A stretch of 64,000 bases of DNA from the NCBI RefSeq assembly GCF_029870285.1, contig NZ_JACSYA010000018.1, forward strand, positions 43,297 through 107,296. Reading direction: 5' to 3'. Origin of the DNA: Delftia sp. PS-11 (GTDB taxonomy: Bacteria > Pseudomonadota > Gammaproteobacteria > Burkholderiales > Burkholderiaceae_C). Each line of letters begins with the position of its first letter. Positions within the stretch are counted from its first letter, which is position 1. The notes under the pieces are model-generated. The model made no database searches. It was given only the letters and a program-made list of their open reading frames with translations, and was not told the DNA's origin. This document shows positions 1 through 64,000 of the stretch, in pieces. The position numbers and the translations under genes were made by a program.

Positions 1-1
1 C

Positions 2-1291
2 GTCCCCATGAATGCTATGGCTGCGCCTGTGCAAGCCCAGCCTGCCCAGGCGCAAGCCATCCCGCAGGCCATCGAATTTGGTGCTGCACTGGCCTCAGAG
101 CCCGCGCAACCACAGGCCCCGCTTCTGCAGGATCTGCTTGCCATGCAGCCCTCGCAGACAGTGCACCGCCCCCTGATCCCCAAAGACTTCGACCCATTCG
201 CAGCTCCCCCTAAGCGTACTGAACAGGCACAGGATCCATGGAATGCAGGCCTGCCGGTCCCCGGAGACGGCGACCTGATTGCCCAGCGCCACGATGGCAT
301 GGTGCAGGAACTGCCTCTTTCTGGACCGGGTGCGCAGTCTCTGCATGACGCTTCCCACACAGGCCTGCCGGCATGCTTTGAGCCCTCGCAGACGCTGGAC
401 CCGCTGGCGCTTTTCGGCGCCCCCGGACAGATATCCAGCCAGGAGTCATTCATCCAGGCTGGCGCGCGCAGCTCGGAACTGGGCCAGGCGTTCAATCTGC
501 CGCGCATTCAGCCTGCAGCAGCCCCTTTGGCCCCCTCCAGCGCGCCCGCCGTGCCAGATGCTGCGGCTGTGACACTGCCGGCCCAGCACGCCCACAGCAA
601 CAGCGCACACACCAGCACGTGCGCCAGCAGCCCCTCTCCAGCCATGGCGAGCACAACAGGAGCTTCGGCTGCGACTGCTGCGCCAGGCACCGATCTCGAC
701 AGCCTGGCCCGCGCTTTCATCGAGGGCGCTGGCCTGGACCCCGCCAAAACGCATCTGCAAATCACGCCCGAGTTCATGCGCACCTTCGGCGAGGTACTGC
801 AAATCGCGGTGCAAGGCACCATCGACTTGCTGGCGGCACGCACCGAGATCAAGCGCGAGTTCCGTGCCGGGGTCACCATCATCGCGTCGGGTGCCAACAA
901 CCCATTCAAGTTCCTGCCCAACGCCGAGGGCGTGCTCATGCAGATGGTCCACCAGACCTTCCCCGGTTTCATGAAGCCCCTGCCAGCCATGCAGGAAGCC
1001 TATGCCGACCTGCATGTGCACCAGCTGGCACTGATGGCTGGCATTCGTGCCGCATACGCCGAAGCACTGGCGCGCTTTGACCCCAGCGAGCTGGAGCGCC
1101 GCACTGAAAGCCACCCGGGCCTGCTGGACAAGATCCTCACCAACAGCCGCAAGGCCGCACTGTGGGATGACTACAAGCACAACTTCGACGCGCTGCGCCG
1201 CCATGCCGAAGACGACCTCGCAGCGTTTTCTGGCCGAACCTTCGTCGATGCCTATGAGCAGGCCGAACAGGCGACGAGGAGGCCATCTTGA
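2..1291 (+). CDS. tagH: TagH, T6SS FHA-domain protein (5' end outside window)
   Basis: The reading frame is open to the left edge, so the start and probably the N-terminal FHA domain lie outside the window; the first in-window ATG is at position 8. Visible are a low-complexity Ala/Pro/Gln linker of about 230 residues and then a helical domain (from about residue 230) typical of the C-terminus of TagH/ImpI proteins, with the run GANNPFKFLPNAEGVL and a Leu/Ala-rich helix. FHA domains of this family bind phosphothreonine and link a Thr kinase to assembly of the T6SS. The gene overlaps the following phosphatase gene by 4 bases, which fits a PpkA-PppA-TagH control module; the kinase is not in the window and is expected upstream. 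The family call is firm; completeness cannot be judged. Confidence 0.85.
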   Translation, partial: VPMNAMAAPVQAQPAQAQAIPQAIEFGAALASEPAQPQAPLLQDLLAMQPSQTVHRPLIPKDFDPFAAPPKRTEQAQDPWNAGLPVPGDGDLIAQRHDGMVQELPLSGPGAQSLHDASHTGLPACFEPSQTLDPLALFGAPGQISSQESFIQAGARSSELGQAFNLPRIQPAAAPLAPSSAPAVPDAAAVTLPAQHAHSNSAHTSTCASSPSPAMASTTGASAATAAPGTDLDSLARAFIEGAGLDPAKTHLQITPEFMRTFGEVLQIAVQGTIDLLAARTEIKREFRAGVTIIASGANNPFKFLPNAEGVLMQMVHQTFPGFMKPLPAMQEAYADLHVHQLALMAGIRAAYAEALARFDPSELERRTESHPGLLDKILTNSRKAALWDDYKHNFDALRRHAEDDLAAFSGRTFVDAYEQAEQATRRPS

Positions 1292-2076
1292 TCGTGCATT
1301 TCGATGGTCCAGGCCAACGCTACGGCATACAGGTGGCAAGCGCCTCCTTTCGCGGCAGCCGCTCCAGCAACGAAGACGCCATGGGCATCCTGAGTCAGGG
1401 CTCGCAAGGCCTGTGCTGCACCCTGGCCGATGGCGCAGGAGGCCATGGCCACGGGGAACTGGCTGCACAGCTGACGGTGCAGGCCGTCCTGGAGGGCTTT
1501 AGAGACAACCCCCTGTTTGCGCCTGCCAGTCTGGCCTCGCTCATTTCCCAGGCAGAGCACAAGGTCTGCGGCCAGCAAACGGCCTCGGTATCGCGCATGC
1601 ACATGAGCGCCACCGTGGTCGTGCTGTGCCTTGACGTACAGCAGGGCCGCGCGCTGTGGGCTCACTGGGGTGACTCCCGCCTGTACCTGTTCCGCAAGGG
1701 ACGCGTGCATGTGTGCACACAAGACCACAGCATCGTGCAGCAGTTGCTGCACGCAGGCCTGTACGAGGAGGCGGACCCGCGCAGGCTGCCCAACCGCAAC
1801 GTGCTGGCCGGCGCCATTGGCGCCGAAGGCCAGGTACCACCCACCGTGCGCGCTGATGCACTCGTGCTGGAACCTGGCGACGTATTCCTGCTGTGCTCGG
1901 ATGGCTTGTGGGAGGACCTGCACGAGACGCAGATGGAGTCCCTGCTCGCCCGCAGCCGTCACCCAGACGAATGGATACAGCGCATGGTCGAGCATGTTGC
2001 ATCGCTGGGCAACCCCCACCAGGACAACCTCAGCGCCCTGACGGCATGGGTGCAGGCGCGCGAAACCAATGAATGA
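1288..2076 (+). CDS. pppA: PP2C-family Ser/Thr phosphatase of the T6SS (PppA-like)
   Basis: A 262-residue cytoplasmic PP2C phosphatase. PP2C metal and catalytic motifs are visible: SSNEDA near residue 30, DGAGGHG at about residue 48, WGDSRLYLF in the middle, CSDGLWEDL and DNLSAL near the C-terminus. In the known system PppA removes phosphates placed by the kinase PpkA on the FHA protein and so turns secretion down. The start is TTG at 1288, overlapping the tagH stop; a strong GAGGAGG at 1276-1282 sits 5 bases upstream and makes this start convincing. The gene is translationally coupled to tagH and lies just before tssJ. Function in T6SS control is inferred from position. Confidence 0.88.
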   Translation: MIVHFDGPGQRYGIQVASASFRGSRSSNEDAMGILSQGSQGLCCTLADGAGGHGHGELAAQLTVQAVLEGFRDNPLFAPASLASLISQAEHKVCGQQTASVSRMHMSATVVVLCLDVQQGRALWAHWGDSRLYLFRKGRVHVCTQDHSIVQQLLHAGLYEEADPRRLPNRNVLAGAIGAEGQVPPTVRADALVLEPGDVFLLCSDGLWEDLHETQMESLLARSRHPDEWIQRMVEHVASLGNPHQDNLSALTAWVQARETNE

Positions 2077-2095
2077 GATGAAAACAGGACACGCC

Positions 2096-2665
2096 ATGTG
2101 GATACAGCAAGAACGCCGCCAGGCACTGCGCACCCTGGGAGCTGCAGGCATGGTCACAGCAATGGCTGGCTGCGGCACCATCCCCTCATTGGGCCGTGCA
2201 CCGGAGCCGGCCCCCACGGCAGTACCTTCTGCGCTGTTTGAGGTGATTGCCAATGCCGATGTGAACCCCGACCGCGAGGGCATTCCCAAACCCGTGCTGC
2301 TGCGCATCTATGAACTGCGCGCTGCGGCAGCATTCGAACGCGCCGGCTTCTTTGATCTGCTGGACAAGGACGATGGCCAATTGGGCAGTGATTTCGTGCG
2401 CCGCGAAGAATTCCTGCTGGCGCCTGGCCAGCGCCAGACCATCGAAAACAAAGGCAACCCTGACGTGCGGACCTTCGGCCTGTTCGCGGCCTACCGCGAC
2501 CTGGAGCGCAGCACCTGGCGCGCCTGGGTTGACGCACCCAATTCGATCGAACTGCGCCGCCGCTGGTGGGGCCTGGGCGCCACCGAACGGCTGCAGCCCA
2601 TTCGCTATGTGGTCCACCTGACGCGCGACGCAGTCACGGTCCGCCTGCAACCTGCTGCAAAGTGA
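2096..2665 (+). CDS. tssJ: TssJ, T6SS outer-membrane lipoprotein
   Basis: A 189-residue lipoprotein that anchors the TssJLM membrane complex in the outer membrane. The N-terminus has a positively charged stretch (ERRQALRTL), a hydrophobic segment and a lipobox AMAGC, so Cys is the predicted lipidated residue. The rest is a beta-rich domain with VLLRIYELR and FDLLDKDDGQLG, familiar from TssJ/VasD proteins. I chose ATG 2096 because AGGA lies 6 bases upstream; ATG 2069 and 2078 are in frame and would only lengthen the n-region and overlap the phosphatase gene. TssK follows after 5 bases. Confidence 0.88.
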   Translation: MWIQQERRQALRTLGAAGMVTAMAGCGTIPSLGRAPEPAPTAVPSALFEVIANADVNPDREGIPKPVLLRIYELRAAAAFERAGFFDLLDKDDGQLGSDFVRREEFLLAPGQRQTIENKGNPDVRTFGLFAAYRDLERSTWRAWVDAPNSIELRRRWWGLGATERLQPIRYVVHLTRDAVTVRLQPAAK

Positions 2666-2670
2666 TTTCC

Positions 2671-4005
2671 ATGGTCTGGCAACGCAAAGTCATCTGGGCC
2701 GAAGGCATGTTCCTGCGGCCCCAGCATTTCCAGCAGCAGGAACGGTTCCTGTTTCAGCAGTTGCAGTCGCGCAGTCTGCCCGGTCAGCCCTTTTTCTGGG
2801 GGTTTTCCGAGCTGGTGCTGGACACCAGCCTGCTGCGCCTGGGAAAACTGGGCCTGCGCTCGGCCCATGGCGTGATGCCCGATGGCACGACCTTCCAACT
2901 GCCGGGCGACGACGAGGCCCCTGCGCCCCTGGACATCGGCAAGGACTTCAAGGATGTGGTCATCCATCTGGCCCTGCCGCTGCGCCGCCTTGCAGGCAGC
3001 GAAGTGACGTTCGACGAAAGCGGCCAAAGCCCTGCCCGCTACCTGAGCGATGTCAGGGAGGTGGCTGACAGCAACGACATCGGGGCCCAGCCTGCCGAAG
3101 TGCAGCTCGGCCGCCTGCGTCTGAGTCTGCGCCCGGCCCACGAGATCACCGAAGGCTGGGCCAGCCTGCCCGTGGCACATGTACTTGAGCGTCAGCCCGA
3201 TGGTGCCGTAGTCCTGGATCCGGGCTTCATCCCCACCGTTGTCAACAACGGCCCCAGTTCCGAGCTGTACGCATTCACCAAGGAAATTCACGGCCTGCTG
3301 CGTCAGCGTGGCGAAGTACTGGCACAGCGCATGATCCAGCCTGAGCGCGGAGGCATCGGCGAGGTCGGTGACTTCCTGTTGCTGCAGCTCATCAATCACT
3401 GGAGCGGTGCAGCACAGCACTGGACGCGCACCAGCGCCATACATCCCGAGCGCCTGTTCGAGGAGCTGTCACGGCTGGCAGCCGAACTGGCGACTTTCGA
3501 TCACGAGCGTCGGCGTCCGCAGGAACTGCCAGCCTATGACCATGACGATTTGCGGCGCAGCTTTGTCCCGCTGATGCTGGAGTTGCGGCGCAGCCTGTCA
3601 TCGGTGCTGGAGCAAAGTGCCATCCAGATTACGCTGCACGAGCGCCAATATGGCGTGCGCGTGGCGCTCATCCCGTCTACCGAACTGCTGACCACCTGCG
3701 ACTTCGTGCTCGCAGCGCATGCACAGACCACGCCCGATTTCCTGCGCACCCATTTCCCGACCCAGACCAAGCTGGGCCCGGTCGAGCGCATCCGCGATCT
3801 GGTGAACCTGCACCTGCCTGGCGTCACGCTGCGGCCCCTGCCCATCGCGCCACGCGAGATTCCCTACCACGCGGGCTACAACTACTTCGAGGTGGATACC
3901 ACGCATGACCTGTGGAACCAGCTGCAAAGCTCGGGTGGCCTGGCCATGCATGTCTCCGGCGATTTTCCCGAGCTGCAACTGGAATTCTGGGCCATCCGCC
4001 GCTAG
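2671..4005 (+). CDS. tssK: TssK, T6SS baseplate-membrane complex linker
   Basis: A 444-residue protein, the usual TssK length. It begins VWQRKVIWAEGMFLRPQHFQ, the near-invariant N-terminal signature (W-x-E-G-M-x-L-x-P-Q-H-F) of this family. TssK trimers join the TssEFG baseplate wedges to the TssLM inner-membrane complex. The C-terminal part has the conserved IPYHAGYNYFEVD stretch. The open frame extends upstream of 2671, but the signature fixes the start at ATG 2671, 5 bases after tssJ. Nothing is missing. Confidence 0.95.
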   Translation: MVWQRKVIWAEGMFLRPQHFQQQERFLFQQLQSRSLPGQPFFWGFSELVLDTSLLRLGKLGLRSAHGVMPDGTTFQLPGDDEAPAPLDIGKDFKDVVIHLALPLRRLAGSEVTFDESGQSPARYLSDVREVADSNDIGAQPAEVQLGRLRLSLRPAHEITEGWASLPVAHVLERQPDGAVVLDPGFIPTVVNNGPSSELYAFTKEIHGLLRQRGEVLAQRMIQPERGGIGEVGDFLLLQLINHWSGAAQHWTRTSAIHPERLFEELSRLAAELATFDHERRRPQELPAYDHDDLRRSFVPLMLELRRSLSSVLEQSAIQITLHERQYGVRVALIPSTELLTTCDFVLAAHAQTTPDFLRTHFPTQTKLGPVERIRDLVNLHLPGVTLRPLPIAPREIPYHAGYNYFEVDTTHDLWNQLQSSGGLAMHVSGDFPELQLEFWAIRR

Positions 4006-4185
4006 TGCCCTGGCCCGCAAGCAGCACCACACCATGAAATGGATGCATCCCTCCAGGCAAGGCGCAAGCCACAGCGACAGCTGTGGCCATGGCGGCGCTT
4101 GCGGCCCTGCACTGCAAGTGCAGGCGCGATTGCATGTGCCGCAACGTACGTGCCGGTGTGCCAATGGCACGGCGCATTCTTCGAC

Positions 4186-5535
4186 ATGAACAGTTCCACA
4201 CTCAATACCCCTTCGCCATGGCCTGAAGCCCCTCAGGGCGCGGCCCCCGGCACCCCCCCAGGCATCGCCATCGGCACAACCGACAGCAAGGAGCCCTCCA
4301 GCCAGGGCCCCCTGCGCTCACTGCTGCCCGATGTGGTCAGCGGCGGCAACCCCCTGGTGGCTGCCGCCAATCAGTTGCTGAACCTGATCCCGCAGATCCG
4401 CGCCATGGTCACCAACCAGGACCCGCGCGCACTGCAACAGATGCTGCTGGAGCACATCCGCGATTTCGAACAGCGCGCAGGTGCCTCGGGCGTACCCATG
4501 GAAACCATCATCGGTGCACGCTACTGCATTTGCACCGTGCTGGACGAGACCGCTGCTCAGACGCCCTGGGGCAGCGAAGGCGTCTGGCCCAGACACAGCC
4601 TTCTGGTCGCCCTGCATAACGAAACGTGGGGCGGAGAAAAATTCTTCCAGCTGCTGGCACGCCTGGTGCAGACACCCGGACAGCACATTGACCTGATCGA
4701 GCTGCTGTACTTTTGCATCATGCTCGGGTTCGAAGGCCGCTACCGCGTCATCGACAACGGCGCCAGCCAGCTGGAGACACTCAAGGCACGGCTGCTGCAA
4801 CTCATCGAGTCCACGCGCGGCGACCGCAGCAGCCTGCTGTCTGCCCACTGGCGCGGAGTACAGCGCATCGCGGCAGCGCCCTGGACCATGGTGCCGCTGT
4901 GGGTGGCGGCCGCATGCACCTTGCTGCTGGCCTTTGCGATTTATCTGTGGTTCAGCTACCGCTTGTCCACCAGCTCGGACGACCTGTTCGCGGCCATCAA
5001 CGAAATCCGATTCCCGCGCACCGCTGCAGCAGCAAGCGCTGCGATTGCCAAGCCGCGCCTGCGCCAATTCCTGGAGCCGGAGATCCGCGAGGGCCTGGTC
5101 AGCGTCCGCGACGAAGCCGACCGCAGCACCGTGGTGCTGCGCGGCGACGGCCTGTTCGACCCGGCATCCACCGTGGTCAAGCCCCGCTACGCGCAGGTCA
5201 TCCACCGCGTTGCCGCCGCCCTCGACGAAGTGCCAGGCCGCGTGGTGATCAACGGCTACACCGACAACCAGCCGATCCGTACCGCGCGTTTTCCATCGAA
5301 CTGGAATCTCTCGCAAGAGCGAGCCCAATCCGTGGCACAGATGCTGGCGGACTCTCTGCGCGACCGCCAGCGCCTGCATGCCGAGGGACGCGCCGACAGC
5401 GATCCTATTGCATCCAACAACACCGCCGAAGGCCGTGCATTGAACCGCCGTGTGGAAATCGTGCTGCTGGTTGCGCCACAACTGCGCGACCAGTCATTGC
5501 AGACCCCTTCCACGGTCACCGAACCCAGGAATTGA
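4186..5535 (+). CDS. tssL: TssL with C-terminal OmpA peptidoglycan-binding domain
   Basis: A 449-residue inner-membrane protein of the T6SS envelope complex. Residues about 50-230 are the cytoplasmic DotU/TssL domain (NPLVAAANQLL, ARYCICTVLDETA, LYFCIMLGFEGRYR). One transmembrane segment lies at about 234-258 (PLWVAAACTLLLAFAIYLWF). The periplasmic C-terminus (about 340-449) is an OmpA-like domain with GYTDNQPI, NLSQERAQSV and NRRVEIVLL, which ties the complex to peptidoglycan. The open frame continues upstream to 4039, but those residues look like non-coding sequence, so I place the start at ATG 4186. The 180 bases between tssK and this start hold nothing I recognise. TssM begins 3 bases after the stop. 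Confidence 0.93.
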   Translation: MNSSTLNTPSPWPEAPQGAAPGTPPGIAIGTTDSKEPSSQGPLRSLLPDVVSGGNPLVAAANQLLNLIPQIRAMVTNQDPRALQQMLLEHIRDFEQRAGASGVPMETIIGARYCICTVLDETAAQTPWGSEGVWPRHSLLVALHNETWGGEKFFQLLARLVQTPGQHIDLIELLYFCIMLGFEGRYRVIDNGASQLETLKARLLQLIESTRGDRSSLLSAHWRGVQRIAAAPWTMVPLWVAAACTLLLAFAIYLWFSYRLSTSSDDLFAAINEIRFPRTAAAASAAIAKPRLRQFLEPEIREGLVSVRDEADRSTVVLRGDGLFDPASTVVKPRYAQVIHRVAAALDEVPGRVVINGYTDNQPIRTARFPSNWNLSQERAQSVAQMLADSLRDRQRLHAEGRADSDPIASNNTAEGRALNRRVEIVLLVAPQLRDQSLQTPSTVTEPRN

Positions 5536-5538
5536 GCC

Positions 5539-8500
5539 ATGTTTCGCAGTATCTTTTCATGGCTTTTCAACCGCTACACACTGCAGCTGCTGGGCCTGGT
5601 AGCACTGAGCCTGCTCATCTGGTTCGTCGGGCCGCTCATCTTCATCCAGCCTTACCAGCCGCTGGGCAGCCCCGCAGTGCGTGGCTGGCTCATCACCGGC
5701 CTGTTCACGCTCTGGGTGCTGCGTCTGGCGCTGCACTGGTGGCGCGCGCGCAGCATGAACGAACACCTGCTGGCGGGCCTGGCGCGCATGACTGCGCCGC
5801 GCAGCAGCGATGGCGCGCCAGCGCCAGGCTCCGGGGAAATCGCCGAACTGCAAGCCCGCTTCAAGGAAGCCCTGGACACATTGAGCAAGACGCGCTTCGG
5901 TCAAACCGAAGGCGGCCTGTTCGGTCGCTGGAGCAAACGCTACGTCTACCAACTGCCCTGGTACCTGATCATCGGCTCGCCAGGCTCGGGCAAAACCACG
6001 GCCTTGGTCAACTCGGGGCTGAACTTCCCGCTGGCCGCCCAGTTCGGCAAAAAATCCATCCGTGGCATCGGAGGCACACGCAACTGCGACTGGTGGTTCA
6101 CGGACGAGGCCGTGCTGCTGGACACTGCAGGCCGCTACACCACGCAGGAAAGCGATGCCGAGCAGGACAAGGCTGCCTGGCACGGCTTCATGCAACTGCT
6201 CAAGCGCTTTCGCGGGCGCCAGCCCATCAACGGCGTCATCGTCACGCTCAGCGTGCAGGAGCTGCTCAGCAGCGACGATGGTGAGCGCGCCGAACTGGCC
6301 CAGCTGATCGGCCTGCGCCTGGGTGAGCTGTGCGAAGAGCTGACCATCCGCTTTCCGGTCTATGTACTGGTCACCAAGAGTGACCTGCTGGCGGGCTTCA
6401 ACGAATTCTTCGGCGCCATGAGCCGTGAGGAACGCGCACAGGTCTGGGGCTTTACCTACCCCTATGACGAAAAGGCGCAGCGCTCACCCGCAAGCGACCC
6501 GCAAGCCGCCCAGGCACTGTTCATCGAGGAATTCGACGCCCTGGCGGCACAGATGCACCGCCTGCTGCCGCAGCGTCTGATGGCCGAACCCGACCTCGCG
6601 CGGCGCAGCCTCATCTATGCCCTGCCACAGCAATTCTCGGGCCTCAAGGACGTTGTGCGCGACACGCTGGAGGCGGCATTCGCCGCATCGCGCTTCAAGG
6701 AAAAACCGCTGCTGCGGGGCGTGTACTTCACCAGCGGAACGCAGGAAGGCATGCCCTTCGACCGCGTGATGTCGGCACTGTCGCGGCGCTTCGCGCTGCG
6801 CGAGCAGCCGCCCGCAGTGGCCGCGCCGGCCCAGGGCCGCAGCTACTTCCTGGAGACGCTGTTCAAGGACGTGATGTTCAAAGAGTCCGGCCTGACCGGG
6901 CGCAATGCCAAACGAGAGCGCCAACTGCGCATGCTGCAGGCCGCAGGCCTGTGCGCCCTGGGCCTGGGACTGGCGGGCGCGGCACTGGCATGGACACTGA
7001 GCTACGAAAACAACCAGCGCTATCTGGCCGAGGTGCGCGACAACACCGATACGCTGCGCCTGGCCGTGCAAGAGTCCAAGTCCGCCGACCCGGACAGCGT
7101 AGTCGCGCTGGTGCCCATGCTCAACCATGCAGCGCACCTGGCACGCAGTGGCCGCTACGAGGACTCGCCGCCCCTGGGCTGGCGCTGGGGCCTGCTGCAG
7201 GTGCCCAAAGTACAGACCGCCGCGCATGCCACCTACCTGCGCCTGCTGGAAGACGCATGGCTGCCACGCCTGAGCAGCCATCTGGCACGCTCGCTGCGCC
7301 AGACGGGCGCCAGCAGCCCTGAAGCCAGCTATGAGGCCCTCAAGGCCTATCTCATGCTCTATGAGCCTGACCATTTCGATGCCACCTTCATCAAGGCCTG
7401 GCTGCGCAGCGACTGGGAGGCCAACCTTGCGCCGCACCTGGTGCAGGCCGGGCTGGTGGAGCAGCTCGCCGAACACCTGGACCAACTCATCGACGGCCGG
7501 GTCGCCGTCTCCAGCCAGCCCATGGACACCACCCTGGTTGCCGAAGTGCGCCAGCGCCTGGCCCAGATGTCGCCCGCCCAGCGCGCCTACAGCCGGCTCA
7601 AGCAATTGCTGGCCACTGGCGACAAGCTGCCACCGGACTTCAGCGTAGTACGGGCCAGCGGCCCAGAAGCGCCCCAGGTCTTCAGCCGTGCCAGCGGCCG
7701 CCCGCTGACGCAGGGCATCAGCGGCCTGTTCACCTACGACGGCTACCATGGCGTATTCCTGCACGAACTGCCCAAGGTGACCACCCTGCTGGCAAAAGAA
7801 GAAGCCTGGGTGCTCGGACAGGCTGAAGGCCGGCGCAGCGTGGCCCAGGAAGTGCTCACAGGCCAGCTTGCCAACGAAGTCAAGCGCCTGTACCTCATGG
7901 AGTACGCCAAACAGTGGGAGAGCTTTCTGGCGGACATCCGGCCCGTGCGCATGGCCTCGCTGGAGCAGGCCGGAGAGCAGGCGCGGCTGTACTCCTCGGC
8001 CAACTCCAGCCTGGAGCAGTTCATCCGCGCCGTGGCACGAGAAACCACACTGTCTCGCCGCCCCGAGCAGCAAGACGGCGGTGCATCGGGCAGCACCAGC
8101 AGTTGGCTGGGCGAAAAGCTGCAGCGCATCCGTGAGGAACAGCAGCAACTCAGCCGCCTCACAGGCAAGCCCCTGAACGTGGGCGGCATGCTGGCCACAG
8201 GCACGCTGGAAGCAGACATCGTGGACTTTCGCTTCCGCGAATACCGGCGCCTGGCCACCAGCAACGGCTCAGGCCCGGCCCCCATCACGGCCAGCCTGCA
8301 GGTGATGGGCGAGGCTGCAGCCGTGATCGCCTCGGCACGCCAGCAAGTCATCCAGGGCGGCAGTGTGCCGCCCTCTCTGGCAGGCACACTGGAGAAAGTG
8401 CGCTCCGAAGCCAAGCGCGTGCCGCCGCCGCTGGGCAGCATGTACGAAGATCTGGCCGCCGTCACCTCGGCACAGGTGGGCCGCAGTGTGCGCAGCACCC

Positions 8501-9195
8501 TGGGCGGCAACCTCAATGCCGCCATCGGCGACTTCTGCCGCCGCGCCATCCTGGGCCGCTACCCGTTCACGCGCAGCGCCACACGCGATGTCACCACCGA
8601 CGACTTCGCGCGGCTGTTCGCAGTGGGCGGCACCATGGACGAATTTTTCCGCTCCCAGCTGCAGCCCATGGTGGACATCTCCACCACGCCCTGGACCTTC
8701 AAACAAGGCGTGGACGGCACACCCGTTGGCGGCTCCGCCTCGCTGACGGCCTTCCAGCGCGCAGCCATCATCCGCGACGTGTTCTTCCGGGCGGGCGGGC
8801 GCGTGCCCAGCATCCGCCTGGAAATCAAGCCGCTGGACATGGATGCTGCCATCTCGCAAATGGTGCTGGACGTTGACGGCGAAATCGTGCGCTACCAGCA
8901 TGGCCCCCAGATTCCCAAATCCGTGACCTGGCCCGGCACACGCGGCACCGGCCAGGCCCGCCTGCAAATCACGGCCACTGGCGCGCAGAACACGGGCCTG
9001 GTGACAGAAGGCCCCTGGGCGCTGCACCGCCTCTTCGACCGCGCGCAGATCGTGCCAGGCAACTCGCCCGAACGCTTCACCGCCGAGTTCACCATCGACG
9101 GCCGCAAGCTGCGCATGGAAGTGACTGCCAGCAGCGTGCTGAACCCGCTGCGGCTCAAGGCCATGGAGGAATTCGAATGCCCGGACCGGCTGTGA
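5539..9195 (+). CDS. tssM: TssM (IcmF family), T6SS inner-membrane ATP-binding protein
   Basis: A 1218-residue IcmF/TssM protein, full length for the family. Two N-terminal membrane segments lie at about residues 13-35 and 50-70 and a third at about 465-485. A Walker A motif GSPGSGKT sits at residues 145-152 in the cytoplasmic NTPase domain, followed by the DTAGRY Walker-B-like stretch. The long periplasmic part (from about 490) ends in a beta-rich domain that contacts TssJ. With TssJ and TssL it forms the envelope-spanning channel. The stop overlaps tagF by 19 bases, suggesting coupled translation. Confidence 0.95.
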   Translation: MFRSIFSWLFNRYTLQLLGLVALSLLIWFVGPLIFIQPYQPLGSPAVRGWLITGLFTLWVLRLALHWWRARSMNEHLLAGLARMTAPRSSDGAPAPGSGEIAELQARFKEALDTLSKTRFGQTEGGLFGRWSKRYVYQLPWYLIIGSPGSGKTTALVNSGLNFPLAAQFGKKSIRGIGGTRNCDWWFTDEAVLLDTAGRYTTQESDAEQDKAAWHGFMQLLKRFRGRQPINGVIVTLSVQELLSSDDGERAELAQLIGLRLGELCEELTIRFPVYVLVTKSDLLAGFNEFFGAMSREERAQVWGFTYPYDEKAQRSPASDPQAAQALFIEEFDALAAQMHRLLPQRLMAEPDLARRSLIYALPQQFSGLKDVVRDTLEAAFAASRFKEKPLLRGVYFTSGTQEGMPFDRVMSALSRRFALREQPPAVAAPAQGRSYFLETLFKDVMFKESGLTGRNAKRERQLRMLQAAGLCALGLGLAGAALAWTLSYENNQRYLAEVRDNTDTLRLAVQESKSADPDSVVALVPMLNHAAHLARSGRYEDSPPLGWRWGLLQVPKVQTAAHATYLRLLEDAWLPRLSSHLARSLRQTGASSPEASYEALKAYLMLYEPDHFDATFIKAWLRSDWEANLAPHLVQAGLVEQLAEHLDQLIDGRVAVSSQPMDTTLVAEVRQRLAQMSPAQRAYSRLKQLLATGDKLPPDFSVVRASGPEAPQVFSRASGRPLTQGISGLFTYDGYHGVFLHELPKVTTLLAKEEAWVLGQAEGRRSVAQEVLTGQLANEVKRLYLMEYAKQWESFLADIRPVRMASLEQAGEQARLYSSANSSLEQFIRAVARETTLSRRPEQQDGGASGSTSSWLGEKLQRIREEQQQLSRLTGKPLNVGGMLATGTLEADIVDFRFREYRRLATSNGSGPAPITASLQVMGEAAAVIASARQQVIQGGSVPPSLAGTLEKVRSEAKRVPPPLGSMYEDLAAVTSAQVGRSVRSTLGGNLNAAIGDFCRRAILGRYPFTRSATRDVTTDDFARLFAVGGTMDEFFRSQLQPMVDISTTPWTFKQGVDGTPVGGSASLTAFQRAAIIRDVFFRAGGRVPSIRLEIKPLDMDAAISQMVLDVDGEIVRYQHGPQIPKSVTWPGTRGTGQARLQITATGAQNTGLVTEGPWALHRLFDRAQIVPGNSPERFTAEFTIDGRKLRMEVTASSVLNPLRLKAMEEFECPDRL

Positions 9196-9881
9196 ACACC
9201 ATGACCACTTCAACGCCATGCGCCGCCTGGTGGGGCAAACTGCCCAGCCAGGGAGACTTCGTGGGCCGTCGCCTGCCGCATGCGCTGACCATGCGCTGGG
9301 ACGAATGGCTGCGCAACGGCATGGACCAGCTGCGCAGCGATGCCGGCGACAACTGGTCCACGCGCTTCGTGCAATCGCCGATCTGGTTTTTCCTGTGCCC
9401 CGGCGCCATCCTGGGACAACCCATGGTGGGCGTGATCGGCCCCAGCTCAGACCGTGTCGGCCGCCTGTTCCCTCTGGCCATCATGGCCACCATGGACAGC
9501 GCCGACGCATTGCCCTCGTGCGATCAGGACCTGGAGCGCTTTCTGGCGGGCGCGCGCGATGCCCTCATCGACGCCAGGCGCCTGCCGCTGTCGGCGCAAC
9601 AGCTCGACGAACGCCTGGCCGCGCTGCACTGGCCCCTGCGGCAGGCGCGGCACGCTGCACAACACCAGGAACTCTCCATGCGCAGCGTGCTGGCAGATCT
9701 TGACATCCCTGTGCGCCATGCCGCGCACTTGCCTCGCCTGGACTGGCGCGCATGCATGCGCGCAGGCTCCACCACCTCTGTCTGGTGGATATCGCCTACG
9801 CCCCAGCACGCCCATGACGAAGTACTCCAGCGCGACGTACTGCACCGCCGCCTGTTCACAAGGCTGTTCAAGGGAGCCTGA
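9177..9881 (+). CDS. tagF: TagF, T6SS-associated protein
   Basis: A 234-residue protein of the TagF/SciT (ImpM) family, recognised by the N-terminal WWGKLPSQGDFVGRRLP and by SPIWFFLCPGAILGQPMVGV. In studied systems TagF is a cytoplasmic, post-translational repressor of T6SS assembly, in some cases acting on the FHA protein. The start at ATG 9177 lies inside tssM but has a clean GGAGGA 6 bases upstream; a second ATG at 9201 has none. Together with tagH and the PP2C gene it gives this locus three regulators acting after translation. Confidence 0.88.
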   Translation: MPGPAVNTMTTSTPCAAWWGKLPSQGDFVGRRLPHALTMRWDEWLRNGMDQLRSDAGDNWSTRFVQSPIWFFLCPGAILGQPMVGVIGPSSDRVGRLFPLAIMATMDSADALPSCDQDLERFLAGARDALIDARRLPLSAQQLDERLAALHWPLRQARHAAQHQELSMRSVLADLDIPVRHAAHLPRLDWRACMRAGSTTSVWWISPTPQHAHDEVLQRDVLHRRLFTRLFKGA

Positions 9882-9941
9882 GCCCAGGCAAGCCATGCAG
9901 CCCCATCGTCCACAGCACCGCAATACACACCACACAGCACC

Positions 9942-10979
9942 ATGGCCAACAACCTGCAGGATCTGCTGATAGAAACCGCCACCGAGCCGCCCTGCGGCCC
10001 GGACCTCACCTATGACAACGACTTCCAGTCCATGGAAAGCGCCGCCCAGGGCAAGGCAGAGCAGCAATTCGGTGAAACCATCATCCCCGCCGAGCCGCCG
10101 GACTGGCGCGATGTGGAGCGCCAGTCCACAGCACTGCTGCAGCGCACCAAGGACCTGCGCGTAGCGGTGCTGCTGTGCCGCGCCTGGACGGCCATCCACG
10201 GTCTGCCAGGCGCGCTGCAGGGCCTTCAGCTATGCGCCGCCTTGCTGGAACGCCACTGGGAACATGTGCATCCCCTGCCAGAAGATGGCGACGACTACTT
10301 CATGCGCATGAACGCGCTGGGCACCCTGTCAGACGTGACCGGCTTCATGCGCGACCTGCGCAGCGCCGACTTTCTGCGCGGCGCGCTGGGCCAGATCAGC
10401 GTGCGTGACGCCGAAGCCCTGGCCAAGGGCAACGTCCCCGAAAACCTGCCCCACCTCACGGCAGACGAACTGCGCATGGCCGTTGCCCGCGCCCATGCCG
10501 AAGGCCATGCGCCACTGCAGGCCGTGCAACCCGCACTGCAGGCGCTGGGCCAGATACAGGCCTGCTGCGAGCAGCATCTTCCCAGCTACCAATTGCCCGA
10601 ACTGGGCAGCCTGCGCCAACTGCTGCAGGCCCTGCAACAGTGGCAGCCCCAGACTGCGCACGATGCCGGCACCGATGCCAGCGCAGATGCAATGACCGCA
10701 CCAGCCGCCACGGACACCGACACCGGCCAGGCCCTGCCCCAGACCACCGGCGCAGCGCCGGCTGCTGCACGCAACCGCGAACAAGTGATCGCCCAACTGC
10801 TGGAGATCGCCGCCTTCGTCGAACGCACCGAACCCTCCAACCCCGCCCCACTGCTCATCCGCCGCGCTGCGCGCTTCATGCGCATGGGCTTCATGGACAT
10901 CCTGCGCGAGCTCTCGCCCGACAGCATCTCCCAGGTGGAAGTGGTCACGGGCACGCACCTGCAAGAGCAGCAGGCGTAG
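9942..10979 (+). CDS. tssA: TssA, T6SS sheath/baseplate priming protein
   Basis: A 345-residue ImpA/TssA protein. The N-terminal ImpA domain (about 1-130) shows GPDLTYDNDFQSME, DWRDVERQSTALLQRTKDLRV and HWEHVHPLPEDGD. A low-complexity linker rich in Ala, Thr and Asp (about 235-280) leads to a C-terminal domain with NREQVIAQLLEIAAFVERTEPSNPAPLL and a final RRAARFMRMGFMDILREL helix, split here as typical of the ring-forming TssA1 type. TssA nucleates the baseplate and tail tube/sheath. The gene lies 60 bases after tagF. Confidence 0.92.
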   Translation: MANNLQDLLIETATEPPCGPDLTYDNDFQSMESAAQGKAEQQFGETIIPAEPPDWRDVERQSTALLQRTKDLRVAVLLCRAWTAIHGLPGALQGLQLCAALLERHWEHVHPLPEDGDDYFMRMNALGTLSDVTGFMRDLRSADFLRGALGQISVRDAEALAKGNVPENLPHLTADELRMAVARAHAEGHAPLQAVQPALQALGQIQACCEQHLPSYQLPELGSLRQLLQALQQWQPQTAHDAGTDASADAMTAPAATDTDTGQALPQTTGAAPAAARNREQVIAQLLEIAAFVERTEPSNPAPLLIRRAARFMRMGFMDILRELSPDSISQVEVVTGTHLQEQQA

Positions 10980-11112
10980 CCCCATGGCCTGGAGCAAGGA
11001 CGCAATGCCTGACGCCAACAACGCAGCAGCAACACAGCAGCAACGCACAAAGCACACATCCAGCCCCGCAGCACCTCTGCCTCGACCCATTTTTTCTTGA
11101 AAGGTCTCTCTC

Positions 11113-11655
11113 ATGTCACTCAGCAAAACCGGCAAAAGTGGTCAGAAATTCATCGCGCGCAACCGTGCGCCGCGCGTGCAGATCGAGTACGACGTCGAGA
11201 TCTACGGCTCGGAAAAAAAAGTGCAGATCCCCTTCGTGATGGGGGTAATGGCCGATCTGTCGGGCAAGCCCGTCGATCCGCTGCCCGAGATCGCCGACCG
11301 CAAATTCCTGGAAATCGACATCGACAACTTCGATGCGCGCATGAAATCCATCAAGCCCCGCGTCGCATTCCAGGTGGACAACACACTGACGGGCGAAGGC
11401 AAGCTCAACATCGACCTGAGCTTCGAGAGCATGGAGGACTTCTCGCCCGCAGCCATCGCGCGGCGCGTCGGCGCGCTCAACTCGCTGCTGGAGGCCCGCA
11501 CCCAGCTGCACAACCTGCTGTCCTACATGGACGGCAAGCAAGGCGCCGAGGAACTCATCGGCAAGGTGCTCAAGGACCCCGCACTGCTCAAGTCGCTGGC
11601 GGCAGCGCCCCATAGCGCGCCCCCGCAGGCATCCGGCACCGCATCCGAGGCATGA
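11113..11655 (+). CDS. tssB: TssB, T6SS contractile sheath small subunit
   Basis: A 180-residue TssB/VipA/ImpB protein. It shows NRAPRVQIEYDVEIYGS, the phrase PFVMGVMADLSG and the motif FLEIDIDNFDARMKSIKPRV. With TssC it builds the contractile sheath that drives the spike. A ribosome site GAAAGG lies about 10 bases upstream of ATG 11113. The 133 bases between tssA and tssB hold no gene and could carry an internal promoter for the sheath genes, but I see no convincing boxes. tssC follows after 28 bases. Confidence 0.95.
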   Translation: MSLSKTGKSGQKFIARNRAPRVQIEYDVEIYGSEKKVQIPFVMGVMADLSGKPVDPLPEIADRKFLEIDIDNFDARMKSIKPRVAFQVDNTLTGEGKLNIDLSFESMEDFSPAAIARRVGALNSLLEARTQLHNLLSYMDGKQGAEELIGKVLKDPALLKSLAAAPHSAPPQASGTASEA

Positions 11656-11683
11656 GACAGCACACCAGCGAGGCAAGCACACC

Positions 11684-13177
11684 ATGAACACCGCAACCCA
11701 ACTCGAACCATCGGCCCTGGAACTGGGCGGCAGCGAATTCGGCAATCTGCTGCAAAAAGAATTCAAGCCCAAGACCGAACAGGCCCGCGAAGCCGTGCAA
11801 GCTGCCGTGCAGACACTGGCCCAGCAGGCCCTGGGCTCGGCGATCACGCTGTCCAACGATGCCTACCAGACCGTGCAGGCCATCATCGCCGAGATCGACC
11901 GCAAGCTGTCCGAGCAGATCAACCGCATCATCCACCACGACGACTACCAGAAGCTCGAAGGCGCCTGGCGCGGCCTGCACCACCTGGTGACCAACACCGA
12001 AGTGGACGAGATGCTCAAGATCCGCGTCATGAACATCTCCAAGAAGGAACTGCACCGCAACATGCGCCGCTTCAAAGGCGTGGGCTGGGACCAGAGTCCC
12101 ATCTTCAAGAAAGTGTACGAAGAGGAATACGGCCAGTTCGGCGGCGAGCCCTTCGGCTGCCTGGTGGGCGACTACCACTTCGACCACAGCCCGCCGGACG
12201 TGGAACTGCTGGGCGAAATGGCCAAGGTGGCCGCCGCAGCGCACTGCCCCTTCATCTCGGGCGCATCGCCCGCCATCATGCAGATGGACTCCTGGCAGGA
12301 GCTGGCCAATCCGCGCGACCTGACCAAGATTTTCACCAACACCGAATACGCCGCCTGGCGCAGCCTGCGCGAGTCCGACGACGCCAAATACATCGGTCTG
12401 GCCATGCCACGCTTTCTGGCGCGCCTGCCCTACGGCGCGCGCACCAACCCGGTCGATGAGTTCGACTTCGAGGAAGAAACCGACAGCGGCGACCACGGCA
12501 GATACTGCTGGGCCAACTCGGCCTATGCCATGGCCGTCAACATCAACCGCTCGTTCAAGTACTACGGCTGGTGCACCTCCATCCGTGGCGTGGAGTCGGG
12601 TGGCGCGGTGGACAACCTGCCGGCCCACACCTTCCCCACCGACGACGGCGGCGTGGACATGAAGTGCCCCACGGAAATCGCCATCAGCGACCGCCGCGAG
12701 GCTGAACTCGCCAAAAACGGCTTCATGCCCCTGGTGCACCGCAAGAACTCGGACGTGGCCGCCTTCATCGGCGCCCAATCCCTGGCCAAGCCCGCCGAGT
12801 ACTACGACTCGGACGCCACCGCCAACGCCAACCTGTCGGCACGGCTGCCCTACATGTTCGCCTGCTGCCGCTTCGCCCACTACCTCAAGTGCATCGTGCG
12901 CGACAAGATCGGCTCCTTCCGCGAACGCTCGGACATGGAGCGCTGGCTCAACGACTGGATCCTGAACTATGTGGACGGCGACCCGGCCAACTCCTCACAG
13001 GAAACCAAGGCCCGCAAGCCCCTGGCCGCCGCCGAAGTGCAGGTGCAGGAAGTCGAAGGCAACCCCGGCTACTACACCTCCAAGTTCTTCCTGCGTCCGC
13101 ACTACCAGCTCGAAGGCCTCACGGTCTCTCTGCGACTGGTCTCCAAACTGCCCTCCGTAAAGCAGGGCGCAAACTAA
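11684..13177 (+). CDS. tssC: TssC, T6SS contractile sheath large subunit
   Basis: A 497-residue TssC/VipB/ImpC protein at full family length. Conserved blocks are visible: KLEGAWRGLHHLVTNTEVD, FGCLVGDYHFDH, WRSLRESDDAKYIGLAMPRF, the LPYGARTNPVDEF stretch and the C-terminal YTSKFFLRPHYQLEGLTVSL. It pairs with TssB in the sheath and is recycled by ClpV. In related clusters hcp usually follows tssC; here a strong hairpin begins 3 bases after the stop and the next genes are cargo, not hcp. Confidence 0.96.
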   Translation: MNTATQLEPSALELGGSEFGNLLQKEFKPKTEQAREAVQAAVQTLAQQALGSAITLSNDAYQTVQAIIAEIDRKLSEQINRIIHHDDYQKLEGAWRGLHHLVTNTEVDEMLKIRVMNISKKELHRNMRRFKGVGWDQSPIFKKVYEEEYGQFGGEPFGCLVGDYHFDHSPPDVELLGEMAKVAAAAHCPFISGASPAIMQMDSWQELANPRDLTKIFTNTEYAAWRSLRESDDAKYIGLAMPRFLARLPYGARTNPVDEFDFEEETDSGDHGRYCWANSAYAMAVNINRSFKYYGWCTSIRGVESGGAVDNLPAHTFPTDDGGVDMKCPTEIAISDRREAELAKNGFMPLVHRKNSDVAAFIGAQSLAKPAEYYDSDATANANLSARLPYMFACCRFAHYLKCIVRDKIGSFRERSDMERWLNDWILNYVDGDPANSSQETKARKPLAAAEVQVQEVEGNPGYYTSKFFLRPHYQLEGLTVSLRLVSKLPSVKQGAN

Positions 13178-13180
13178 GGC

Positions 13181-13208
13181 ATTGCTGCCGGCATGGGCCG
13201 GCAGCAAT
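13181..13208 (+). terminator. Perfect stem-loop directly after tssC
   Basis: ATTGCTGCCGGC at 13181-13192 and GCCGGCAGCAAT at 13197-13208 form a perfect 12-bp stem with a 4-base loop. It begins 3 bases after the tssC stop and is not followed by a T-run, so it is an imperfect intrinsic terminator, an attenuator or an mRNA-stabilising hairpin. Its position marks the border between the core sheath genes and the AT-rich cargo block. Confidence 0.55.
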
Positions 13209-13347
13209 GGCAGCCATCGCCGCTGGCATGCATTGCGTCGCCGGCCCGAAGCAATTGCGGCAAAACAGCAACCCATACCGGATGCCATCACCGGGCGATG
13301 GATTGAAAAATTCATTTAAAAACCCATCCGCATCAAGGAAATCAAAA

Positions 13348-14247
13348 ATGAATGATCCTCAGCGAATACAAGACCGCATTAACCAGGTCAATATCCTGAA
13401 GCAGTATCAAACACCAGTTTTTCAGTTGCGCGACATACCCATGGTCATGCGCACACGCCTGGGATGGCCGGTCTCTGCAAAGCTGATGGAGAGGTGGTTT
13501 AATGGAAATAGCTATAAAATGAATCCACTTATGAAAAAAAGCCGGGAACCTTATAGACTAAGCCAGCTACCATCAATATATCTTGATGAAAATATAATTA
13601 AAATGAAATGGGCACTGGGTTTTGAAAGAGTCAATGTTGCCATGGAGAATTTGAAGAAGAAATGGAACAGCCCCAACGGAATAGAAAGACTGGAAGAAAT
13701 GATAAAAAAACAAGGCATGCATCAGAAAAATATTCCTTCACGATTTGGTGATTTATCAAAGGCAGCAAAAATACTACATGAAACATGCCAAACCAATTAT
13801 TGGCTTATCGGTAAATACGGCGACCCCATGGATGATTTCTACGGCGCCATGGGCGAATCACAACTCAATATTGCTGTCTCTGGCATGGTCACACCACAAG
13901 AGCGAGGCAAATTTTCAATAGAAATTGATGAGCTGGGTTTCTACCTTCGGGACTGCTATGATTTCAATGATGAAAATTCACCATTCGAAGATAGGATTGG
14001 AGCCTCACAGCCTTTGGGCTGCTGGGGTTTTACTGGAGTGAGCTGCTTGACTGGCTGGCGATTCAGCATTAACACCAATACAGAGTTAGCCAACATCTCC
14101 CCTGAAACGGCAAAAAATCGTAAATACCTGGTAGCAAACAGCCATTTTCAAAAATGGAGAATGGAAAACGGCAAGGGTGGTGATTTTATGATTTTATCGG
14201 ATGTACATCGCATACGCCTGCCAAGACCCATTAAAATTTCATGGTAA
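13348..14247 (+). CDS. DUF6402-like protein in T6SS cargo block
   Basis: A 299-residue cytoplasmic-looking protein with no signal peptide or membrane segment. It resembles proteins I remember as DUF6402, which recur in T6SS loci of Burkholderiales; no biochemical role is known to me. Recognisable stretches are NYWLIGKYGDPMDDFYGAMG, LNIAVSGMVT and DELGFYLRDCYDFND. The open frame runs far upstream through tssC, but the start is set by AAGGAAA about 6 bases before ATG 13348. Base composition is much lower in GC than tssC, a sign of separate origin. It is followed by three tandem copies of a small membrane protein, so a cargo-plus-protection module is plausible but unproven. Confidence 0.6.
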   Translation: MNDPQRIQDRINQVNILKQYQTPVFQLRDIPMVMRTRLGWPVSAKLMERWFNGNSYKMNPLMKKSREPYRLSQLPSIYLDENIIKMKWALGFERVNVAMENLKKKWNSPNGIERLEEMIKKQGMHQKNIPSRFGDLSKAAKILHETCQTNYWLIGKYGDPMDDFYGAMGESQLNIAVSGMVTPQERGKFSIEIDELGFYLRDCYDFNDENSPFEDRIGASQPLGCWGFTGVSCLTGWRFSINTNTELANISPETAKNRKYLVANSHFQKWRMENGKGGDFMILSDVHRIRLPRPIKISW

Positions 14248-14287
14248 CAAAATACACCAGCGCAACCCATGAATCATAGGATCCAAT

Positions 14288-14707
14288 ATGATCTCTAAAA
14301 CTTCATCAATCAAAAAATTATTGCAAAAGTACCTGCGCTGGATATTTTTTCTGGTAATTTTTATCTGTTTGGCATTTGCAATTCGAGAGGGCATGACACC
14401 AGAGTTCGACGGAGTCTCCATCAGCCCACGAAAAGTTTATCGCTTGGAATACTATAAGGCTTCTCCATTACAAAAATTATGGCACCACAACATGAAAATG
14501 CCTTCTTTTGTCAGACTGTATCGCATAGAAACTGAGACCTTGTTGGGAGAAAGTGAGGTCGTTGATATGTGGCTCAACGGTGAGCTTTATTGGTATCTTG
14601 AGCCTCCACTCAACAGGGTGCGGGTCGGCAACGACATTGTTTTTAAAAATATTCCACCGGAGTGCACTGACTGCCCGCCTTTGACCGACAGAGAGATGAT
14701 GCCCTGA
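14288..14707 (+). CDS. Small membrane-anchored protein, tandem copy 1 of 3
   Basis: A 139-residue protein with one N-terminal transmembrane segment (about residues 18-33, IFFLVIFICLAFAI) and a soluble domain facing the periplasm. Markers of the family are SPRKVYRLEYYKASPLQKL, PSFVRLYRIE, ESEVVDMWLNGELYWYLEPP and the C-terminal PPECTDCPPLTD with two cysteines. It resembles proteins I recall as DUF6201, but I am not certain. Tandem multiplication directly beside T6SS cargo is typical of immunity genes. Function is inferred only. Confidence 0.65.
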   Translation: MISKTSSIKKLLQKYLRWIFFLVIFICLAFAIREGMTPEFDGVSISPRKVYRLEYYKASPLQKLWHHNMKMPSFVRLYRIETETLLGESEVVDMWLNGELYWYLEPPLNRVRVGNDIVFKNIPPECTDCPPLTDREMMP

Positions 14708-14734
14708 GGCCGACCCTTGGCAGCCAAGAGAATC

Positions 14735-15145
14735 ATGCAGCGAACCATTCGGCAATTATTTTCAAAAAATCGGCACTGGATATTTTTCCTTTCAGCCGCT
14801 GCTGCCCTGGCAGTGTGGCTCCCATATGGATTAAAACCAGAATTCAGAGGATCCTATGAAAGTCCGCGCGGTGTTTACCGAGTGGAATATTACACCGCAT
14901 CCCCGCTGCAATGGATTTTGAACCACCACATGAAAATACCCTCTTTCGTCCGATTATACAGAAATAATCCGAATGAAATGATAGCAGAAAGTGAAATTGT
15001 TGATATGTGGCTCAACGGTGAGCTGTATTGGTATCTTGAGCCTTCAATCAACAGTGTGCGGGTAGGAAACGACATTTTTTTTGAAAATATTCCACCGGAG
15101 TGCACCGACTGCCCGCCTTTGACCGACAAGGAAATCATGCCCTGA
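14735..15145 (+). CDS. Small membrane-anchored protein, tandem copy 2 of 3
   Basis: A 136-residue paralogue of the preceding gene. ATG 14735 is preceded by AAGAGA; an in-frame TTG at 14717 would add six residues. The N-terminal hydrophobic segment (IFFLSAAAALAVWL) and the C-terminal block from ESEIVDMWLNGELYWYLEP to PPECTDCPPLTD are kept. The middle differs clearly from copies 1 and 3 (GSYESPRGVYRVEYYTASPL, RNNPNEMIAES), so it is the most diverged copy. The ends are nearly identical in DNA to the neighbours, a mosaic that suggests recombination among the copies. Confidence 0.62.
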   Translation: MQRTIRQLFSKNRHWIFFLSAAAALAVWLPYGLKPEFRGSYESPRGVYRVEYYTASPLQWILNHHMKIPSFVRLYRNNPNEMIAESEIVDMWLNGELYWYLEPSINSVRVGNDIFFENIPPECTDCPPLTDKEIMP

Positions 15146-15172
15146 GGCCGGCCCTTGGCAGCCAAGAGAATC

Positions 15173-15571
15173 ATGCAGCGAACTATTCAGCAATTATTTT
15201 CAAAATACCTGCGCTGGGTATTTTTCTTGGTAATTGCCGCTTCTTTGGCATTTGCAATTCGAGAGGGCATGACACCAGAGTTCGACGGAGTCTCCATCAG
15301 CCCACGAAAAGTTTATCGCTTGGAATACTATAAGGCTTCTCCATTACAAAAATTATGGCACCACAACATGAAAATGCCTTCTTTTGTAAGGCTGTATCGC
15401 ATAGAACCTGAGGCCTTGTTGGGAGAAAGTGAAGTCGTTGATATGTGGCTCAACGGTAAACTGGATTGGTATCTTGAGCCTCCACTCAACAGTGTGTGGG
15501 TCGGCAACGACATTTTTTTTGAAAATATTCCACCGGAGTGCACCGACTGCCCGCCTTTGACCTACAGGTAA
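15173..15571 (+). CDS. Small membrane-anchored protein, tandem copy 3 of 3 (shortened C-terminus)
   Basis: A 132-residue paralogue. ATG 15173 has the same upstream context as copy 2. From about 15249 onward it is nearly identical in DNA to copy 1 (segment starting at 14365), while its first 60 bases match copy 2. At the end a GAA codon present in copy 2 has become TAA, so the last four residues shared by copies 1 and 2 are lost. The CTDCPPLT cysteine block is retained, so the protein is probably still functional. Confidence 0.6.
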   Translation: MQRTIQQLFSKYLRWVFFLVIAASLAFAIREGMTPEFDGVSISPRKVYRLEYYKASPLQKLWHHNMKMPSFVRLYRIEPEALLGESEVVDMWLNGKLDWYLEPPLNSVWVGNDIFFENIPPECTDCPPLTYR

Positions 15572-15676
15572 ATCATGCCTTAGAGGCTGTATTGAACCAC
15601 AGCATCATCGTGCCAAACCGTCGGGTAGCCGCACTGATTTATTTATCAAAAATGAAAATTGAAAGGATGGATTGAA

Positions 15677-16048
15677 ATGCCCTGGAGTATAGATGACGCC
15701 GTTGCCGCCCTCCGAACCAATGCACGCGCCAACTCGGCAGGCCAATGCGCACGCTATGTGCGTGATGCGATTGCAGCCGGCGGCATTGCCCTGCAGCGTA
15801 CGCGCGATGCCAAGGACTATGGCGCCAGCCTGATGGCGGCAGGATTCACACGCCATGACGGCATGCCCGAGGGGGGCTACAAGAAAGGCGATGTGGCCGT
15901 CATGGAGGGTTTTTCCTCGTCGCCAGCGGGCCATATGCAGATGTTCGATGGAGCTGTCTGGATTTCCGATTTCAGGCAAAACGGCTTTTGGGCAGGTCCT
16001 GGCTATCGCACACACCAGCCGGCTTTCAAGATCTACCGCCACCCATGA
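15677..16048 (+). CDS. Putative peptidoglycan amidase effector (NlpC/P60 or CHAP-like)
   Basis: A 123-residue protein without signal peptide, size and motifs of T6SS amidase effectors. A candidate catalytic Cys24 sits in SAGQCARYVRDA at the start of a helix and a candidate His86 in SPAGHMQMFDG, followed by VWISDFRQ, the Cys-helix and His-strand order of NlpC/P60 and CHAP enzymes that cut peptide bonds in cell-wall stems. The start is ATG 15677 with GAAAGGATGG just upstream. The next gene overlaps by 4 bases and encodes an exported protein, as expected for an effector whose target and antidote are periplasmic. The exact Tae family is not clear to me. Confidence 0.6.
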   Translation: MPWSIDDAVAALRTNARANSAGQCARYVRDAIAAGGIALQRTRDAKDYGASLMAAGFTRHDGMPEGGYKKGDVAVMEGFSSSPAGHMQMFDGAVWISDFRQNGFWAGPGYRTHQPAFKIYRHP

Positions 16049-16638
16049 GACGCACAGTGAGTCACGCCATGAATTTCTGCTCCCAAATTTTCCCCATTCA
16101 CGCAGCACAGCGGATATGCGCCCTGCTGCTGGCGGCACTGGCAGGTTCAGCCTGCGCGGCCCCGGCCAGCGCCACTGCGCAAAGCAGTCTCGCGGCTTTT
16201 TTCGCCGACGCATTGCACTGCCGCACAGGGTTTCCGGATGGACGTGACGAGGCGCTGGCACAGCGCCTGCGCACGCACGGCGTGACCGTGGTGGACCGCG
16301 CGCCAGGCGAGCTGCTGGATTTGCTCTATATCTTCGCCACACCGCTGGATATCGATGGAACACGGGTGTCGTCCATTGCCGTGCGCGGCGGCAGCGGCAG
16401 CATTGTTGCCGCACGTGCCACAGGCAGCTTGCAGGCCCTGGCAAAGCGCACGCAGGCGCGGCCTATGGCACGCAACCGTTGGAATCTCGAAGGTTTCGGC
16501 GAACTGCCAGCCCAGTACACGCGCGCCATGCCCATGCGGCCCGGCCTGGACGAAACACCTCCTCGCCTGGTCATGGGCCATGAGGCCGGCGATACGCCCG
16601 ACGCCCTGCGTTGGGGCTGCCGCTCTTACGACGACTGA
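16045..16638 (+). CDS. Exported protein, probable immunity partner of the amidase
   Basis: A 197-residue protein with an N-terminal signal peptide (hydrophobic ICALLLAALAGSACA, likely cut after ACA), so it is predicted to act in the periplasm. The gene starts inside the stop of the amidase-like gene (ATGA overlap at 16045); ATG 16069 is an alternative that keeps the signal peptide. I recognise no domain; the body carries GELLDLLYIFATPLDIDGTRV and many arginines. Coupling to a putative cell-wall amidase and export to the periplasm together suggest a Tai-type immunity protein. Confidence 0.55.
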   Translation: MRRTVSHAMNFCSQIFPIHAAQRICALLLAALAGSACAAPASATAQSSLAAFFADALHCRTGFPDGRDEALAQRLRTHGVTVVDRAPGELLDLLYIFATPLDIDGTRVSSIAVRGGSGSIVAARATGSLQALAKRTQARPMARNRWNLEGFGELPAQYTRAMPMRPGLDETPPRLVMGHEAGDTPDALRWGCRSYDD

Positions 16639-16675
16639 TCCCCAGGCGCATACCCCGCCCCAGCAACTGCCCCCA

Positions 16676-17485
16676 ATGACTCCCATGCAACAGTCCAGCT
16701 TCAACACCCAGCTCCCGCTGAACGAGCAGATCAAGGCCCTCAAGGACCAGATCCGCAAGGCCCCCGCCGCCGCGCCACTGCGCATCTACTACTTTCAACT
16801 GCTGTGCGTGCTCGGCGACTGGAGCAAAGCGCTGGAGCAATTGCAGCTCTGCGCCCAGCTCGCCCCCGAGTCGGCCCCGATGGCACGCGCCTACCGCGAG
16901 GCCATCCGCTGCGAGGTGCTGCGCGCCGAGGTTTTTGCGGGCCGCAAAAAGCCCTTTCTCATGGGTGAGCCCCCACGCTGGCTGGCTTGCATGATCGATG
17001 CACTGGCACTGGACGCACAGGGGCAGGCAGATGCGGCCCATGCGCTGCGCGCACAGGCGCTGCAAGAAGCGCCTGCCGTGGCTGGCGAAATCGATGGCCA
17101 GCCCTTCGAGTGGCTGGGTGACAGCGACACGCGCCTGGGCCCCGTGCTGGAGCTGTTCGCACAGGGCAATTACTACTGGTTGCCCTTGCAATCGCTGCGC
17201 GGCGTCGGCTTCGAGAAGGTGCAGGACCTGCGCGATCTGGTGTGGATGCCCTGCGAGATCACACTGGCGCAAGGAGGCACGCTGCCGGGTTTCATGCCCG
17301 CCCGCTACCCGCTGGCGCCTGAGGACGACGACGCGCTCAAGCTGTCGCGCCGCACGCAATGGAGCGATATGGGCTCAGAGCATGTGGCTGGCCATGGCCA
17401 GCGCACCTGGGTCACTGACGCGAACGACTTTCCGATGCTGCAGGTGCGCAAGCTGGCACTGGCGCAAGGCGCCTTGAATGCCTGA
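16676..17485 (+). CDS. tagJ: TagJ (ImpE/SciE family), T6SS accessory protein
   Basis: A 269-residue ImpE/SciE/TagJ protein. It opens with tetratricopeptide-like helices (PLRIYYFQLLCVLGDWSKALEQL) and continues with the family block PFEWLGDSDTRLGPVLE and NYYWLPLQSL, then DLRDLVWMPCEITLAQGG. TagJ binds the N-terminus of TssB in some systems and modulates sheath recycling by ClpV. The start is ATG 16676 (or ATG 16685). It leads the second core block tagJ-tssE-tssF-tssG. Confidence 0.9.
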   Translation: MTPMQQSSFNTQLPLNEQIKALKDQIRKAPAAAPLRIYYFQLLCVLGDWSKALEQLQLCAQLAPESAPMARAYREAIRCEVLRAEVFAGRKKPFLMGEPPRWLACMIDALALDAQGQADAAHALRAQALQEAPAVAGEIDGQPFEWLGDSDTRLGPVLELFAQGNYYWLPLQSLRGVGFEKVQDLRDLVWMPCEITLAQGGTLPGFMPARYPLAPEDDDALKLSRRTQWSDMGSEHVAGHGQRTWVTDANDFPMLQVRKLALAQGALNA

Positions 17486-17494
17486 GGCCCGCCA

Positions 17495-18049
17495 ATGCCC
17501 ATGAGCCCTGCGAATCCCATGCCCACGCTGCGCACGCGCCATCACCAGGCAAGCGCCGCCAAGGACCGCCTGCAGCCGGCACTGCTGGACCGGCTGACCG
17601 ATCACGAGCCCCATCTGCGCACCGAGCGGCCAGACGCGGTTTTCGTGAACGAGGCGCGGCTGCGCCAGGCTTTGCTGCGCGACCTGGGATGGCTGCTGAA
17701 CGCGCGGGATGCCTGGGACCACCTGGACATGGAGGATCTCACGCATGCCCGGCGCTCTGTCATCAACTACGGCATTGCGCCGCTGGCCGGGCAGTTGCTG
17801 TCAGAGCTGGACTGCAAGCACGTGGAACAAGGCATACGCCAGGCCATCCTCGACTTCGAGCCGCGCATCCTGCCCCAGACACTGGCAGTGACGCTGCAGA
17901 CCTCCACCGATCTGCTCAGCCACCACAACACCCTGCAGTTCGAGATCCGCTGCCAGGTCTGGTCCATGCCCTATCCGCTGGAATTGCTGCTCAAGACCAG
18001 CCTGGATCTGGAAACCGGACAGGTCTCGCTGCAAAACCTCCGGGCCTGA
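17495..18049 (+). CDS. tssE: TssE, T6SS baseplate gp25-like protein
   Basis: A 184-residue gp25/GPW-like baseplate subunit. Family features are LLDRLTD near residue 28, a RLRQALLRDLGWLLNAR helix, ARRSVINYGIAPLAG and a C-terminal FEIRCQVWSMPYPLELLLKT strand region. TssE starts sheath polymerisation on the baseplate. Several in-frame ATGs occur in the first 30 bases; 17495 is the first after the tagJ stop, 9 bases away. Confidence 0.93.
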   Translation: MPMSPANPMPTLRTRHHQASAAKDRLQPALLDRLTDHEPHLRTERPDAVFVNEARLRQALLRDLGWLLNARDAWDHLDMEDLTHARRSVINYGIAPLAGQLLSELDCKHVEQGIRQAILDFEPRILPQTLAVTLQTSTDLLSHHNTLQFEIRCQVWSMPYPLELLLKTSLDLETGQVSLQNLRA

Positions 18050-18070
18050 TATCCAGCGAAAGCGCTTGCC

Positions 18071-19945
18071 ATGAATCCCCGCCTCATCGAGTACTACAAC
18101 CGCGAACTGGCCTATCTGCGAGAACTGGGCACGGAGTTTGCAGCTGCCTTTCCCAAGGTTGCCGCCCGCCTGGCGCTGGGTGACAACGATGTGGCCGATC
18201 CCTATGTGGAACGGCTGCTGGAAGGCTTCAGCTTTCTGAGCGCACGCATCCAGCTCAAGATGGATGCGCAGTTCCCCCGGCTGTCCCAGCGTGTGCTGGA
18301 GATGGTCTGCCCGCACTATCTGGCCCCCACTCCCTCCATGCTGGTGGCCCAGTTCCAGCCCAGCGCCAAGGAGGGCAATCTGCAGGCAGGCTTCACCCTG
18401 CCGCCGGGCAGCGCGCTGCGCGCCCACAAGCTGCATGATGAACAGACAGCCTGCGAGTTCCGAACTGGCGGGCCGTTGACGCTGTGGCCCATCGAGATGC
18501 GCCAGGCCCGCCTGGGCGGGCCTGCGCTGGACCTGCCGCTGGCGCAAGTGCCCCAGGCGGGAGAGGCAGCGGGCCACCTGCGCCTGCATCTGGGCACGCT
18601 CGGCTCTGCGCAATGCAGTGATCTGGCACTGGAGCAACTGTGGCTCTACATCCATGCCGACGATGTCGTGGCATCGCACCTGCAGGAGCTGATCCACAGC
18701 CACACGCTGGCCATCGTCGTGCATCACCCTCAGGATCCAGGACAGGTCTGGGATGTGCTGGAACCCCAGGCACTGCGCGCCGAAGGACTGGAGGACGAGC
18801 AGGCGCTGCTGCCCTACTCGCGGCGGGCCTTCCAGGGCCATCGCCTGCTGCACGAGTACTTTGCCTTCCCGCAGCGGCAGCGCTTTTTTTCGATCAATGG
18901 CCTGTCGCGCGGCTGGCGCCGCATCGCGCACAACGGCGTGGCGCTGACCGTGCTGCTGCGCAGGGCAGCGCCCACGCTGGAGCCCCAGATCGACGCATCC
19001 AAGCTGCTGCTGCACTGCATCCCTGCCATCAACCTGTTCGAGCAGGCCACGGACCGCATCCATGTCAGTGCCAGCACGCATGAGTACCACGTGGTTCCCG
19101 ACCGTGCCAGGCCGCTGGATCTGGAGGTCTATGGCGTGCAATCGGTGACCGGGCACCACGAAGGGCAGACCGAGGATCGCCACTTCGCGCAGCTGTACAC
19201 GTCGGTACATGGTCTGCGTGCGCACGAGCAGGCCTACTTCACGATGCGCCGCGAGCCCCGGCTGTTTTCGCAGCGCTCGCTGCGCAGCGGCCCACGCACA
19301 CAGTACCTGGGCTCGGAGGTATTCATCTCGCTGGTGGACCAGCGCGAAGCGCCGTTTTCCGACCAGCTCAAGCAGTTGTCAGTGCGCACGCTATGCACCC
19401 ACCGCGACCTGCCGCTGCTCATGCGCGTCAACCATCCGGACGGCGATCTGGTGCCTCAGGAATCCGCACCCATCGACTGGATACGGGTCATCGCAGGCCC
19501 CAGCCCGCCTGTGCCGGCCATCTCGGACGGTGCCCTGACCTGGCGCCTGATCTCGCATCTGTCGCTGAACTACCTGGCCATGACCGACCTGTCCGACGAG
19601 CAGGGAGCAGCCACGCTGCGCGAGTTGCTGCAGCTGTACCTGGACCTGGGCAACCACCAGATGGCAGGCCAGATTTCCGCTGTGCAGAGCCTGCGCATCG
19701 AGCCCATCACGCGGCGGCTTGCACAGCACCGGCAACTGGTCTATGGACGTGGCGTGGGCGTGCACCTGGGCATGGACGAGCCCCCGATGGCAGGCGCCAG
19801 CCCCTGGCCCCTGGCCAATGTGCTGGAGCGCTTTTTTGCACGCCATGTCGGCGTGAACAGCTTCACCGAACTGCAACTGCACTCGCGCCAGCGCGGCCCC
19901 CTGGCGCGCTGGAGTCCCCGACCTGGCCTGCGCCCTGGCATATGA
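18071..19945 (+). CDS. tssF: TssF, T6SS baseplate wedge protein
   Basis: A 624-residue TssF/VasA protein, full length. It opens with LIEYYNRELAYLRELGTEFA, the standard signature, followed by VADPYVERLLEGFSFLSARI and LSQRVLEMVCPHYLAPTPSM. Together with TssG, TssE and TssK it makes the baseplate wedge. Its stop overlaps the tssG start (ATGA), indicating coupled translation in keeping with the F2G complex. Confidence 0.95.
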   Translation: MNPRLIEYYNRELAYLRELGTEFAAAFPKVAARLALGDNDVADPYVERLLEGFSFLSARIQLKMDAQFPRLSQRVLEMVCPHYLAPTPSMLVAQFQPSAKEGNLQAGFTLPPGSALRAHKLHDEQTACEFRTGGPLTLWPIEMRQARLGGPALDLPLAQVPQAGEAAGHLRLHLGTLGSAQCSDLALEQLWLYIHADDVVASHLQELIHSHTLAIVVHHPQDPGQVWDVLEPQALRAEGLEDEQALLPYSRRAFQGHRLLHEYFAFPQRQRFFSINGLSRGWRRIAHNGVALTVLLRRAAPTLEPQIDASKLLLHCIPAINLFEQATDRIHVSASTHEYHVVPDRARPLDLEVYGVQSVTGHHEGQTEDRHFAQLYTSVHGLRAHEQAYFTMRREPRLFSQRSLRSGPRTQYLGSEVFISLVDQREAPFSDQLKQLSVRTLCTHRDLPLLMRVNHPDGDLVPQESAPIDWIRVIAGPSPPVPAISDGALTWRLISHLSLNYLAMTDLSDEQGAATLRELLQLYLDLGNHQMAGQISAVQSLRIEPITRRLAQHRQLVYGRGVGVHLGMDEPPMAGASPWPLANVLERFFARHVGVNSFTELQLHSRQRGPLARWSPRPGLRPGI

Positions 19946-21060
19946 ACAACCCTGCCCTGCCCTCCACCACGGACCCTGGCGGCGACGATGTGCGCGCCCG
20001 GCTGTTCTGGCAGCGTCTGCGCGAGCAGCCCTACCGCTTTGACCTGATGCACAGCCTGCGCTACCTGCAGGCGCGCCACCCTGAGCTGCCACGCCTGGGC
20101 ACGGCATCCAGGCCCAGGGACGAGCCGCTGCGCATGGGCCAGGACCCATCCCTGGCCTTCGCCCCCGCCACCATTGCCGAGGTACTGCCCTCTCGCGCTG
20201 GCGAGCCTGAGCGCATGACGGTCTGGAACTTCGGCCTGTACGGGCCCAACGGCCCCTTGCCTACGCACATCACCGAATATGTGCGCGAGCGCCTGCGCCA
20301 GCATGACGACGCCACGCTGGCGCGGTTTTCCGACATCTTCCACCACCGCTTGCTGCTGCTGCTGTTCAGGGCCTGGTCGGATACCCAGCCCACGGCCTCG
20401 CTGGACCGCCCTGGCGAGGACCACTTCGGCCGCTACATCGACAGCATCATCAACATGGGCCTGCCCAGCCAGCAGGAGCGCGACAACGTTCCAGACCATG
20501 CCAAACGCTGCATGGCGGGGCACCTGACTCGCTGGAGCCGCAACCCGGAAGGACTGTGCCAGGCCCTGTCCCACTTCTTTCAGGTCCCTGTGCGGATGCA
20601 GGAAAACTGCCTGCACTACCTGGAGCTGGAGCCCGATCAACAGACCCGCCTGCAGGCCAGGCCCTGCCACTCGCGTCTGGGCGTGGATGCCGTCGTCGGC
20701 GCCCGCGTGCCCGACGCGCAGAGCAAGTTCCGCCTGGTACTGGGCCCCATGGACCTGGCCCAGTACCAGTTGCTGCTGCCCCGTGCAGCGCTGTTCCAGG
20801 CGCTGGTGGACTGGGTACGCAGCTACCTGGGCATCGAATATGCCTGGGACTATGCACTGGTACTGCGCAGGCAGGAAGTGCCCGCCGCCCGGCTGGGCGG
20901 CAGCGCCCAGCTGGGCTGGACCACCTGGCTCACCCACGCCGACCCAGCACAGGACGCGAGCGACTTCCGCCTGGACCCCGAAGCCTGGCTGCGCCAGCGC
21001 CGCCAGCCCGTGCGGGGCCAGCGCTCATCCGCGCCAGCGCCCCGCCCACCGAACAGCTGA
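19942..21060 (+). CDS. tssG: TssG, T6SS baseplate wedge protein
   Basis: A 372-residue TssG/VasB protein. Family blocks are PYRFDLMHSLRYLQARHPE, NFGLYGPNGPLPTHITEYVRER, FFQVPVRMQENCLHYLELEPD and LGIEYAWDYALVLRR. The start ATG 19942 overlaps the tssF stop by 4 bases. It is the last of the second core block before cargo genes begin. Confidence 0.94.
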   Translation: MNNPALPSTTDPGGDDVRARLFWQRLREQPYRFDLMHSLRYLQARHPELPRLGTASRPRDEPLRMGQDPSLAFAPATIAEVLPSRAGEPERMTVWNFGLYGPNGPLPTHITEYVRERLRQHDDATLARFSDIFHHRLLLLLFRAWSDTQPTASLDRPGEDHFGRYIDSIINMGLPSQQERDNVPDHAKRCMAGHLTRWSRNPEGLCQALSHFFQVPVRMQENCLHYLELEPDQQTRLQARPCHSRLGVDAVVGARVPDAQSKFRLVLGPMDLAQYQLLLPRAALFQALVDWVRSYLGIEYAWDYALVLRRQEVPAARLGGSAQLGWTTWLTHADPAQDASDFRLDPEAWLRQRRQPVRGQRSSAPAPRPPNS

Positions 21061-21099
21061 ATCACCGCATCACCAAATCGCCACCTCCCGTTTACACAC

Positions 21100-21933
21100 A
21101 TGCCTGTCGTACACATCAAGTTCCCGCACAACGCGCCTGTGCCTTCAGCGCTGACCCTGGTCGAGGGCAACCGCCTGCGCGTCAAGATCGAGGCCGTTGC
21201 AAAGACCTACAAGCTGGGCGCCAGGGTCGATGCCCCCAGCATCGTCGCGGCCCAGCCTCCCGTCCACAACGCCCGCGCCGACAGCTGGCAATTCGACTTC
21301 GTGGCCCAGCAGCCCGGGCTCACCAAGATCGCCATCCTGGCCGTACAGGGAACCGGGCTCAGCGTCATGCCCGCAGCCATCACCGTGCAGGTGGAGAAAA
21401 GCATCTCACTGCCAGAAGAGAGCACGACGCAGGGGATGCTGGCAAGGCTGTTCCTGGCGGAGAACACCTCGCCCGCACTCGGTGGATCAAGCTGGCGGAT
21501 TGAAGACATCCGGACCTCCATGCAATGGATGCGGCGCGTGATTGAAAACCGCCTCAAGAGCCCGAATCCCGGGGATTTCATGGCACGTGGCGCCACCAGC
21601 GAGAAAGACATCGTCATGGCAAACGACCGTGGGTCTGTCCAGTTCCACGGGTTCAACCTGTACCCCTCACTGCCATCCGAAATGGCGGGAAACCTCCAAA
21701 AATACCTCCAAAACGCCAACAACGGCCTTCACCCGCAGCGCAAGGCCTATCTGGATTTTGTACAGGCCGCCATCGACATCGCCCAGGCGCCAGTGCCCCC
21801 GGACCCCACGCCCACAGGGCTCTTCGGTTGGAAAACCACGGACGCCCCACAGCCCGGCCCCGAGTTCCGCGAACACAAGACCCTGTCTGGCAACACGTTC
21901 TACACCCATACCCGCTTGCGCAAGAAGGACTAA
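21100..21933 (+). CDS. Unknown protein, candidate T6SS effector acting in the periplasm
   Basis: A 277-residue protein without signal peptide that I cannot assign to a family. Residues 1-105 are beta-rich and could be an Ig-like or delivery domain. From about residue 115 a helical domain follows, with LFLAENTSPAL, SMQWMRRVIENRLK, FNLYPSLPSEM and HPQRKAYLDFVQAAIDIAQ; the spacing of a Glu after LA with a downstream W-x-R-x-VIxNR helix is faintly like lysozyme-type cell-wall hydrolases. Two paralogous exported proteins follow at once, the arrangement of an effector with duplicated immunity genes. It lies between tssG and clpV, within the T6SS operon. Activity is unproven. Confidence 0.5.
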   Translation: MPVVHIKFPHNAPVPSALTLVEGNRLRVKIEAVAKTYKLGARVDAPSIVAAQPPVHNARADSWQFDFVAQQPGLTKIAILAVQGTGLSVMPAAITVQVEKSISLPEESTTQGMLARLFLAENTSPALGGSSWRIEDIRTSMQWMRRVIENRLKSPNPGDFMARGATSEKDIVMANDRGSVQFHGFNLYPSLPSEMAGNLQKYLQNANNGLHPQRKAYLDFVQAAIDIAQAPVPPDPTPTGLFGWKTTDAPQPGPEFREHKTLSGNTFYTHTRLRKKD

Positions 21934-21938
21934 AGCCA

Positions 21939-22544
21939 ATGCCTGAACTTCAACAAGCCCTCCAGCGATTGGGCCCTTCCACTCACCACGGCCATTGCGC
22001 AATGCCTGCCCTGGCGAAGCGGGCAGCGTGCCTGACCCTTCTCGCTGCCGCCAGTTGGCACGCTGGAGCGACCGCACCGGCAAACACCGCCGATGCGGTC
22101 CCAAAGCCCGCCGTGGCCACCGACTTCTCGCGCCCGGCCTCTCAATACGTGGCATCGGTTGCGGCCCTTCGCAACTATCTGCAAGCCAAGGACGAAGCCA
22201 ACAACACCCAAAATGCCCAGAGCAGGCAGCACTTTTGCTTCGTACAGCAACACAACCGCACCGTAACCCCTGCGCGCTCATCAGTATGGATGGTCTGGCT
22301 CGAAGGTGGCCAGATCGCCAATCTGGGGCAGCGCCGCTTCACCGCCAAACCATCGCCGGATGAAGCGCAGTGGGACGGCGATGCCTTGTCCGAAGCCAAG
22401 GCCATCCACCTCGCCACCGGCGTCCGTGAAACGGCGCAGGAAACCACCGGCAGCAGCATCCTCGTCGAACGCGCCTGGGTGGACCTGCTGCTGACGCAGT
22501 GCAAGGCCAAAGGCCGCAAGGTCGACGTCCGCCCTCTGCATTGA
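21939..22544 (+). CDS. Exported protein, candidate immunity protein A
   Basis: A 201-residue protein from ATG 21939, five bases after the previous stop and with AGAAGGA upstream. ATG 22002 is an alternative start that would place the signal peptide (KRAACLTLLAAASWHAGATA) at the very N-terminus and give 180 residues. The mature part shares with the next gene the blocks VASVAALRNYLQAKDE, FCFVQQ, WMVWLEGGQIANLG, EAKAIHLATGVRET, ILVERAWVDLLLTQCKAKGRKV and the C-terminal VRPL. The two are clear paralogues. A periplasmic immunity role is inferred from the pairing with the preceding gene. Confidence 0.5.
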   Translation: MPELQQALQRLGPSTHHGHCAMPALAKRAACLTLLAAASWHAGATAPANTADAVPKPAVATDFSRPASQYVASVAALRNYLQAKDEANNTQNAQSRQHFCFVQQHNRTVTPARSSVWMVWLEGGQIANLGQRRFTAKPSPDEAQWDGDALSEAKAIHLATGVRETAQETTGSSILVERAWVDLLLTQCKAKGRKVDVRPLH

Positions 22545-22563
22545 CCAAGGAGTCCACTACACC

Positions 22564-23154
22564 ATGCTGTTGACCGATACCGGATCAGACTCTTTGAAAC
22601 CACATCGCTATTTACAAATAGCCAGCCTGGTCATAGCCATGGGAACCTGTTTGATAGGTGCTCATGCTCACGAGCCATCACAAATGTCTGCGCCATCAGC
22701 AAAAGACAGCGATCAGCCGACGGCTGCCGAATACTCGCGTCCGGCGCAGGAAAGAGTGGCATCGCTGACTGCACTGCGGCAATACCTGAAGCTCAAGGAT
22801 GAAACCAGGAAAACTCAAAAGGCCAGGCAGAACAATACATTCTGCTTTGTACAGCAGCGCCCGGACCACCCGTCCAACCCAGATCCGAATGTATGGATGG
22901 TCTGGCTCAACGGCGGTGAAATTGTCAATATGGGCTGGTATGTCTATTCATCTCATAACTTGACGAAAGAAGACGCCAAGGCAAATGGAGAAAGCCTTGC
23001 AAGAATGAAAGCCATCCATCTCGCCACTGATGTGCGAGAGACACCAGAGGAAATTTTCGGCAGCAGCTTCCTGGTCGAACGCGCCTGGGTGGACAGGCTG
23101 CTGACGCAATGCAAAGCCAAAGGCCGCAAGGTCAACGTCCGCCCCCTGCGCTAG
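22564..23154 (+). CDS. Exported protein, candidate immunity protein B (paralogue of A)
   Basis: A 196-residue paralogue of the preceding gene, 19 bases downstream. An N-terminal hydrophobic segment (LQIASLVIAMGTCLIGAHA) is a likely signal peptide. It conserves VASLTALRQYLKLKDE, CFVQQ, WMVWLNGGEIVNMG, MKAIHLATDVRETPEE and the LVERAWVDRLLTQCKAKGRKV tail. The first half is lower in GC and more diverged than the last 100 bases, which are nearly identical in DNA between the two genes, a sign of gene conversion or recent duplication. Confidence 0.5.
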   Translation: MLLTDTGSDSLKPHRYLQIASLVIAMGTCLIGAHAHEPSQMSAPSAKDSDQPTAAEYSRPAQERVASLTALRQYLKLKDETRKTQKARQNNTFCFVQQRPDHPSNPDPNVWMVWLNGGEIVNMGWYVYSSHNLTKEDAKANGESLARMKAIHLATDVRETPEEIFGSSFLVERAWVDRLLTQCKAKGRKVNVRPLR

Positions 23155-23202
23155 CCGCCGAGCCCGCCCCCATTCATTCACTCTTTTGCGCATCCGAAAC
23201 CC

Positions 23203-25911
23203 ATGCCAGAAATCAGCCGCCAATCCCTCTTCGGAAAACTCAACCCCCTGCTGTTCAAGTCGCTGGAAGGCGCCACAGTGTTTTGCAAACTGCGCGGCAA
23301 TCCCTATGTGGAACTGGTGCACTGGCTGCACCAGTTGCTGCAGGAAAACGACTGCGACCTGACGCGTATCCTGCGCCACTTCGAGATCGCCCCCGACCGT
23401 CTGGCTGCCGATGTGCTGCGGCGTCTGGACCAATTGCCGCGTGGCGCCACCTCGATCAGCGACTTCTCCGAGCACATCGAAACCGCCATCGAACGCGGCT
23501 GGGTCTATGCCACGCTGATGTTCAACGACAGCCAGATCCGCAGCGCCTACCTGCTGTCAGGCATGGTGCGCACGCGCTCGCTGGCCAATGAACTGCGCTC
23601 CATCTCGCGCGAATTCGATAGAATTTCCGAGCCTGCACTGAGCGATGCCTTCGCCCGCCTGTTGCCCGACTCGCCCGAAGCGCGCATGCGTGCTGCCGAT
23701 GGCAGCGGACTGGCGGGCACGCCGGGCGAGGCCAGCCAGGCCACGGGCGCAGCGCCTGGCCAGGGCAGCGCGCTGCAGCAATACACCGTGGACCTTACGG
23801 CCCGCGCCAAAGCGGGCGAACTGGATCCCGTCACAGGCCGCGACGACGAAGTGCGCCAGATGGTGGACATTCTGCTGCGCCGCCGCCAGAACAACCCCAT
23901 CCTGATCGGCGAAGCCGGCGTGGGCAAAACCGCCGTGGTCGAAGGGCTGGCCCTGCGCATCGCCCAGGGTGACGTGCCGCCGCCGCTGCATGGTGTGCAA
24001 CTGCGCGTGCTGGACGTGGGCCTGCTGCAGGCAGGCGCCAGCATGAAGGGCGAATTCGAGAACCGCCTGCGCAGCCTGCTGGACGCCGTGCAATCGAGCA
24101 CCACGCCCATCGTGCTCTTCATCGATGAAGTTCACACCCTGGTAGGCGCAGGCGGACAGGCAGGCACGGGCGATGCCGCCAACCTGCTCAAGCCCGCCCT
24201 GGCGCGCGGAACCTTGCGCACCATCGGCGCCACCACCTGGGCCGAATACAAGAAATACATCGAGAAAGACCCCGCGCTGACCCGCCGCTTCCAGCTCGTG
24301 CAGGTTCACGAGCCCGACGAGCCGCGCGCCGTGGACATGCTGCGCGGCGTGGCCGCCAAACTGGAAAACCACCATCAGGTGCGCATCGCCGCCGACGCCG
24401 TGGCCGCCGCTGTCAGCCTGTCGCACCGCTACATCCCTTCGCGCCAGTTGCCTGACAAGGCCGTCAGCCTGCTGGACACGGCCTGCTCGCGCGTAGCCAT
24501 GGCCCTGCATGCCACACCTGCGCAACTCGAAGCCGTGCAGCGGCGCATCGAGGCCCTCGGCGTGGAACAGGAGGTACTGCAGCGCGAAGCCACGCTGGGC
24601 CTGCCTGCCGCAGAACGCCAGCAAACGCTGCAAGCCGAACTGGCCGGCCTGCACGAGCGCCAGGCCGCACTGGCAGAGCGCTTCGGGCGGGAAAGCGCGC
24701 TGGCTCGCCGCATCCTGGAGGCCGAGGCAGCCCTTCTGGGTCTGGCGCCGCCGCCATCGCCCGCAGACGGCAGCGCTGCCCCCAGCACCCCTGCGGCCAC
24801 AGAGCCTCCCAGCATCGCCGCGCTGGACGCGCTGCGCCGTGAACTGGCCCAGTTGCAGGGCGACGCTCCGCTGCTGCAGCCCGTGGTCGATGCCAGCGTC
24901 GTCGCCGCGGTCGTCGCCGAATGGACCGGCATCCCCGTGGGCCGCATGGTGCGCGACGAGGTGCAGTCCGTGCTCTCGCTGGCAGACACGCTGGAAAAGC
25001 GCGTCATCGGCCAGCGCCACGGCCTGGAGGCCATTACCCGCCGCATCCAGACCTCTCGCGCGCGGCTGGACGACCCGGGCAAACCCATAGGCGTATTCCT
25101 GCTGGCCGGCCCCTCGGGCGTGGGCAAGACCGAGACCGCGCTTTCCCTGGCCGAAGCCCTGTATGGCGGAGAACAAAACCTCATCACCATCAACATGAGC
25201 GAATTCCAGGAAGCCCACACCGTCTCCACCCTCAAGGGTGCGCCGCCCGGTTATGTCGGCTACGGCGAAGGCGGCGTGCTCACCGAAGCCGTGCGCCGCC
25301 GTCCTTACAGCGTGGTGCTGCTCGACGAAATCGAGAAAGCCCACTCGGACGTGCACGAAATGTTCTTCCAGGTCTTCGACAAAGGCTGGATGGAGGACGG
25401 CGAAGGCCGCTACATCGACTTCAAGAATACCGTCATCATCCTGACCTCCAACGTGGGCTCGGACCTCATCGCCAGCATGTGCCGCGACCCGGACCTCGCA
25501 CCCACGCCTGAGGGCCTGGCCCAGGCCGTGCGCCAGCCGCTGCTGCAGACCTTTCCCGCAGCGCTGCTGGGCCGCCTGACCGTGGTGCCCTACTACCCCA
25601 TCTCCGACGCCATGCTGGAGCAGATCATCCGCCTGCAGATGCAGCGCATCCAGCGGCGCATCGAAGAACGCCATGGCGCACAGTTCAGTTTCGACGATGC
25701 CGCCGTGGACCTGGTGCGCCGCCGCTGCAGCGAAGTCGAGTCGGGTGCGCGCATGGTGGACGGCATCCTCACCCAGAACCTGCTGCCGCGCATGGCAACA
25801 CGCCTGCTGCAAGCCACAGTGCAAGGACAGGAACTGCAAAGCCTGCACATCGGTGCCGCTGGCGACGACTTCACCCTGGACGTGTGCATCCGCACAGCGC
25901 AGTCCGCATGA
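23203..25911 (+). CDS. tssH: TssH/ClpV, AAA+ ATPase of the T6SS
   Basis: A 902-residue ClpB-type double AAA+ ATPase of the ClpV1 class. Walker A motifs lie at residues 236-243 (GEAGVGKT) and 636-643 (GPSGVGKT), with Walker [14 protein letters not shown] and [14 protein letters not shown]. The N-terminus ([22 protein letters not shown]) is the ClpV-type sheath-binding domain. It unfolds contracted TssBC sheath for reuse. Its stop overlaps the next gene by 4 bases. Confidence 0.96.
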
Positions 25912-28229
25912 GCGGGCGCCGCATAAGCGGGCGCCGCATGAGCGGACGCCGCCTCTCCATCGCCCTGGCCGCCGCGCTGCTGGCTGCCGCCGCGCCGCAG
26001 ACGCAGGCGCAGGCACTGGGCGCACTGGGCCAGGCTGGCGACGCCCTGCAGCGCGCCTCGGGTGCTGCAACGGCTGGCCAACAGGCACTGGAGGCCGGGC
26101 GCAACGCAGCAGGCGCTGCCGCCCATGCGGCGGGCGAAGCCCGTGCCTGGTGGGACCGCAGCCAGGCGCTGCCTGAGACAGCCCCATCTGCGCCTTCCAG
26201 TGCCACCCCTGTTCAGGACGAGCAAGTCGCCACGAAGCACAGCGGCTCACGGCACAGCGGCCCGCGACAGGGCGGCCCGCGCCGAGTGATTGCCGTGCTG
26301 GGAGACACCTGGACGGGAAGCGCCCGGCGCGGCCAGGCCGTGATCGCACTCATGGACCAGGGGCCCTACTTCGTGCAGCGCCAGTCTGCCCATGTGGCGC
26401 CGGCCAAATCCCAATGGCTGGCCATGCCGCGCGGCGACAGCACCGGCGCAGCCATCGAGCTGCCCCCCAACCCTGAAGGCACGACATACGACCTGACAAC
26501 GGGCCGCGTGCGTCCCGCAGGCAGCGGGGTGCGCATCTTCGCACTGTCTTTGCACGCCGATGTGCCCCAGCGCACAGCCCGGCGCAGCCTGGATGCCATC
26601 GAGCAGCACGCCATGCTGCGCGCAAGCTCCGTGCGTACGGAATGGCCGGCCCAGGGCGGCGCCATCCTGGAGCCCACGGGCGGCAAACTGCTGGTCTGGG
26701 CCAGCGATGCCCGCCAGCGCTTTCCCTCGGGCTTTGGCGCTGACGGGCAGCTGTTCACCGCCGACGACCCCATGCTCACACTGCCCGAAGGCTACAGCGT
26801 GGTCACGCTGGAGCCCCAGGGCTTGCGCTTTGACCGTGCACAGGAAATCGTCCTGGCCTTCCACGCGGTCCAGCCCGCGCAGGACATCGACCTGTCACGG
26901 CTGACCAGCGGCGACGCTGTCCAGGCACTGACCGCACTCATCGCAGAGCGCCACCCGCTGGCATCGGCCAACGGCTTTGACGCTGCCCGGCTGCAAGCCG
27001 AATACGGACCACGCCTGCAAGCAGGCGCCGGGCCCGGCGACAACGCAGCCCGGGCCCAGGCACTGGCCGAAATAGGCCAGCGCCTGGGCGACAGCCAATA
27101 CAAAGTCTTGCTGCCCGGTGGCCAGACATGGCCCGCGCGCACCGACCGGGGCCTGTCCCCGCTGCTGCTGGCGCGTGGCAGCGTCAGCCTGCCCATGCCC
27201 CGCGCATGGCTGCGCGACGACGGCCGCATCGCCATCACCAGCGTCGCGCCGGGCTCCGCCGCCGCGCTGGCCGGCCTGCAGCCAGGCACCGACATCCTGT
27301 CTATCGAAGGAGAAAGCCCGGCACGCTACCTGGAGCGCATCGCGGCGGCATCGCTGCATGCAGGCACAGATGCCCGGCGAGCCGACCTGCTCGCACTGGA
27401 CCTGGGAACGCCAGCCACATTGAACCTGCGCACAGCCCCCAGCGGGGCTGACAGCCAGGAGCGCAGCCTGCGGCTGGGCGCAGCGGCTGCCGCCAGTCCG
27501 GCACTGCCGGCGGCCGAGCCCGCGCTGGCTGCCTTTATGCTGCGCAGCGCCCAAGGCGCCAGCCATGCCTACATCGCCCTGGACAGCTTCGCCGATGGCG
27601 CAACCGGCCAGCTCGACCGCTGGGAACGCGCACTGTCCGCTGCCGCACAGGCCCAGGTCACGGGCCTGATCATCGACCTGCGAGCCTACCGTGGGGACGA
27701 TGCCTACCAACTGCTGCCGCATATGCTGGCCACGCTGTACACCCGCGACAAACCGCTGCGCATGCAGGATGCAGCCCAGCGCCTGTTCGACCCTGCCACA
27801 CGTGTCTGGCGCAGCCGTGGCGGGCTGGGGCTGCCAGCACAACTGCCGCTGGCCGCCTCAGGCACGCCCTTCACGGCCCCGGTGGCCGTGATCACCGGCC
27901 CCGGCTGCGCCGGCCCCTGCGAACTGTTTGCCGCCTGGCTGCAGCACAGCCAGCGCGCCGGCATCGTCGCCACCAGTGCCACCGAGGGCTCCACAGGGCA
28001 GGCCACGCGCGTGCACCTGCCGGGCGGCTTCACCGTGCAAATGCCCCTGCTCGCGGAAACCGGCCCAGACGGCGGCACGCCCACACAGGCACGGGGCGTG
28101 GTGCCACGCCTGCGCGTGCCGGTGGATGCGGCCTTCACCGCCTCCATCCAGGCAGGGGGCGACCCCCTGCTGGACGCAGCCGTGCTGCACCTGGAACGCT
28201 CGCGCGAGGCCCATGCCACACGCCAGTAG
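25908..28229 (+). CDS. Exported PDZ plus S41-peptidase-like protein with altered active site
   Basis: A 773-residue protein coupled to clpV by an ATGA overlap. The N-terminus starts with three near-identical SGRRx/SGRR units and then a signal peptide (LSIALAAALLAAAAPQTQAQA). Residues about 435-510 are PDZ-like (AITSVAPGSAAALAGLQPGTDILSIEGE). Residues about 540-760 resemble S41 C-terminal processing proteases (YIALDSFADG, TGLIIDLRAYRGDDA, VAVITGPG, EGSTGQATRVHLPGG). Where active enzymes carry a Ser motif, this protein has C667-A-G-P-C671-E, and the usual Lys motif is absent. It may be an inactive scaffold, a Cys variant, or unrelated to secretion. I know of no such gene as a standard T6SS component. 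Confidence 0.55.
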   Translation: MSGRRISGRRMSGRRLSIALAAALLAAAAPQTQAQALGALGQAGDALQRASGAATAGQQALEAGRNAAGAAAHAAGEARAWWDRSQALPETAPSAPSSATPVQDEQVATKHSGSRHSGPRQGGPRRVIAVLGDTWTGSARRGQAVIALMDQGPYFVQRQSAHVAPAKSQWLAMPRGDSTGAAIELPPNPEGTTYDLTTGRVRPAGSGVRIFALSLHADVPQRTARRSLDAIEQHAMLRASSVRTEWPAQGGAILEPTGGKLLVWASDARQRFPSGFGADGQLFTADDPMLTLPEGYSVVTLEPQGLRFDRAQEIVLAFHAVQPAQDIDLSRLTSGDAVQALTALIAERHPLASANGFDAARLQAEYGPRLQAGAGPGDNAARAQALAEIGQRLGDSQYKVLLPGGQTWPARTDRGLSPLLLARGSVSLPMPRAWLRDDGRIAITSVAPGSAAALAGLQPGTDILSIEGESPARYLERIAAASLHAGTDARRADLLALDLGTPATLNLRTAPSGADSQERSLRLGAAAAASPALPAAEPALAAFMLRSAQGASHAYIALDSFADGATGQLDRWERALSAAAQAQVTGLIIDLRAYRGDDAYQLLPHMLATLYTRDKPLRMQDAAQRLFDPATRVWRSRGGLGLPAQLPLAASGTPFTAPVAVITGPGCAGPCELFAAWLQHSQRAGIVATSATEGSTGQATRVHLPGGFTVQMPLLAETGPDGGTPTQARGVVPRLRVPVDAAFTASIQAGGDPLLDAAVLHLERSREAHATRQ

Positions 28230-28367
28230 CCCTCTGCATCAAGAAGAACCGTTCACATGCCTTTGACCACCCTCCGGCAAGCCACGACAGCCCATCCACG
28301 CCTGGCACATGCCAGCCACGCTGCGGCCTGATGCCCCCCTTCCATCCCGTACCGGAAACCCGAAACC

Positions 28368-30563
28368 ATGACACGCAGAGTCACCATCAACACTCCTTTG
28401 GCAGACCAGTTGCAGCTGCGCAGGCTGCAGGGACGCGAGGAAATCAGCCACCTGTTCGCACTGGAAATCGACCTGCTCGGCGAACACAGCAGCATCGACC
28501 CCAAGGCCCTGCTGGGCCAGGGTGCCACCGTTGCGGTGCAAACCCAGGATGGCGGCACGCGCTACATCGACGGCCTGATCACCGGCTTCGGCATGCGCGG
28601 CCAGGACGAACACCGCAACTTCCTGTACCGCGCACGCCTGTCGCCCTGGCTGTGGCTGGCCACACGCCGCAGCGACTTTCGCATCTTCCAGAACAAAACC
28701 GTGCCCGACATCCTCAGGCAAGTGCTGGGCCTGTACGGGCACCCCATGGAGCAGCGCCTGACCCGCTCCTACCGCACCTGGGAATACTGCGTGCAATACA
28801 ACGAGACGGACTTCCAGTTCGCCTCGCGCCTCATGGAACATGAAGGCATCTACTACTTCCACCAGCACAGCGCAGGCCAGCACGTGCTGACCATGTGCGA
28901 TGACATCATCGCCTCGCACAGCCCCCTGCCCGGTGGCGCCGTCATTGCCTTCCACCCGCCCGGCAAAGCCGCTGCGGCACGCGAGGAATGCATCCATGCC
29001 TGGGAACTGAACCAGTGCGTCAAGCCAGGCCAGCACTACAACGACGACTACGACTTCAAAAAACCCAGAGCGGACCTGTCGAACATGCGCCGCACACCGC
29101 CCGGCCATGCGCACGACACCTATGAAATCTATGAATGGCCCGGCGGCTATACCGACCCCGGCGACGGCCAGGACTACGTGCGCGTGCGCCTGCAGCAAAG
29201 CCTCACGCGCCAAAGCACCGTACAGGGCCGCTCCAACCACCGTGCGCTGGCACCGGGCTATACCTTCACCCTGGACAACTACCCCCGCAGCGACCAGAAC
29301 CAGTCCTACCTGATCACGGCCGTCGACTACGCCTTCGAGGAAAACGCACGCGCCAGCGACAGCGGCGAAGGATCGGTACAGAAATTCGTGCTCCAGGCCC
29401 AGCCCACCAGCCTGCCCTTCAAGCCCGAACGCGCCACGCCCAAACCGCACACCACAGGCCCGCAGACCGCCGTCGTCGTCGGCCCGCCCGGCGAGGAAAT
29501 CTGGACCGACCAATACGGCCGCATCAAAGTCCAGTTCCACTGGGACCGGCTGGGCAGCATGAACGAAAACTCCAGCTGCTGGATGCGCGTCGCCACCAGC
29601 TGGGCAGGGCCGGGCTTCGGGGCCATACACATCCCGCGCATCGGCATGGAGGTCATCGTTGACTTTCTCAACGGCGACCCCGACTACCCCATCGTCATGG
29701 GCTGCGTCTACAACGCCGCCAACATGCCGCCGTGGGCGCTGCCGGCCAACGCCACGCAATCGGGCATCAAGACCCGCTCCAGCAAAGGCGGCTCCCCGGG
29801 GGCCGGCATGAAAAACGGCGCAGGCGATGCCAACGCCATCCGCTTCGAGGACAAGGCCGGAGCCGAGCAGCTATGGCTGCACGCGCAAAAGGACCAGCTC
29901 ACCGAAGTGGAAAACGACGAAGACAAATGGGTGGGCAACGACCGGCGCAAAACCATCGACCGGGACGAAACCAGCGTCATCCACCGCGACCGCACCGAAA
30001 CCGTGGACCGCAACGAAAAGATCAATGTGCACGGCTGGCGCACTGAGGAGGTGGACCAGGACGAAACCCTTACCGTGCACCAGAACCGCCAAAGGACCGT
30101 GGACCTGAACGAAAGCGTGCGGATCGGACAGTCACGCAACAAAACAGTGGGCAAGCACGAGAAAGACAAGATAGGACGCAACTGGTCCATCACCGTCGGC
30201 CGATTCAAGACAGAGACGATTGGCATCGCGTACATGCAAAACGCGGGGGTCGCCAAAATGGTGAATATCGGCGTGGCCTACAACCTCAATGTCGGCATGA
30301 CCATGCTCACCAATGTGGGCAACAGCCGCAAAGACACGACTGGCAAGACGCATGACATCAGCGTGGGAGACAGGTACGAGCTCAAGGTCGGCTCAGCGCC
30401 AGGGTCCTCCATCACCATGGATGGCAAAAGCATCACACTGAAGGTTGGAAAAAGCATGATCGTGATGCAGGCAGACGGGACCATTGCCATCAATGGCAAC
30501 ACCATCGATGTAGTCGGCTCCAAGCACATCGGCATGGAATCCGATCGGATAGACCTGAACTGA
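28368..30563 (+). CDS. vgrG: VgrG/TssI, T6SS spike protein
   Basis: A 731-residue VgrG. The gp27-like part shows LFALEIDLLGEHSSIDPKALLG, TVPDILRQVLGLYG and YNETDFQFASRLMEHEGIYYF. The gp5-like OB and needle part shows EEIWTDQYGRIKVQFHWDRLG, ATSWAGPGFGAIHIPRIGMEVIVDFLNGDPD, then a long beta-helix rich in VDxNExxxVHxxRTxxV repeats. The C-terminus ends with the DUF2345-like DGKSITLKVGKSMIVM segment. No catalytic extension is obvious. Downstream adaptor, PAAR-like and RHS genes indicate this spike carries the RHS toxin. Confidence 0.95.
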   Translation: MTRRVTINTPLADQLQLRRLQGREEISHLFALEIDLLGEHSSIDPKALLGQGATVAVQTQDGGTRYIDGLITGFGMRGQDEHRNFLYRARLSPWLWLATRRSDFRIFQNKTVPDILRQVLGLYGHPMEQRLTRSYRTWEYCVQYNETDFQFASRLMEHEGIYYFHQHSAGQHVLTMCDDIIASHSPLPGGAVIAFHPPGKAAAAREECIHAWELNQCVKPGQHYNDDYDFKKPRADLSNMRRTPPGHAHDTYEIYEWPGGYTDPGDGQDYVRVRLQQSLTRQSTVQGRSNHRALAPGYTFTLDNYPRSDQNQSYLITAVDYAFEENARASDSGEGSVQKFVLQAQPTSLPFKPERATPKPHTTGPQTAVVVGPPGEEIWTDQYGRIKVQFHWDRLGSMNENSSCWMRVATSWAGPGFGAIHIPRIGMEVIVDFLNGDPDYPIVMGCVYNAANMPPWALPANATQSGIKTRSSKGGSPGAGMKNGAGDANAIRFEDKAGAEQLWLHAQKDQLTEVENDEDKWVGNDRRKTIDRDETSVIHRDRTETVDRNEKINVHGWRTEEVDQDETLTVHQNRQRTVDLNESVRIGQSRNKTVGKHEKDKIGRNWSITVGRFKTETIGIAYMQNAGVAKMVNIGVAYNLNVGMTMLTNVGNSRKDTTGKTHDISVGDRYELKVGSAPGSSITMDGKSITLKVGKSMIVMQADGTIAINGNTIDVVGSKHIGMESDRIDLN

Positions 30564-30574
30564 GGAAGTTTGCA

Positions 30575-31684
30575 ATGAGCAGCCCCGCCTATGTTCTGAA
30601 TTCTTCAACGCCAACAGCGGATTTGCCCGAAGTAAGAAACCGCACTCGTTTTCCAAGCCAGTATTTTCAGATGCTGGACACCGATGACCACGTATTCCAC
30701 GTCATGGTCACACGCATTACTTACGACCTTAACCAACTGGATGAAAAAGGCTTTCCACGCCCGGCAAAAAAACAAATGGAACTGGTAAAAACAGATGAAT
30801 TCTACGGAGAAATTCACACCAGCTCCATTGCCCAGGAGAGCGATTTTGCGCCATACAAGCCACGTTGCGACATCATTTTTTCGCATGCTTTTGCATACGC
30901 TCCGGATGATAAACCCGTCAATCGCTGGACTGCAGGCATCAAGATTGATAAATGGGACAAATTGCTGACCGTTTGCGGCCCGCGTGTCATACACTCTGGA
31001 TTACTGGGTTTGCAACTCAGTGAGCCGGAAAAAGCCACTCGCGTTCCCATATGCTATGAACTGGCATTTGGAGGAACATGTCGATGGCCTGAGAAAAATG
31101 ATTCAGACGCTGATCCTGAAATTTTTTCACGTCATGAATCCAATCCAATTGGATGTGGATTTCTTGACAAAGAATGGATCAAAAAGACAGGAAAAAAGGA
31201 ATTTCGTGCACCGCAGATAGAGACCTTCAACAAAAAACTCGATGATGGATGGCTCAGCCGCCAGGATTATCCGGTGATTGGTCTGGGGGCTATCGGACGA
31301 TGGTGGCAGCCTCGCGTTCGAGCAACGGGAAGCCATGACCATAAATGGCTTGAAAGCCGTTGGCCTGCCTTGCCCAAAGATTTCGACTTCTCCTACTGGA
31401 ACTGCGCGCCTGCGGATCAGCAAATCAATTATCCCCAAGGGGGAGAGAGCATCACCTTGTTTGGATTGACTCCAGGCGGCGGATATTTTTGCACCAAGGT
31501 TCCAGTCAACCACCCTTACTCACTGGTAGGGCTGCATGCAGGCCCGGTGCTGGAACGCCCCATGCATCTGGACACGCTGATTTTCGACATGCAGAAAATG
31601 ACACTGACCTGCGTACACCGTACCAATATTGCGGCCAATGCAGGAATAAAAGTGATTGAAGTTCTTCAGCGCATACAGGAGTAG
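30575..31684 (+). CDS. DUF2169 protein, likely T6SS effector adaptor
   Basis: A 369-residue DUF2169 protein. Recognisable pieces are HVFHVMVTRITYDLN, ESDFAPYKPRCDIIFSHAFAYAP, a GAIGRWWQPRVRATGSHD block and WNCAPADQQINYPQGGE with the ending LDTLIFDMQKMTLTCVHR. DUF2169 proteins accompany vgrG and DUF4150 genes and are thought to help load RHS-type effectors on the spike. AGGAAG lies about 8 bases before ATG 30575. The DUF4150 gene begins 3 bases after the stop. Confidence 0.85.
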   Translation: MSSPAYVLNSSTPTADLPEVRNRTRFPSQYFQMLDTDDHVFHVMVTRITYDLNQLDEKGFPRPAKKQMELVKTDEFYGEIHTSSIAQESDFAPYKPRCDIIFSHAFAYAPDDKPVNRWTAGIKIDKWDKLLTVCGPRVIHSGLLGLQLSEPEKATRVPICYELAFGGTCRWPEKNDSDADPEIFSRHESNPIGCGFLDKEWIKKTGKKEFRAPQIETFNKKLDDGWLSRQDYPVIGLGAIGRWWQPRVRATGSHDHKWLESRWPALPKDFDFSYWNCAPADQQINYPQGGESITLFGLTPGGGYFCTKVPVNHPYSLVGLHAGPVLERPMHLDTLIFDMQKMTLTCVHRTNIAANAGIKVIEVLQRIQE

Positions 31685-31687
31685 TTC

Positions 31688-32047
31688 ATGGCTCAGGAAA
31701 TGGGAACGGCAAAGGACAGCCAGTTTGTTTTGATCAGCACGCTGCCGGATGTATGCCTGACGCCTGATAGAAAAGGAGTACCTGTACCCTACCCCATCAT
31801 GCACAGCATGGATCAAAGCGAACAGTGCTCTCCCAATGTTTTTTTTGCAGGAAAACCTGCCTACATGCACGAAGAAAGCTATGTTGACAACGTAAAAGGG
31901 GACGAACCAGGCGGGGGCAAAGGGATCGTTTCCGGCACGCATGTGGCTATCAGCCGCAGTGAAGAGCACAGCTCGACTGTTTTTGTCAATGGTCGCCATG
32001 TCGTGCGAACTGGTGACAAGGTCTGGATGAACCGCAAGAAGCCCTGA
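31688..32047 (+). CDS. DUF4150 PAAR-like spike-tip protein
   Basis: A 119-residue DUF4150/PAAR-like protein with ISTLPDVCLTPDRKGVPVPYP, the core PNVFFAGKPAYMHEESYVDNVKGDEPG, GIVSGTHVAISRSEEHSSTVFVNG and HVVRTGDKVWMNRK. PAAR-like proteins cap the VgrG trimer and carry the effector. This supplies the PAAR function missing from the N-terminus of the RHS protein two genes downstream. Confidence 0.88.
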   Translation: MAQEMGTAKDSQFVLISTLPDVCLTPDRKGVPVPYPIMHSMDQSEQCSPNVFFAGKPAYMHEESYVDNVKGDEPGGGKGIVSGTHVAISRSEEHSSTVFVNGRHVVRTGDKVWMNRKKP

Positions 32048-32076
32048 ATTGCCACAATCAGAATGGATTATTGCAA

Positions 32077-32688
32077 ATGAGCACCTCCGGAAATGGGAGC
32101 AGTGATGGCTACGAATATTCAAGAAACCCTGAAGGTGATGGATGGGTTCTTCATGAAGTCGTCGTCACTCCCGAAGAAGGCTATAACGTTTACAAACGAG
32201 CCACCAAAAAAACCAACGGATTCCCTCAACCAGGCACCCATGCCAACACACAGGGGATCGTCACACCAAAAACCGAAACCTATCAAGGGCCGGCACCTGC
32301 ACAGGAAAAAACAGAACCCAAGCCAGGTCTGCCTGCGCTGTCTGACTGGGAAAAAGGCACTGATGGCTTGAAAAACTACGTCAATAGCGTTCCCAGAGAT
32401 GAAATACGCGGGGAAACTTCGGCAATTTTATTGGAAATGGGCGACTACGGCACCGGACGCTCTATCCCAGGAGGTGGGCCTGAGCAATATGCACGTCGAG
32501 AGCAGTTGAAAGTAGCGCTTGAACTCTTCAAGGAAAGGGCCAGCAAGGAAGGCATTGATCCCAAGGAAGTTCCAGAATTGGGAAACTATGCACTCAACCA
32601 GCTCACCACAGCATTCACTGCATCCATGTCAGGCGCATTCATCAGACGCAGAGGCAGTGGAAAATCCGACAAAAATTGTGCCTGCTGA
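32077..32688 (+). CDS. Unknown protein between PAAR-like and RHS genes
   Basis: A 203-residue soluble protein I cannot assign. The N-terminal half is polar and Pro/Thr-rich (GWVLHEVVVTPEEGYNVYKRA; KTETYQGPAPAQEKTEPKPG), the C-terminal half is helical (REQLKVALELFKERASKEG, GNYALNQLTTAFTASMSG) and ends in a short Cys pair. ATG 32077 is the likely start; an in-frame TTG at 32071 exists. By position it could be a chaperone or a second passenger of the VgrG-PAAR tip. No EagR-type chaperone gene is present in this locus. Confidence 0.5.
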   Translation: MSTSGNGSSDGYEYSRNPEGDGWVLHEVVVTPEEGYNVYKRATKKTNGFPQPGTHANTQGIVTPKTETYQGPAPAQEKTEPKPGLPALSDWEKGTDGLKNYVNSVPRDEIRGETSAILLEMGDYGTGRSIPGGGPEQYARREQLKVALELFKERASKEGIDPKEVPELGNYALNQLTTAFTASMSGAFIRRRGSGKSDKNCAC

Positions 32689-32736
32689 ATAATTTCACCG
32701 TGCAATTCAAATATATAAAAACAGAGGAAAAAACGC

Positions 32737-35700
32737 ATGAGCGCCAATCCTGAAACCATTCAACTAGCCTATGGTGCATGCGTGCTCAACGGGGTCAATG
32801 AACAAGACTTCGTTCTTGACGGAACCATGCCCCTGCATTGGCAACGCACCTACCTGTCCGACAACGCGCACACAGGCCCTCTGGGCCGGGGATGGACGGT
32901 GCCCATATCTTTGTACCTGCTTGCGCTGCCCGAGCAAGTGGTCTTCCTTGATACGCAGGGGCGGCGCATTTCGTTTCCGCCCCTGCAGGCGGGGCAGCAG
33001 TTCTACTCCCGGTATGAGCACATCACGCTGCGGCGCGTGAACAGCATGCGCTGGGAGATTGTCAGCCAGGACGGCACACGCCTGCTGTTCGGACCTGAAA
33101 ACGATGCTGATGCAACAGCGGCTCCCCCTGGCTACATCCCGTTGGCAGGCGTCAAAGACAGCAACGGCAACGGCTTTGCCCTGGAATACGATGTAGCCGG
33201 CCTGCCCGTGGCACTGCGCAGGACAGATGGCGTTCAGCTGGGGTTTACCTACGACTGGACCATTGTGCCGGGCAGTCCCCGGCTCATGCAGGTGCTCTGG
33301 TACGGGCAGGCCCAGGAAACGATCGTGGCCCCTGCAAAGCCGCCGCTGCTGGTCAGCTACCGCTACAGCAAAGACGGAGACCTGAGCGAAGTCGTGGACG
33401 ACACAGGCATGGTCTGCCAGCGGTTCTCCTACGTCAATCACCAGTTGGTGGAGCGCCAGGAAGCCGGCGGATTGACCGTACGCTACGACTGGAGTGCGCA
33501 CCAGCCCCAGGGCAAAGTGCTGGCCATGCACCACTCCACAGGCACGCAGTGGCACATGCGCTATGACGAGGCCACCCGCAAAGTCCAGGTCACGCAAAGC
33601 CATGGCGAACTGTCGCGCAGCTTCGAGCAGTGCTTCGACGCAGACGGCCACCTGCTTGTCTCAGTGGACGCACTGGGCGGTGTCACCCGGCTGCAGCGCG
33701 ATGCCCATGGGAACGTGCTTTCATACACCGACGCCCAGGGCAACATCACCACCTACGAATACGACTCGCGGGGCCGGACCACGGCGGCGCTGTTCCCTGA
33801 TGGCAGCCGGGAATCCACGCAATGGCTGCCAGGCCAGGACAAGCCCGCTGCCATCACCGACGCCCTGGAGCGAACCACCCGCTTCGAATGGGACGAGCGC
33901 GGCAACCTGCTGAGCACCACGGCTGCAGACGGCAGCACCACCCGCTACCACTATGATCAGCGCGGCCTGCCAGTCACCATCACCGATGCCCTGGGCAAAT
34001 CCAGGCAACTGCAATACAACGCCCTGGGCCAGCTCACCCAGTACACGGACTGTTCCGGCCAGCCCACGCAACTGCAGTGGGACCTGGAAGGCAACGTGGT
34101 GTCCATCACCGACGCACTGGGCCACAAGACGCTGCACCACTACACACGCCTGAACCGTGGCCTGCGCCTGACCCTTCTGCGGGCAGCGGACGGCAGCGAG
34201 CAACGCTTTGCCCACGACCCGGCAGGCCGCCTGATTGCGCACCAGGACCCGCTGGGGCAAAACACCCGCTACCAGCTCGACGCCTACGGCAACCCGCTTG
34301 CACGCACCAACGCCCTGGGCCACAGCCTGCAGTACGCATACGACGGCTTTGGCCGCCTGACGCGCCTCACCAACGAAAACGGAGCCCACTACCGCTTTGC
34401 CTGGGATGCACAGGATCGCCTCCTGGCCGAACAGGGCTTTGATGGCCGGCGCCTGGACTACCGCTACAACCGTGTCGGCCACCTGCTGGAAATGGTTGAC
34501 GGACTGCCGCAGGGCGCCGCATGGATGGGGCATGACCCAGCGGCCATCCGCACCTGCTACCAGCGCGACGCCATGGGCCGCATGCTGGAGCGCCATGCCC
34601 ACAAACACGGACAGCCCCCCATGCGCACACGCCTGTCCTACGACGCGGCAGGCCAGCTCACCATGGCTCGCAACGCCCATGCGCGGGTGCAGCTGCTCTA
34701 CAGCCCCACAGGCCAGATCGCCAGCGAAATCCTGCACACCCGCCTGGGCCAGCAGGCAGCACTCACGCACCGCTACGACCTGCTGGGCAACCGCATCTGC
34801 ACCACCTTGCCGGACGGGCGCACCATCCACACGCTGACCTATGGATCAGGCCATGTGCACCAGATCCACATCGACGGCGAAGTCATCTGCGACTTTGAAC
34901 GCGACGCCCTGCACCGGGAGATAGAACGCAGCCAGGGCACGCTGCGCAGCCGCTACCAGCTCGACCCCCTGGGCCGCCTGCTGGCCAGCCAGGCCGCACC
35001 CGCCACGCAGCAGGCCAGCGCAGCGCCTGCTGCCGGCATGCACAACACCACCAGCGGCCAAAGCATCGCAAGGCGCTACAGCTACGACGCGGCAGGCCAG
35101 CTGCAAAGCATCGACGACAGCCGCAGCGGCCGCACGCTCTACCAGTACGACGCCATCGGCCGCCTGACCCAGGCCCTGGCGGGCCATGCCGCAGAGCGTT
35201 TCGCCTTCGACCCGGCGCACAACCTCATCGACCCCGAGCAGCCGCCGCCACCACCGGCCAACCCCGCCAGCGCCCGCACGCCCGGCCAGGAGAGCGCGGA
35301 CGAACAATGGGCGCGCTACGTCAGAGAGCATCTGCAAGACCCCCTCCTGAACCTGCTGCAATCACGGGACAAGGACCAGCAGCCCGGCCCGGACCCCGCG
35401 CAATGGGACCGTGTGGCGGGCAACCGGCTCAAGGTCTGGCAGGAACACCGCTACCAGTACGACACCTGGGGCAACTGCACCCACAAGCGCAGCGGCAAAC
35501 ACCAGATACAGCACTACACCTGGGATGCGCAGCACCAGCTCATTGCCGTCCATACGGAAAACCACCACCAGCAACCGGGCGCCCAGGCGCACTGGCGCTA
35601 TGCCTACGACCCCTTTGGCCGGCGCATCGCCAAATGGCAGCAAACGCCCCGCTCCCAAAAGGCCGCACCAGACTCCGGCATGGACTCCGGCACAGACTGC

Positions 35701-36798
35701 GGCACGGACACCCGCCTCTGCCAAGTCACCCACCTCACCCACTTCCTGTGGGACGGCAACCGCCTGCTGGCCGAACACACCCTGCAGCCGAAGGACGGCC
35801 AGCACACAATCAGCCACCGACTGCACCTCTACGAGCCCGACAGCTTCGTGCCCCTGGCCCAGGTGCACAGCCTGTGGAACCAAGAGCAGCCGGCACGCGA
35901 GCAGGCCCTGGCCAACCCCTTTGTGCAACAGGCCCTGCACGCAGCGCGCAATGACGACAGGATCTGGAACACCCAGGTCCTGCCGCTGCAGCGCAAACTG
36001 CAATCGCGCCTGAAAGGCGTGGCGCCCCAGCAGGCACCGCCCAAGGCGCTGCAAAGCCAGACCCTGCATGTGCACACCGACCACCTGGGCACGCCCCGGG
36101 AGCTGACCAACGCAGACGGCCATATCGTCTGGGCCGCCAGCTACAAGGCCTGGGGCGCCACGGCCAGCATCGACTACCCTGCCGTGCCGCAGACAGTGCG
36201 CATGGGCAATACGCTGGCCCTGCACCAGGTGGAACAGGAGCAGGACAGCCGCCCTGAGCAGCACCTGAGGTTCCAGGGCCAGTACTTTGACATGGAGACC
36301 GGGCTGCATTACAACCGGTTCAGGTACTACGACCCGGATGTGGGCAGGTTTGTTAGTCAGGATCCGATTAGGTTGGCGGGGGGATTTAACGTATATCAAT
36401 ATGCCTTAAATCCCGTCGATTGGATCGACCCACTGGGTCTTGCTGGGGCAAGATCCACACAAACAGGACCGAATATTCCGGGAGGATCAGTTGATGGGTT
36501 AAGTACGGCAGAAGGTGGCAAAGGAATCACAAATGCAGCCGTTCAACGTGCTTATGATCGTGTTCCTAATAATTTGAGGAGAGACTATCATGGACACTGC
36601 GCAGAGGCTGATGCCATGAGTAAAGCAGCCAACTATTTAGGAATAACAACTGATGAAGAATTGAAAAATATGAATAAAAATTCAACATCAGCAGCATACA
36701 GAAATGATAAAAAAGGAAAACCAATGATTGCATGTCCAAGTTGTGCTTGGGTTCAGAAAGAGCAGGGAATAAAAGATGATAACTGCAAAATGAAATGA
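32737..36798 (+). CDS. rhs: RHS-repeat polymorphic toxin with C-terminal cytidine-deaminase-like domain
   Basis: A 1353-residue RHS/YD-repeat protein delivered by the T6SS. The N-terminus (DFVLDGTMPLHWQRTYLSD) is the DUF6531-like entry to the RHS shell; many YD repeats follow. The RHS-core signature RFRYYDPDVGRFVSQDPI and the DPLGL self-cleavage motif (D1231) end the shell. The tip of about 118 residues carries HGHCAEADAMSKAAN (C1288, E1290) and KGKPMIACPSC (C1333, C1336), a CAE plus CxxC zinc site of cytidine-deaminase folds, closest in style to YwqJ-type toxins. The substrate (DNA, RNA or nucleotide) cannot be told. The tip is AT-rich against a GC-rich shell, typical of swapped toxin ends. 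The immunity gene overlaps by 4 bases. Confidence 0.85.
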   Translation: MSANPETIQLAYGACVLNGVNEQDFVLDGTMPLHWQRTYLSDNAHTGPLGRGWTVPISLYLLALPEQVVFLDTQGRRISFPPLQAGQQFYSRYEHITLRRVNSMRWEIVSQDGTRLLFGPENDADATAAPPGYIPLAGVKDSNGNGFALEYDVAGLPVALRRTDGVQLGFTYDWTIVPGSPRLMQVLWYGQAQETIVAPAKPPLLVSYRYSKDGDLSEVVDDTGMVCQRFSYVNHQLVERQEAGGLTVRYDWSAHQPQGKVLAMHHSTGTQWHMRYDEATRKVQVTQSHGELSRSFEQCFDADGHLLVSVDALGGVTRLQRDAHGNVLSYTDAQGNITTYEYDSRGRTTAALFPDGSRESTQWLPGQDKPAAITDALERTTRFEWDERGNLLSTTAADGSTTRYHYDQRGLPVTITDALGKSRQLQYNALGQLTQYTDCSGQPTQLQWDLEGNVVSITDALGHKTLHHYTRLNRGLRLTLLRAADGSEQRFAHDPAGRLIAHQDPLGQNTRYQLDAYGNPLARTNALGHSLQYAYDGFGRLTRLTNENGAHYRFAWDAQDRLLAEQGFDGRRLDYRYNRVGHLLEMVDGLPQGAAWMGHDPAAIRTCYQRDAMGRMLERHAHKHGQPPMRTRLSYDAAGQLTMARNAHARVQLLYSPTGQIASEILHTRLGQQAALTHRYDLLGNRICTTLPDGRTIHTLTYGSGHVHQIHIDGEVICDFERDALHREIERSQGTLRSRYQLDPLGRLLASQAAPATQQASAAPAAGMHNTTSGQSIARRYSYDAAGQLQSIDDSRSGRTLYQYDAIGRLTQALAGHAAERFAFDPAHNLIDPEQPPPPPANPASARTPGQESADEQWARYVREHLQDPLLNLLQSRDKDQQPGPDPAQWDRVAGNRLKVWQEHRYQYDTWGNCTHKRSGKHQIQHYTWDAQHQLIAVHTENHHQQPGAQAHWRYAYDPFGRRIAKWQQTPRSQKAAPDSGMDSGTDCGTDTRLCQVTHLTHFLWDGNRLLAEHTLQPKDGQHTISHRLHLYEPDSFVPLAQVHSLWNQEQPAREQALANPFVQQALHAARNDDRIWNTQVLPLQRKLQSRLKGVAPQQAPPKALQSQTLHVHTDHLGTPRELTNADGHIVWAASYKAWGATASIDYPAVPQTVRMGNTLALHQVEQEQDSRPEQHLRFQGQYFDMETGLHYNRFRYYDPDVGRFVSQDPIRLAGGFNVYQYALNPVDWIDPLGLAGARSTQTGPNIPGGSVDGLSTAEGGKGITNAAVQRAYDRVPNNLRRDYHGHCAEADAMSKAANYLGITTDEELKNMNKNSTSAAYRNDKKGKPMIACPSCAWVQKEQGIKDDNCKMK

Positions 36799-37271
36799 AT
36801 ATGGAAAAACCAAAAATAAAGCTCCTCATTGAAGAGGCTGCAGAAGTTATTGACTTGGAAAATATTGATTTTAGAAAAATTATTAATTTATACCATGAAT
36901 ACTTAATATTCTTATCAAATGATAAATATTTCAACTTATTATTTAATAAAAGAGAAGTGTTATTTTTTTCAAAAATATTGAATATCATAATAATTAAATC
37001 GAAAGAAGATTTTTTAGATTTTTTTATGAAGAATAAAAAAAATCAGTTATGGAGATTACACGGAAAATTTCCAAAAAAAAATAAATGCTTGATTAGACTA
37101 CTTATCACCGCAATGGCTACAGAGGATTCAATTTTAGATGGGAACGAAGATAGAGAGTATCTAAATTTTGATATGCTGTCTTTGATAATTATTACCTTGC
37201 GAGAAGTCGATATTTTTTACGTAAAAAATTTCATAGAGTTTATTAAGTCAATCAAAAATCGAACAGTCTGA
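36795..37271 (+). CDS. Probable immunity protein to the RHS deaminase toxin
   Basis: A 158-residue, very AT-rich gene starting inside the RHS stop codon (ATGA overlap at 36795; ATG 36801 is an alternative). The protein is helical and Lys/Ile-rich, without signal peptide, as expected for an antidote to a cytoplasmic toxin. It is homologous to the product at 38238-38696, which sits behind the second deaminase tip (shared pattern KPxIKxxIExxxEVIDLEN / DF at the N-terminus and LLITAMATEDSILDG / LNFDML further on). I know no named family for it. Confidence 0.75.
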   Translation: MNMEKPKIKLLIEEAAEVIDLENIDFRKIINLYHEYLIFLSNDKYFNLLFNKREVLFFSKILNIIIIKSKEDFLDFFMKNKKNQLWRLHGKFPKKNKCLIRLLITAMATEDSILDGNEDREYLNFDMLSLIIITLREVDIFYVKNFIEFIKSIKNRTV

Positions 37272-37313
37272 TGTACGGAGCATTGATATGAGATAAGCGC
37301 GAGGATGCGTTAA

Positions 37314-38231
37314 AATATAAAACACACCTTCGCACTGCTGGCCGAATACACCCTGCAGCCGAAGGACGGCCAGCACGCAGCGCGCAATGACGACAGCATC
37401 TGGAACACCCAAGTCCTGCCGCTGCAGCGCAAACTGCAATCGCGCCTGAAAGGCGTGGCGCCCCAGCAGGCACCGCCCAAGGCGCTGCAAAGCCAGACCC
37501 TGCATGTGCACACCGACCACCTGGGCACGCCCCGGGAGCTGACCAACGCAGACGGCCATATCGTCTGGGCCGCCAGCTACAAGGCCTGGGGCGCCACGGC
37601 CAGCATCGACTACCCTGCCGTGCCGCAGACAGTGCGCATGGGCAATACGCTGGCCCTGCACCAGGTGGAACAGGAGCAGGACAGCCGCCCTGAGCAGCAC
37701 CTGAGGTTCCAGGGCCAGTACTTTGACATGGAGACCGGGCTGCATTACAACCGGTTCAGGTACTACGACCCGGATGTGGGCAGGTTTGTTAGTCAGGATC
37801 CGATTGGGTTGGCGGGGGGATTTAACGTATATCAATACGCCTTAAATCCCGTCGATTGGATCGACCCACTGGGTCTTGCTGGGGCAAGATCCACACACAC
37901 AGGACCCAATATCCCAGGCGGATTTAGTGAAGGGTTGAGTACAGGCGAGGGGGGAAGTGGAATCACAAATCCAGCCGTGAAAAGAGCCTATGATAGAGTC
38001 CCAAAAGAAATCCAAGAACCTTTTCATGGCCAATGTGCCGAAGCAGAAGCAATGAGCAAAGCTGCTAACGCGGCCGGCGTGAAAACAGACAATCAACTGA
38101 AAGAGATGAATAAAGACTCTATATCTTCTGCATATAGAAATGATAAAAAAGGCAAGCCAATGTATGCCTGCCGGAGCTGTGCCTGGGTCCAAAGAGAGCA
38201 AGGCATTAAAGACGGAAATTGCAAAAATTGA
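37314..38231 (+). pseudogene. Orphan RHS C-terminal cassette with a second deaminase toxin tip
   Basis: An open frame without a convincing start codon or ribosome site (first GTG at 37455). From about 37333 it copies the intact rhs gene: 37377 onward matches 35941 onward almost base for base for about 500 bases, and the short stretch before it matches 35766-35805, so 135 bases (45 codons) of the parent are missing. After DPLGLAGA the tip differs: it is a related deaminase with HGQCAEAEAMSKAAN and YACRSCAWV. The site QDPIG here reads QDPIR in the intact gene. It looks like a silent or displaced cassette that could be brought into the active gene by recombination across the shared 500 bases. 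Confidence 0.8.
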
Positions 38232-38237
38232 TAATTT

Positions 38238-38696
38238 ATGAATAAGCCCAGAATAAAAGAAATAATTGAAAATATTGAAGAAATTCTAGAGATAGAAAAT
38301 AAAGATTTTAAATATGTACTAAATATTTATTATGAATATATAAAGAAGAAGCTTGAAAATAATGAATTTAATTCTTATGCAAGCGAAAATTGCATAGAAT
38401 TATTTTCATGCAATTTTTGGTTGTTAGAGAAAAATTCAAAAGGACTCATGACTTCTGATGAAATAATTTCAGAAAAAGTCAGGCTTATTAATTTAAAAGA
38501 AAAATCTGAAGAGAATTTCTCAAATCTCATTCAGTTACTGTTAACAGGTTTGGCCACTAAGGAAGGCATGTTAAATTATAGCAACTATGAAGAATATTTG
38601 TCCGTTGACATGCTTGAAATATCAGTTGTTTCATTGAGAAACTTCAATATTAAATTCGCAGAAGATTTTTTGATTTTTTGCAAAACTCATAAATAA
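38238..38696 (+). CDS. Probable immunity protein of the orphan deaminase cassette
   Basis: A 152-residue AT-rich gene 6 bases after the orphan toxin stop. It is a paralogue of the immunity candidate at 36795: both begin with a KPxIK motif, keep an ExENxDF segment, and share the LLLTGLATKEGML / NYEEYLSVDML region. The divergence between the two immunity proteins parallels that between the two toxin tips, which argues for specific pairing. It may be expressed from its own promoter to protect against sister cells that still use the second tip. Confidence 0.7.
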   Translation: MNKPRIKEIIENIEEILEIENKDFKYVLNIYYEYIKKKLENNEFNSYASENCIELFSCNFWLLEKNSKGLMTSDEIISEKVRLINLKEKSEENFSNLIQLLLTGLATKEGMLNYSNYEEYLSVDMLEISVVSLRNFNIKFAEDFLIFCKTHK

Positions 38697-38746
38697 AATC
38701 CAAATTTAATATCATCACACATGATAATCAAGAGAAATTTTTAAAA

Positions 38747-39163
38747 ATGAATCACAATATTATTAATTTAAAAAATAATTATCCTTTTATGTTTTCAGAA
38801 GGCGCTGGTGAAAATAAAATTCAGGAACTGATTGAAATTTATCACGACCTATTATCATCACAGTATCAAGAATTCTTGAGATTTTCCGGAGGCGCAGTAA
38901 TAGGCGCATACCCTGTGTATGGAGTGAGCTCTGTTGATTTAATGGATGCGCATTTCAACACAGCGAATAAAGTCACAAAGAAATATGAAGAGGACGGTAT
39001 GATTGAGAAAGGTCGATTTTTGGTGATATCTGAAAATCATGCTGGAGATCCAATATATCTTAATCTAGATGGATCTGTTGTAGAGTCTTCTCATGACGGT
39101 TTTCAATATAAATCATGGGAAAATTTCAACGAATTTATCAAATGTTGTGCTGGTAAATCCTAG
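38747..39163 (+). CDS. SUKH (SMI1/KNR4-like) immunity protein
   Basis: A 138-residue protein of SMI1/KNR4 (SUKH) type, the commonest immunity superfamily for nuclease and deaminase toxins. The pattern is SSQYQEFLRFSGGAVIGAYPVYGV, then FLVISENHAGDPIYLNLDGSV and the closing WENFNEFIKCC. It is unrelated to the two immunity proteins before it, so it presumably neutralises a toxin no longer encoded here. ATG 38747 lacks a strong ribosome site. Confidence 0.72.
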   Translation: MNHNIINLKNNYPFMFSEGAGENKIQELIEIYHDLLSSQYQEFLRFSGGAVIGAYPVYGVSSVDLMDAHFNTANKVTKKYEEDGMIEKGRFLVISENHAGDPIYLNLDGSVVESSHDGFQYKSWENFNEFIKCCAGKS

Positions 39164-39329
39164 AGCATATTAGGCAATTTGAAAAATTCTCATTTACAAC
39201 AAGCACTTACGCCAGTTTCTACAAATTTAGAATCATAGAATTTATTAATCAAGCTAAAGAATTGCAAAAAATTAAAAATAGCTGAGAAAAACAGCATCAA
39301 AAAACTATTTATTATTAATATATCGACAA

Positions 39330-39809
39330 ATGAGCAGCATCAACTCTCTAATGTCAAGCTATCAGAGAGAAATGAAAAATATAGGAGAAATAATCGGCAC
39401 TACATCTCCAAACAAAATTATTAAAGAAAGTAAAATTTATGCGATTGATGGAGTTACGAGACACAATATAAGCCCAATGCTAATTGACAGATTTATCTTC
39501 TGCGATAGATGGGATGAATTTTATCTTTCGCAAAATATGCTTTCTTTGGATGAGATAAATTCTTTCCCATACGATGCGAAACTGACAGAGTGGATAAATC
39601 TAAGAAAAGAAAATTGGGATCATGTCCCACCTAAAAGCATAGGCGATTCTCTTTGCTCTATTTTTTCTTTCAATCCTTATGAGCTGGAAGAGATATATCT
39701 TGACTGGAGCGAGTGCAGAGAAGAACCAACCATTTGGCATTGTTTGCAATCCGATTATTATAAATATAATAATCTAGAGGAGTTTTTCATAGAAATATCA
39801 AAAATATAG
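39330..39809 (+). CDS. Unknown AT-rich gene, probable orphan immunity protein
   Basis: A 159-residue soluble protein without a family I can name. The C-terminal EPTIWHCLQSDYYKYNNLEEF recalls the closing strand and helix of SUKH-like proteins, but the glycine-rich core is not obvious. It lies in the immunity graveyard behind the RHS gene. Its stop codon sits directly on the border where RHS-core DNA resumes at 39810, so it was probably once part of an RHS toxin-immunity unit. Confidence 0.5.
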   Translation: MSSINSLMSSYQREMKNIGEIIGTTSPNKIIKESKIYAIDGVTRHNISPMLIDRFIFCDRWDEFYLSQNMLSLDEINSFPYDAKLTEWINLRKENWDHVPPKSIGDSLCSIFSFNPYELEEIYLDWSECREEPTIWHCLQSDYYKYNNLEEFFIEISKI

Positions 39810-40224
39810 GGCAGCGAGCAACGCTTTGCCTACGACCCGGCAGGCCGCCTGATTGCACACCAGGACCCGCTGGGGCAAAACACCCGCTACCAGCTCGACG
39901 CCTACGGCAACCCGCTTGCACGCACCAACGCCCTGGGCCACAGCCTGCAGTACGCATACGACGGCTTTGGCCGCCTGACGCGCCTCACCAACGAAAACGG
40001 AGCCCACTACCGCTTTGCCTGGGATGCACAGGATCGCCTCCTGGCCGAACAGGGCTTTGATGGCCGGCGCCTGGACTACCGCTACAACCGTGTCGGCCAC
40101 CTGCTGGAAATGGTTGACGGACTGCCGCAGGGCGCCGCATGGATGGGGCATGACCCAGCGGCCATCCGCACCTGCTACCAGCTCGCCCCCCCTGGGCCAC
40201 TTGCTGGCCAGCCAGGCCGCACCC
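39810..40224 (+). pseudogene. RHS core fragment with internal deletion
   Basis: The segment is a near-identical copy of two parts of the intact rhs gene: 34192-34563 and 34960 to about 35004. The joint is at GCTACCAG (40174-40181), which occurs twice in the parent (34556-34563 and 34952-34959). Deletion between these repeats removed 396 bases, an in-frame 132 codons. There is no start, and homology stops at about 40224. It is the tail-end scar of the toxin locus and could serve as a recombination partner for the active gene. Confidence 0.85.
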
Positions 40225-40426
40225 TCTGAAGAAGTGGTGTCAGCCACATGAAGGAACCACGGGAAAAGCCTGCCCCACATAGCACGCCGCTCCAGACCCC
40301 GGCAAGCCTGAGCCTGCACAGACAGGGGAAAGCATCGAGATGGCATGCAAACCTTTTCTATCAAAGGCAGGCCGCTATCAAAACAGGATTGATTTGTTGC
40401 AAGTTTGATACAAAATAAAGCTAAAA

Positions 40427-40445
40427 GAAATCATTCTCATTTGCA
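40427..40445 (+). promoter_or_regulatory. Fur-box-like operator before the TonB receptor
   Basis: The sequence GAAATCATTCTCATTTGCA resembles the beta-proteobacterial Fur consensus (imperfect palindrome of TGATAATNATTATCA type; its reverse strand reads GCAAATGAGAATGATTTC). It lies about 130 bases upstream of the receptor ATG at 40578, within an AT-rich patch (40380-40450) that is likely to hold the promoter. Iron-dependent repression is inferred. Confidence 0.6.
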
Positions 40446-40577
40446 ATCTAAAATTCAATGCCGCCGTGCTGCCACAGCTGCGCGCTGGCTGCAGCCACGC
40501 TCTGCAGCGTCTTGTCCAAGCTGGCAGGCCTGGCACGCGCCATCGCCACCATTTCAATGCTTTCCGGAATACCGACC

Positions 40578-42734
40578 ATGCCTCTCCACAGACTTGCGCG
40601 CACAGCGCTTGCACAGGCGGCGCTGCTCGCGCTGTGCGGCACTGCCCACGCGCAGACTGCATCCGCCCAGGCTGAAGCCACCCTGGCCCCTGTCAATGTG
40701 AACGCGGCCACCGAGCCTGAAAACCCCACTGGTCCGGTGGTGGGGTTCACCGCCAAGCGGGCGGTATCGGCCACCAAGACCGACACGCCGCTGATCGAGA
40801 CGCCCCAGGCCATCAGCGTGGTCACACGCGACCAGTTCGAGGCCCAGGGCGTGCAGACATTGCGCCAGACCACGGCCTACAGCGCCGGTGTGGTCTCCAA
40901 CTATTTCGACAGCCGCGTGGACAGCTTTTCTGCACGGGGCGGCACGGTCAGCCAGTACCAGGACGGGCTGCTGCGCACTTACGGCACCTACAACACCACA
41001 CGCCCCGACCCCTACACGCTGGAGCGTGTCGAATTCCTGCGCGGCCCCTCGTCCGTGCTGTACGGCCAGGGCAGCGTGGGCGGTGTGCTCAACCTCACCA
41101 GCAAGCGCCCGCAGGCCGAACCGCTGCGCGAAGTGCAGGTGCAACTGGGCAACTACGGACGCAAGCAGATTGCTGCCGACATGACCGGGCCGCTCACTGC
41201 GGATGGCCAGTGGCTGTACCGCCTGGTGGCCGTGGGCCGCGAAAGCGGCACCCAGGTGGACCATGTGAATGACGACCGCCTGGTCATCGCCCCGAGCCTG
41301 ACCTGGAAGCCCAGCGCCGACACCTCGCTGACGCTGCAGGCGCTCTACCAGAAGGACAAAAGCGGCTCGCTGATCGGCTTCTTCCCCTGGCAAGGCACGC
41401 GCCTGCCCAGCCGCTATGGACAGATTCCCACCAGCACCTTCATCGGCGAGCCCGGCTGGGATGCCTTCGATACCGAAAACACCTCCTGGGGCTATCTGTT
41501 CAGCCACCGCCTGAACGCCGACTGGACGCTGCGCCAGAACCTGCGCCGCACCATCAGCAATGTGGACTACCGCACCATCTACACCAGCTTTGCGGCCAAT
41601 GCCGCGCTGGGCCGCCCTGCCCGGCCGGTCTTCAATGCAGACAGCCGCTCCGTCTACCGCGATGCGGCATGGCAGGTCAACGGCGGCCGCATGCTGCTGA
41701 TCGACACCCAGCTGGAAGGCCAGCTGCGCTGGGGCGGCGCCGAGCATACCGTGCTGGCAGGCATGGACGCGCAGCGCAACAGCACCAGCCAGTCCACCTG
41801 GCGCGGCCTGACGGCTGCCTTCGATGTCTACAACCCGGTCTACGGCAACTTCACGCCGCCCACGGCATCGCAGCTTGCGCGCCAGCCGGATGTGGTGCAA
41901 AAGCAGCTGGGCTTTTACCTGCAGGACCAGATCAAGTGGGGCCGCTGGACCGCCACACTGGGATTGCGCCGTGACAGCGCCCAGACCGACACCGTGGGCC
42001 GCCCGGCAGCCGCCGTGGACGAGAGCGCATGGACCAAACGCGCAGGCGCCACCTACCAGATGGATGGCGGCTGGGCCCCCTACCTGGGCTACTCCGAGTC
42101 GTTCCAGCCCCTGGGCGGCGTGGACGTGTACGGCACGCCCTACAAGGCACAGCGCGGCGAGCAATGGGAAGCTGGCGTGAAGTGGCAGCCACCGGGCCAG
42201 GGCATCTCGGCCTTTGCGGCCCTGTACACGCTGCGCGAGAAAAACCGCAAGACCACCGACCCCGCCAACCCGCTCAACAGCCTGCAGATCGGTGAGGTCA
42301 AGGTCAAGGGCTTCGAGGCAGAACTGACCGCCAGCCTGGCGCGGCACTGGGATGCCACCCTGGCCTACGCCTATACCGACTCCGTGATCTCGCGCAGCAA
42401 CGGCGGCGACGAGGGCCAGCGCGTGGCAGGCGTGCCGCGCCATACGGCCTCTGCCTGGCTGACACACCGCTTTGCCAGCGAAGGCCGTGGCGGCTGGAGC
42501 CTGGGCGCAGGCGTGCGCTACACCGGCTCTCAATGGACAGGCACAACCTTGGTGGACACCCCTTCGGCCACCCTGCTGGATGCCATGGTGTCCTACGACG
42601 CAGGCCCCTGGCGCCTGGCCTTCAACGTGGTCAACCTGACCGATAAGGTGCAGCTGACCCAGTGCCTGGCGCGCGGCGACTGCTTCTATGGCCAGCGGCG
42701 CACCTTCACGTTGACGGGAACGCACCGGTTCTGA
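40578..42734 (+). CDS. TonB-dependent siderophore receptor
   Basis: A 718-residue outer-membrane receptor. A signal peptide (RLARTALAQAALLALCGTAHA, cut before Q) is followed by the plug domain with ETPQAISVVTRDQFEAQG and LRGPSSVLYGQGSVGGVLNLTSKRP, then a 22-strand barrel ending in the terminal Phe of RTFTLTGTHRF. The style is that of FpvA/FhuE-type ferric-siderophore receptors. The open frame extends to 40458, but the signal peptide sets the start at ATG 40578. A Fur-like box lies upstream. No siderophore synthesis or sigma/anti-sigma genes are adjacent. Confidence 0.92.
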   Translation: MPLHRLARTALAQAALLALCGTAHAQTASAQAEATLAPVNVNAATEPENPTGPVVGFTAKRAVSATKTDTPLIETPQAISVVTRDQFEAQGVQTLRQTTAYSAGVVSNYFDSRVDSFSARGGTVSQYQDGLLRTYGTYNTTRPDPYTLERVEFLRGPSSVLYGQGSVGGVLNLTSKRPQAEPLREVQVQLGNYGRKQIAADMTGPLTADGQWLYRLVAVGRESGTQVDHVNDDRLVIAPSLTWKPSADTSLTLQALYQKDKSGSLIGFFPWQGTRLPSRYGQIPTSTFIGEPGWDAFDTENTSWGYLFSHRLNADWTLRQNLRRTISNVDYRTIYTSFAANAALGRPARPVFNADSRSVYRDAAWQVNGGRMLLIDTQLEGQLRWGGAEHTVLAGMDAQRNSTSQSTWRGLTAAFDVYNPVYGNFTPPTASQLARQPDVVQKQLGFYLQDQIKWGRWTATLGLRRDSAQTDTVGRPAAAVDESAWTKRAGATYQMDGGWAPYLGYSESFQPLGGVDVYGTPYKAQRGEQWEAGVKWQPPGQGISAFAALYTLREKNRKTTDPANPLNSLQIGEVKVKGFEAELTASLARHWDATLAYAYTDSVISRSNGGDEGQRVAGVPRHTASAWLTHRFASEGRGGWSLGAGVRYTGSQWTGTTLVDTPSATLLDAMVSYDAGPWRLAFNVVNLTDKVQLTQCLARGDCFYGQRRTFTLTGTHRF

Positions 42735-42863
42735 GAGGCGCCCTGCCCGGACAGGCGCCAGCGCGAGCGCCTACCGGAGCTTCAACGCAAGCAGGCTGTT
42801 CCTGAGCGCCTCCATCAGCGGCGACCATGCAGCGCCCGGACGCAAACGGCACCTCCATGACCA

Positions 42864-42977
42864 ATGTGGGCGCTGGCAGCAGCCACTGCATCCGCGCAGC
42901 AGACAACAGAGTTCGTCACCAAGGATGTGGCGCGATGGCATGCCCTTGCCAGACAGGCCAGCCTGCCCCTGGACTGA
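42864..42977 (+). pseudogene. Possible C-terminal remnant of a Bug-family (TctC) binding protein
   Basis: In the otherwise empty 333-base stretch 42735-43067 a 37-codon frame ends with EFVTKDVARWHALARQASLP and a stop. The pattern of an acidic/aromatic helix, ARWHALARQA and a final LD is how Bug/TctC periplasmic binding proteins finish. An in-frame stop lies just upstream, so if the match is real only the last 25 or so residues survive. A GC-rich imperfect hairpin at 42737-42760 after the receptor stop could be its terminator. Nothing else is seen in this stretch. Confidence 0.35.
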
Positions 42978-43067
42978 GCACGCCCCCATCGGCGGGGCCC
43001 GGCATGCGCAGAGGGCTTGGAAGCAGGCCAGCGCACCACCCTGCGGCGACCTGAGCAGCGGCGAGCG

Positions 43068-43652
43068 TCAGCTGGCGAAGCGAATGAGGTAGTTGACAAG
43101 TCCGTTGTGCGGGGGCGCACCGGTCTGGCCCTGCTCTGCCTGCGCGGCGTACAGGGGGCTGCCGCGGTAGTCGGGGATCTGGAACAAGCCATCAGCGCCG
43201 CCGTAGTAATAGCCCAGCACGGCAAAAAGCTCGGGATACTGGCTGGCGGCCAGTGTCCTGCCGTCACAGAGCATCCAGCCCTGAGCCTGCATCACGCCGA
43301 TATTGTCGGGGCCGTGGTCTGCGGGCTGCGCCATGGGACCGGCAAATGCAATGACCGAGCCAACAGGCGTGCCGCCAGCGAAGCGGGGCTGGAAAGGCAG
43401 GCTACCGGGCATGGCCGCAAGGCCATTCTGAGCGTTCGGTTGCGGCATGTCATTGCCATAGCCATCGCTGACTCCCACCTGCATGCTGACAGGAAACGTG
43501 AACGGTTGGTTATCTCCCTGGCCGCTGTTTTTGATGACCTGCCAGGCCGCCGCCAGCTCACCGAAATCTGTGGCGACATTCTTCTGGAAGATCACCACCG
43601 ACGAATTGTTCTGATCCTGCGAATTGTTGGTGAACTTGAGTTGAATGCTCAT
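43068..43652 (-). CDS. Phage tail collar domain protein
   Basis: A 194-residue protein with a phage tail collar domain: PVGSVIAFAGPMA, GWMLCDGRTLAASQYPELFAVLGYYYGG and FQIPDYRG are the signature. The start ATG (43652) has AAAGGAAAG upstream. Such short collar proteins occur alone in many bacteria (microcystin-dependent-protein type) as well as in phage tails; no other phage gene is near. The N-terminal half (IQLKFTNNSQDQNNSSVVIFQ) is unassigned. A 15-bp palindrome lies in its upstream region. Confidence 0.82.
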   Translation of the reverse strand: MSIQLKFTNNSQDQNNSSVVIFQKNVATDFGELAAAWQVIKNSGQGDNQPFTFPVSMQVGVSDGYGNDMPQPNAQNGLAAMPGSLPFQPRFAGGTPVGSVIAFAGPMAQPADHGPDNIGVMQAQGWMLCDGRTLAASQYPELFAVLGYYYGGADGLFQIPDYRGSPLYAAQAEQGQTGAPPHNGLVNYLIRFAS

Positions 43653-43709
43653 GGGTCTTTCCTTTCGGCGGCTGATTGCGGCAAGAGCCACTGTAGGCAA
43701 TCCCCACGG

Positions 43710-43724
43710 CCGGTAAATTACCGG
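43710..43724. promoter_or_regulatory. Perfect 15-bp palindrome upstream of the collar gene
   Basis: CCGGTAAATTACCGG is a perfect 7-1-7 inverted repeat placed 58 bases upstream of the collar-protein start (- strand) and 34 bases downstream of the zntB-like stop. It could be an operator or, less likely, a weak terminator; the stem is short and there is no T-run. Confidence 0.35.
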
Positions 43725-43757
43725 GCATTACACCGTCAGGCCCGATGCACCGGATGC

Positions 43758-44801
43758 TCAGTCCCTGTACCGTTTCTTGCGGAACGCCAGCCATGCGGCG
43801 ATGACGGTGAAGGCCACGACGATGGAGACCACGATCCAGAAGCCGTGGGCGTGCTCTGCCAGGGGGATGCCGCCAACGTTCATGCCGAACAGTCCTGCCA
43901 GGATGTTGATGGGCAGGGCCAGCACGGTGACGACGGTCAGCACGAACAGGCTGTTGCTGTTGTCTTCGTTGACGGCAGCGGCCACTTCTTCCTGCAGCAG
44001 TTTGATGCGGTCCTGCAGTGTCTGCATGTCGCGCAGCATGAGCGAGAACTCTTCGCTGGCTGCGGCCAGGCCCCGGCGGTCATCTTCGCCCATCCAGGCC
44101 GGGGGCTGCTGCAGCAGCCGGAACAATGCCGCAGGCTCAGGGGCCAGCAGGCGCTGCAGCCGCACCAGCAGCCGCCGCAGGCGTCCAAGGTGTGCACGGG
44201 GGTGGTGGTAGCGCTGCGCCAGGATGGCGTCCTCGATGCCGTCCACGCGCGCCGTGGTCTCGCGCACCACTTTGACCAGCACGTCGGCCTGTGTGCGCAT
44301 CAGATGCTCCAGCAACTCGGCCGTGCTCGCCGGACTGTCGCCACGACGCACGCCGTCGCGCAGCGCATCGACTGAGCGCAGCGGCTGGGTGCGCGCAGTG
44401 ATGACCAGGCGCTCGTCCAGGCAGATCCACAGGGTGGCAATATCGGCAGACTCGAAGTTGAATTCGAAATTCACATCGTTGAGCACGGCCACCAGCGAGT
44501 CGTCGGAGCGCTCCAGCCGGGTGGAGGTCAGGCCTTCGCTCAACGCTGCATAGAACGCCTCGGGCAGCGCCGCATGGCGCTGCAGCCAGCGCAGGGACTG
44601 GGTGTTGGCCAGGTTGAAGTGCAGCCACACGAAATCCCGGCGGTCCGCAGCAGGCTGTGCACCGTCTGCCGCCAGCCAGTCGGCGGCAGACTGGGCCGTC
44701 ATGGCCTGCGCGCGCTGCCGGGTATCGCAGAAAAAACGCCAGCCGCAGATCAGGCCGGCGTCTTCGTGGGCCTGTGCCAGAGAGGGGGCAGCGTCATTCA
44801 T
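43758..44801 (-). CDS. zntB: ZntB-type CorA-family metal transporter
   Basis: A 347-residue inner-membrane protein. The soluble N-terminal part (DFVWLHFNLANTQSLRWL, ERLVITARTQPLRSVD) and long helical stalk precede two C-terminal transmembrane segments, the first ending in GMNVGGIPL, the CorA-family pore-loop motif in the ZntB form. ZntB moves zinc, probably with protons. The start at 44801 gives the usual length; an in-frame start at 44957 would add 52 unlikely residues. Confidence 0.85.
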   Translation of the reverse strand: MNDAAPSLAQAHEDAGLICGWRFFCDTRQRAQAMTAQSAADWLAADGAQPAADRRDFVWLHFNLANTQSLRWLQRHAALPEAFYAALSEGLTSTRLERSDDSLVAVLNDVNFEFNFESADIATLWICLDERLVITARTQPLRSVDALRDGVRRGDSPASTAELLEHLMRTQADVLVKVVRETTARVDGIEDAILAQRYHHPRAHLGRLRRLLVRLQRLLAPEPAALFRLLQQPPAWMGEDDRRGLAAASEEFSLMLRDMQTLQDRIKLLQEEVAAAVNEDNSNSLFVLTVVTVLALPINILAGLFGMNVGGIPLAEHAHGFWIVVSIVVAFTVIAAWLAFRKKRYRD

Positions 44802-45189
44802 GGATGGTGCAAGCACTTGCTGAAGCAGCCGGCACAGGCCGGGCAAGACAGCCATTTTCGACAGGCCGTATGACACTGGCATGACAGGCGTCACATATCC
44901 GTCACACAAAAATCCTGCACCAATGCCGTCGTGTGCTGTGCGTGGACATGCGCACATGGCAGAGACTTTTCATGCGGGCAGACAGCCTGCAAAAGCGCAT
45001 TGTGCGGGTGACGCATCCCGTGCCCCGATCTTTGCCACCATGACGCATAAAGAAGCGCAAGCGCCGGATTCCTTTCCCCTCGGCACAAACCTTTTATCAA
45101 GAATGGCGATTTCCACAAAATCAGCCAAGACATACGATACTCCCGCATCGGCTATTGAATTTTCAACTGCCATCTCACCAATTCATACC
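44802..45189. other. Intergenic region between zntB-like and amidotransferase genes
   Basis: A 388-base divergent intergenic stretch. The frame of the downstream gene stays open through it, but composition and residue usage look non-coding. The right part (45110-45190) is AT-richer and should hold the promoter of the amidotransferase gene; I see no clear operator. Confidence 0.5.
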
Positions 45190-45912
45190 ATGGACCCACA
45201 CCATATGCATGGCCAGAATTGCATTGCCATTGTTCTTGCTGGAAATACTTACCCGCACATCAGTGAGTCACTGAATGATTTTGACCAATGGATTTCCAAA
45301 GGCCTTGGAACCTCATTGCCGCACCGGGTGTTCGATGCACGCGAAGAGGTGCTGTTGCCGGAGCCTTCGCAGCTGGCTGGCGTGGTCGTGAGCGGCTCGC
45401 ACGCCATGGTGACAGACCGCGAGCCCTGGAGCGAGCGTCTGGCAGGATGGCTCAGGACCTGTATCGAAAGCCGGCTGCCTGTGCTGGGGATATGCTACGG
45501 GCATCAGTTGCTGGCCCACGCCATGGGCGGGCTGGTGGCAGCCCATCCAGAAGGGCTGGAAGCGGGAACGCACACCATCGAGCTGCTTGCGCCAGCGCAC
45601 CACGACCCGCTGTTTTGCACGCTGCCCCCGGTATTCGATGCACAGCTGGTGCATTTCCAGTCCGTGCGCCAGCTGCCCAGCGAAGCGGTCCTGCTGGCAC
45701 GCAGCGCGCACGAGCCGCATCAGGCCTTTCGCATAGGACCTTGCGCATGGGGCGTGCAGTTTCACCCTGAGTTTTCTGCGCAAGCCATGCAGGCCTATCT
45801 GGACCAGATGCAGATTGCAGCAGGCCAGCGTGCCCTGCCGACACCGGAGGCTGCGCGCGTTCTGCGGGCATTTGCCGGCTTCGCCCTGCATCGCCAGGCA
45901 GAGCTGGCATGA
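45190..45912 (+). CDS. Class I glutamine amidotransferase domain protein
   Basis: A 240-residue GATase of class I. The nucleophile Cys lies in LGICYGHQLLAHAMGG and the His/Glu pair in GVQFHPEFS. Similar stand-alone proteins (YfeJ-like, often labelled GMP-synthase-like) hydrolyse glutamine or gamma-glutamyl compounds; the partner is unknown. Start at ATG 45190, or ATG 45205, just before the first strand (NCIAIVLAG). It precedes the sia-like operon by about 100 bases but is probably separate. Confidence 0.8.
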   Translation: MDPHHMHGQNCIAIVLAGNTYPHISESLNDFDQWISKGLGTSLPHRVFDAREEVLLPEPSQLAGVVVSGSHAMVTDREPWSERLAGWLRTCIESRLPVLGICYGHQLLAHAMGGLVAAHPEGLEAGTHTIELLAPAHHDPLFCTLPPVFDAQLVHFQSVRQLPSEAVLLARSAHEPHQAFRIGPCAWGVQFHPEFSAQAMQAYLDQMQIAAGQRALPTPEAARVLRAFAGFALHRQAELA

Positions 45913-46008
45913 CCTGCATGCCCATGGCGGCACAGTGCCATGGACTGCGTCACAAAACTGCCATGCGCGAAAAGTAACATTCGCTCACAGTTTTGTAATC
46001 CGCTTTCC

Positions 46009-47241
46009 ATGGATGAGTCCTGCGCCTACCTGAGCGATTCCCGTCCCCGTTTCCGTCCCCCAAGCGCTGGCGATCTGTGCGCGCCTGTGCCATGCATGAC
46101 GGCGGATGAGACCAACGAGAAGGTGCTGGAGGTCTTCACCCGCCACCGCGATCTGGTGAGCCTGCCGGTGCTGGAAGGCCAGCGGCCGATCGGGCTGATC
46201 AACCGCAATATCTTCCTGTCCCAGTTCAGCAAGCCGTTTCGCATGGAGCTGTACGGGCGAAAGAGCTGCATCGCCTTCATGGACAAGGAGCCGCTGGTGG
46301 TCGATGCCGGCACCGATATCGACACGCTGACCGTCAAGACGGTGGAGTATGGCGAAAAAGCGCTGTCCGATGGGTTCATCATCACGCGCGATGGCCTGTT
46401 CGCAGGTGTGGGCCACGGCCTGCAGCTCATGCGTGCGGTCGCGGACATGCAGGTGGCTCGCAACCGCCAGATCATGCACAGCATCGAGTACGCCAGCGTG
46501 ATCCAGCAATCGGCGCTGCGCAGTTCGCGCGAGGCGCTGGCGCGGGCCTGCCCCGGGGCCGACCTGGTCTGGGAGCCGCGTGATGTGGTGGGCGGAGATT
46601 TCTACCAGTTCAGCCAGGATGGCGATGGCTGGCTGGGCACCGTGGCCGACTGCACAGGCCACGGCGTGCCCGGGGCGTTCATGACGCTGATTGCCAGCAG
46701 CAGCCTGGGCCAGGCCATCAAGGAGCATGGCGCACGCGATCCGGCCGCGCTGCTGGGCAGCGTCAACCGCAGCGTCAAGCAGATGCTGGGCCAGCTCGGC
46801 GGGCAGGACGGCACGCCCGGCTCGGATGACGGGCTGGATGCAGCCTGCTTCTGGTTCGAGCCTGCACGCCAGCGCCTGCGCTTTGCGGGCGCGCGTCTGC
46901 CGCTGTTCATCCTGCGCCCGGGCTGCGGCACCGTCGAGCTGATCGAGGGCCAGCGCAAGGGCGTGGGCTATGTGGACAGCGACTTTGACTTTGCCTGGAA
47001 CAACACGGAGCTGGAGGTCGTGCCGGGCACACTGGTCTTTGCCACCACGGATGGCCTGATCGATCAGGTGGGCGGGCCGCGCGGCATTGCCTTTGGCAAG
47101 AAGCGCGTGCGCGAGTTGCTGCAGCAACAGGGCGCCGGCTCGCCTGCCGAGATCAACCAGGCATTGCTGGCCGCGCTGCTGGCCTGGCAAGGCGGGCACC
47201 ACCGCCGTGACGACCTGACCTTTTTTTGTTTCCGGACCTGA
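46009..47241 (+). CDS. siaA: CBS-like plus PP2C (SpoIIE-type) phosphatase, SiaA-like
   Basis: A 410-residue cytoplasmic phosphatase. The N-terminal 150 residues look like a CBS-domain pair (MTADETNEKVLEVFTRH, VSLPVLEGQRPIGLINR, GFIITRDGLFAGVG). The C-terminal SpoIIE/PP2C domain has VWEPRDVVGGDFYQF, TVADCTGHGVPGAFMTL and ATTDGLIDQVGG. It heads a phosphatase-kinase-SiaC-SiaD order equal to the Pseudomonas siaABCD operon, where SiaA dephosphorylates SiaC. The Pseudomonas enzyme is membrane-bound with a HAMP domain; here that sensor is absent and replaced by CBS-like domains. ATG 46009 is preferred; the frame is open to 45940. Confidence 0.8.
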   Translation: MDESCAYLSDSRPRFRPPSAGDLCAPVPCMTADETNEKVLEVFTRHRDLVSLPVLEGQRPIGLINRNIFLSQFSKPFRMELYGRKSCIAFMDKEPLVVDAGTDIDTLTVKTVEYGEKALSDGFIITRDGLFAGVGHGLQLMRAVADMQVARNRQIMHSIEYASVIQQSALRSSREALARACPGADLVWEPRDVVGGDFYQFSQDGDGWLGTVADCTGHGVPGAFMTLIASSSLGQAIKEHGARDPAALLGSVNRSVKQMLGQLGGQDGTPGSDDGLDAACFWFEPARQRLRFAGARLPLFILRPGCGTVELIEGQRKGVGYVDSDFDFAWNNTELEVVPGTLVFATTDGLIDQVGGPRGIAFGKKRVRELLQQQGAGSPAEINQALLAALLAWQGGHHRRDDLTFFCFRT

Positions 47242-47250
47242 CCCTTGCCC

Positions 47251-47823
47251 ATGCCAAACGCACAGATCGCCGAAAAATACGGCTCCTTCTTCCACCTGGC
47301 GCGCCAGCATCAGGTGATCTTCTACTACGTGGGTTATTTCTCGCAGAACATCGTGGCGGCCATGGCCGATGCCGTGCGGCTGCAGCTTGAAGTGGCCGGC
47401 GTGGCTGGCCCTACGCGCCGCAAGCTGTTTTCGTCTTTCATCGAGATGGCGCAAAACATCATCCACTACTCGGCCGATGCGCTGACGCCGGCCCACCAGG
47501 ACGATGGCGAGCTGCGCCATGGCGCCGTCTGCATCCGCCGCGACGAGGACGGGCGCTTTTCGCTGCTGTGCGCCAACCCTGTCGAGCAGCGCCTGGGCGA
47601 TGAGCTGCGCGGCAAGCTCAGTGCGCTGAGCAGCATGACGGTGGACGAGATCAAGAAGGCCTTTCGCCAGTCGCTGCGCGAGGAAACGCCAGAGGGCAGC
47701 AAGGGCGCGGGCATGGGCTTCCTGACCGTGGCACGTGATGCCTGCGAGCCCCTGGAGTTCGACTTCGACCCAGCCCAGACCGTGGACGGCAAGCCCGTCT
47801 TCTACCTGAAGGCCACGATCTGA
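47251..47823 (+). CDS. siaB: SiaB-family protein kinase
   Basis: A 190-residue protein of the SiaB/DUF6272 family, a GHKL-like kinase. Visible are FYYVGYFSQNIVAAMADAV, the N-box-like FSSFIEMAQNIIHYSAD and a glycine-rich segment EGSKGAGMGFLTVAR. In Pseudomonas SiaB phosphorylates SiaC and thereby lowers diguanylate cyclase activity. It starts 9 bases after the phosphatase gene. Confidence 0.82.
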   Translation: MPNAQIAEKYGSFFHLARQHQVIFYYVGYFSQNIVAAMADAVRLQLEVAGVAGPTRRKLFSSFIEMAQNIIHYSADALTPAHQDDGELRHGAVCIRRDEDGRFSLLCANPVEQRLGDELRGKLSALSSMTVDEIKKAFRQSLREETPEGSKGAGMGFLTVARDACEPLEFDFDPAQTVDGKPVFYLKATI

Positions 47824-47879
47824 ACCACCTTGGCTGCCAGAGCCGAAAGGCAGGCACGGGCACCGCACAGAGACCACGC

Positions 47880-48269
47880 ATGGACAACCTCTACATCGCT
47901 CCGACCCCCAGCTCCCCGGAAGTGGACTTCCAGTTCCACGCGCACACGCTGCACCTGCGTGGCGAGTCCTACCCCGAAAATGCCGCGGCTTTCTACAGCG
48001 GCATCATTGCGCGCCTGCGCGACTATCTGGCCCAGCCGCAAGACCAGCGCATCGAGGTGCATATCGCGCTGGCCTACTTCAACAGCTCCAGCACCAAGAT
48101 GCTGTTCAACCTCATCGAGGCACTGAGCGAGGCGGCGGAAGCCGGCCGCGAGGTGGCGCTGCACTGGTACTACGATGAGGAAGATGACACGATCTGCGAG
48201 TTCGGCCAGGAGCTGTGCGACGACTTCCCCGCCATCGGCTTGCGCAGCCACCCGGTCAGGGCCGCATGA
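47880..48269 (+). CDS. siaC: SiaC-family (DUF1987) biofilm-regulating phosphoprotein
   Basis: A 129-residue DUF1987/SiaC protein: DNLYIAPTPSSPEVDF, LRGESYPENAAAFY and the core VHIALAYFNSSSTKMLFNLIE, which contains the Thr/Ser site region phosphorylated in the studied homologue. Unphosphorylated SiaC binds and activates the cyclase SiaD. Its stop overlaps the cyclase start (ATGA at 48266). Confidence 0.88.
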   Translation: MDNLYIAPTPSSPEVDFQFHAHTLHLRGESYPENAAAFYSGIIARLRDYLAQPQDQRIEVHIALAYFNSSSTKMLFNLIEALSEAAEAGREVALHWYYDEEDDTICEFGQELCDDFPAIGLRSHPVRAA

Positions 48270-49009
48270 TGGACGCCGTAGCTGCGCCACCCGACCTTTT
48301 CGATGCCGAGCACCGCGCACTGCTGGCAGCACGCACGGCCTACGCGCAGGGTGAGCAGGCGGGCGCCCAGGCCTGCCACCAGGCGCTGGGCCTGCTGCTG
48401 TCCTCGTACGAGCGGCTGCTGCGCGAGACGCGCCGGCTGGTGCGCCGCAGCGACCGTGCCGAACTGGAAATGACGCAGCTCAACCAGCGGCTGCAGGAGC
48501 TGGCGGGCGAGCTCGAATACCGCGCCACCCATGATCCGCTGACCGGTGTGCTCAATCGCGCGGCCATCATCGAGCGCGTCAACCGCCATTTCATGTGCCA
48601 GGGTCTGGCGCTCATCGTGCTGGATATCGACCACTTCAAGCGCATCAACGACAGCTTCGGCCACCCTGTGGGGGACAGCGTGATTCTGGGCGTGGTCCGC
48701 TGCCTCAAGGCAGTTGCCCCCGCCTCTGCCTACATCGGCCGCGTAGGCGGCGAGGAGTTCACGGTTTTGCTGCCGCAGCACGACTGCACTGGCGCCACCC
48801 TGGTGGCAGAACAGGTGCGGCGCGCCATCGAGGCCCACGCATTCGGGCTGCCCGATGCCAGCCGCATCACCGCCAGCTTGGGCGTGAGCTGGCAGCCCTG
48901 CGGCGGCCGTTTCGACGAGGCCTATGGCATGGCAGATGAGGCCCTGTATGCAGCCAAGCGCAGCGGACGCAACCAGGTGGTGCGCGCGCCGGACCCGGTA
49001 ACGGCCTGA
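48266..49009 (+). CDS. siaD: SiaD-like diguanylate cyclase
   Basis: A 247-residue cytoplasmic GGDEF protein. An N-terminal helical stalk (residues about 20-95) carries ALGLLLSSYERLLRETRRLV, the segment through which SiaC clamps SiaD. The GGDEF domain has DPLTGVLNRAAI, DIDHFKRINDSFGHPVGD and active-site GRVGGEEF; no RxxD inhibitory site is evident before it. It makes c-di-GMP when SiaC is unphosphorylated. Confidence 0.88.
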   Translation: MMDAVAAPPDLFDAEHRALLAARTAYAQGEQAGAQACHQALGLLLSSYERLLRETRRLVRRSDRAELEMTQLNQRLQELAGELEYRATHDPLTGVLNRAAIIERVNRHFMCQGLALIVLDIDHFKRINDSFGHPVGDSVILGVVRCLKAVAPASAYIGRVGGEEFTVLLPQHDCTGATLVAEQVRRAIEAHAFGLPDASRITASLGVSWQPCGGRFDEAYGMADEALYAAKRSGRNQVVRAPDPVTA

Positions 49010-49027
49010 GCTGTGCATGGGTGATAC

Positions 49028-51283
49028 ATGAGTTTCGTGATGCGCGCACTGGAGCCGCAGGCGCAGGACCTTGCGCAGACAGCGGCGCAGCTGCCTGCCT
49101 GCGGGCCGGAATGGCGGGTACTGATCGTGGACAGCGACCCGGATGTCCATGCGGCCTTTCGCCTGGCGCTGGAAGGCCGCAGCCTGTTCGGGCGGCCGCT
49201 GGTGTTCCTCTATGCACGCTCGGCCACGCAGGCGCGCAACCTGCTGCGGCGCGAACGGGATCTGGCCGTGATCGTGCTCGACGCAGTCACACACGGCGCT
49301 GGCGCGGGCCTGGATCTGGTGGACTTCATCCGCTATACCGCCGGGCTGCGCAACAGCCGCATCGTGCTGCGCACCGGCCGCCCCGGCCAGGAGCCGGATC
49401 TGGACACGCTGCTGCGCTACGACATCAACGACTGCCGCGCCAAGACCGAGCTCACGCCGGACCGGCTGCTGGCGATCGTGGTGACGGCGGTGCGCTCCTA
49501 TGCGCAGCTGTGCGCCATTGAAGGCAACCGCCGCAGCCTGGAGCTGATGGTGCGCTCCAGCGCCTCGCTGCTGGAAGAAACCAACCTGCACGCCTTTGCG
49601 CGGGGTGTGATCACTCAGCTGGCCTCTTTGCTGGGTGTGGCCGGCGAGGGCCTGGTTTGCACGCAGGGCACCCACCTGACCGAGCCCCTGCGCGTGCTGG
49701 CGGCGATGGGCTCTTTCGCCCCGCTGGCCGGCCAGCCGATGGCGGCCGCACTGGCATCGCACGGGCTGCGCCTGCTGCGCCAGGCGCTCAAGACGCGCCG
49801 CAACCTGTATGGTGCGCAGCGCGGCGTGGCGCTGTACATCGGACGGGGTGACGAGCAGGACATGGCCGTCTTCATTGATGCGCCGGTATCGCATGGCACG
49901 CCGGACCGCCAGCTGCTCGAAGTCTTCTGCGCCAACCTGCGCACCCTGCTGCACAACAGGGGCCTGCTGGAGCGCCTGCACCAGTCTGCCTACTATGACC
50001 CACTGGTGAACCTGCCCAACCGCGCGCATTTCGTGGAAAAGGTGGACGAATGCGTCTGGCGCGGCACGCACGGCCATGTGCTGGCGCTGGTGGATATCGA
50101 TGACTTCAGCGCCACCAATGATGTCATGGGCCACCGCTTCGGAGACCGGTTGCTTGAAGCCATGGCACGGCGCCTGGCCGGCGCCCTGCCTGCCGGCGTG
50201 CTGCTGGCGCGCGTAGGCACGGACACCTTCGGCATCCTGGGGCCTGCCACGGCAGTGAAGCTGACACAGCTGCTGGACTGCGCGCGCCAGCCGCTGACCG
50301 TGGATGGCGTGCCGCACAAGGTTTCGCTGACCTGCGGCTATGTGCATCTGCCCCACAGGCGCCAGGCAGGCACCGATCTGGTCAAGGATGCGACCATTGC
50401 CCTGCAGCGCGCCAAACGCAGCCACCGTGGGCAACTGCTGGAATACTCCGAGCAGATGGGCATGGAGGCGCGCGACCGCGCCATGCTGCTGTCGGATCTG
50501 CGCGCCGCCATCGGGGGCCCGCAGCTGTTTCTGGTCTACCAGCCGCAGGTGGACCTGGAAAGCCATGCCCTGGTCGGCCTGGAAGCGCTGCTGCGCTGGC
50601 GCAGGCACGATGGCAGCTTTGTGGCACCTGACCGCTTCATTCCCGTGGCCGAGCATTCGGGCCTGATCGTGCCTCTGGGCCAATGGGTGCTGGCCACGGC
50701 CTGCCGCACCATGCGCGAACTGCTGGACGCCGGCAAAGCGCCCCCGCGCATGGCCGTCAATGTCTCCACCGTGCAGCTGCAGGACCCTGGTTTTGTGCAA
50801 ACCGTCAGCCATGCGCTGTCGGCGCACGGCCTTCAGGGTGGGCAGCTGGAGCTGGAGATCACCGAATCAGTGGCCGTGCTGCCCACTCGGTTGCTGCAGT
50901 CCGCGCTGGCGGCTCTGCGCGCCATGGGCGTGACCATCGCCATCGACGACTTCGGCACCGGCTATTCATCGCTGAGCTACCTGGAGCGCCTGCCGCTGGA
51001 CCGCATCAAGATCGACCGCAGCTTTGTGCGCCAGCTCGGCGAGTCCCAGGAAGCGCGCATTGCCGAGATGGTGGCCCAGCTGGGCCGCAAGCTCGGGCTG
51101 AGGGTGCTGGCGGAGGGCATCGAGGACGCCAGCACCTGGCAGGCCCTTCGCGCCATGGGCTGCCAGGAGGGCCAGGGCTACCACATCGCCCGGCCCATGG
51201 AGCAGCACGCACTGCAGCACTGGCTGGCGCTGCGCGAGGCCGACGGCGCAATGCAGGCCCACCCATTGCAGGGCACTGCGTAG
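49028..51283 (+). CDS. DUF3369-GGDEF-EAL c-di-GMP phosphodiesterase
   Basis: A 751-residue three-part protein. Residues about 30-160 are a receiver-like domain (WRVLIVDSDPDVHAAFRLAL, AVIVLDAVTHG), then a DUF3369 domain (about 165-320). The GGDEF domain is degenerate (GTDTF instead of GGDEF) and likely regulatory. The EAL domain keeps GLEALLRW, AVNVSTVQLQDP, DDFGTGYSSLSYL and AEGIED, so c-di-GMP hydrolysis is expected. It follows siaD by 18 bases and would give the operon both synthesis and breakdown. Confidence 0.85.
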   Translation: MSFVMRALEPQAQDLAQTAAQLPACGPEWRVLIVDSDPDVHAAFRLALEGRSLFGRPLVFLYARSATQARNLLRRERDLAVIVLDAVTHGAGAGLDLVDFIRYTAGLRNSRIVLRTGRPGQEPDLDTLLRYDINDCRAKTELTPDRLLAIVVTAVRSYAQLCAIEGNRRSLELMVRSSASLLEETNLHAFARGVITQLASLLGVAGEGLVCTQGTHLTEPLRVLAAMGSFAPLAGQPMAAALASHGLRLLRQALKTRRNLYGAQRGVALYIGRGDEQDMAVFIDAPVSHGTPDRQLLEVFCANLRTLLHNRGLLERLHQSAYYDPLVNLPNRAHFVEKVDECVWRGTHGHVLALVDIDDFSATNDVMGHRFGDRLLEAMARRLAGALPAGVLLARVGTDTFGILGPATAVKLTQLLDCARQPLTVDGVPHKVSLTCGYVHLPHRRQAGTDLVKDATIALQRAKRSHRGQLLEYSEQMGMEARDRAMLLSDLRAAIGGPQLFLVYQPQVDLESHALVGLEALLRWRRHDGSFVAPDRFIPVAEHSGLIVPLGQWVLATACRTMRELLDAGKAPPRMAVNVSTVQLQDPGFVQTVSHALSAHGLQGGQLELEITESVAVLPTRLLQSALAALRAMGVTIAIDDFGTGYSSLSYLERLPLDRIKIDRSFVRQLGESQEARIAEMVAQLGRKLGLRVLAEGIEDASTWQALRAMGCQEGQGYHIARPMEQHALQHWLALREADGAMQAHPLQGTA

Positions 51284-51453
51284 AGGAGCGCCTGTGCCAG
51301 GCACAGGAACGGCTGCCCGTGCCATGAAAGAGGCTAACATGGTCACGTCGCCATAGAAAAAGTGAATGACCGGCCACATGCACGACAAAAATGCGTCTTG
51401 CGGCACCGTCCACCACCCTGGCGTACGATTGCTCTCACCGATCAGGACCGACC

Positions 51454-52605
51454 ATGCCAGCCCACCCGGCATTCACGCCACTCGCATCGCCCGCACGCCG
51501 GCGCCTTGGCGCATCCGCACTGGCGCTTGCCGCCGCCACGCTGGCCTGCGGCGCTGCATCTGCCCAGCCCGCTGTGAAGCTGGGATTCATCGGCCCCCTC
51601 AGCGGCGGCAATGCGCAGCAGGGGCTGGGCGCCAGGAACGGATTTCTGCTGGCCATAGACCAGTGGAATGCCACGGCAGGCGTGCCCTTCAAGGTGGAGG
51701 GCGTGGTGCTGGACGATGCCTCCGACCCGCAGACCGGCGTGTCCGCCGCGCTCAAACTGGTCAATGACCGGGAGGTGGCGGGTGCCATCGGCCACTGGAA
51801 CAGTCCCGTGGCACTGGCCACGCTGCCGGTGTTTCACCATGCGCAGATGCCGTTCATCGTCTGGGGCGCCATCAGCCCCAGGATCACCGACCAGAACTTC
51901 CCCAACACCACCCGCGTGACGCCGACGCTGGTCAACGAAAACAAGCCCCTGGCGGCCTGGACAGCCAACAGCCTGGGCGCCCGCAAGATTGCGCTCATCG
52001 CCGACACCAGCGACTATGGCCGGGCCAACGTCGCCTACTTCGGCACGTTCTACAAGGCCGAGAAAGGCCGTATCGTGGCCGAGGAAAACTATCCCGTGGG
52101 CACCACGGATTTCCGGGCCATCCTCACCAAGGTCAAACGCCTCAACCCTGATGCGGTCTATTTCGGCGGCGTGATCACCGAAGCCGGCATCTTGCGCAGA
52201 CAAATGGCCGAGCTGGGCATGCAGCAGCCCATGCTGGGCATCAGCGGCATTTTCGACCCCCAGTTCATCCAGATCGCGGGCGCTGCCGCCAACGGGACCA
52301 TCGTCGGCACCCCCAAACCACAGACCAATCCCCGGCTCGAGGCCATGCGCAAGGACTATGCGGCCAAAGGCTATGCCGAGCCCGAGAGCCCGTACACCAA
52401 GTACGCCTACGATGCCACCTGCATCCTGCTGCAGTCGCTCAAGACAGCGGGCACCCAGAACAAAGCAGCCATCGCACAGGCCATCCGCGCCATCCGCCAT
52501 GACGGCGTGACCGGCACCGTGAGCTTTGATGCCAAAGGCCAGACCCAGGCGCCCGTGGAACTGCAGCTGCACGAAGTCAAAAACGGCAAATGGGTCAGCC
52601 ATTGA
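51454..52605 (+). CDS. Branched-chain amino-acid type ABC transporter substrate-binding protein
   Basis: A 383-residue periplasmic binding protein of the LivJ/ANF-receptor type. The signal peptide ends at ASAQP; the body starts VKLGFIGPLSGGNAQQGLGARNG and keeps DDASDPQTGVSAALKLVND and YGRANVAYFGTFYKAEKG. No LivHMGF permease genes are near, so it is an orphan binding protein. ATG 51454 has AGGA upstream. Confidence 0.88.
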   Translation: MPAHPAFTPLASPARRRLGASALALAAATLACGAASAQPAVKLGFIGPLSGGNAQQGLGARNGFLLAIDQWNATAGVPFKVEGVVLDDASDPQTGVSAALKLVNDREVAGAIGHWNSPVALATLPVFHHAQMPFIVWGAISPRITDQNFPNTTRVTPTLVNENKPLAAWTANSLGARKIALIADTSDYGRANVAYFGTFYKAEKGRIVAEENYPVGTTDFRAILTKVKRLNPDAVYFGGVITEAGILRRQMAELGMQQPMLGISGIFDPQFIQIAGAAANGTIVGTPKPQTNPRLEAMRKDYAAKGYAEPESPYTKYAYDATCILLQSLKTAGTQNKAAIAQAIRAIRHDGVTGTVSFDAKGQTQAPVELQLHEVKNGKWVSH

Positions 52606-52609
52606 GCGG

Positions 52610-52635
52610 CACGTGCTGGGCACCACGTGCTGGGC
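52610..52635 (+). repeat. 12-bp direct repeat upstream of marR
   Basis: CACGTGCTGGGC occurs at 52610-52621 and again at 52624-52635, a period of 14 bases. It lies between the binding-protein stop and the marR promoter region and may be a chance duplication. Confidence 0.5.
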
Positions 52636-52663
52636 GCTACGCGACAGGCGTATTTTCCTTATC

Positions 52664-52691
52664 CCATATAATTAGCCGCCATACTATATGG
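52664..52691 (+). promoter_or_regulatory. marR promoter with inverted repeat (likely autoregulatory operator)
   Basis: CCATATA at 52664-52670 and TATATGG at 52685-52691 form a perfect 7-bp inverted repeat with a 14-base spacer, just upstream of the marR ATG at 52702. A TATAAT at 52667-52672 overlaps the left arm. Binding of the MarR dimer here would block the promoter, the usual autoregulation in this family. Confidence 0.55.
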
Positions 52692-52701
52692 CAGCATCAC
52701 A

Positions 52702-53208
52702 ATGAATCTGGAACAGAAATACCAGGCGCTGCTGCAAGAAGCGCAGCGCCGCCAGCTTCCTGACATGGACGGCATGCGGCTGTGCTTTCAGGCGTTGTCC
52801 CTCGCATCGGCCATCGACCGCGACTGCGCTGCCTTGCTGGCGCCGCATGGCCTGTCCGAGGGGCGCTTCGTCATGCTTTTTCTGCTCGATGCCGCCAGCG
52901 AAGGGCTGGCGCCGAATGCGCTGGCAGAACAGGCGGGCGTCACCCGCGCCACCGTGACAGGCCTGCTTGACGGGCTGGAGCGCGAGGCGCTGATCGAACG
53001 CAGTGCCGATGCCTATGACCGCCGCGCACTGCGCATACAGCTGACCCGCAAGGGCCGGCAGGTAGCCAAAAAAGTCTTCGAGCAGCACACCCACTGGATC
53101 GCCAGTCTGTTCGGCAATCTGGACGCAGCGCAGCGCCAGCAACTGGCGGCGCTGCTGGACACGGTGGCATCGAACCTGAGCCAGCCGCACAAAGCGAGAC
53201 AGCCATGA
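52702..53208 (+). CDS. MarR-family transcriptional regulator
   Basis: A 168-residue winged-helix regulator. The recognition region GVTRATVTGLLDGLEREALIER and wing SADAYDRRALRIQLTRKG are typical of MarR. The inverted repeat overlapping its promoter suggests self-repression. Its stop overlaps the start of the next gene (ATGA), so the two are co-translated. Confidence 0.9.
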   Translation: MNLEQKYQALLQEAQRRQLPDMDGMRLCFQALSLASAIDRDCAALLAPHGLSEGRFVMLFLLDAASEGLAPNALAEQAGVTRATVTGLLDGLEREALIERSADAYDRRALRIQLTRKGRQVAKKVFEQHTHWIASLFGNLDAAQRQQLAALLDTVASNLSQPHKARQP

Positions 53209-53981
53209 ACGCACCCGCACCACGCAAAGGCGCAACCCGCAGCGCAGACATTCCCGCCGAAGTGCTGGATGCGCTGTCGCGCGGCGAGTTGCAAAGCGCC
53301 ACGCTGGCCGAAGCCCTGGCGCTGGACCAGGCCAGGCTGGTGCAAACCGCCTTTCCAGACCTGCCTCCACAGGCCCTGGCCAAAACACAGGCGGCCTGCC
53401 AGTTGGGCATCCTCCAGCGCATGAATGGCATCGGCGCAGCACTGCTGCAGGCTTGGGGCGCCGATGGCATTGCGCCATGCCAGACCCATGGGTCGGACAC
53501 CGTGCGGGGCTGGGCATGCTTCATGATCGGCAGACAGCCAGGGCTGGATCTGCCGGCGCGGCTGGCAGCCATCCAGCCACTGGCTGATGATGCGCACTTC
53601 GGCGTGCGTGAATGGGCCTGGATGGCCATGCGCCCGCATCTGGCCCAGGATCTGGATGCTGCCATTGCGCAACTGGCGCCATGGACGGCACAGCCGTCCG
53701 AACGCCTGCGCCGCTTTGCCTGCGAGGCCTTGCGCCCGCGCGGTGTGTGGTGCCCGCATATCGCAGCGCTCAAGCAGCAGCCACAGCGGGCGCTGCCCAT
53801 CCTCTGGCCGTTGCACGCCGATCCATCCCCGTATGTGCAGGATTCAGTGGCCAACTGGCTCAACGATGCCGCCAAGGACCAGCCGGACTGGGTGCGCGAT
53901 GTCTGCGCGCAGTGGCTGCATGCACAACCCGCTGCGGCCACCCGCCGCATCTGCCAGCGCGCCCTGCGCAACCTGAAATGA
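53205..53981 (+). CDS. HEAT-repeat protein of the DNA alkylation repair (AlkD-like) family
   Basis: A 258-residue helical-repeat protein. The stretches SDTVRGWACFMIG, DDAHFGVREWAWMAMRPHL and DPSPYVQDSVANWLNDAAKDQPDWV are characteristic of the AlkD-like alkylation-repair family. True AlkD excises alkylated purines; some relatives lack the catalytic Asp and Trp, and I cannot confirm activity here. Coupling to a MarR gene suggests stress-induced expression. Confidence 0.72.
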   Translation: MNAPAPRKGATRSADIPAEVLDALSRGELQSATLAEALALDQARLVQTAFPDLPPQALAKTQAACQLGILQRMNGIGAALLQAWGADGIAPCQTHGSDTVRGWACFMIGRQPGLDLPARLAAIQPLADDAHFGVREWAWMAMRPHLAQDLDAAIAQLAPWTAQPSERLRRFACEALRPRGVWCPHIAALKQQPQRALPILWPLHADPSPYVQDSVANWLNDAAKDQPDWVRDVCAQWLHAQPAAATRRICQRALRNLK

Positions 53982-54003
53982 AGCCGCCAGCCACCATGGT
54001 GCC

Positions 54004-54924
54004 CTACCGCCAGGGCACGGGCTGAAGTGCCGCCTTGCAGGCCTCGACGAACAGGCGCAAGCGCGCAGACGCGCCTTTGCGCACCGGCGTCAGGGCCAGG
54101 ATGGGGGCCGGCTCCATCTGCCATGCAGGCAAAAGCCTGACCAGGCGGCCCTGCGCAATCAAGGGGGCGGCTTCCCATTCCGAGCGGGCCATGATGCCCA
54201 GGCCATCCAGTGCCCATTGCGTGACGACCGCACCGTCGTTGGAGGACAGCGGCCCCGCCACCCGGATGCTCACCACCTTGCGCGGGCTTTTCTGCGCAGG
54301 GCCTGTCTGCGTGAAACGCCAGCGCGCCAGGTCTTCGTCGTTTTCCTTCAGGCACAGGCAGACCTGCTCCTGCAGTTGCGATGGGTGGCTCAGGCGCTGC
54401 TGCAGGCGCTGCGCATAGGCAGGGCTGGCACACAGCACACGATCATTGGGGGCCAGCAGATGCCCCACCCACGCGGAGTCCTTCAATGCGCCGATGTGGA
54501 TCACCACGTCGTGCGTTGCCGCATCGCGCAGCGGGTTTTCGGACAAGTGCAGGGTGATGCTCAGGCAGGGATGCGCACGGTGGATGTCGCGCACGATGCG
54601 GGCCATATGCTGGCGCCCGAAACCGAACGGCGCCGCAACGCGCAGGCGCCCCGTCATCGCATTCGCCTCGCCCCCGATGCGCTGCGCCAGCGCATCGACG
54701 CGCTCCAGGATATCAACTGCCTCTTCCTGCAGCCGGCGCCCTTCGTCGGTGAAGGTGATTCCACGCGCGCCGCGCACCGCCAGATGTACGCCCAGCGACG
54801 CCTCCAGCCGCTTCAGGCGCACCGTGAGCGCGGGAGGCGTGAGGTCCAGCTGGCGTGCAGCGCCCGCAAGGGAGCCGCTGCTGCCCAGCGCCCGGATCAT
54901 GCGCAGGTCGTCCAAATCCATCAT
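54004..54924 (-). CDS. LysR-family regulator
   Basis: A 306-residue LysR regulator. The N-terminal helix-turn-helix has LRMIRALGSSGSLAGAARQL and PALTVRLKRLEASLG; the rest is the substrate-binding domain. It is divergent from the 3-hydroxyaspartate gene set at 55021 with a 96-base gap that contains a LysR-type inverted repeat, so it probably controls that set. Confidence 0.88.
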   Translation of the reverse strand: MMDLDDLRMIRALGSSGSLAGAARQLDLTPPALTVRLKRLEASLGVHLAVRGARGITFTDEGRRLQEEAVDILERVDALAQRIGGEANAMTGRLRVAAPFGFGRQHMARIVRDIHRAHPCLSITLHLSENPLRDAATHDVVIHIGALKDSAWVGHLLAPNDRVLCASPAYAQRLQQRLSHPSQLQEQVCLCLKENDEDLARWRFTQTGPAQKSPRKVVSIRVAGPLSSNDGAVVTQWALDGLGIMARSEWEAAPLIAQGRLVRLLPAWQMEPAPILALTPVRKGASARLRLFVEACKAALQPVPWR

Positions 54925-54936
54925 TCAAAAATAGTA

Positions 54937-54958
54937 AATGCTTCAATGATTCAGCATT
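54937..54958. promoter_or_regulatory. LysR-type operator between divergent genes
   Basis: AATGCT (54937-54942) and AGCATT (54953-54958) form an inverted repeat with a 10-base spacer in the gap between the LysR gene and the PLP enzyme gene. A TATAGT at 54982-54987 could be the -10 box of the rightward promoter; its -35 region is poor, which fits activator dependence. Confidence 0.5.
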
Positions 54959-55020
54959 AAACACAGCTGCCGGAGCGAATCCTATAGTGGCCGCACTACG
55001 TTTTCCACGAAGGCAGCTCC

Positions 55021-56154
55021 ATGGCACATATCCACGAACTCGGCACCCCCGCCGCACTCATTGACACGCAGCGCATGCAGCGCAACATCGAGCGCATGCA
55101 AAAGCGCATGCACTCGCTCGGCGTAGGTTTTCGCCCGCATGTCAAGACCACCAAATGCCTGCCCGTGGCCCGGGCCCAACTGGCTGCAGGGGCACAGGGC
55201 ATCACCGTATCCACGCTCAAGGAGGCCGAGCAATTCTTCGCTGCGGGCATGGACGACATCCTCTACGCGGTCGGCATGGTTGCCGGCAAGCTGGACCAGG
55301 CGCTCGCGCTGCGCCAGCGTGGCTGCGACCTGAAAATCATCACCGACAATGCAGCAGCCGCGCAGGAGATCGGCCGCTTCGGGCAACGGCATGGCATGGT
55401 GTTCGAGGTCTGGATCGAGATCGACACCGACAGCCACCGTTCGGGCATCCAGCCTGAAGAAGAAGCCCTGCTCGAAGTGGCACGCACGCTGCAGGACACC
55501 GGCATGCGCGTAGGCGGCGTCATCGCCCACGCAGGCTCCAGCTATGACCACGACAGCCATGCAGCCCTGCTGGCCATTGCACAGCAGGAGCGTGACGGCG
55601 CAGTGCGCGCGGCACAGAGGTTGCGCGAGGCTGGCTTTGCGTGCCCCGTCGTCAGCATCGGCTCTACACCGACCGCACTGACTGCACAGCAGCTGCAGGG
55701 GGTGACCGAGGTGCGCGCCGGGGTCTATGTGTTCTTCGACCTGGTGATGCACAACATCGGCGTGTGCTCCACGGACGACATTGCACTGAGCGTGCTCACC
55801 ACCGTCATCGGCCATCAGCAGGAAAAGGGGTGGGCCATCGTGGATGCCGGGTGGATGGCCATGAGCCGTGACCGTGGCACGCAAAAACAAAAGCATGACT
55901 TCGGCTTTGGCCAGGCATGCACAGAGGATGGGACGGTACTGCCAGGCTACATCCTCAGCGGCGCCAACCAGGAGCATGGCATCTTGTCGCGCATCGGCGA
56001 ACCAGACCACGGCATCGCGCAGCGCCTGCCTGTCGGCACGCGGCTGCGCATTTTGCCCAATCACGCCTGCGCCACCGGCGCACAGCATCCGCAGTACCAG
56101 GCCGTGCTGCCCGATGGCAGCACCGAGGCATGGCCCCGCTTCTACGGGTGGTGA
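55021..56154 (+). CDS. DSD1-family PLP enzyme, probable D-threo-3-hydroxyaspartate dehydratase
   Basis: A 377-residue fold-type III PLP enzyme of the D-threonine aldolase / D-serine dehydratase-like family. PLP-binding Lys42 lies in RPHVKTTKC and the metal pair His348/Cys350 in PNHACATG. From memory it closely resembles the D-threo-3-hydroxyaspartate dehydratase of Delftia sp. HT23 (ITVSTLKEAEQFFAAG, VVSIGSTPTALTA, VRAGVYVFFDLVM, ANQEHGIL). That enzyme converts D-threo-3-hydroxyaspartate to oxaloacetate and ammonia. A 3-hydroxyaspartate aldolase activity is the alternative within the same family. It leads a four-gene set with a threo-3-hydroxyaspartate-dehydratase-like enzyme and an iminosuccinate-reductase-like enzyme. 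Confidence 0.75.
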   Translation: MAHIHELGTPAALIDTQRMQRNIERMQKRMHSLGVGFRPHVKTTKCLPVARAQLAAGAQGITVSTLKEAEQFFAAGMDDILYAVGMVAGKLDQALALRQRGCDLKIITDNAAAAQEIGRFGQRHGMVFEVWIEIDTDSHRSGIQPEEEALLEVARTLQDTGMRVGGVIAHAGSSYDHDSHAALLAIAQQERDGAVRAAQRLREAGFACPVVSIGSTPTALTAQQLQGVTEVRAGVYVFFDLVMHNIGVCSTDDIALSVLTTVIGHQQEKGWAIVDAGWMAMSRDRGTQKQKHDFGFGQACTEDGTVLPGYILSGANQEHGILSRIGEPDHGIAQRLPVGTRLRILPNHACATGAQHPQYQAVLPDGSTEAWPRFYGW

Positions 56155-56160
56155 CAAGGT

Positions 56161-56189
56161 TTGACAATTTATCCAGTTTAAGACAAAAT
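56161..56189 (+). promoter_or_regulatory. Sigma70-like promoter directly before the YheO-type regulator
   Basis: TTGACA at 56161-56166 and CAAAAT at 56184-56189 are spaced by 17 bases. The expected transcription start (about 56196) is next to the ATG at 56198 and no ribosome site is seen. GACAA recurs at 56153, 56163, 56182 and 56200, roughly one or two helical turns apart, and could be half-sites for a regulator. Confidence 0.5.
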
Positions 56190-56197
56190 TTCCAATA

Positions 56198-56827
56198 ATG
56201 ACAAAACGCACACAGGAGCAGCAACAGCTGCTCGAACAAATCCAGCAGATCGCCGACGGCCTTGCCAAGACCTTCGCTCCCTTTTGCGAAGTGGTGGTAC
56301 ATGACCTGCTGGACCCGGCACATGCCGTGCTGGCGATCCACAACAACCTGTCCGGCCGCGAAGTCGGCCACCCGGCCACCGAACTCGGGTTGGCCCGCAT
56401 CATGGACCCCGGGTTCGCGCAGGTCATTGCCAACTATCCGAACCATTTTTCGGACGGCAGACAGGCCAAGAGCACCTCGATCGGCATCAAGGACTCCGAA
56501 GGCCGGTACATCGCCGCGCTGTGCATGAACATCGACCTGACGATGTTCCAGGGCTTTCAGGGCATGCTCAACCAGTTCGTTGCAATGCAGGCGGACACGC
56601 CCGCCCACGAGACGCTGGACCCGGCGGGCGCGGAGGCGATCCGTGCACGCATCGACCAGTTCGCTGCCAACCTGGCCACCACGCCCCGCGCACTCAAGGC
56701 GCAAGAGCGGCGCGCGCTGCTCAAGGAATTGAAGGCCGCCGGCCTGCTGGACCTGCGCCGAGCCATGGAGATCGTCGCTGCCCATCTGGGGGTTTCGCGC
56801 GCATCGGTGTACACCTATGCGAAGTGA
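56198..56827 (+). CDS. YheO/DauR-type PAS-HTH transcriptional regulator
   Basis: A 209-residue regulator with the YheO-like PAS domain (FAPFCEVVVHDLLDPAHAVL, HNNLSGREVGHPATELGL, SIGIKDSEGRYIAALCMNID) and a C-terminal DauR-like HTH (RRAMEIVAAHLGVSRASVYTY). DauR homologues repress D-arginine catabolism; this one sits within a D/L-3-hydroxyaspartate gene set and probably senses a related amino acid. It has its own promoter and overlaps the next gene by 11 bases. Confidence 0.85.
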   Translation: MTKRTQEQQQLLEQIQQIADGLAKTFAPFCEVVVHDLLDPAHAVLAIHNNLSGREVGHPATELGLARIMDPGFAQVIANYPNHFSDGRQAKSTSIGIKDSEGRYIAALCMNIDLTMFQGFQGMLNQFVAMQADTPAHETLDPAGAEAIRARIDQFAANLATTPRALKAQERRALLKELKAAGLLDLRRAMEIVAAHLGVSRASVYTYAK

Positions 56828-57788
56828 AGCGCAGCTCCTGCTGCTGGACAGGGATGCCGTGGATGCGCTGCTCACGCCGGACGAGGTCATGGCGGCAGTG
56901 CATGAGGCTTTCGTGCTGCACAGCCGGCGCGAAGGACGTGTCTTCCCGGTGATCCGGGAGCCACTGTCCGGCGGCGGCGTCTTTGGCATCAAGGCCGGCA
57001 GCGTGCAGCAGCAGGATCTGCTCGGCTTCAAGGCCGCAGGTTTCTGGCCTGGCAACCGACAGTCGGGCGGCGAGCCGCACCAGGCAACCATCTTGCTGCA
57101 CGATCCGGCCACAGGCCGGCCCCGCTGCGTGATCGATGGCAACGCAATTACCACGCTGCGCACGGGTGCTGCCGGCGCGCTCGGCCTGCAGGCACTGGCC
57201 CGGCCCGACAGCAGGCATCTGACCGTCTTTGGCACAGGCGTGCAGGCCCGTGCCCAGTTGCGCTTCGCACTGCGGGCCCTGCCCGGCCTGTGCCAGGTGC
57301 GCTACGTGTCGGCAAGCCGCCTGCCAGATGCGGCGTTCGAGTCACAGTTCGCCAATCTGTGCGAGCTTCAGTGCGCAACGGACGCCAACGCCGCCGTGGC
57401 TCAGGCTGATGTCGTCATCACGGCCACCCCTGGTCACGGACCTTTGTTTGACGCCGATGCCGTGCGCCCCGGCACACACCTCAACTGCGTGGGCGCGGAC
57501 ACGCGCGGCAAGCGCGAGCTGCCTGAGTGTGTGCTGCGCAAAGCGCGCCTCTTCGCTGATGACAGGCCGCAGGCGCTGCAGTTGGGCGAGCTGCAGTGGG
57601 CGCCCGAGACCTGCTGCATGGAGCTGGGCGAGCTGCTGGCCAGCAGCGCCCGCTTCACCCGCGCCGCTTCGGACATCACCGTCTTCGACATGACCGGACT
57701 GGCGCTGCAGGACCTGACCGTGGCGCAGCGCATCTTGCACAAGGCATCTGCCGCCGGTGCAGGCACCCGCGTTGCCTGGCCCTGGTGA
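56817..57788 (+). CDS. Ornithine cyclodeaminase-family reductase, BhcD-like
   Basis: A 323-residue NAD(P)-binding protein of the ornithine cyclodeaminase / mu-crystallin family: GGGVFGIKAGSVQQQDLLGFKAAGFWP, IDGNAITTLRTGAAGALG, the Rossmann motif VFGTGVQARAQLRF and NCVGADTRGKRELP. Some members (BhcD) reduce iminosuccinate to aspartate, the product of 3-hydroxyaspartate dehydratase before hydrolysis. Placement directly before such a dehydratase supports that role; true ornithine cyclodeaminase is less likely. Confidence 0.72.
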   Translation: MRSEAQLLLLDRDAVDALLTPDEVMAAVHEAFVLHSRREGRVFPVIREPLSGGGVFGIKAGSVQQQDLLGFKAAGFWPGNRQSGGEPHQATILLHDPATGRPRCVIDGNAITTLRTGAAGALGLQALARPDSRHLTVFGTGVQARAQLRFALRALPGLCQVRYVSASRLPDAAFESQFANLCELQCATDANAAVAQADVVITATPGHGPLFDADAVRPGTHLNCVGADTRGKRELPECVLRKARLFADDRPQALQLGELQWAPETCCMELGELLASSARFTRAASDITVFDMTGLALQDLTVAQRILHKASAAGAGTRVAWPW

Positions 57789-57809
57789 TCACCTCAAGAA
57801 AGACCCTCA

Positions 57810-58772
57810 ATGACCAATCTCCCGACTTTTGATGACGTTGTCAGCGCAGCACAACGCATCCAGGGCCATGCCCACAAGACACCGGTCGTGACCTCGCGCA
57901 CCGTTGACGAAGAACTGGGCGCCCGCGTCTTCTTCAAATGCGAGAATCTGCAGCGCATGGGCGCCTTCAAGTTCCGTGGCGCATTCAATGCCCTGTCGAA
58001 ATTCACGCCCGAGCAGCGCAAGGCCGGTGTTGTCGCGTTTTCTTCCGGCAACCATGCACAGGCCATCGCGCTCTCGGCAAGGCTGCTCGGCATCCCTGCC
58101 ACCATCGTCATGCCGCACGATGCGCCGGCCGCCAAAGTGGCCGCGACCAAGGGCTATGGCGGCAACGTGGTGATCTACGACCGCTACACGCAAGACCGCG
58201 AGCAAATCGGGCGCGCACTGGCCGAACAGCATGGCCTGACGCTGATCCCGCCCTACGACCATCCGGATGTTCTGGCAGGCCAAGGCACCGCAGCCAAGGA
58301 GCTGTTCGAGGAAGTCGGCCCGCTCGATGCGTTTTTTGTTCCCCTGGGCGGCGGCGGGCTGCTGTCAGGCTGCGCACTGGCAACGCGCGCACTGTCGCCA
58401 GACTGCATGCTGTACGGCGTAGAGCCGGAGGCGGGCAATGACGGCCAGCGCTCATTTCGCACAGGCAGCATCGTGCACATCGACACGCCCAAAACCATTG
58501 CCGATGGCGCGCAGACCCAGCATCTGGGTCAGGTGACATTTCCGATCATCTTGCGCGATGTCAACGACATCCTGACCGCATCGGATACCGAACTGGTCGA
58601 ATCCATGGCCTTCATGGCCAGCCGCATGAAGCTGATCGCAGAGCCCACAGGCTGCCTTGGCTTTGCCGCGGCCCGCCAGATAAAGGCCGAGCTGCGGGGC
58701 AAACGCATCGGCATCCTGGTCAGTGGCGGCAACGTCGACATGGCACGGTTCGCAAGCCTGCTCGGAATCTAG
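57810..58772 (+). CDS. Threo-3-hydroxyaspartate dehydratase / threonine dehydratase family
   Basis: A 320-residue fold-type II PLP dehydratase. PLP-Lys54 lies in MGAFKFRGA and the substrate loop in FSSGNHAQAIAL; GGGGLLSG binds the cofactor phosphate. Lack of a C-terminal ACT domain and the length match the serine racemase / threo-3-hydroxyaspartate dehydratase group. With the D-isomer enzyme and the BhcD-like reductase it would feed hydroxyaspartate carbon into oxaloacetate or aspartate. A generic threonine dehydratase is the alternative. Confidence 0.78.
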   Translation: MTNLPTFDDVVSAAQRIQGHAHKTPVVTSRTVDEELGARVFFKCENLQRMGAFKFRGAFNALSKFTPEQRKAGVVAFSSGNHAQAIALSARLLGIPATIVMPHDAPAAKVAATKGYGGNVVIYDRYTQDREQIGRALAEQHGLTLIPPYDHPDVLAGQGTAAKELFEEVGPLDAFFVPLGGGGLLSGCALATRALSPDCMLYGVEPEAGNDGQRSFRTGSIVHIDTPKTIADGAQTQHLGQVTFPIILRDVNDILTASDTELVESMAFMASRMKLIAEPTGCLGFAAARQIKAELRGKRIGILVSGGNVDMARFASLLGI

Positions 58773-58833
58773 GCGCCACATCCCGGACAATCAGGCCGGG
58801 CCTGGTAGCCATTTTTCTGACAAGGATCTCAAT

Positions 58834-59205
58834 GTGGACAAAAACCTGATCGACGTGGAAGGTGCGGCACAGGCGCTGAGGCAGTTTGCGCAAGAGCGGC
58901 AGTGGCAGCCATTTCACTCTCCCAAGAACCTGGCCATGGCTCTCTCGGGCGAGGTGGGCGAACTGACCGAGATCTTCCAGTGGATGACCGAGGCAGACTC
59001 GCACAACGCCGCCTCGCACCCTGCAACCGCCACCGCAGTGCGCGACGAGCTGGCAGATGTGGCAATGTATCTCATCCGCCTTGCGGATGTGCTGGGCGTT
59101 GACCTCAATGCCGCCATCGCCAGCAAGCTGGTTGCAAACGCTGAAAAATACCCTGTGCAGGCCTGCCGGGGCGTCAGTACCAAGTATGACCAGTTGGCAC
59201 GCTGA
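58834..59205 (+). CDS. MazG-like nucleotide pyrophosphohydrolase
   Basis: A 123-residue MazG-like protein with the metal motif EVGELTEIFQW (ExxxExxx) and DELADVAMYLIRLAD (ExxD). It matches the small RS21-C6/dCTPase-like type that hydrolyses non-canonical or excess dNTPs. The start is GTG 58834, with AAGGAT 6 bases upstream; no suitable ATG is in frame. Confidence 0.85.
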   Translation: MDKNLIDVEGAAQALRQFAQERQWQPFHSPKNLAMALSGEVGELTEIFQWMTEADSHNAASHPATATAVRDELADVAMYLIRLADVLGVDLNAAIASKLVANAEKYPVQACRGVSTKYDQLAR

Positions 59206-59300
59206 TGCCACGGTTTCATTGCCTGCAGCGGTGTCGTGCCTTGCAGCACTGACTGCGGCAGCAGATTGAGCCCACGGCGCCTGGCAGGCCGCCATGGGCA

Positions 59301-61232
59301 CTACAGCGCAGCCTCTGGCATCGCCGCCGGAATCATGGTCTGCGCTGTACCGGCGCCTGGCAGCTCCACCGGTGCACGCCCGGCCCCCAGAGGGCTTTGG
59401 CGCGTGTATACATGCAGAAACAGCCGGCCCGCAGCCAGATCGATACGGTCCCGGTATGGCAGCTGCATGCTGGCCCGGCCAGCGCTTTGCCCCTGCCGCA
59501 GCAGATGGCCGATGACGGGTCCTGGCCTGTCCGGGCTGCCCCGCTGCAGCGTCACCGCAATCAGATCGTTGGCGCTCAATGCCTGAAGAGATGCCTCGTA
59601 CTGCAAGGTACCCGTCGTGGCCTCGTAGGTGAAATCCACGCGCGCCCCCGTCTGGCCAGCGGGTGCCGTGGCCGTGCGGAATTTCAGCGGCTGCGGCGCA
59701 TCGCCAGCCACCAGCGGCGGCGTACTGAACGGCACGCGGCGCGGGCGGGACACCTGCTCCCAGGCATGAGCGAGCCGCAGCAGGCCGGCTTCCTGGTAGG
59801 GCTGCCCCATGAACTCCATGCCCACGGGCACGCCATCGTCGGTGAAGCCTGCCGGCACCGACAGCGCAGGCAGGCCGGAGTTCGCACTGAGCTGGCAGGT
59901 GAAGCCGGTCTGCACATCCCCGATGCGCACCGCCTTGCGCCGCAGGACAGGGTACGCCACGGCATCGAGCCGCTCGGTCAGCATCGTGGCGATCATGCGT
60001 GCCTTGAGTTCGCCCTGCTTGGCCAGCGCCGCCCTGTATGCTGGCGAATTGCGCTCCTTCGTGGCATTGCGCAGGCGCAGCACGGCCTCCAACTGCTCGT
60101 GGTCCAGCCCGCCATCAATGATCTCCTGCAGACTGCGGATGGGAGCGCCGGGCTGGCGCTGCAGGAAGTTCGCCAGGTCGAACTTGAATTCATGCGCAAT
60201 GACGCTTCCGTCACGCATCAGCTCATCCAGATCGGCCACCGAGATTTCGACCAGTTCGGCGCCCTGGGCTTTCATGGCGTCCAACGCCTTGCGCAGAATG
60301 CCGGCCACCTCCGCATCCTCCGGAGCATGGCCGAACAGGCTTGCCAGCACGCCAATGCGCTTGCCATGCAGCGACGCGCCCCTGATTGCCTGGGCATAGC
60401 TCGCAGGGATATGGAGGCGAGAGCCTGTGGTGACCGGGTCGTTGGGGTCCTCTCCCACGGTCGCATCGAGCAAAAGTGCCAGATCCATCACGGACCGCGC
60501 CAATGGCCCCGCTTCATCCTGGGTGGATGACAGCGGAATCACGCCTGCGCGGCTGGACAGGCCACGGGTGACCCGCAGCCCCACCAGATTCAGGTTCCCG
60601 GCCGGGATGCGGATGGAGCCGCAGGTATCGGAGCCCATGCCCGCCGCAGCAAAGCTCGCGGCCACTGCCACCGCCGTGCCGCCACTGGAGCCGCCAGGAA
60701 CCCGCGTCAGGTCATAAGGATTGCGCGTAATTCCCGTCAGTGATGAGATGGTGGTGATGCCTGCAGCCAATTCATGCAATGTCGTCTTTCCAAGGACGAC
60801 CGCTCCCGCGCGCCGAAGCCGCTCCACCTGATAGGCATCGCTTTGGGGCCGGAACGTTGCAAGAGCCAGCGTCCCGCCACTGGTGGGCATGTCCTTGGTC
60901 AGAAAGTTGTCCTTGATCACCACCGGAATGCCGTGCAATGGTCCCCGAGGCCCCCGGGTCCTGCGTTCATGGTCGAGTTGCTCGGCTTCCTGCAGCGCCC
61001 GGGGATTCAATACCACCATGGCATTGAGCGATGGACCGGACCGGTCATAAGCCCGTATGCGGGCGAGATACTGCCGGACGATCTCCCGGGAAGTCACGCG
61101 GCCATCGCTTTGGGCCTGCTGCAGATCGAGAATCGATTGCTCTGTGACGTCAAACAACGTGTCTTGCGCCAAAGAGCCGGTGGTGATTGCTGCAGCAGCC
61201 AGAGCAATTGCGACCCGAATGTGGAGATGCAT
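59301..61232 (-). CDS. Exported amidase-signature family hydrolase
   Basis: A 643-residue amidase-signature enzyme with a signal peptide (IRVAIALAAAAITTGSLAQ). The Ser-Ser-Lys triad region is visible: Lys in GIPVVIKDNF, VPGGSSGGTAVAVAASFAA, and GSDTCGSIRIPAGNL. About 130 C-terminal residues beyond the usual domain (from SRPRRVPFSTPP) form an extra beta-rich part. Substrate unknown; amino-acid or peptide amides are possible. It is convergent with the MazG-like gene. Confidence 0.85.
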   Translation of the reverse strand: MHLHIRVAIALAAAAITTGSLAQDTLFDVTEQSILDLQQAQSDGRVTSREIVRQYLARIRAYDRSGPSLNAMVVLNPRALQEAEQLDHERRTRGPRGPLHGIPVVIKDNFLTKDMPTSGGTLALATFRPQSDAYQVERLRRAGAVVLGKTTLHELAAGITTISSLTGITRNPYDLTRVPGGSSGGTAVAVAASFAAAGMGSDTCGSIRIPAGNLNLVGLRVTRGLSSRAGVIPLSSTQDEAGPLARSVMDLALLLDATVGEDPNDPVTTGSRLHIPASYAQAIRGASLHGKRIGVLASLFGHAPEDAEVAGILRKALDAMKAQGAELVEISVADLDELMRDGSVIAHEFKFDLANFLQRQPGAPIRSLQEIIDGGLDHEQLEAVLRLRNATKERNSPAYRAALAKQGELKARMIATMLTERLDAVAYPVLRRKAVRIGDVQTGFTCQLSANSGLPALSVPAGFTDDGVPVGMEFMGQPYQEAGLLRLAHAWEQVSRPRRVPFSTPPLVAGDAPQPLKFRTATAPAGQTGARVDFTYEATTGTLQYEASLQALSANDLIAVTLQRGSPDRPGPVIGHLLRQGQSAGRASMQLPYRDRIDLAAGRLFLHVYTRQSPLGAGRAPVELPGAGTAQTMIPAAMPEAAL

Positions 61233-61425
61233 GGAAATGGTGCTTTCGGAGCAGTGTGAATCTGTTCGATCGTCAATGAGCGCTATCTTCGCCCATGAAT
61301 GGGAGAAAGCGCCATAGGCCCCAGGCTTTTGCCAATAGACAGATCAATCCGCCGCGCCAAACCCATGGCTGACGGCATGACAGGCCAAAAGCTTTGCGCT
61401 GGCCACGCTGCCCGCGCCGGCCGAA

Positions 61426-62346
61426 TCACGCGCCCTGCGGCGGCACGGGCGTGGCTGCGGCCTGCGCCTGCAGCCACGCGCAGAACACATCGAGCCGGGC
61501 AGCAGCAGCGCCTGCACGCCGCCGCAGCACATAGTCGTAGCCCGAGGCCACAAAGCCCAGCGGCGCCACCAGGCGACCGGCCTGCACATCGTCCATCACC
61601 AGATGCCAGGGGGCCACGGCCACGCCCAGCCCGCGCACAGCGGCCTCCAGCGTGAAGTAGTAATGCTCGAACTCCTGCCGCACCTGTGCGTGCGCAGGCA
61701 GCGCAATACCGGCAGCGGCGGCCCACATGTCCCAGGCATTGCGCCGCGTACGGGTATGCAGGCGCAGCGGCAGCAGGGCCGGGCTGGCCAGATCGGCGGA
61801 CTGGCGCAGGACCGCCCGCTGCGCCAGCGCAGGGCTCAGCACCGGCCCCAGGTATTCCGGGAACAGGGGCTGCGTGGCGCGACTGCCCCGGGCCTGCGCG
61901 GACGCTTCGGCGCTGATGACCAGGTCGCAAGGCGTGGAAGCCGCATCGCTGCCTGCGTCGGAAGTGCGCAGACGCACCTCGATGCCCGGATGCCGGGCCT
62001 GAAAGTCGAACAGCCTGGGGATCAGCCACTTCACAGTGAAAGTGCTGAAGCAGGCCACATCCAGCGGGCCTTGTCCCTGATCGCCCACCTGGCGCACCGC
62101 ATCGGCAATCTGCGCGAACGCCGTACTCAGCACCGGCTGCAGCAGCTGCGCAGCAGCGGTCAGGGTCGGACGGGCCTTGCTGCCATCGAACAGCGGCACG
62201 CCCAGGTATTGCTCCAGCTGCCGGACCTGACGGCTGATGGCCCCGGGCGTCACCGACAGCTCATCAGCCGCCGACGTCATGCGCCCCAGCCGGGCAGCGG
62301 CTTCGAACGCACGCAGAGCGCCCAGGGGCGGCAGGCGATGGCTCAT
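61426..62346 (-). CDS. LysR-family regulator (GcvA-like)
   Basis: A 306-residue LysR regulator beginning SHRLPPLGALRAFEAAARLG with recognition region SVTPGAISRQVRQLEQYLG, the GcvA-type start. It lies 193 bases upstream of the amidase gene on the same strand and divergent from the tautomerase at 62510; either may be its target. Confidence 0.88.
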   Translation of the reverse strand: MSHRLPPLGALRAFEAAARLGRMTSAADELSVTPGAISRQVRQLEQYLGVPLFDGSKARPTLTAAAQLLQPVLSTAFAQIADAVRQVGDQGQGPLDVACFSTFTVKWLIPRLFDFQARHPGIEVRLRTSDAGSDAASTPCDLVISAEASAQARGSRATQPLFPEYLGPVLSPALAQRAVLRQSADLASPALLPLRLHTRTRRNAWDMWAAAAGIALPAHAQVRQEFEHYYFTLEAAVRGLGVAVAPWHLVMDDVQAGRLVAPLGFVASGYDYVLRRRAGAAAARLDVFCAWLQAQAAATPVPPQGA

Positions 62347-62509
62347 CTATTTGACTCCAATGCAAATATGCAGAGAAAAATCATCGCTTACCAGAAGCAG
62401 CACCCATCGCAATAATGACTTTTCACGCATGAATCAGTCCTTGAAGCACCCTGCCAACCCAGCGCGTCAAGGATATTTTTATTTGATTTTAAAGAACATA
62501 AGGAAAGCC

Positions 62510-62914
62510 ATGCCCTTTATCCGCACCAACGTTCCGCAAGACATGTCCGCCGCATCGCGCGCCCTGGTCGTGCAAGGCATCCACCAGGCGCTGGTCGACA
62601 GCATCGGCATGCCGCAGGACGAACTGTTCAACATGGTGGCCGGCTATGCGCCCGGTGAATTCGCCTGCAGCCCCAGCTTCAACGGCGTGGCCCGCTCGGA
62701 CCGCGTGGTGGTGGTCGAGATCACGCTCAGGCGCGGACGCAGCGATGCCATGAAGCGCGCCCTCTACGCAGCCATTGCGCACAACCTTCAGACCCTGGCC
62801 GGCGTGGCCCCGGCCGATGTATTCATCTTCATGCACGAGAACGACTACTCCGACTGGTCGGTCGGGCATGGCCGCTTCGCGATGAATCTGGTGCAGGACC
62901 AGACGGGGGGGTGA
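62510..62914 (+). CDS. Tautomerase-family protein
   Basis: A 134-residue tautomerase of the longer (Tautomerase_2) type. Pro2, the catalytic base after Met removal, is present in MPFIRTNVP. Further on are QALVDSIGMPQDELF, VVVEITLRRGRS and VAPADVFIFMHEND. AAGGAAAG lies just before ATG 62510. Natural substrate unknown. Confidence 0.82.
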   Translation: MPFIRTNVPQDMSAASRALVVQGIHQALVDSIGMPQDELFNMVAGYAPGEFACSPSFNGVARSDRVVVVEITLRRGRSDAMKRALYAAIAHNLQTLAGVAPADVFIFMHENDYSDWSVGHGRFAMNLVQDQTGG

Positions 62915-62945
62915 TGGTTTGCGATCCGCCCCAGCGCTTTATGCA

Positions 62946-63107
62946 CTATTCGTAGTGGTATCTGCAAGCCAGAACGACGAATTCATCATCAGTTGCGCGA
63001 TGCACCAACCGGTTGGCCTGATCGATGCGGCGTGACCAGTAGCCTGACAAGTTGCCCACCAGGGGCTCCGGCTGTACGCGCGTCGTGATGAACCCCCGCG
63101 CCCACAT
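62946..63107 (-). pseudogene. C-terminal fragment of a Txe/YoeB-family toxin
   Basis: A 53-codon frame from ATG 63107 to TAG at 62946. From residue 12 it reads [18 protein letters not shown] then [14 protein letters not shown] and ends [10 protein letters not shown], matching the C-terminal half of the YoeB mRNA interferase, including the catalytic Glu, Arg, His and Tyr region. About the first 43 residues of the family are missing and no YefM antitoxin gene is near. It is most likely a decayed toxin-antitoxin locus. The 295 bases between 63108 and 63402 hold no gene I can support. Confidence 0.7.
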
Positions 63108-63402
63108 GCTTTACTGCTTGCTAAGAAAGCCCACACTGGCACATCGGCCTGCTGCAGCAATCTCTGCGTATGCCAGGCAATATCTTGCTGTACACGAACG
63201 CCGCTTTCTGTCGCTGCGGTCCAGCGTGGGCAGGAGTCGCCCCTGCTCGCGCATGGAGCCCGCCTTGCCATCGGTTTCCAAGCCGTTGTCGACGGCCAGC
63301 CGCTCACGCAGCCAGTCAGACAAGCGGGCTCCGATGGCTGCTTCACACGCTGCGAGTCGTCAAAGCCCACGCCGCAAGACTATTGCGCTGTCCAAGCCGC
63401 CA

Positions 63403-64000
63403 TCAGCAAGTCAACTGTGCCAGGTAGTCGGAGCCAACCACCTCATAGTTTGCAGCCTTGACCCAGGCCCTTGCCTGCGCAGCGTGTGCGTTGGCATATC
63501 CCCAGGCTGCAACGCGGTGCATGGTGGCGCCATCCACCGCCACGCCTGCAGCCATCCCTATTTCGCCAAGCTGGCTTGACTTCACCATCAGCCGATCAAG
63601 CCATCGCTGCAGATGCACCTTGGCAGCCAAGGAGTCAGATTTGCTGCGATTGCAATAGGGATGGGCAAGCACAAAATTATGGGCCAGATCGCGCGGATAC
63701 AAAACGAAGGGAATGAAGTGGTCAACATCCGCCTCCTGAAGCCCCTGCCCGCAATAAAAACACTGAGGACCATCGAGCTTGCGCAGGCTGGCTCCAACGA
63801 TGGCAAGCGACTGCCGGGAAGATCCAAAAAGGAAATCCTCCAAGTCGCCTGCCTCGCCCAGAATGCCCTGATTACGGCGGTTGGCCTTGATGTGATTCAC
63901 CCAGTGGCTTCGGGCCAGTTGCTGGACCAAAGGATGAAAGCGCCGCAAGCAGTAAGCAACCCCTGGCCTGAGGACGACGCTGCCACGCGATGGCCGCTCA
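63403..64000 (-). CDS. HNH endonuclease-domain protein (5' end outside window)
   Basis: The frame is open to the right window edge; a TTG at 63948 is possible, but the upstream codons (SVVLRPGVAYCLRRFHP) read like real protein, so the start is probably outside. The HNH/zinc motif is clear: CFYCGQGLQEADVDHFIPF followed by NFVLAHPYCNRSKSD, with two CxxC-like pairs, D-H and the N/H catalytic set. After the motif a helical tail of about 75 residues follows. It may be a defence nuclease or a mobile-element protein. Confidence 0.8.
   Translation of the reverse strand, partial: ERPSRGSVVLRPGVAYCLRRFHPLVQQLARSHWVNHIKANRRNQGILGEAGDLEDFLFGSSRQSLAIVGASLRKLDGPQCFYCGQGLQEADVDHFIPFVLYPRDLAHNFVLAHPYCNRSKSDSLAAKVHLQRWLDRLMVKSSQLGEIGMAAGVAVDGATMHRVAAWGYANAHAAQARAWVKAANYEVVGSDYLAQLTC

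What the first reader, a model, noticed from the sequence alone, without database searches (positions are those of the whole stretch)
32737..40224. RHS deaminase locus with a spare toxin cassette and two deletion-scarred RHS copies
Seen: an intact rhs gene with a CAE/CxxC deaminase tip, its immunity gene, then a start-less second tip (related deaminase) preceded by about 500 bases nearly identical to the active gene, and its own immunity gene. Inference: recombination across the shared block could swap the active tip for the second one together with its immunity gene, a toxin-switching reserve inside one T6SS. The two tips differ clearly in residues around the active site (CPSC versus CRSC), so they may be mutually non-immune.
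Basis: partly seen in the sequence, partly recalled or inferred. Interest (0 to 1): 0.75.

Follow-up and report, generated by a model that had tools for sequence, protein, structure and literature searches.

The report
Rhs toxin gene with displaced spare
A bacterial gene that looks like a toxin used in fights between bacteria is followed by a second, apparently silent toxin end with its own antidote gene; this is a well-described kind of leftover that can sometimes be switched on by recombination.

Summary
At the end of a T6SS cluster lies a 1353-aa Rhs gene (32737-36798) with a YwqJ-like deaminase tip and its immunity gene. Then follow a core fragment with a second, related tip (37335-38231) and its immunity gene. 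A mid-core relic ends the array at 40224.

The core block is 99% identical between the copies (4 differences in 495 nt); the tips are 73% and the immunity proteins 32% identical. This sharp boundary fits displacement of an old tip by an incoming one. It is the dissociated-tip array of Jackson 2009; activation of an orphan tip by recombination was reported in Salmonella (Koskiniemi 2014).

Such arrays are common here: 15 of 59 full-length rhs loci found in 53 congeneric genomes. No congener showed this locus, so swapped alleles could be neither found nor excluded. One crossover would delete 1436 bp, with the active tip and its immunity gene, rather than swap. The less common feature is that both tips belong to one family. 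New member of a known kind.

The parts
28368..30563 (+). vgrG (TssI), T6SS spike upstream of the array
   Evidence: TIGR03361 618 bits
30575..31684 (+). DUF2169 gene
   Evidence: PF09937 E 6e-71
31688..32047 (+). PAAR-like gene (Tox-PAAR-like)
   Evidence: PF13665 E 5e-30
32071..32688 (+). 205-aa gene; its C-terminal end resembles the N-terminal segment that is fused to the core in P0003
   Evidence: no match in Pfam or NCBIfam; resemblance read by eye; separate gene, rhs has GAGGA before its own ATG
32737..36438 (+). Rhs core of the intact gene
   Evidence: RHS_repeat 263 bits, RHS 62 bits, DUF6531 60 bits; Rhs_assc_core
36439..36798 (+). tip 1, YwqJ-like deaminase (HCAE...CPSC)
   Evidence: 57-65% identical homologues P0002-P0004 on other Rhs proteins
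36795..37271 (+). imm1, proposed cognate immunity gene overlapping the tip-1 stop
   Evidence: position and homology to imm2; no Pfam match
37335..37874 (+). core fragment of the orphan cassette with a 135-nt internal deletion; 37380-37874 is 99.2% identical to 35944-36438
37875..38231 (+). tip 2, orphan YwqJ-like deaminase (QCAE...CRSC)
   Evidence: PF14431 28.0 bits against cut-off 25.9; 73% identical to tip 1
38238..38696 (+). imm2, proposed immunity gene of tip 2
   Evidence: 32% identical to imm1; homologues P0005 99%, P0006 63%, P0007 52%
38747..39163 (+). orphan SUKH-family (immunity-like) gene without a tip
   Evidence: PF14567 36.9 bits, PF09346 36.9 bits, both over cut-off
39330..39809 (+). 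ORF4, unnamed rare family, proposed orphan immunity gene (by position only)
   Evidence: no Pfam match but a spurious one at E 0.17, no NCBIfam match; 8 proteins at E 0.001 in the 5.8-billion database, own included; low GC like the rest of the array
39810..40224 (+). mid-core relic with an internal deletion of about 395 nt; no tip

Best explanation
This is a dissociated-tip array at a T6SS-linked rhs locus. An earlier Rhs protein here carried tip 2. Incoming DNA with a similar core end and the related tip 1 plus imm1 integrated by homologous recombination in the core. Tip 1 became the expressed end, and the 3' piece of core with tip 2 and imm2 was pushed downstream, where it lost 135 nt. Still older events left the SUKH gene, ORF4 and the mid-core relic. 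Today the locus most likely makes one Rhs deaminase, delivered by the VgrG/PAAR spike and neutralised by imm1. The downstream immunity genes may still protect against kin that carry older tips. Rarely, recombination between the 99%-identical blocks joins the core to tip 2 and deletes tip 1 and imm1, unless the locus was duplicated first. Shown here: anatomy, homologies, sharp divergence boundary, frequency of such arrays in the genus. Inferred: order of events, delivery, toxicity, immunity pairing, switching.
For: The core block differs at 4 of 495 nt (dS 0.02) while the tips have pS 0.71 (dS about 2.1, saturated), dN 0.19, and the immunity genes dN 0.69. Identity falls from 49 of 50 to 41 of 50 at the core-tip border and lower after it. 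GC falls from 0.63-0.65 in core to 0.25-0.46 in tips and their immunity genes. 15 of 59 full-length rhs loci, in 8 of the 53 congeneric genomes, have same-strand core fragments within 6 kb downstream (one search gives 15 of 56 on 124 typed rows; three more full-length loci are among the 18 rows that I had not typed). A genome of another genus, G245, has a full-length rhs plus two orphan cassettes, one with a related deaminase tip. The same architecture and model are described by Jackson 2009, and activation of an orphan tip by Koskiniemi 2014.
Against: No strain-level relatives were available, so displacement was not seen happening at this locus. In 6 of the 8 main-orphan pairs examined the tips are unrelated, while here they are homologous, so duplication followed by divergence with gene conversion of the core is not fully excluded. 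Neither toxicity nor immunity was tested. The whole-protein Pfam score for the main gene's deaminase is below the cut-off.
Confidence: 0.85

Rival explanations
1. A maintained switching reserve: selection keeps the second tip and imm2 because subpopulations that recombine gain a new toxin.
For: Tip 2 and imm2 are open frames with motifs kept; the shared block has a 393-nt exact run, and its core part (99.2%) is more alike than the longest repeated block in each of the 14 other congeneric arrays (74.3-98.7%; not on quite equal footing, as those blocks were not trimmed to core). A precedent exists in Salmonella.
Against: High block identity and an open frame are also expected of a recent displacement. 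The tip divergence reflects the time before the orphan state. imm2 has no clear ribosome-binding site of its own. The array tail is decaying. No swapped allele was found.
Confidence: 0.25
2. An immunity bank: the value of the tail lies in imm2, SUKH and ORF4 protecting against kin with older tips, and tip 2 is a passenger.
For: Three downstream immunity-like genes, two without any tip; such arrays are described in Vibrio cholerae (PMC5361080) and Serratia (PMC10539506), with protection shown in Serratia. No terminator-like site on the + strand in 36700-40460, and 18 promoter-like sites on both strands against 8.6 (sd 3.3) in shuffles, among them + strand ones at 37288-37316 and 38670-38699 (consensus matches only, in AT-rich DNA).
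Against: Expression is unknown. The SUKH gene and ORF4 are called immunity from family or position only. imm2 may need translation of tip 2 for good expression.
Confidence: 0.45
3. Tandem duplication of tip and immunity followed by divergence, with the core kept alike by gene conversion.
For: The two tips and the two immunity proteins are homologous and lie in the same order.
Against: Tip synonymous sites are saturated while the adjacent core is nearly unchanged; gene conversion would have to stop at the core-tip border every time. imm2 is closer to P0006 (63%) and P0007 (51%), listed for other genera, than to imm1 (32%).
Confidence: 0.08

Closest known systems
Dissociated C-terminal tip arrays of rhs loci (Jackson et al. 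2009, PMC2935791; abstract and section 'Displacement of C-terminal tips' read)
   Same: Full-length rhs followed by core fragments near-identical to the main core, each with a different tip; low GC downstream; tip-less core fragments are mentioned for two E. coli strains.
   Different: In Serratia the displaced tips were entirely dissimilar; here the two tips are 73% identical siblings.
Rhs main / orphan toxin switching in Salmonella LT2 (Koskiniemi et al. 2014, PMC3967940; abstract and passages read)
   Same: Main gene, downstream tip fragment without start, with its immunity gene, and about 520 bp of shared core.
   Different: Recombinants were detected there; here there is only sequence. 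Identity of the shared block is 99% here against 95% there.
Effector displacement and immunity arrays (V. cholerae, PMC5361080, abstract and one section read; Serratia Rhs1, PMC10539506, passages read)
   Same: Orphan immunity genes stack up downstream of the current pair.
   Different: Here both kinds occur together: a complete orphan tip-immunity cassette and tip-less immunity-like genes.

Membership tests
T6SS-linked Rhs polymorphic toxin | YD/RHS repeats with conserved core end and variable C-terminal tip | tested here: met
   PF05593, PF03527, TIGR03696
T6SS-linked Rhs polymorphic toxin | VgrG and PAAR genes next to rhs, T6SS cluster alongside | tested here: met
   TssI, PAAR-like, TssK, TssL, TssM, TssA, TssC, TssF, TssH and TagH
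T6SS-linked Rhs polymorphic toxin | DPxGL-(18)-DPxGL self-cleavage motif before the tip | tested here: inconclusive
   Both aspartates present; the main gene has a non-consensus residue in the first motif while the orphan block has the consensus. The same kind of departure occurs in an orphan of G030 and in a Bernardetia sequence. Cleavage not testable here.
YwqJ-like deaminase toxin (PF14431) | Pfam score over cut-off and (C/H)AE...CxxC motif | tested here: met
   Met for tip 2: 28.0 bits, cut-off 25.9. Tip 1 on its own matches within E 1, score not shown; whole main protein 17.2 bits, below cut-off. CxxC in all 5 aligned sequences, CAE in 4 and CGE in one.
YwqJ-like deaminase toxin (PF14431) | Deaminase fold and activity | not tested
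   Structure prediction never ran, machine busy in all 12 tries; no deaminase among solved structures by sequence up to E 10
Orphan Rhs tip/immunity cassette | Downstream core fragment near-identical to the main core, with another tip and immunity gene, lacking the gene start | tested here: met
Orphan Rhs tip/immunity cassette | Toxicity of the orphan tip and specific neutralisation by its immunity protein | not testable with these tools
   needs bench work

The most novel reading that the evidence does not exclude
Unlike the arrays of unrelated tips seen in most pairs compared here (6 of 8), this one keeps two members of one deaminase family whose immunity proteins have diverged much more than the toxins (dN 0.69 against 0.19). 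It could be a place where sibling toxin specificities are generated and exchanged within a lineage, with the older immunity kept so that cells survive both the old and the new sibling toxin during a switch.
Probability: 0.12. Interest if true: 0.5.

Novelty: new member of a known kind. Interest (0 to 1): 0.3.

Why it matters
It extends a known mode of toxin diversification to a deaminase tip and an immunity family that look rare: at E 0.001 imm1/imm2 were found in 1 of 399 genomes of the family, the own one, and the tip profile in 3 of 399. It also gives a clean case where both siblings can be compared for cross-immunity. It does not open a new mechanism.

Tried and rejected
Swapped alleles in relatives. 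I searched the second tip with its core in 53 congeneric genomes, the immunity alignment in 53 and 399 genomes, the tip alignment in 399 family and 398 phylum genomes (at most 11 candidates per genome were scored, so these are lower bounds), ORF4 in 250 and the 205-aa gene in 53 and 329. The own genome is in each of these sets. The locus was seen only there. Related tips occur in G245 (orphan), G266 (full-length rhs) and G741. The 205-aa gene has two weak, short matches in G239 (26 bits, 31-36 residues), not followed. The scan of genome contigs with the tip alignment gave 2 weak loci, both of one Bernardetia MAG. In the plasmid collection imm2 had no match, ORF4 one weak match in Methylobacterium (29% identity), and the orphan block 1183 records, of which 2 are covered over 80% or more of the query, so into the tip: Variovorax paradoxus at 43% and an Acinetobacter baumannii record at 35% identity; neither was fetched.

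Same genomic site in relatives. The TonB-receptor gene right of the array is kept in congeners, but the six regions fetched (of 20 matches with E 0, own included) show none of the T6SS or rhs genes beside it at E 1e-5, so there is no comparable allele. In two of the six, homology begins at 40374 and 40396, which puts the right edge of the island between 40224 and about 40374 (inference).

Link between imm1/imm2 and the immunity genes of G245 and G266: profile comparison not significant (probability 1.6%, 0.9% and 17.1%); not claimed.

A weakened main gene, read from its non-consensus residue in the first DPxGL motif: kept as an observation only, because the same kind of residue occurs elsewhere and its effect is unknown.

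Counts. Fifteen of these 18 are further segments of frames already counted, fragments away from a full-length gene, or frames of 600-900 aa that count as neither; three are further full-length frames (G037:C26, G002:C27, G015:C29) without a fragment row on their contigs. So 15 of 56 becomes 15 of 59. In one search, of 21 loci looked at, two or more tips were extracted in 9, of which 8 hold a main-orphan pair; the pattern found fewer than two tips in the other 12. One fetched locus (L089) was not analysed.

Full report
What is there. The window holds a T6SS cluster (TagH, TssK, TssL, TssM, TssA, TssC, TssF and TssH by NCBIfam) followed by vgrG, a DUF2169 gene, a PAAR-like gene, a 205-aa gene and a 1353-aa rhs gene at 32737-36798. 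The rhs gene has GAGGA, a likely ribosome-binding site, before its ATG. Its last 119 residues are a tip with HCAE and CPSC motifs.

Downstream, in order, come imm1 (36795-37271), a core fragment (37335-37874), tip 2 (37875-38231, QCAE and CRSC), imm2 (38238-38696), a SUKH-family gene (38747-39163, Pfam over cut-off), an unnamed ORF4 (39330-39809) and a mid-core relic (39810-40224). The core fragment lacks 135 nt and the relic about 395 nt of the intact core.

Divergence along the repeat. Over 495 nt of core (35944-36438 against 37380-37874) there are 4 differences, dS 0.02, with an exact run of 393 nt. From the tip border on, identity is 28-41 of 50 per window. The tips are 73% identical (86 of 118 residues) with pS 0.71, dS 2.13 (saturated) and dN 0.19. 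The immunity proteins are 32% identical (48 of 152) with dN 0.69. imm2 is more alike to proteins listed for Delftia sp. UME58 (63%) and Ectopseudomonas khazarica (51%) than to imm1. This pattern is expected if a whole tip-immunity unit of other ancestry was brought in next to an otherwise shared core.

Is it unusual in this genus? Counting the three full-length frames among those 18, there are 59 full-length rhs loci (open frame at least 900 aa). Fifteen of them, in 8 genomes, have a core fragment on the same strand within 6 kb downstream. I fetched the other 14 of these arrays and five further loci with core fragments. The longest repeated block in each of the 14 is 74.3 to 98.7% identical; the core block here, at 99.2%, is more alike, though the others were not trimmed to core. 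Of 21 loci examined for tips, 8 gave a main-orphan pair. Six of these pairs were unrelated at E 0.001, one shared a 69-aa stretch, and only the window had full-length homologous tips. A genome of another genus (G245) has a full-length rhs followed by two orphan cassettes, one with a tip of this deaminase family, 53-56% identical to the two tips here.

Swapped alleles. None were found, and the search could hardly have found any. In one search no match outside the own genome goes beyond query residue 182 of 258, while the tip begins at residue 141. imm1/imm2 were found only in the own genome among 53 congeneric and 399 family genomes. The 205-aa gene was found only in the own genome among 53 congeners; among 329 family genomes one more, G239, gave weak short matches. 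The genomes held are one per species. The same rhs protein (P0001) and ORF4 (P0008) are listed on a 5.54-Mb contig, which suggests that a complete assembly exists and speaks against a local artefact for these two genes.

How it most likely works. The main Rhs is delivered by the T6SS and its tip is held in check by imm1 (inference from known families). The displaced cassette lacks a proper start; the first in-frame start codon is a GTG at 37455. imm2 starts 6 nt after the tip-2 stop without a clear ribosome-binding site, so it may depend on translation of tip 2 or be weakly made (inference). No terminator-like site on the + strand lies in 36700-40460, so read-through transcription is possible; promoter-like sites exceed the shuffles (18 against 8.6, sd 3.3, both strands), so own promoters are possible too. 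A crossover between the two core blocks would remove 1436 bp, with tip 1 and imm1, and leave core plus tip 2 and imm2. That is replacement, not exchange. In Salmonella LT2 such recombinants were detected, and a duplication step was proposed that keeps both immunity genes (PMC3967940).

Comparison with what is known. Jackson et al. 2009 (PMC2935791, abstract and one section) describe the same arrays, the near-identical core repeats, the low GC downstream, tip-less core fragments and displacement with circular intermediates. Kirchberger et al. 2017 (PMC5361080, abstract and one section) describe immunity arrays by displacement. Hagan et al. 2023 (PMC10539506, passages) show an orphan immunity protein protecting against an effector with another tip. 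Poole et al. 2011 (PMC3150448) was seen only as a search listing. This locus is a new member of that kind. Its less common trait is that both tips are siblings of one family.

Limits. No structure could be predicted because the machine was busy (12 tries). The deaminase assignment rests on a Pfam match just over the cut-off for tip 2 and on motifs. The main gene departs from consensus in the first DPxGL motif; both aspartates, which are catalytic in a related Rhs protein (PMC8765631, passages; for the second motif also PMC8636562, passages), are present. Whether cleavage is affected is unknown.

Noticed in passing
38747-39163 and 39330-39809: Two further immunity-like genes without tips in the array; ORF4 belongs to a family with 8 proteins found at E 0.001 including its own, and the own genome was the only one of 250 family genomes with a match.
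   Followed up: partly
32071-32737: The N-terminal segment that is part of the Rhs protein in P0003 appears here as a separate 205-aa gene; the rhs gene has its own likely ribosome-binding site. Resemblance read by eye only.
   Followed up: partly
36360-36380: The intact gene has a non-consensus residue in the first DPxGL self-cleavage motif; the orphan block has the consensus.
   Followed up: partly
L035 (own genome, contig C32:36500-43077): A second rhs locus of the same genome also has repeated core pieces downstream; its main frame (1248 aa) ends within the core-end region, whose match lies in another frame (247 aa), so it may be broken or misassembled; the contig ends there.
   Followed up: no
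40224-40374: Right edge of the T6SS/rhs island; the TonB-receptor gene beside it lies without these T6SS or rhs genes in the six congeneric regions fetched.
   Followed up: yes
L086 (G048) and L087 (G002): Rows of rhs core fragments, some with stop codons, without a full-length rhs frame among the matches nearby.
   Followed up: no
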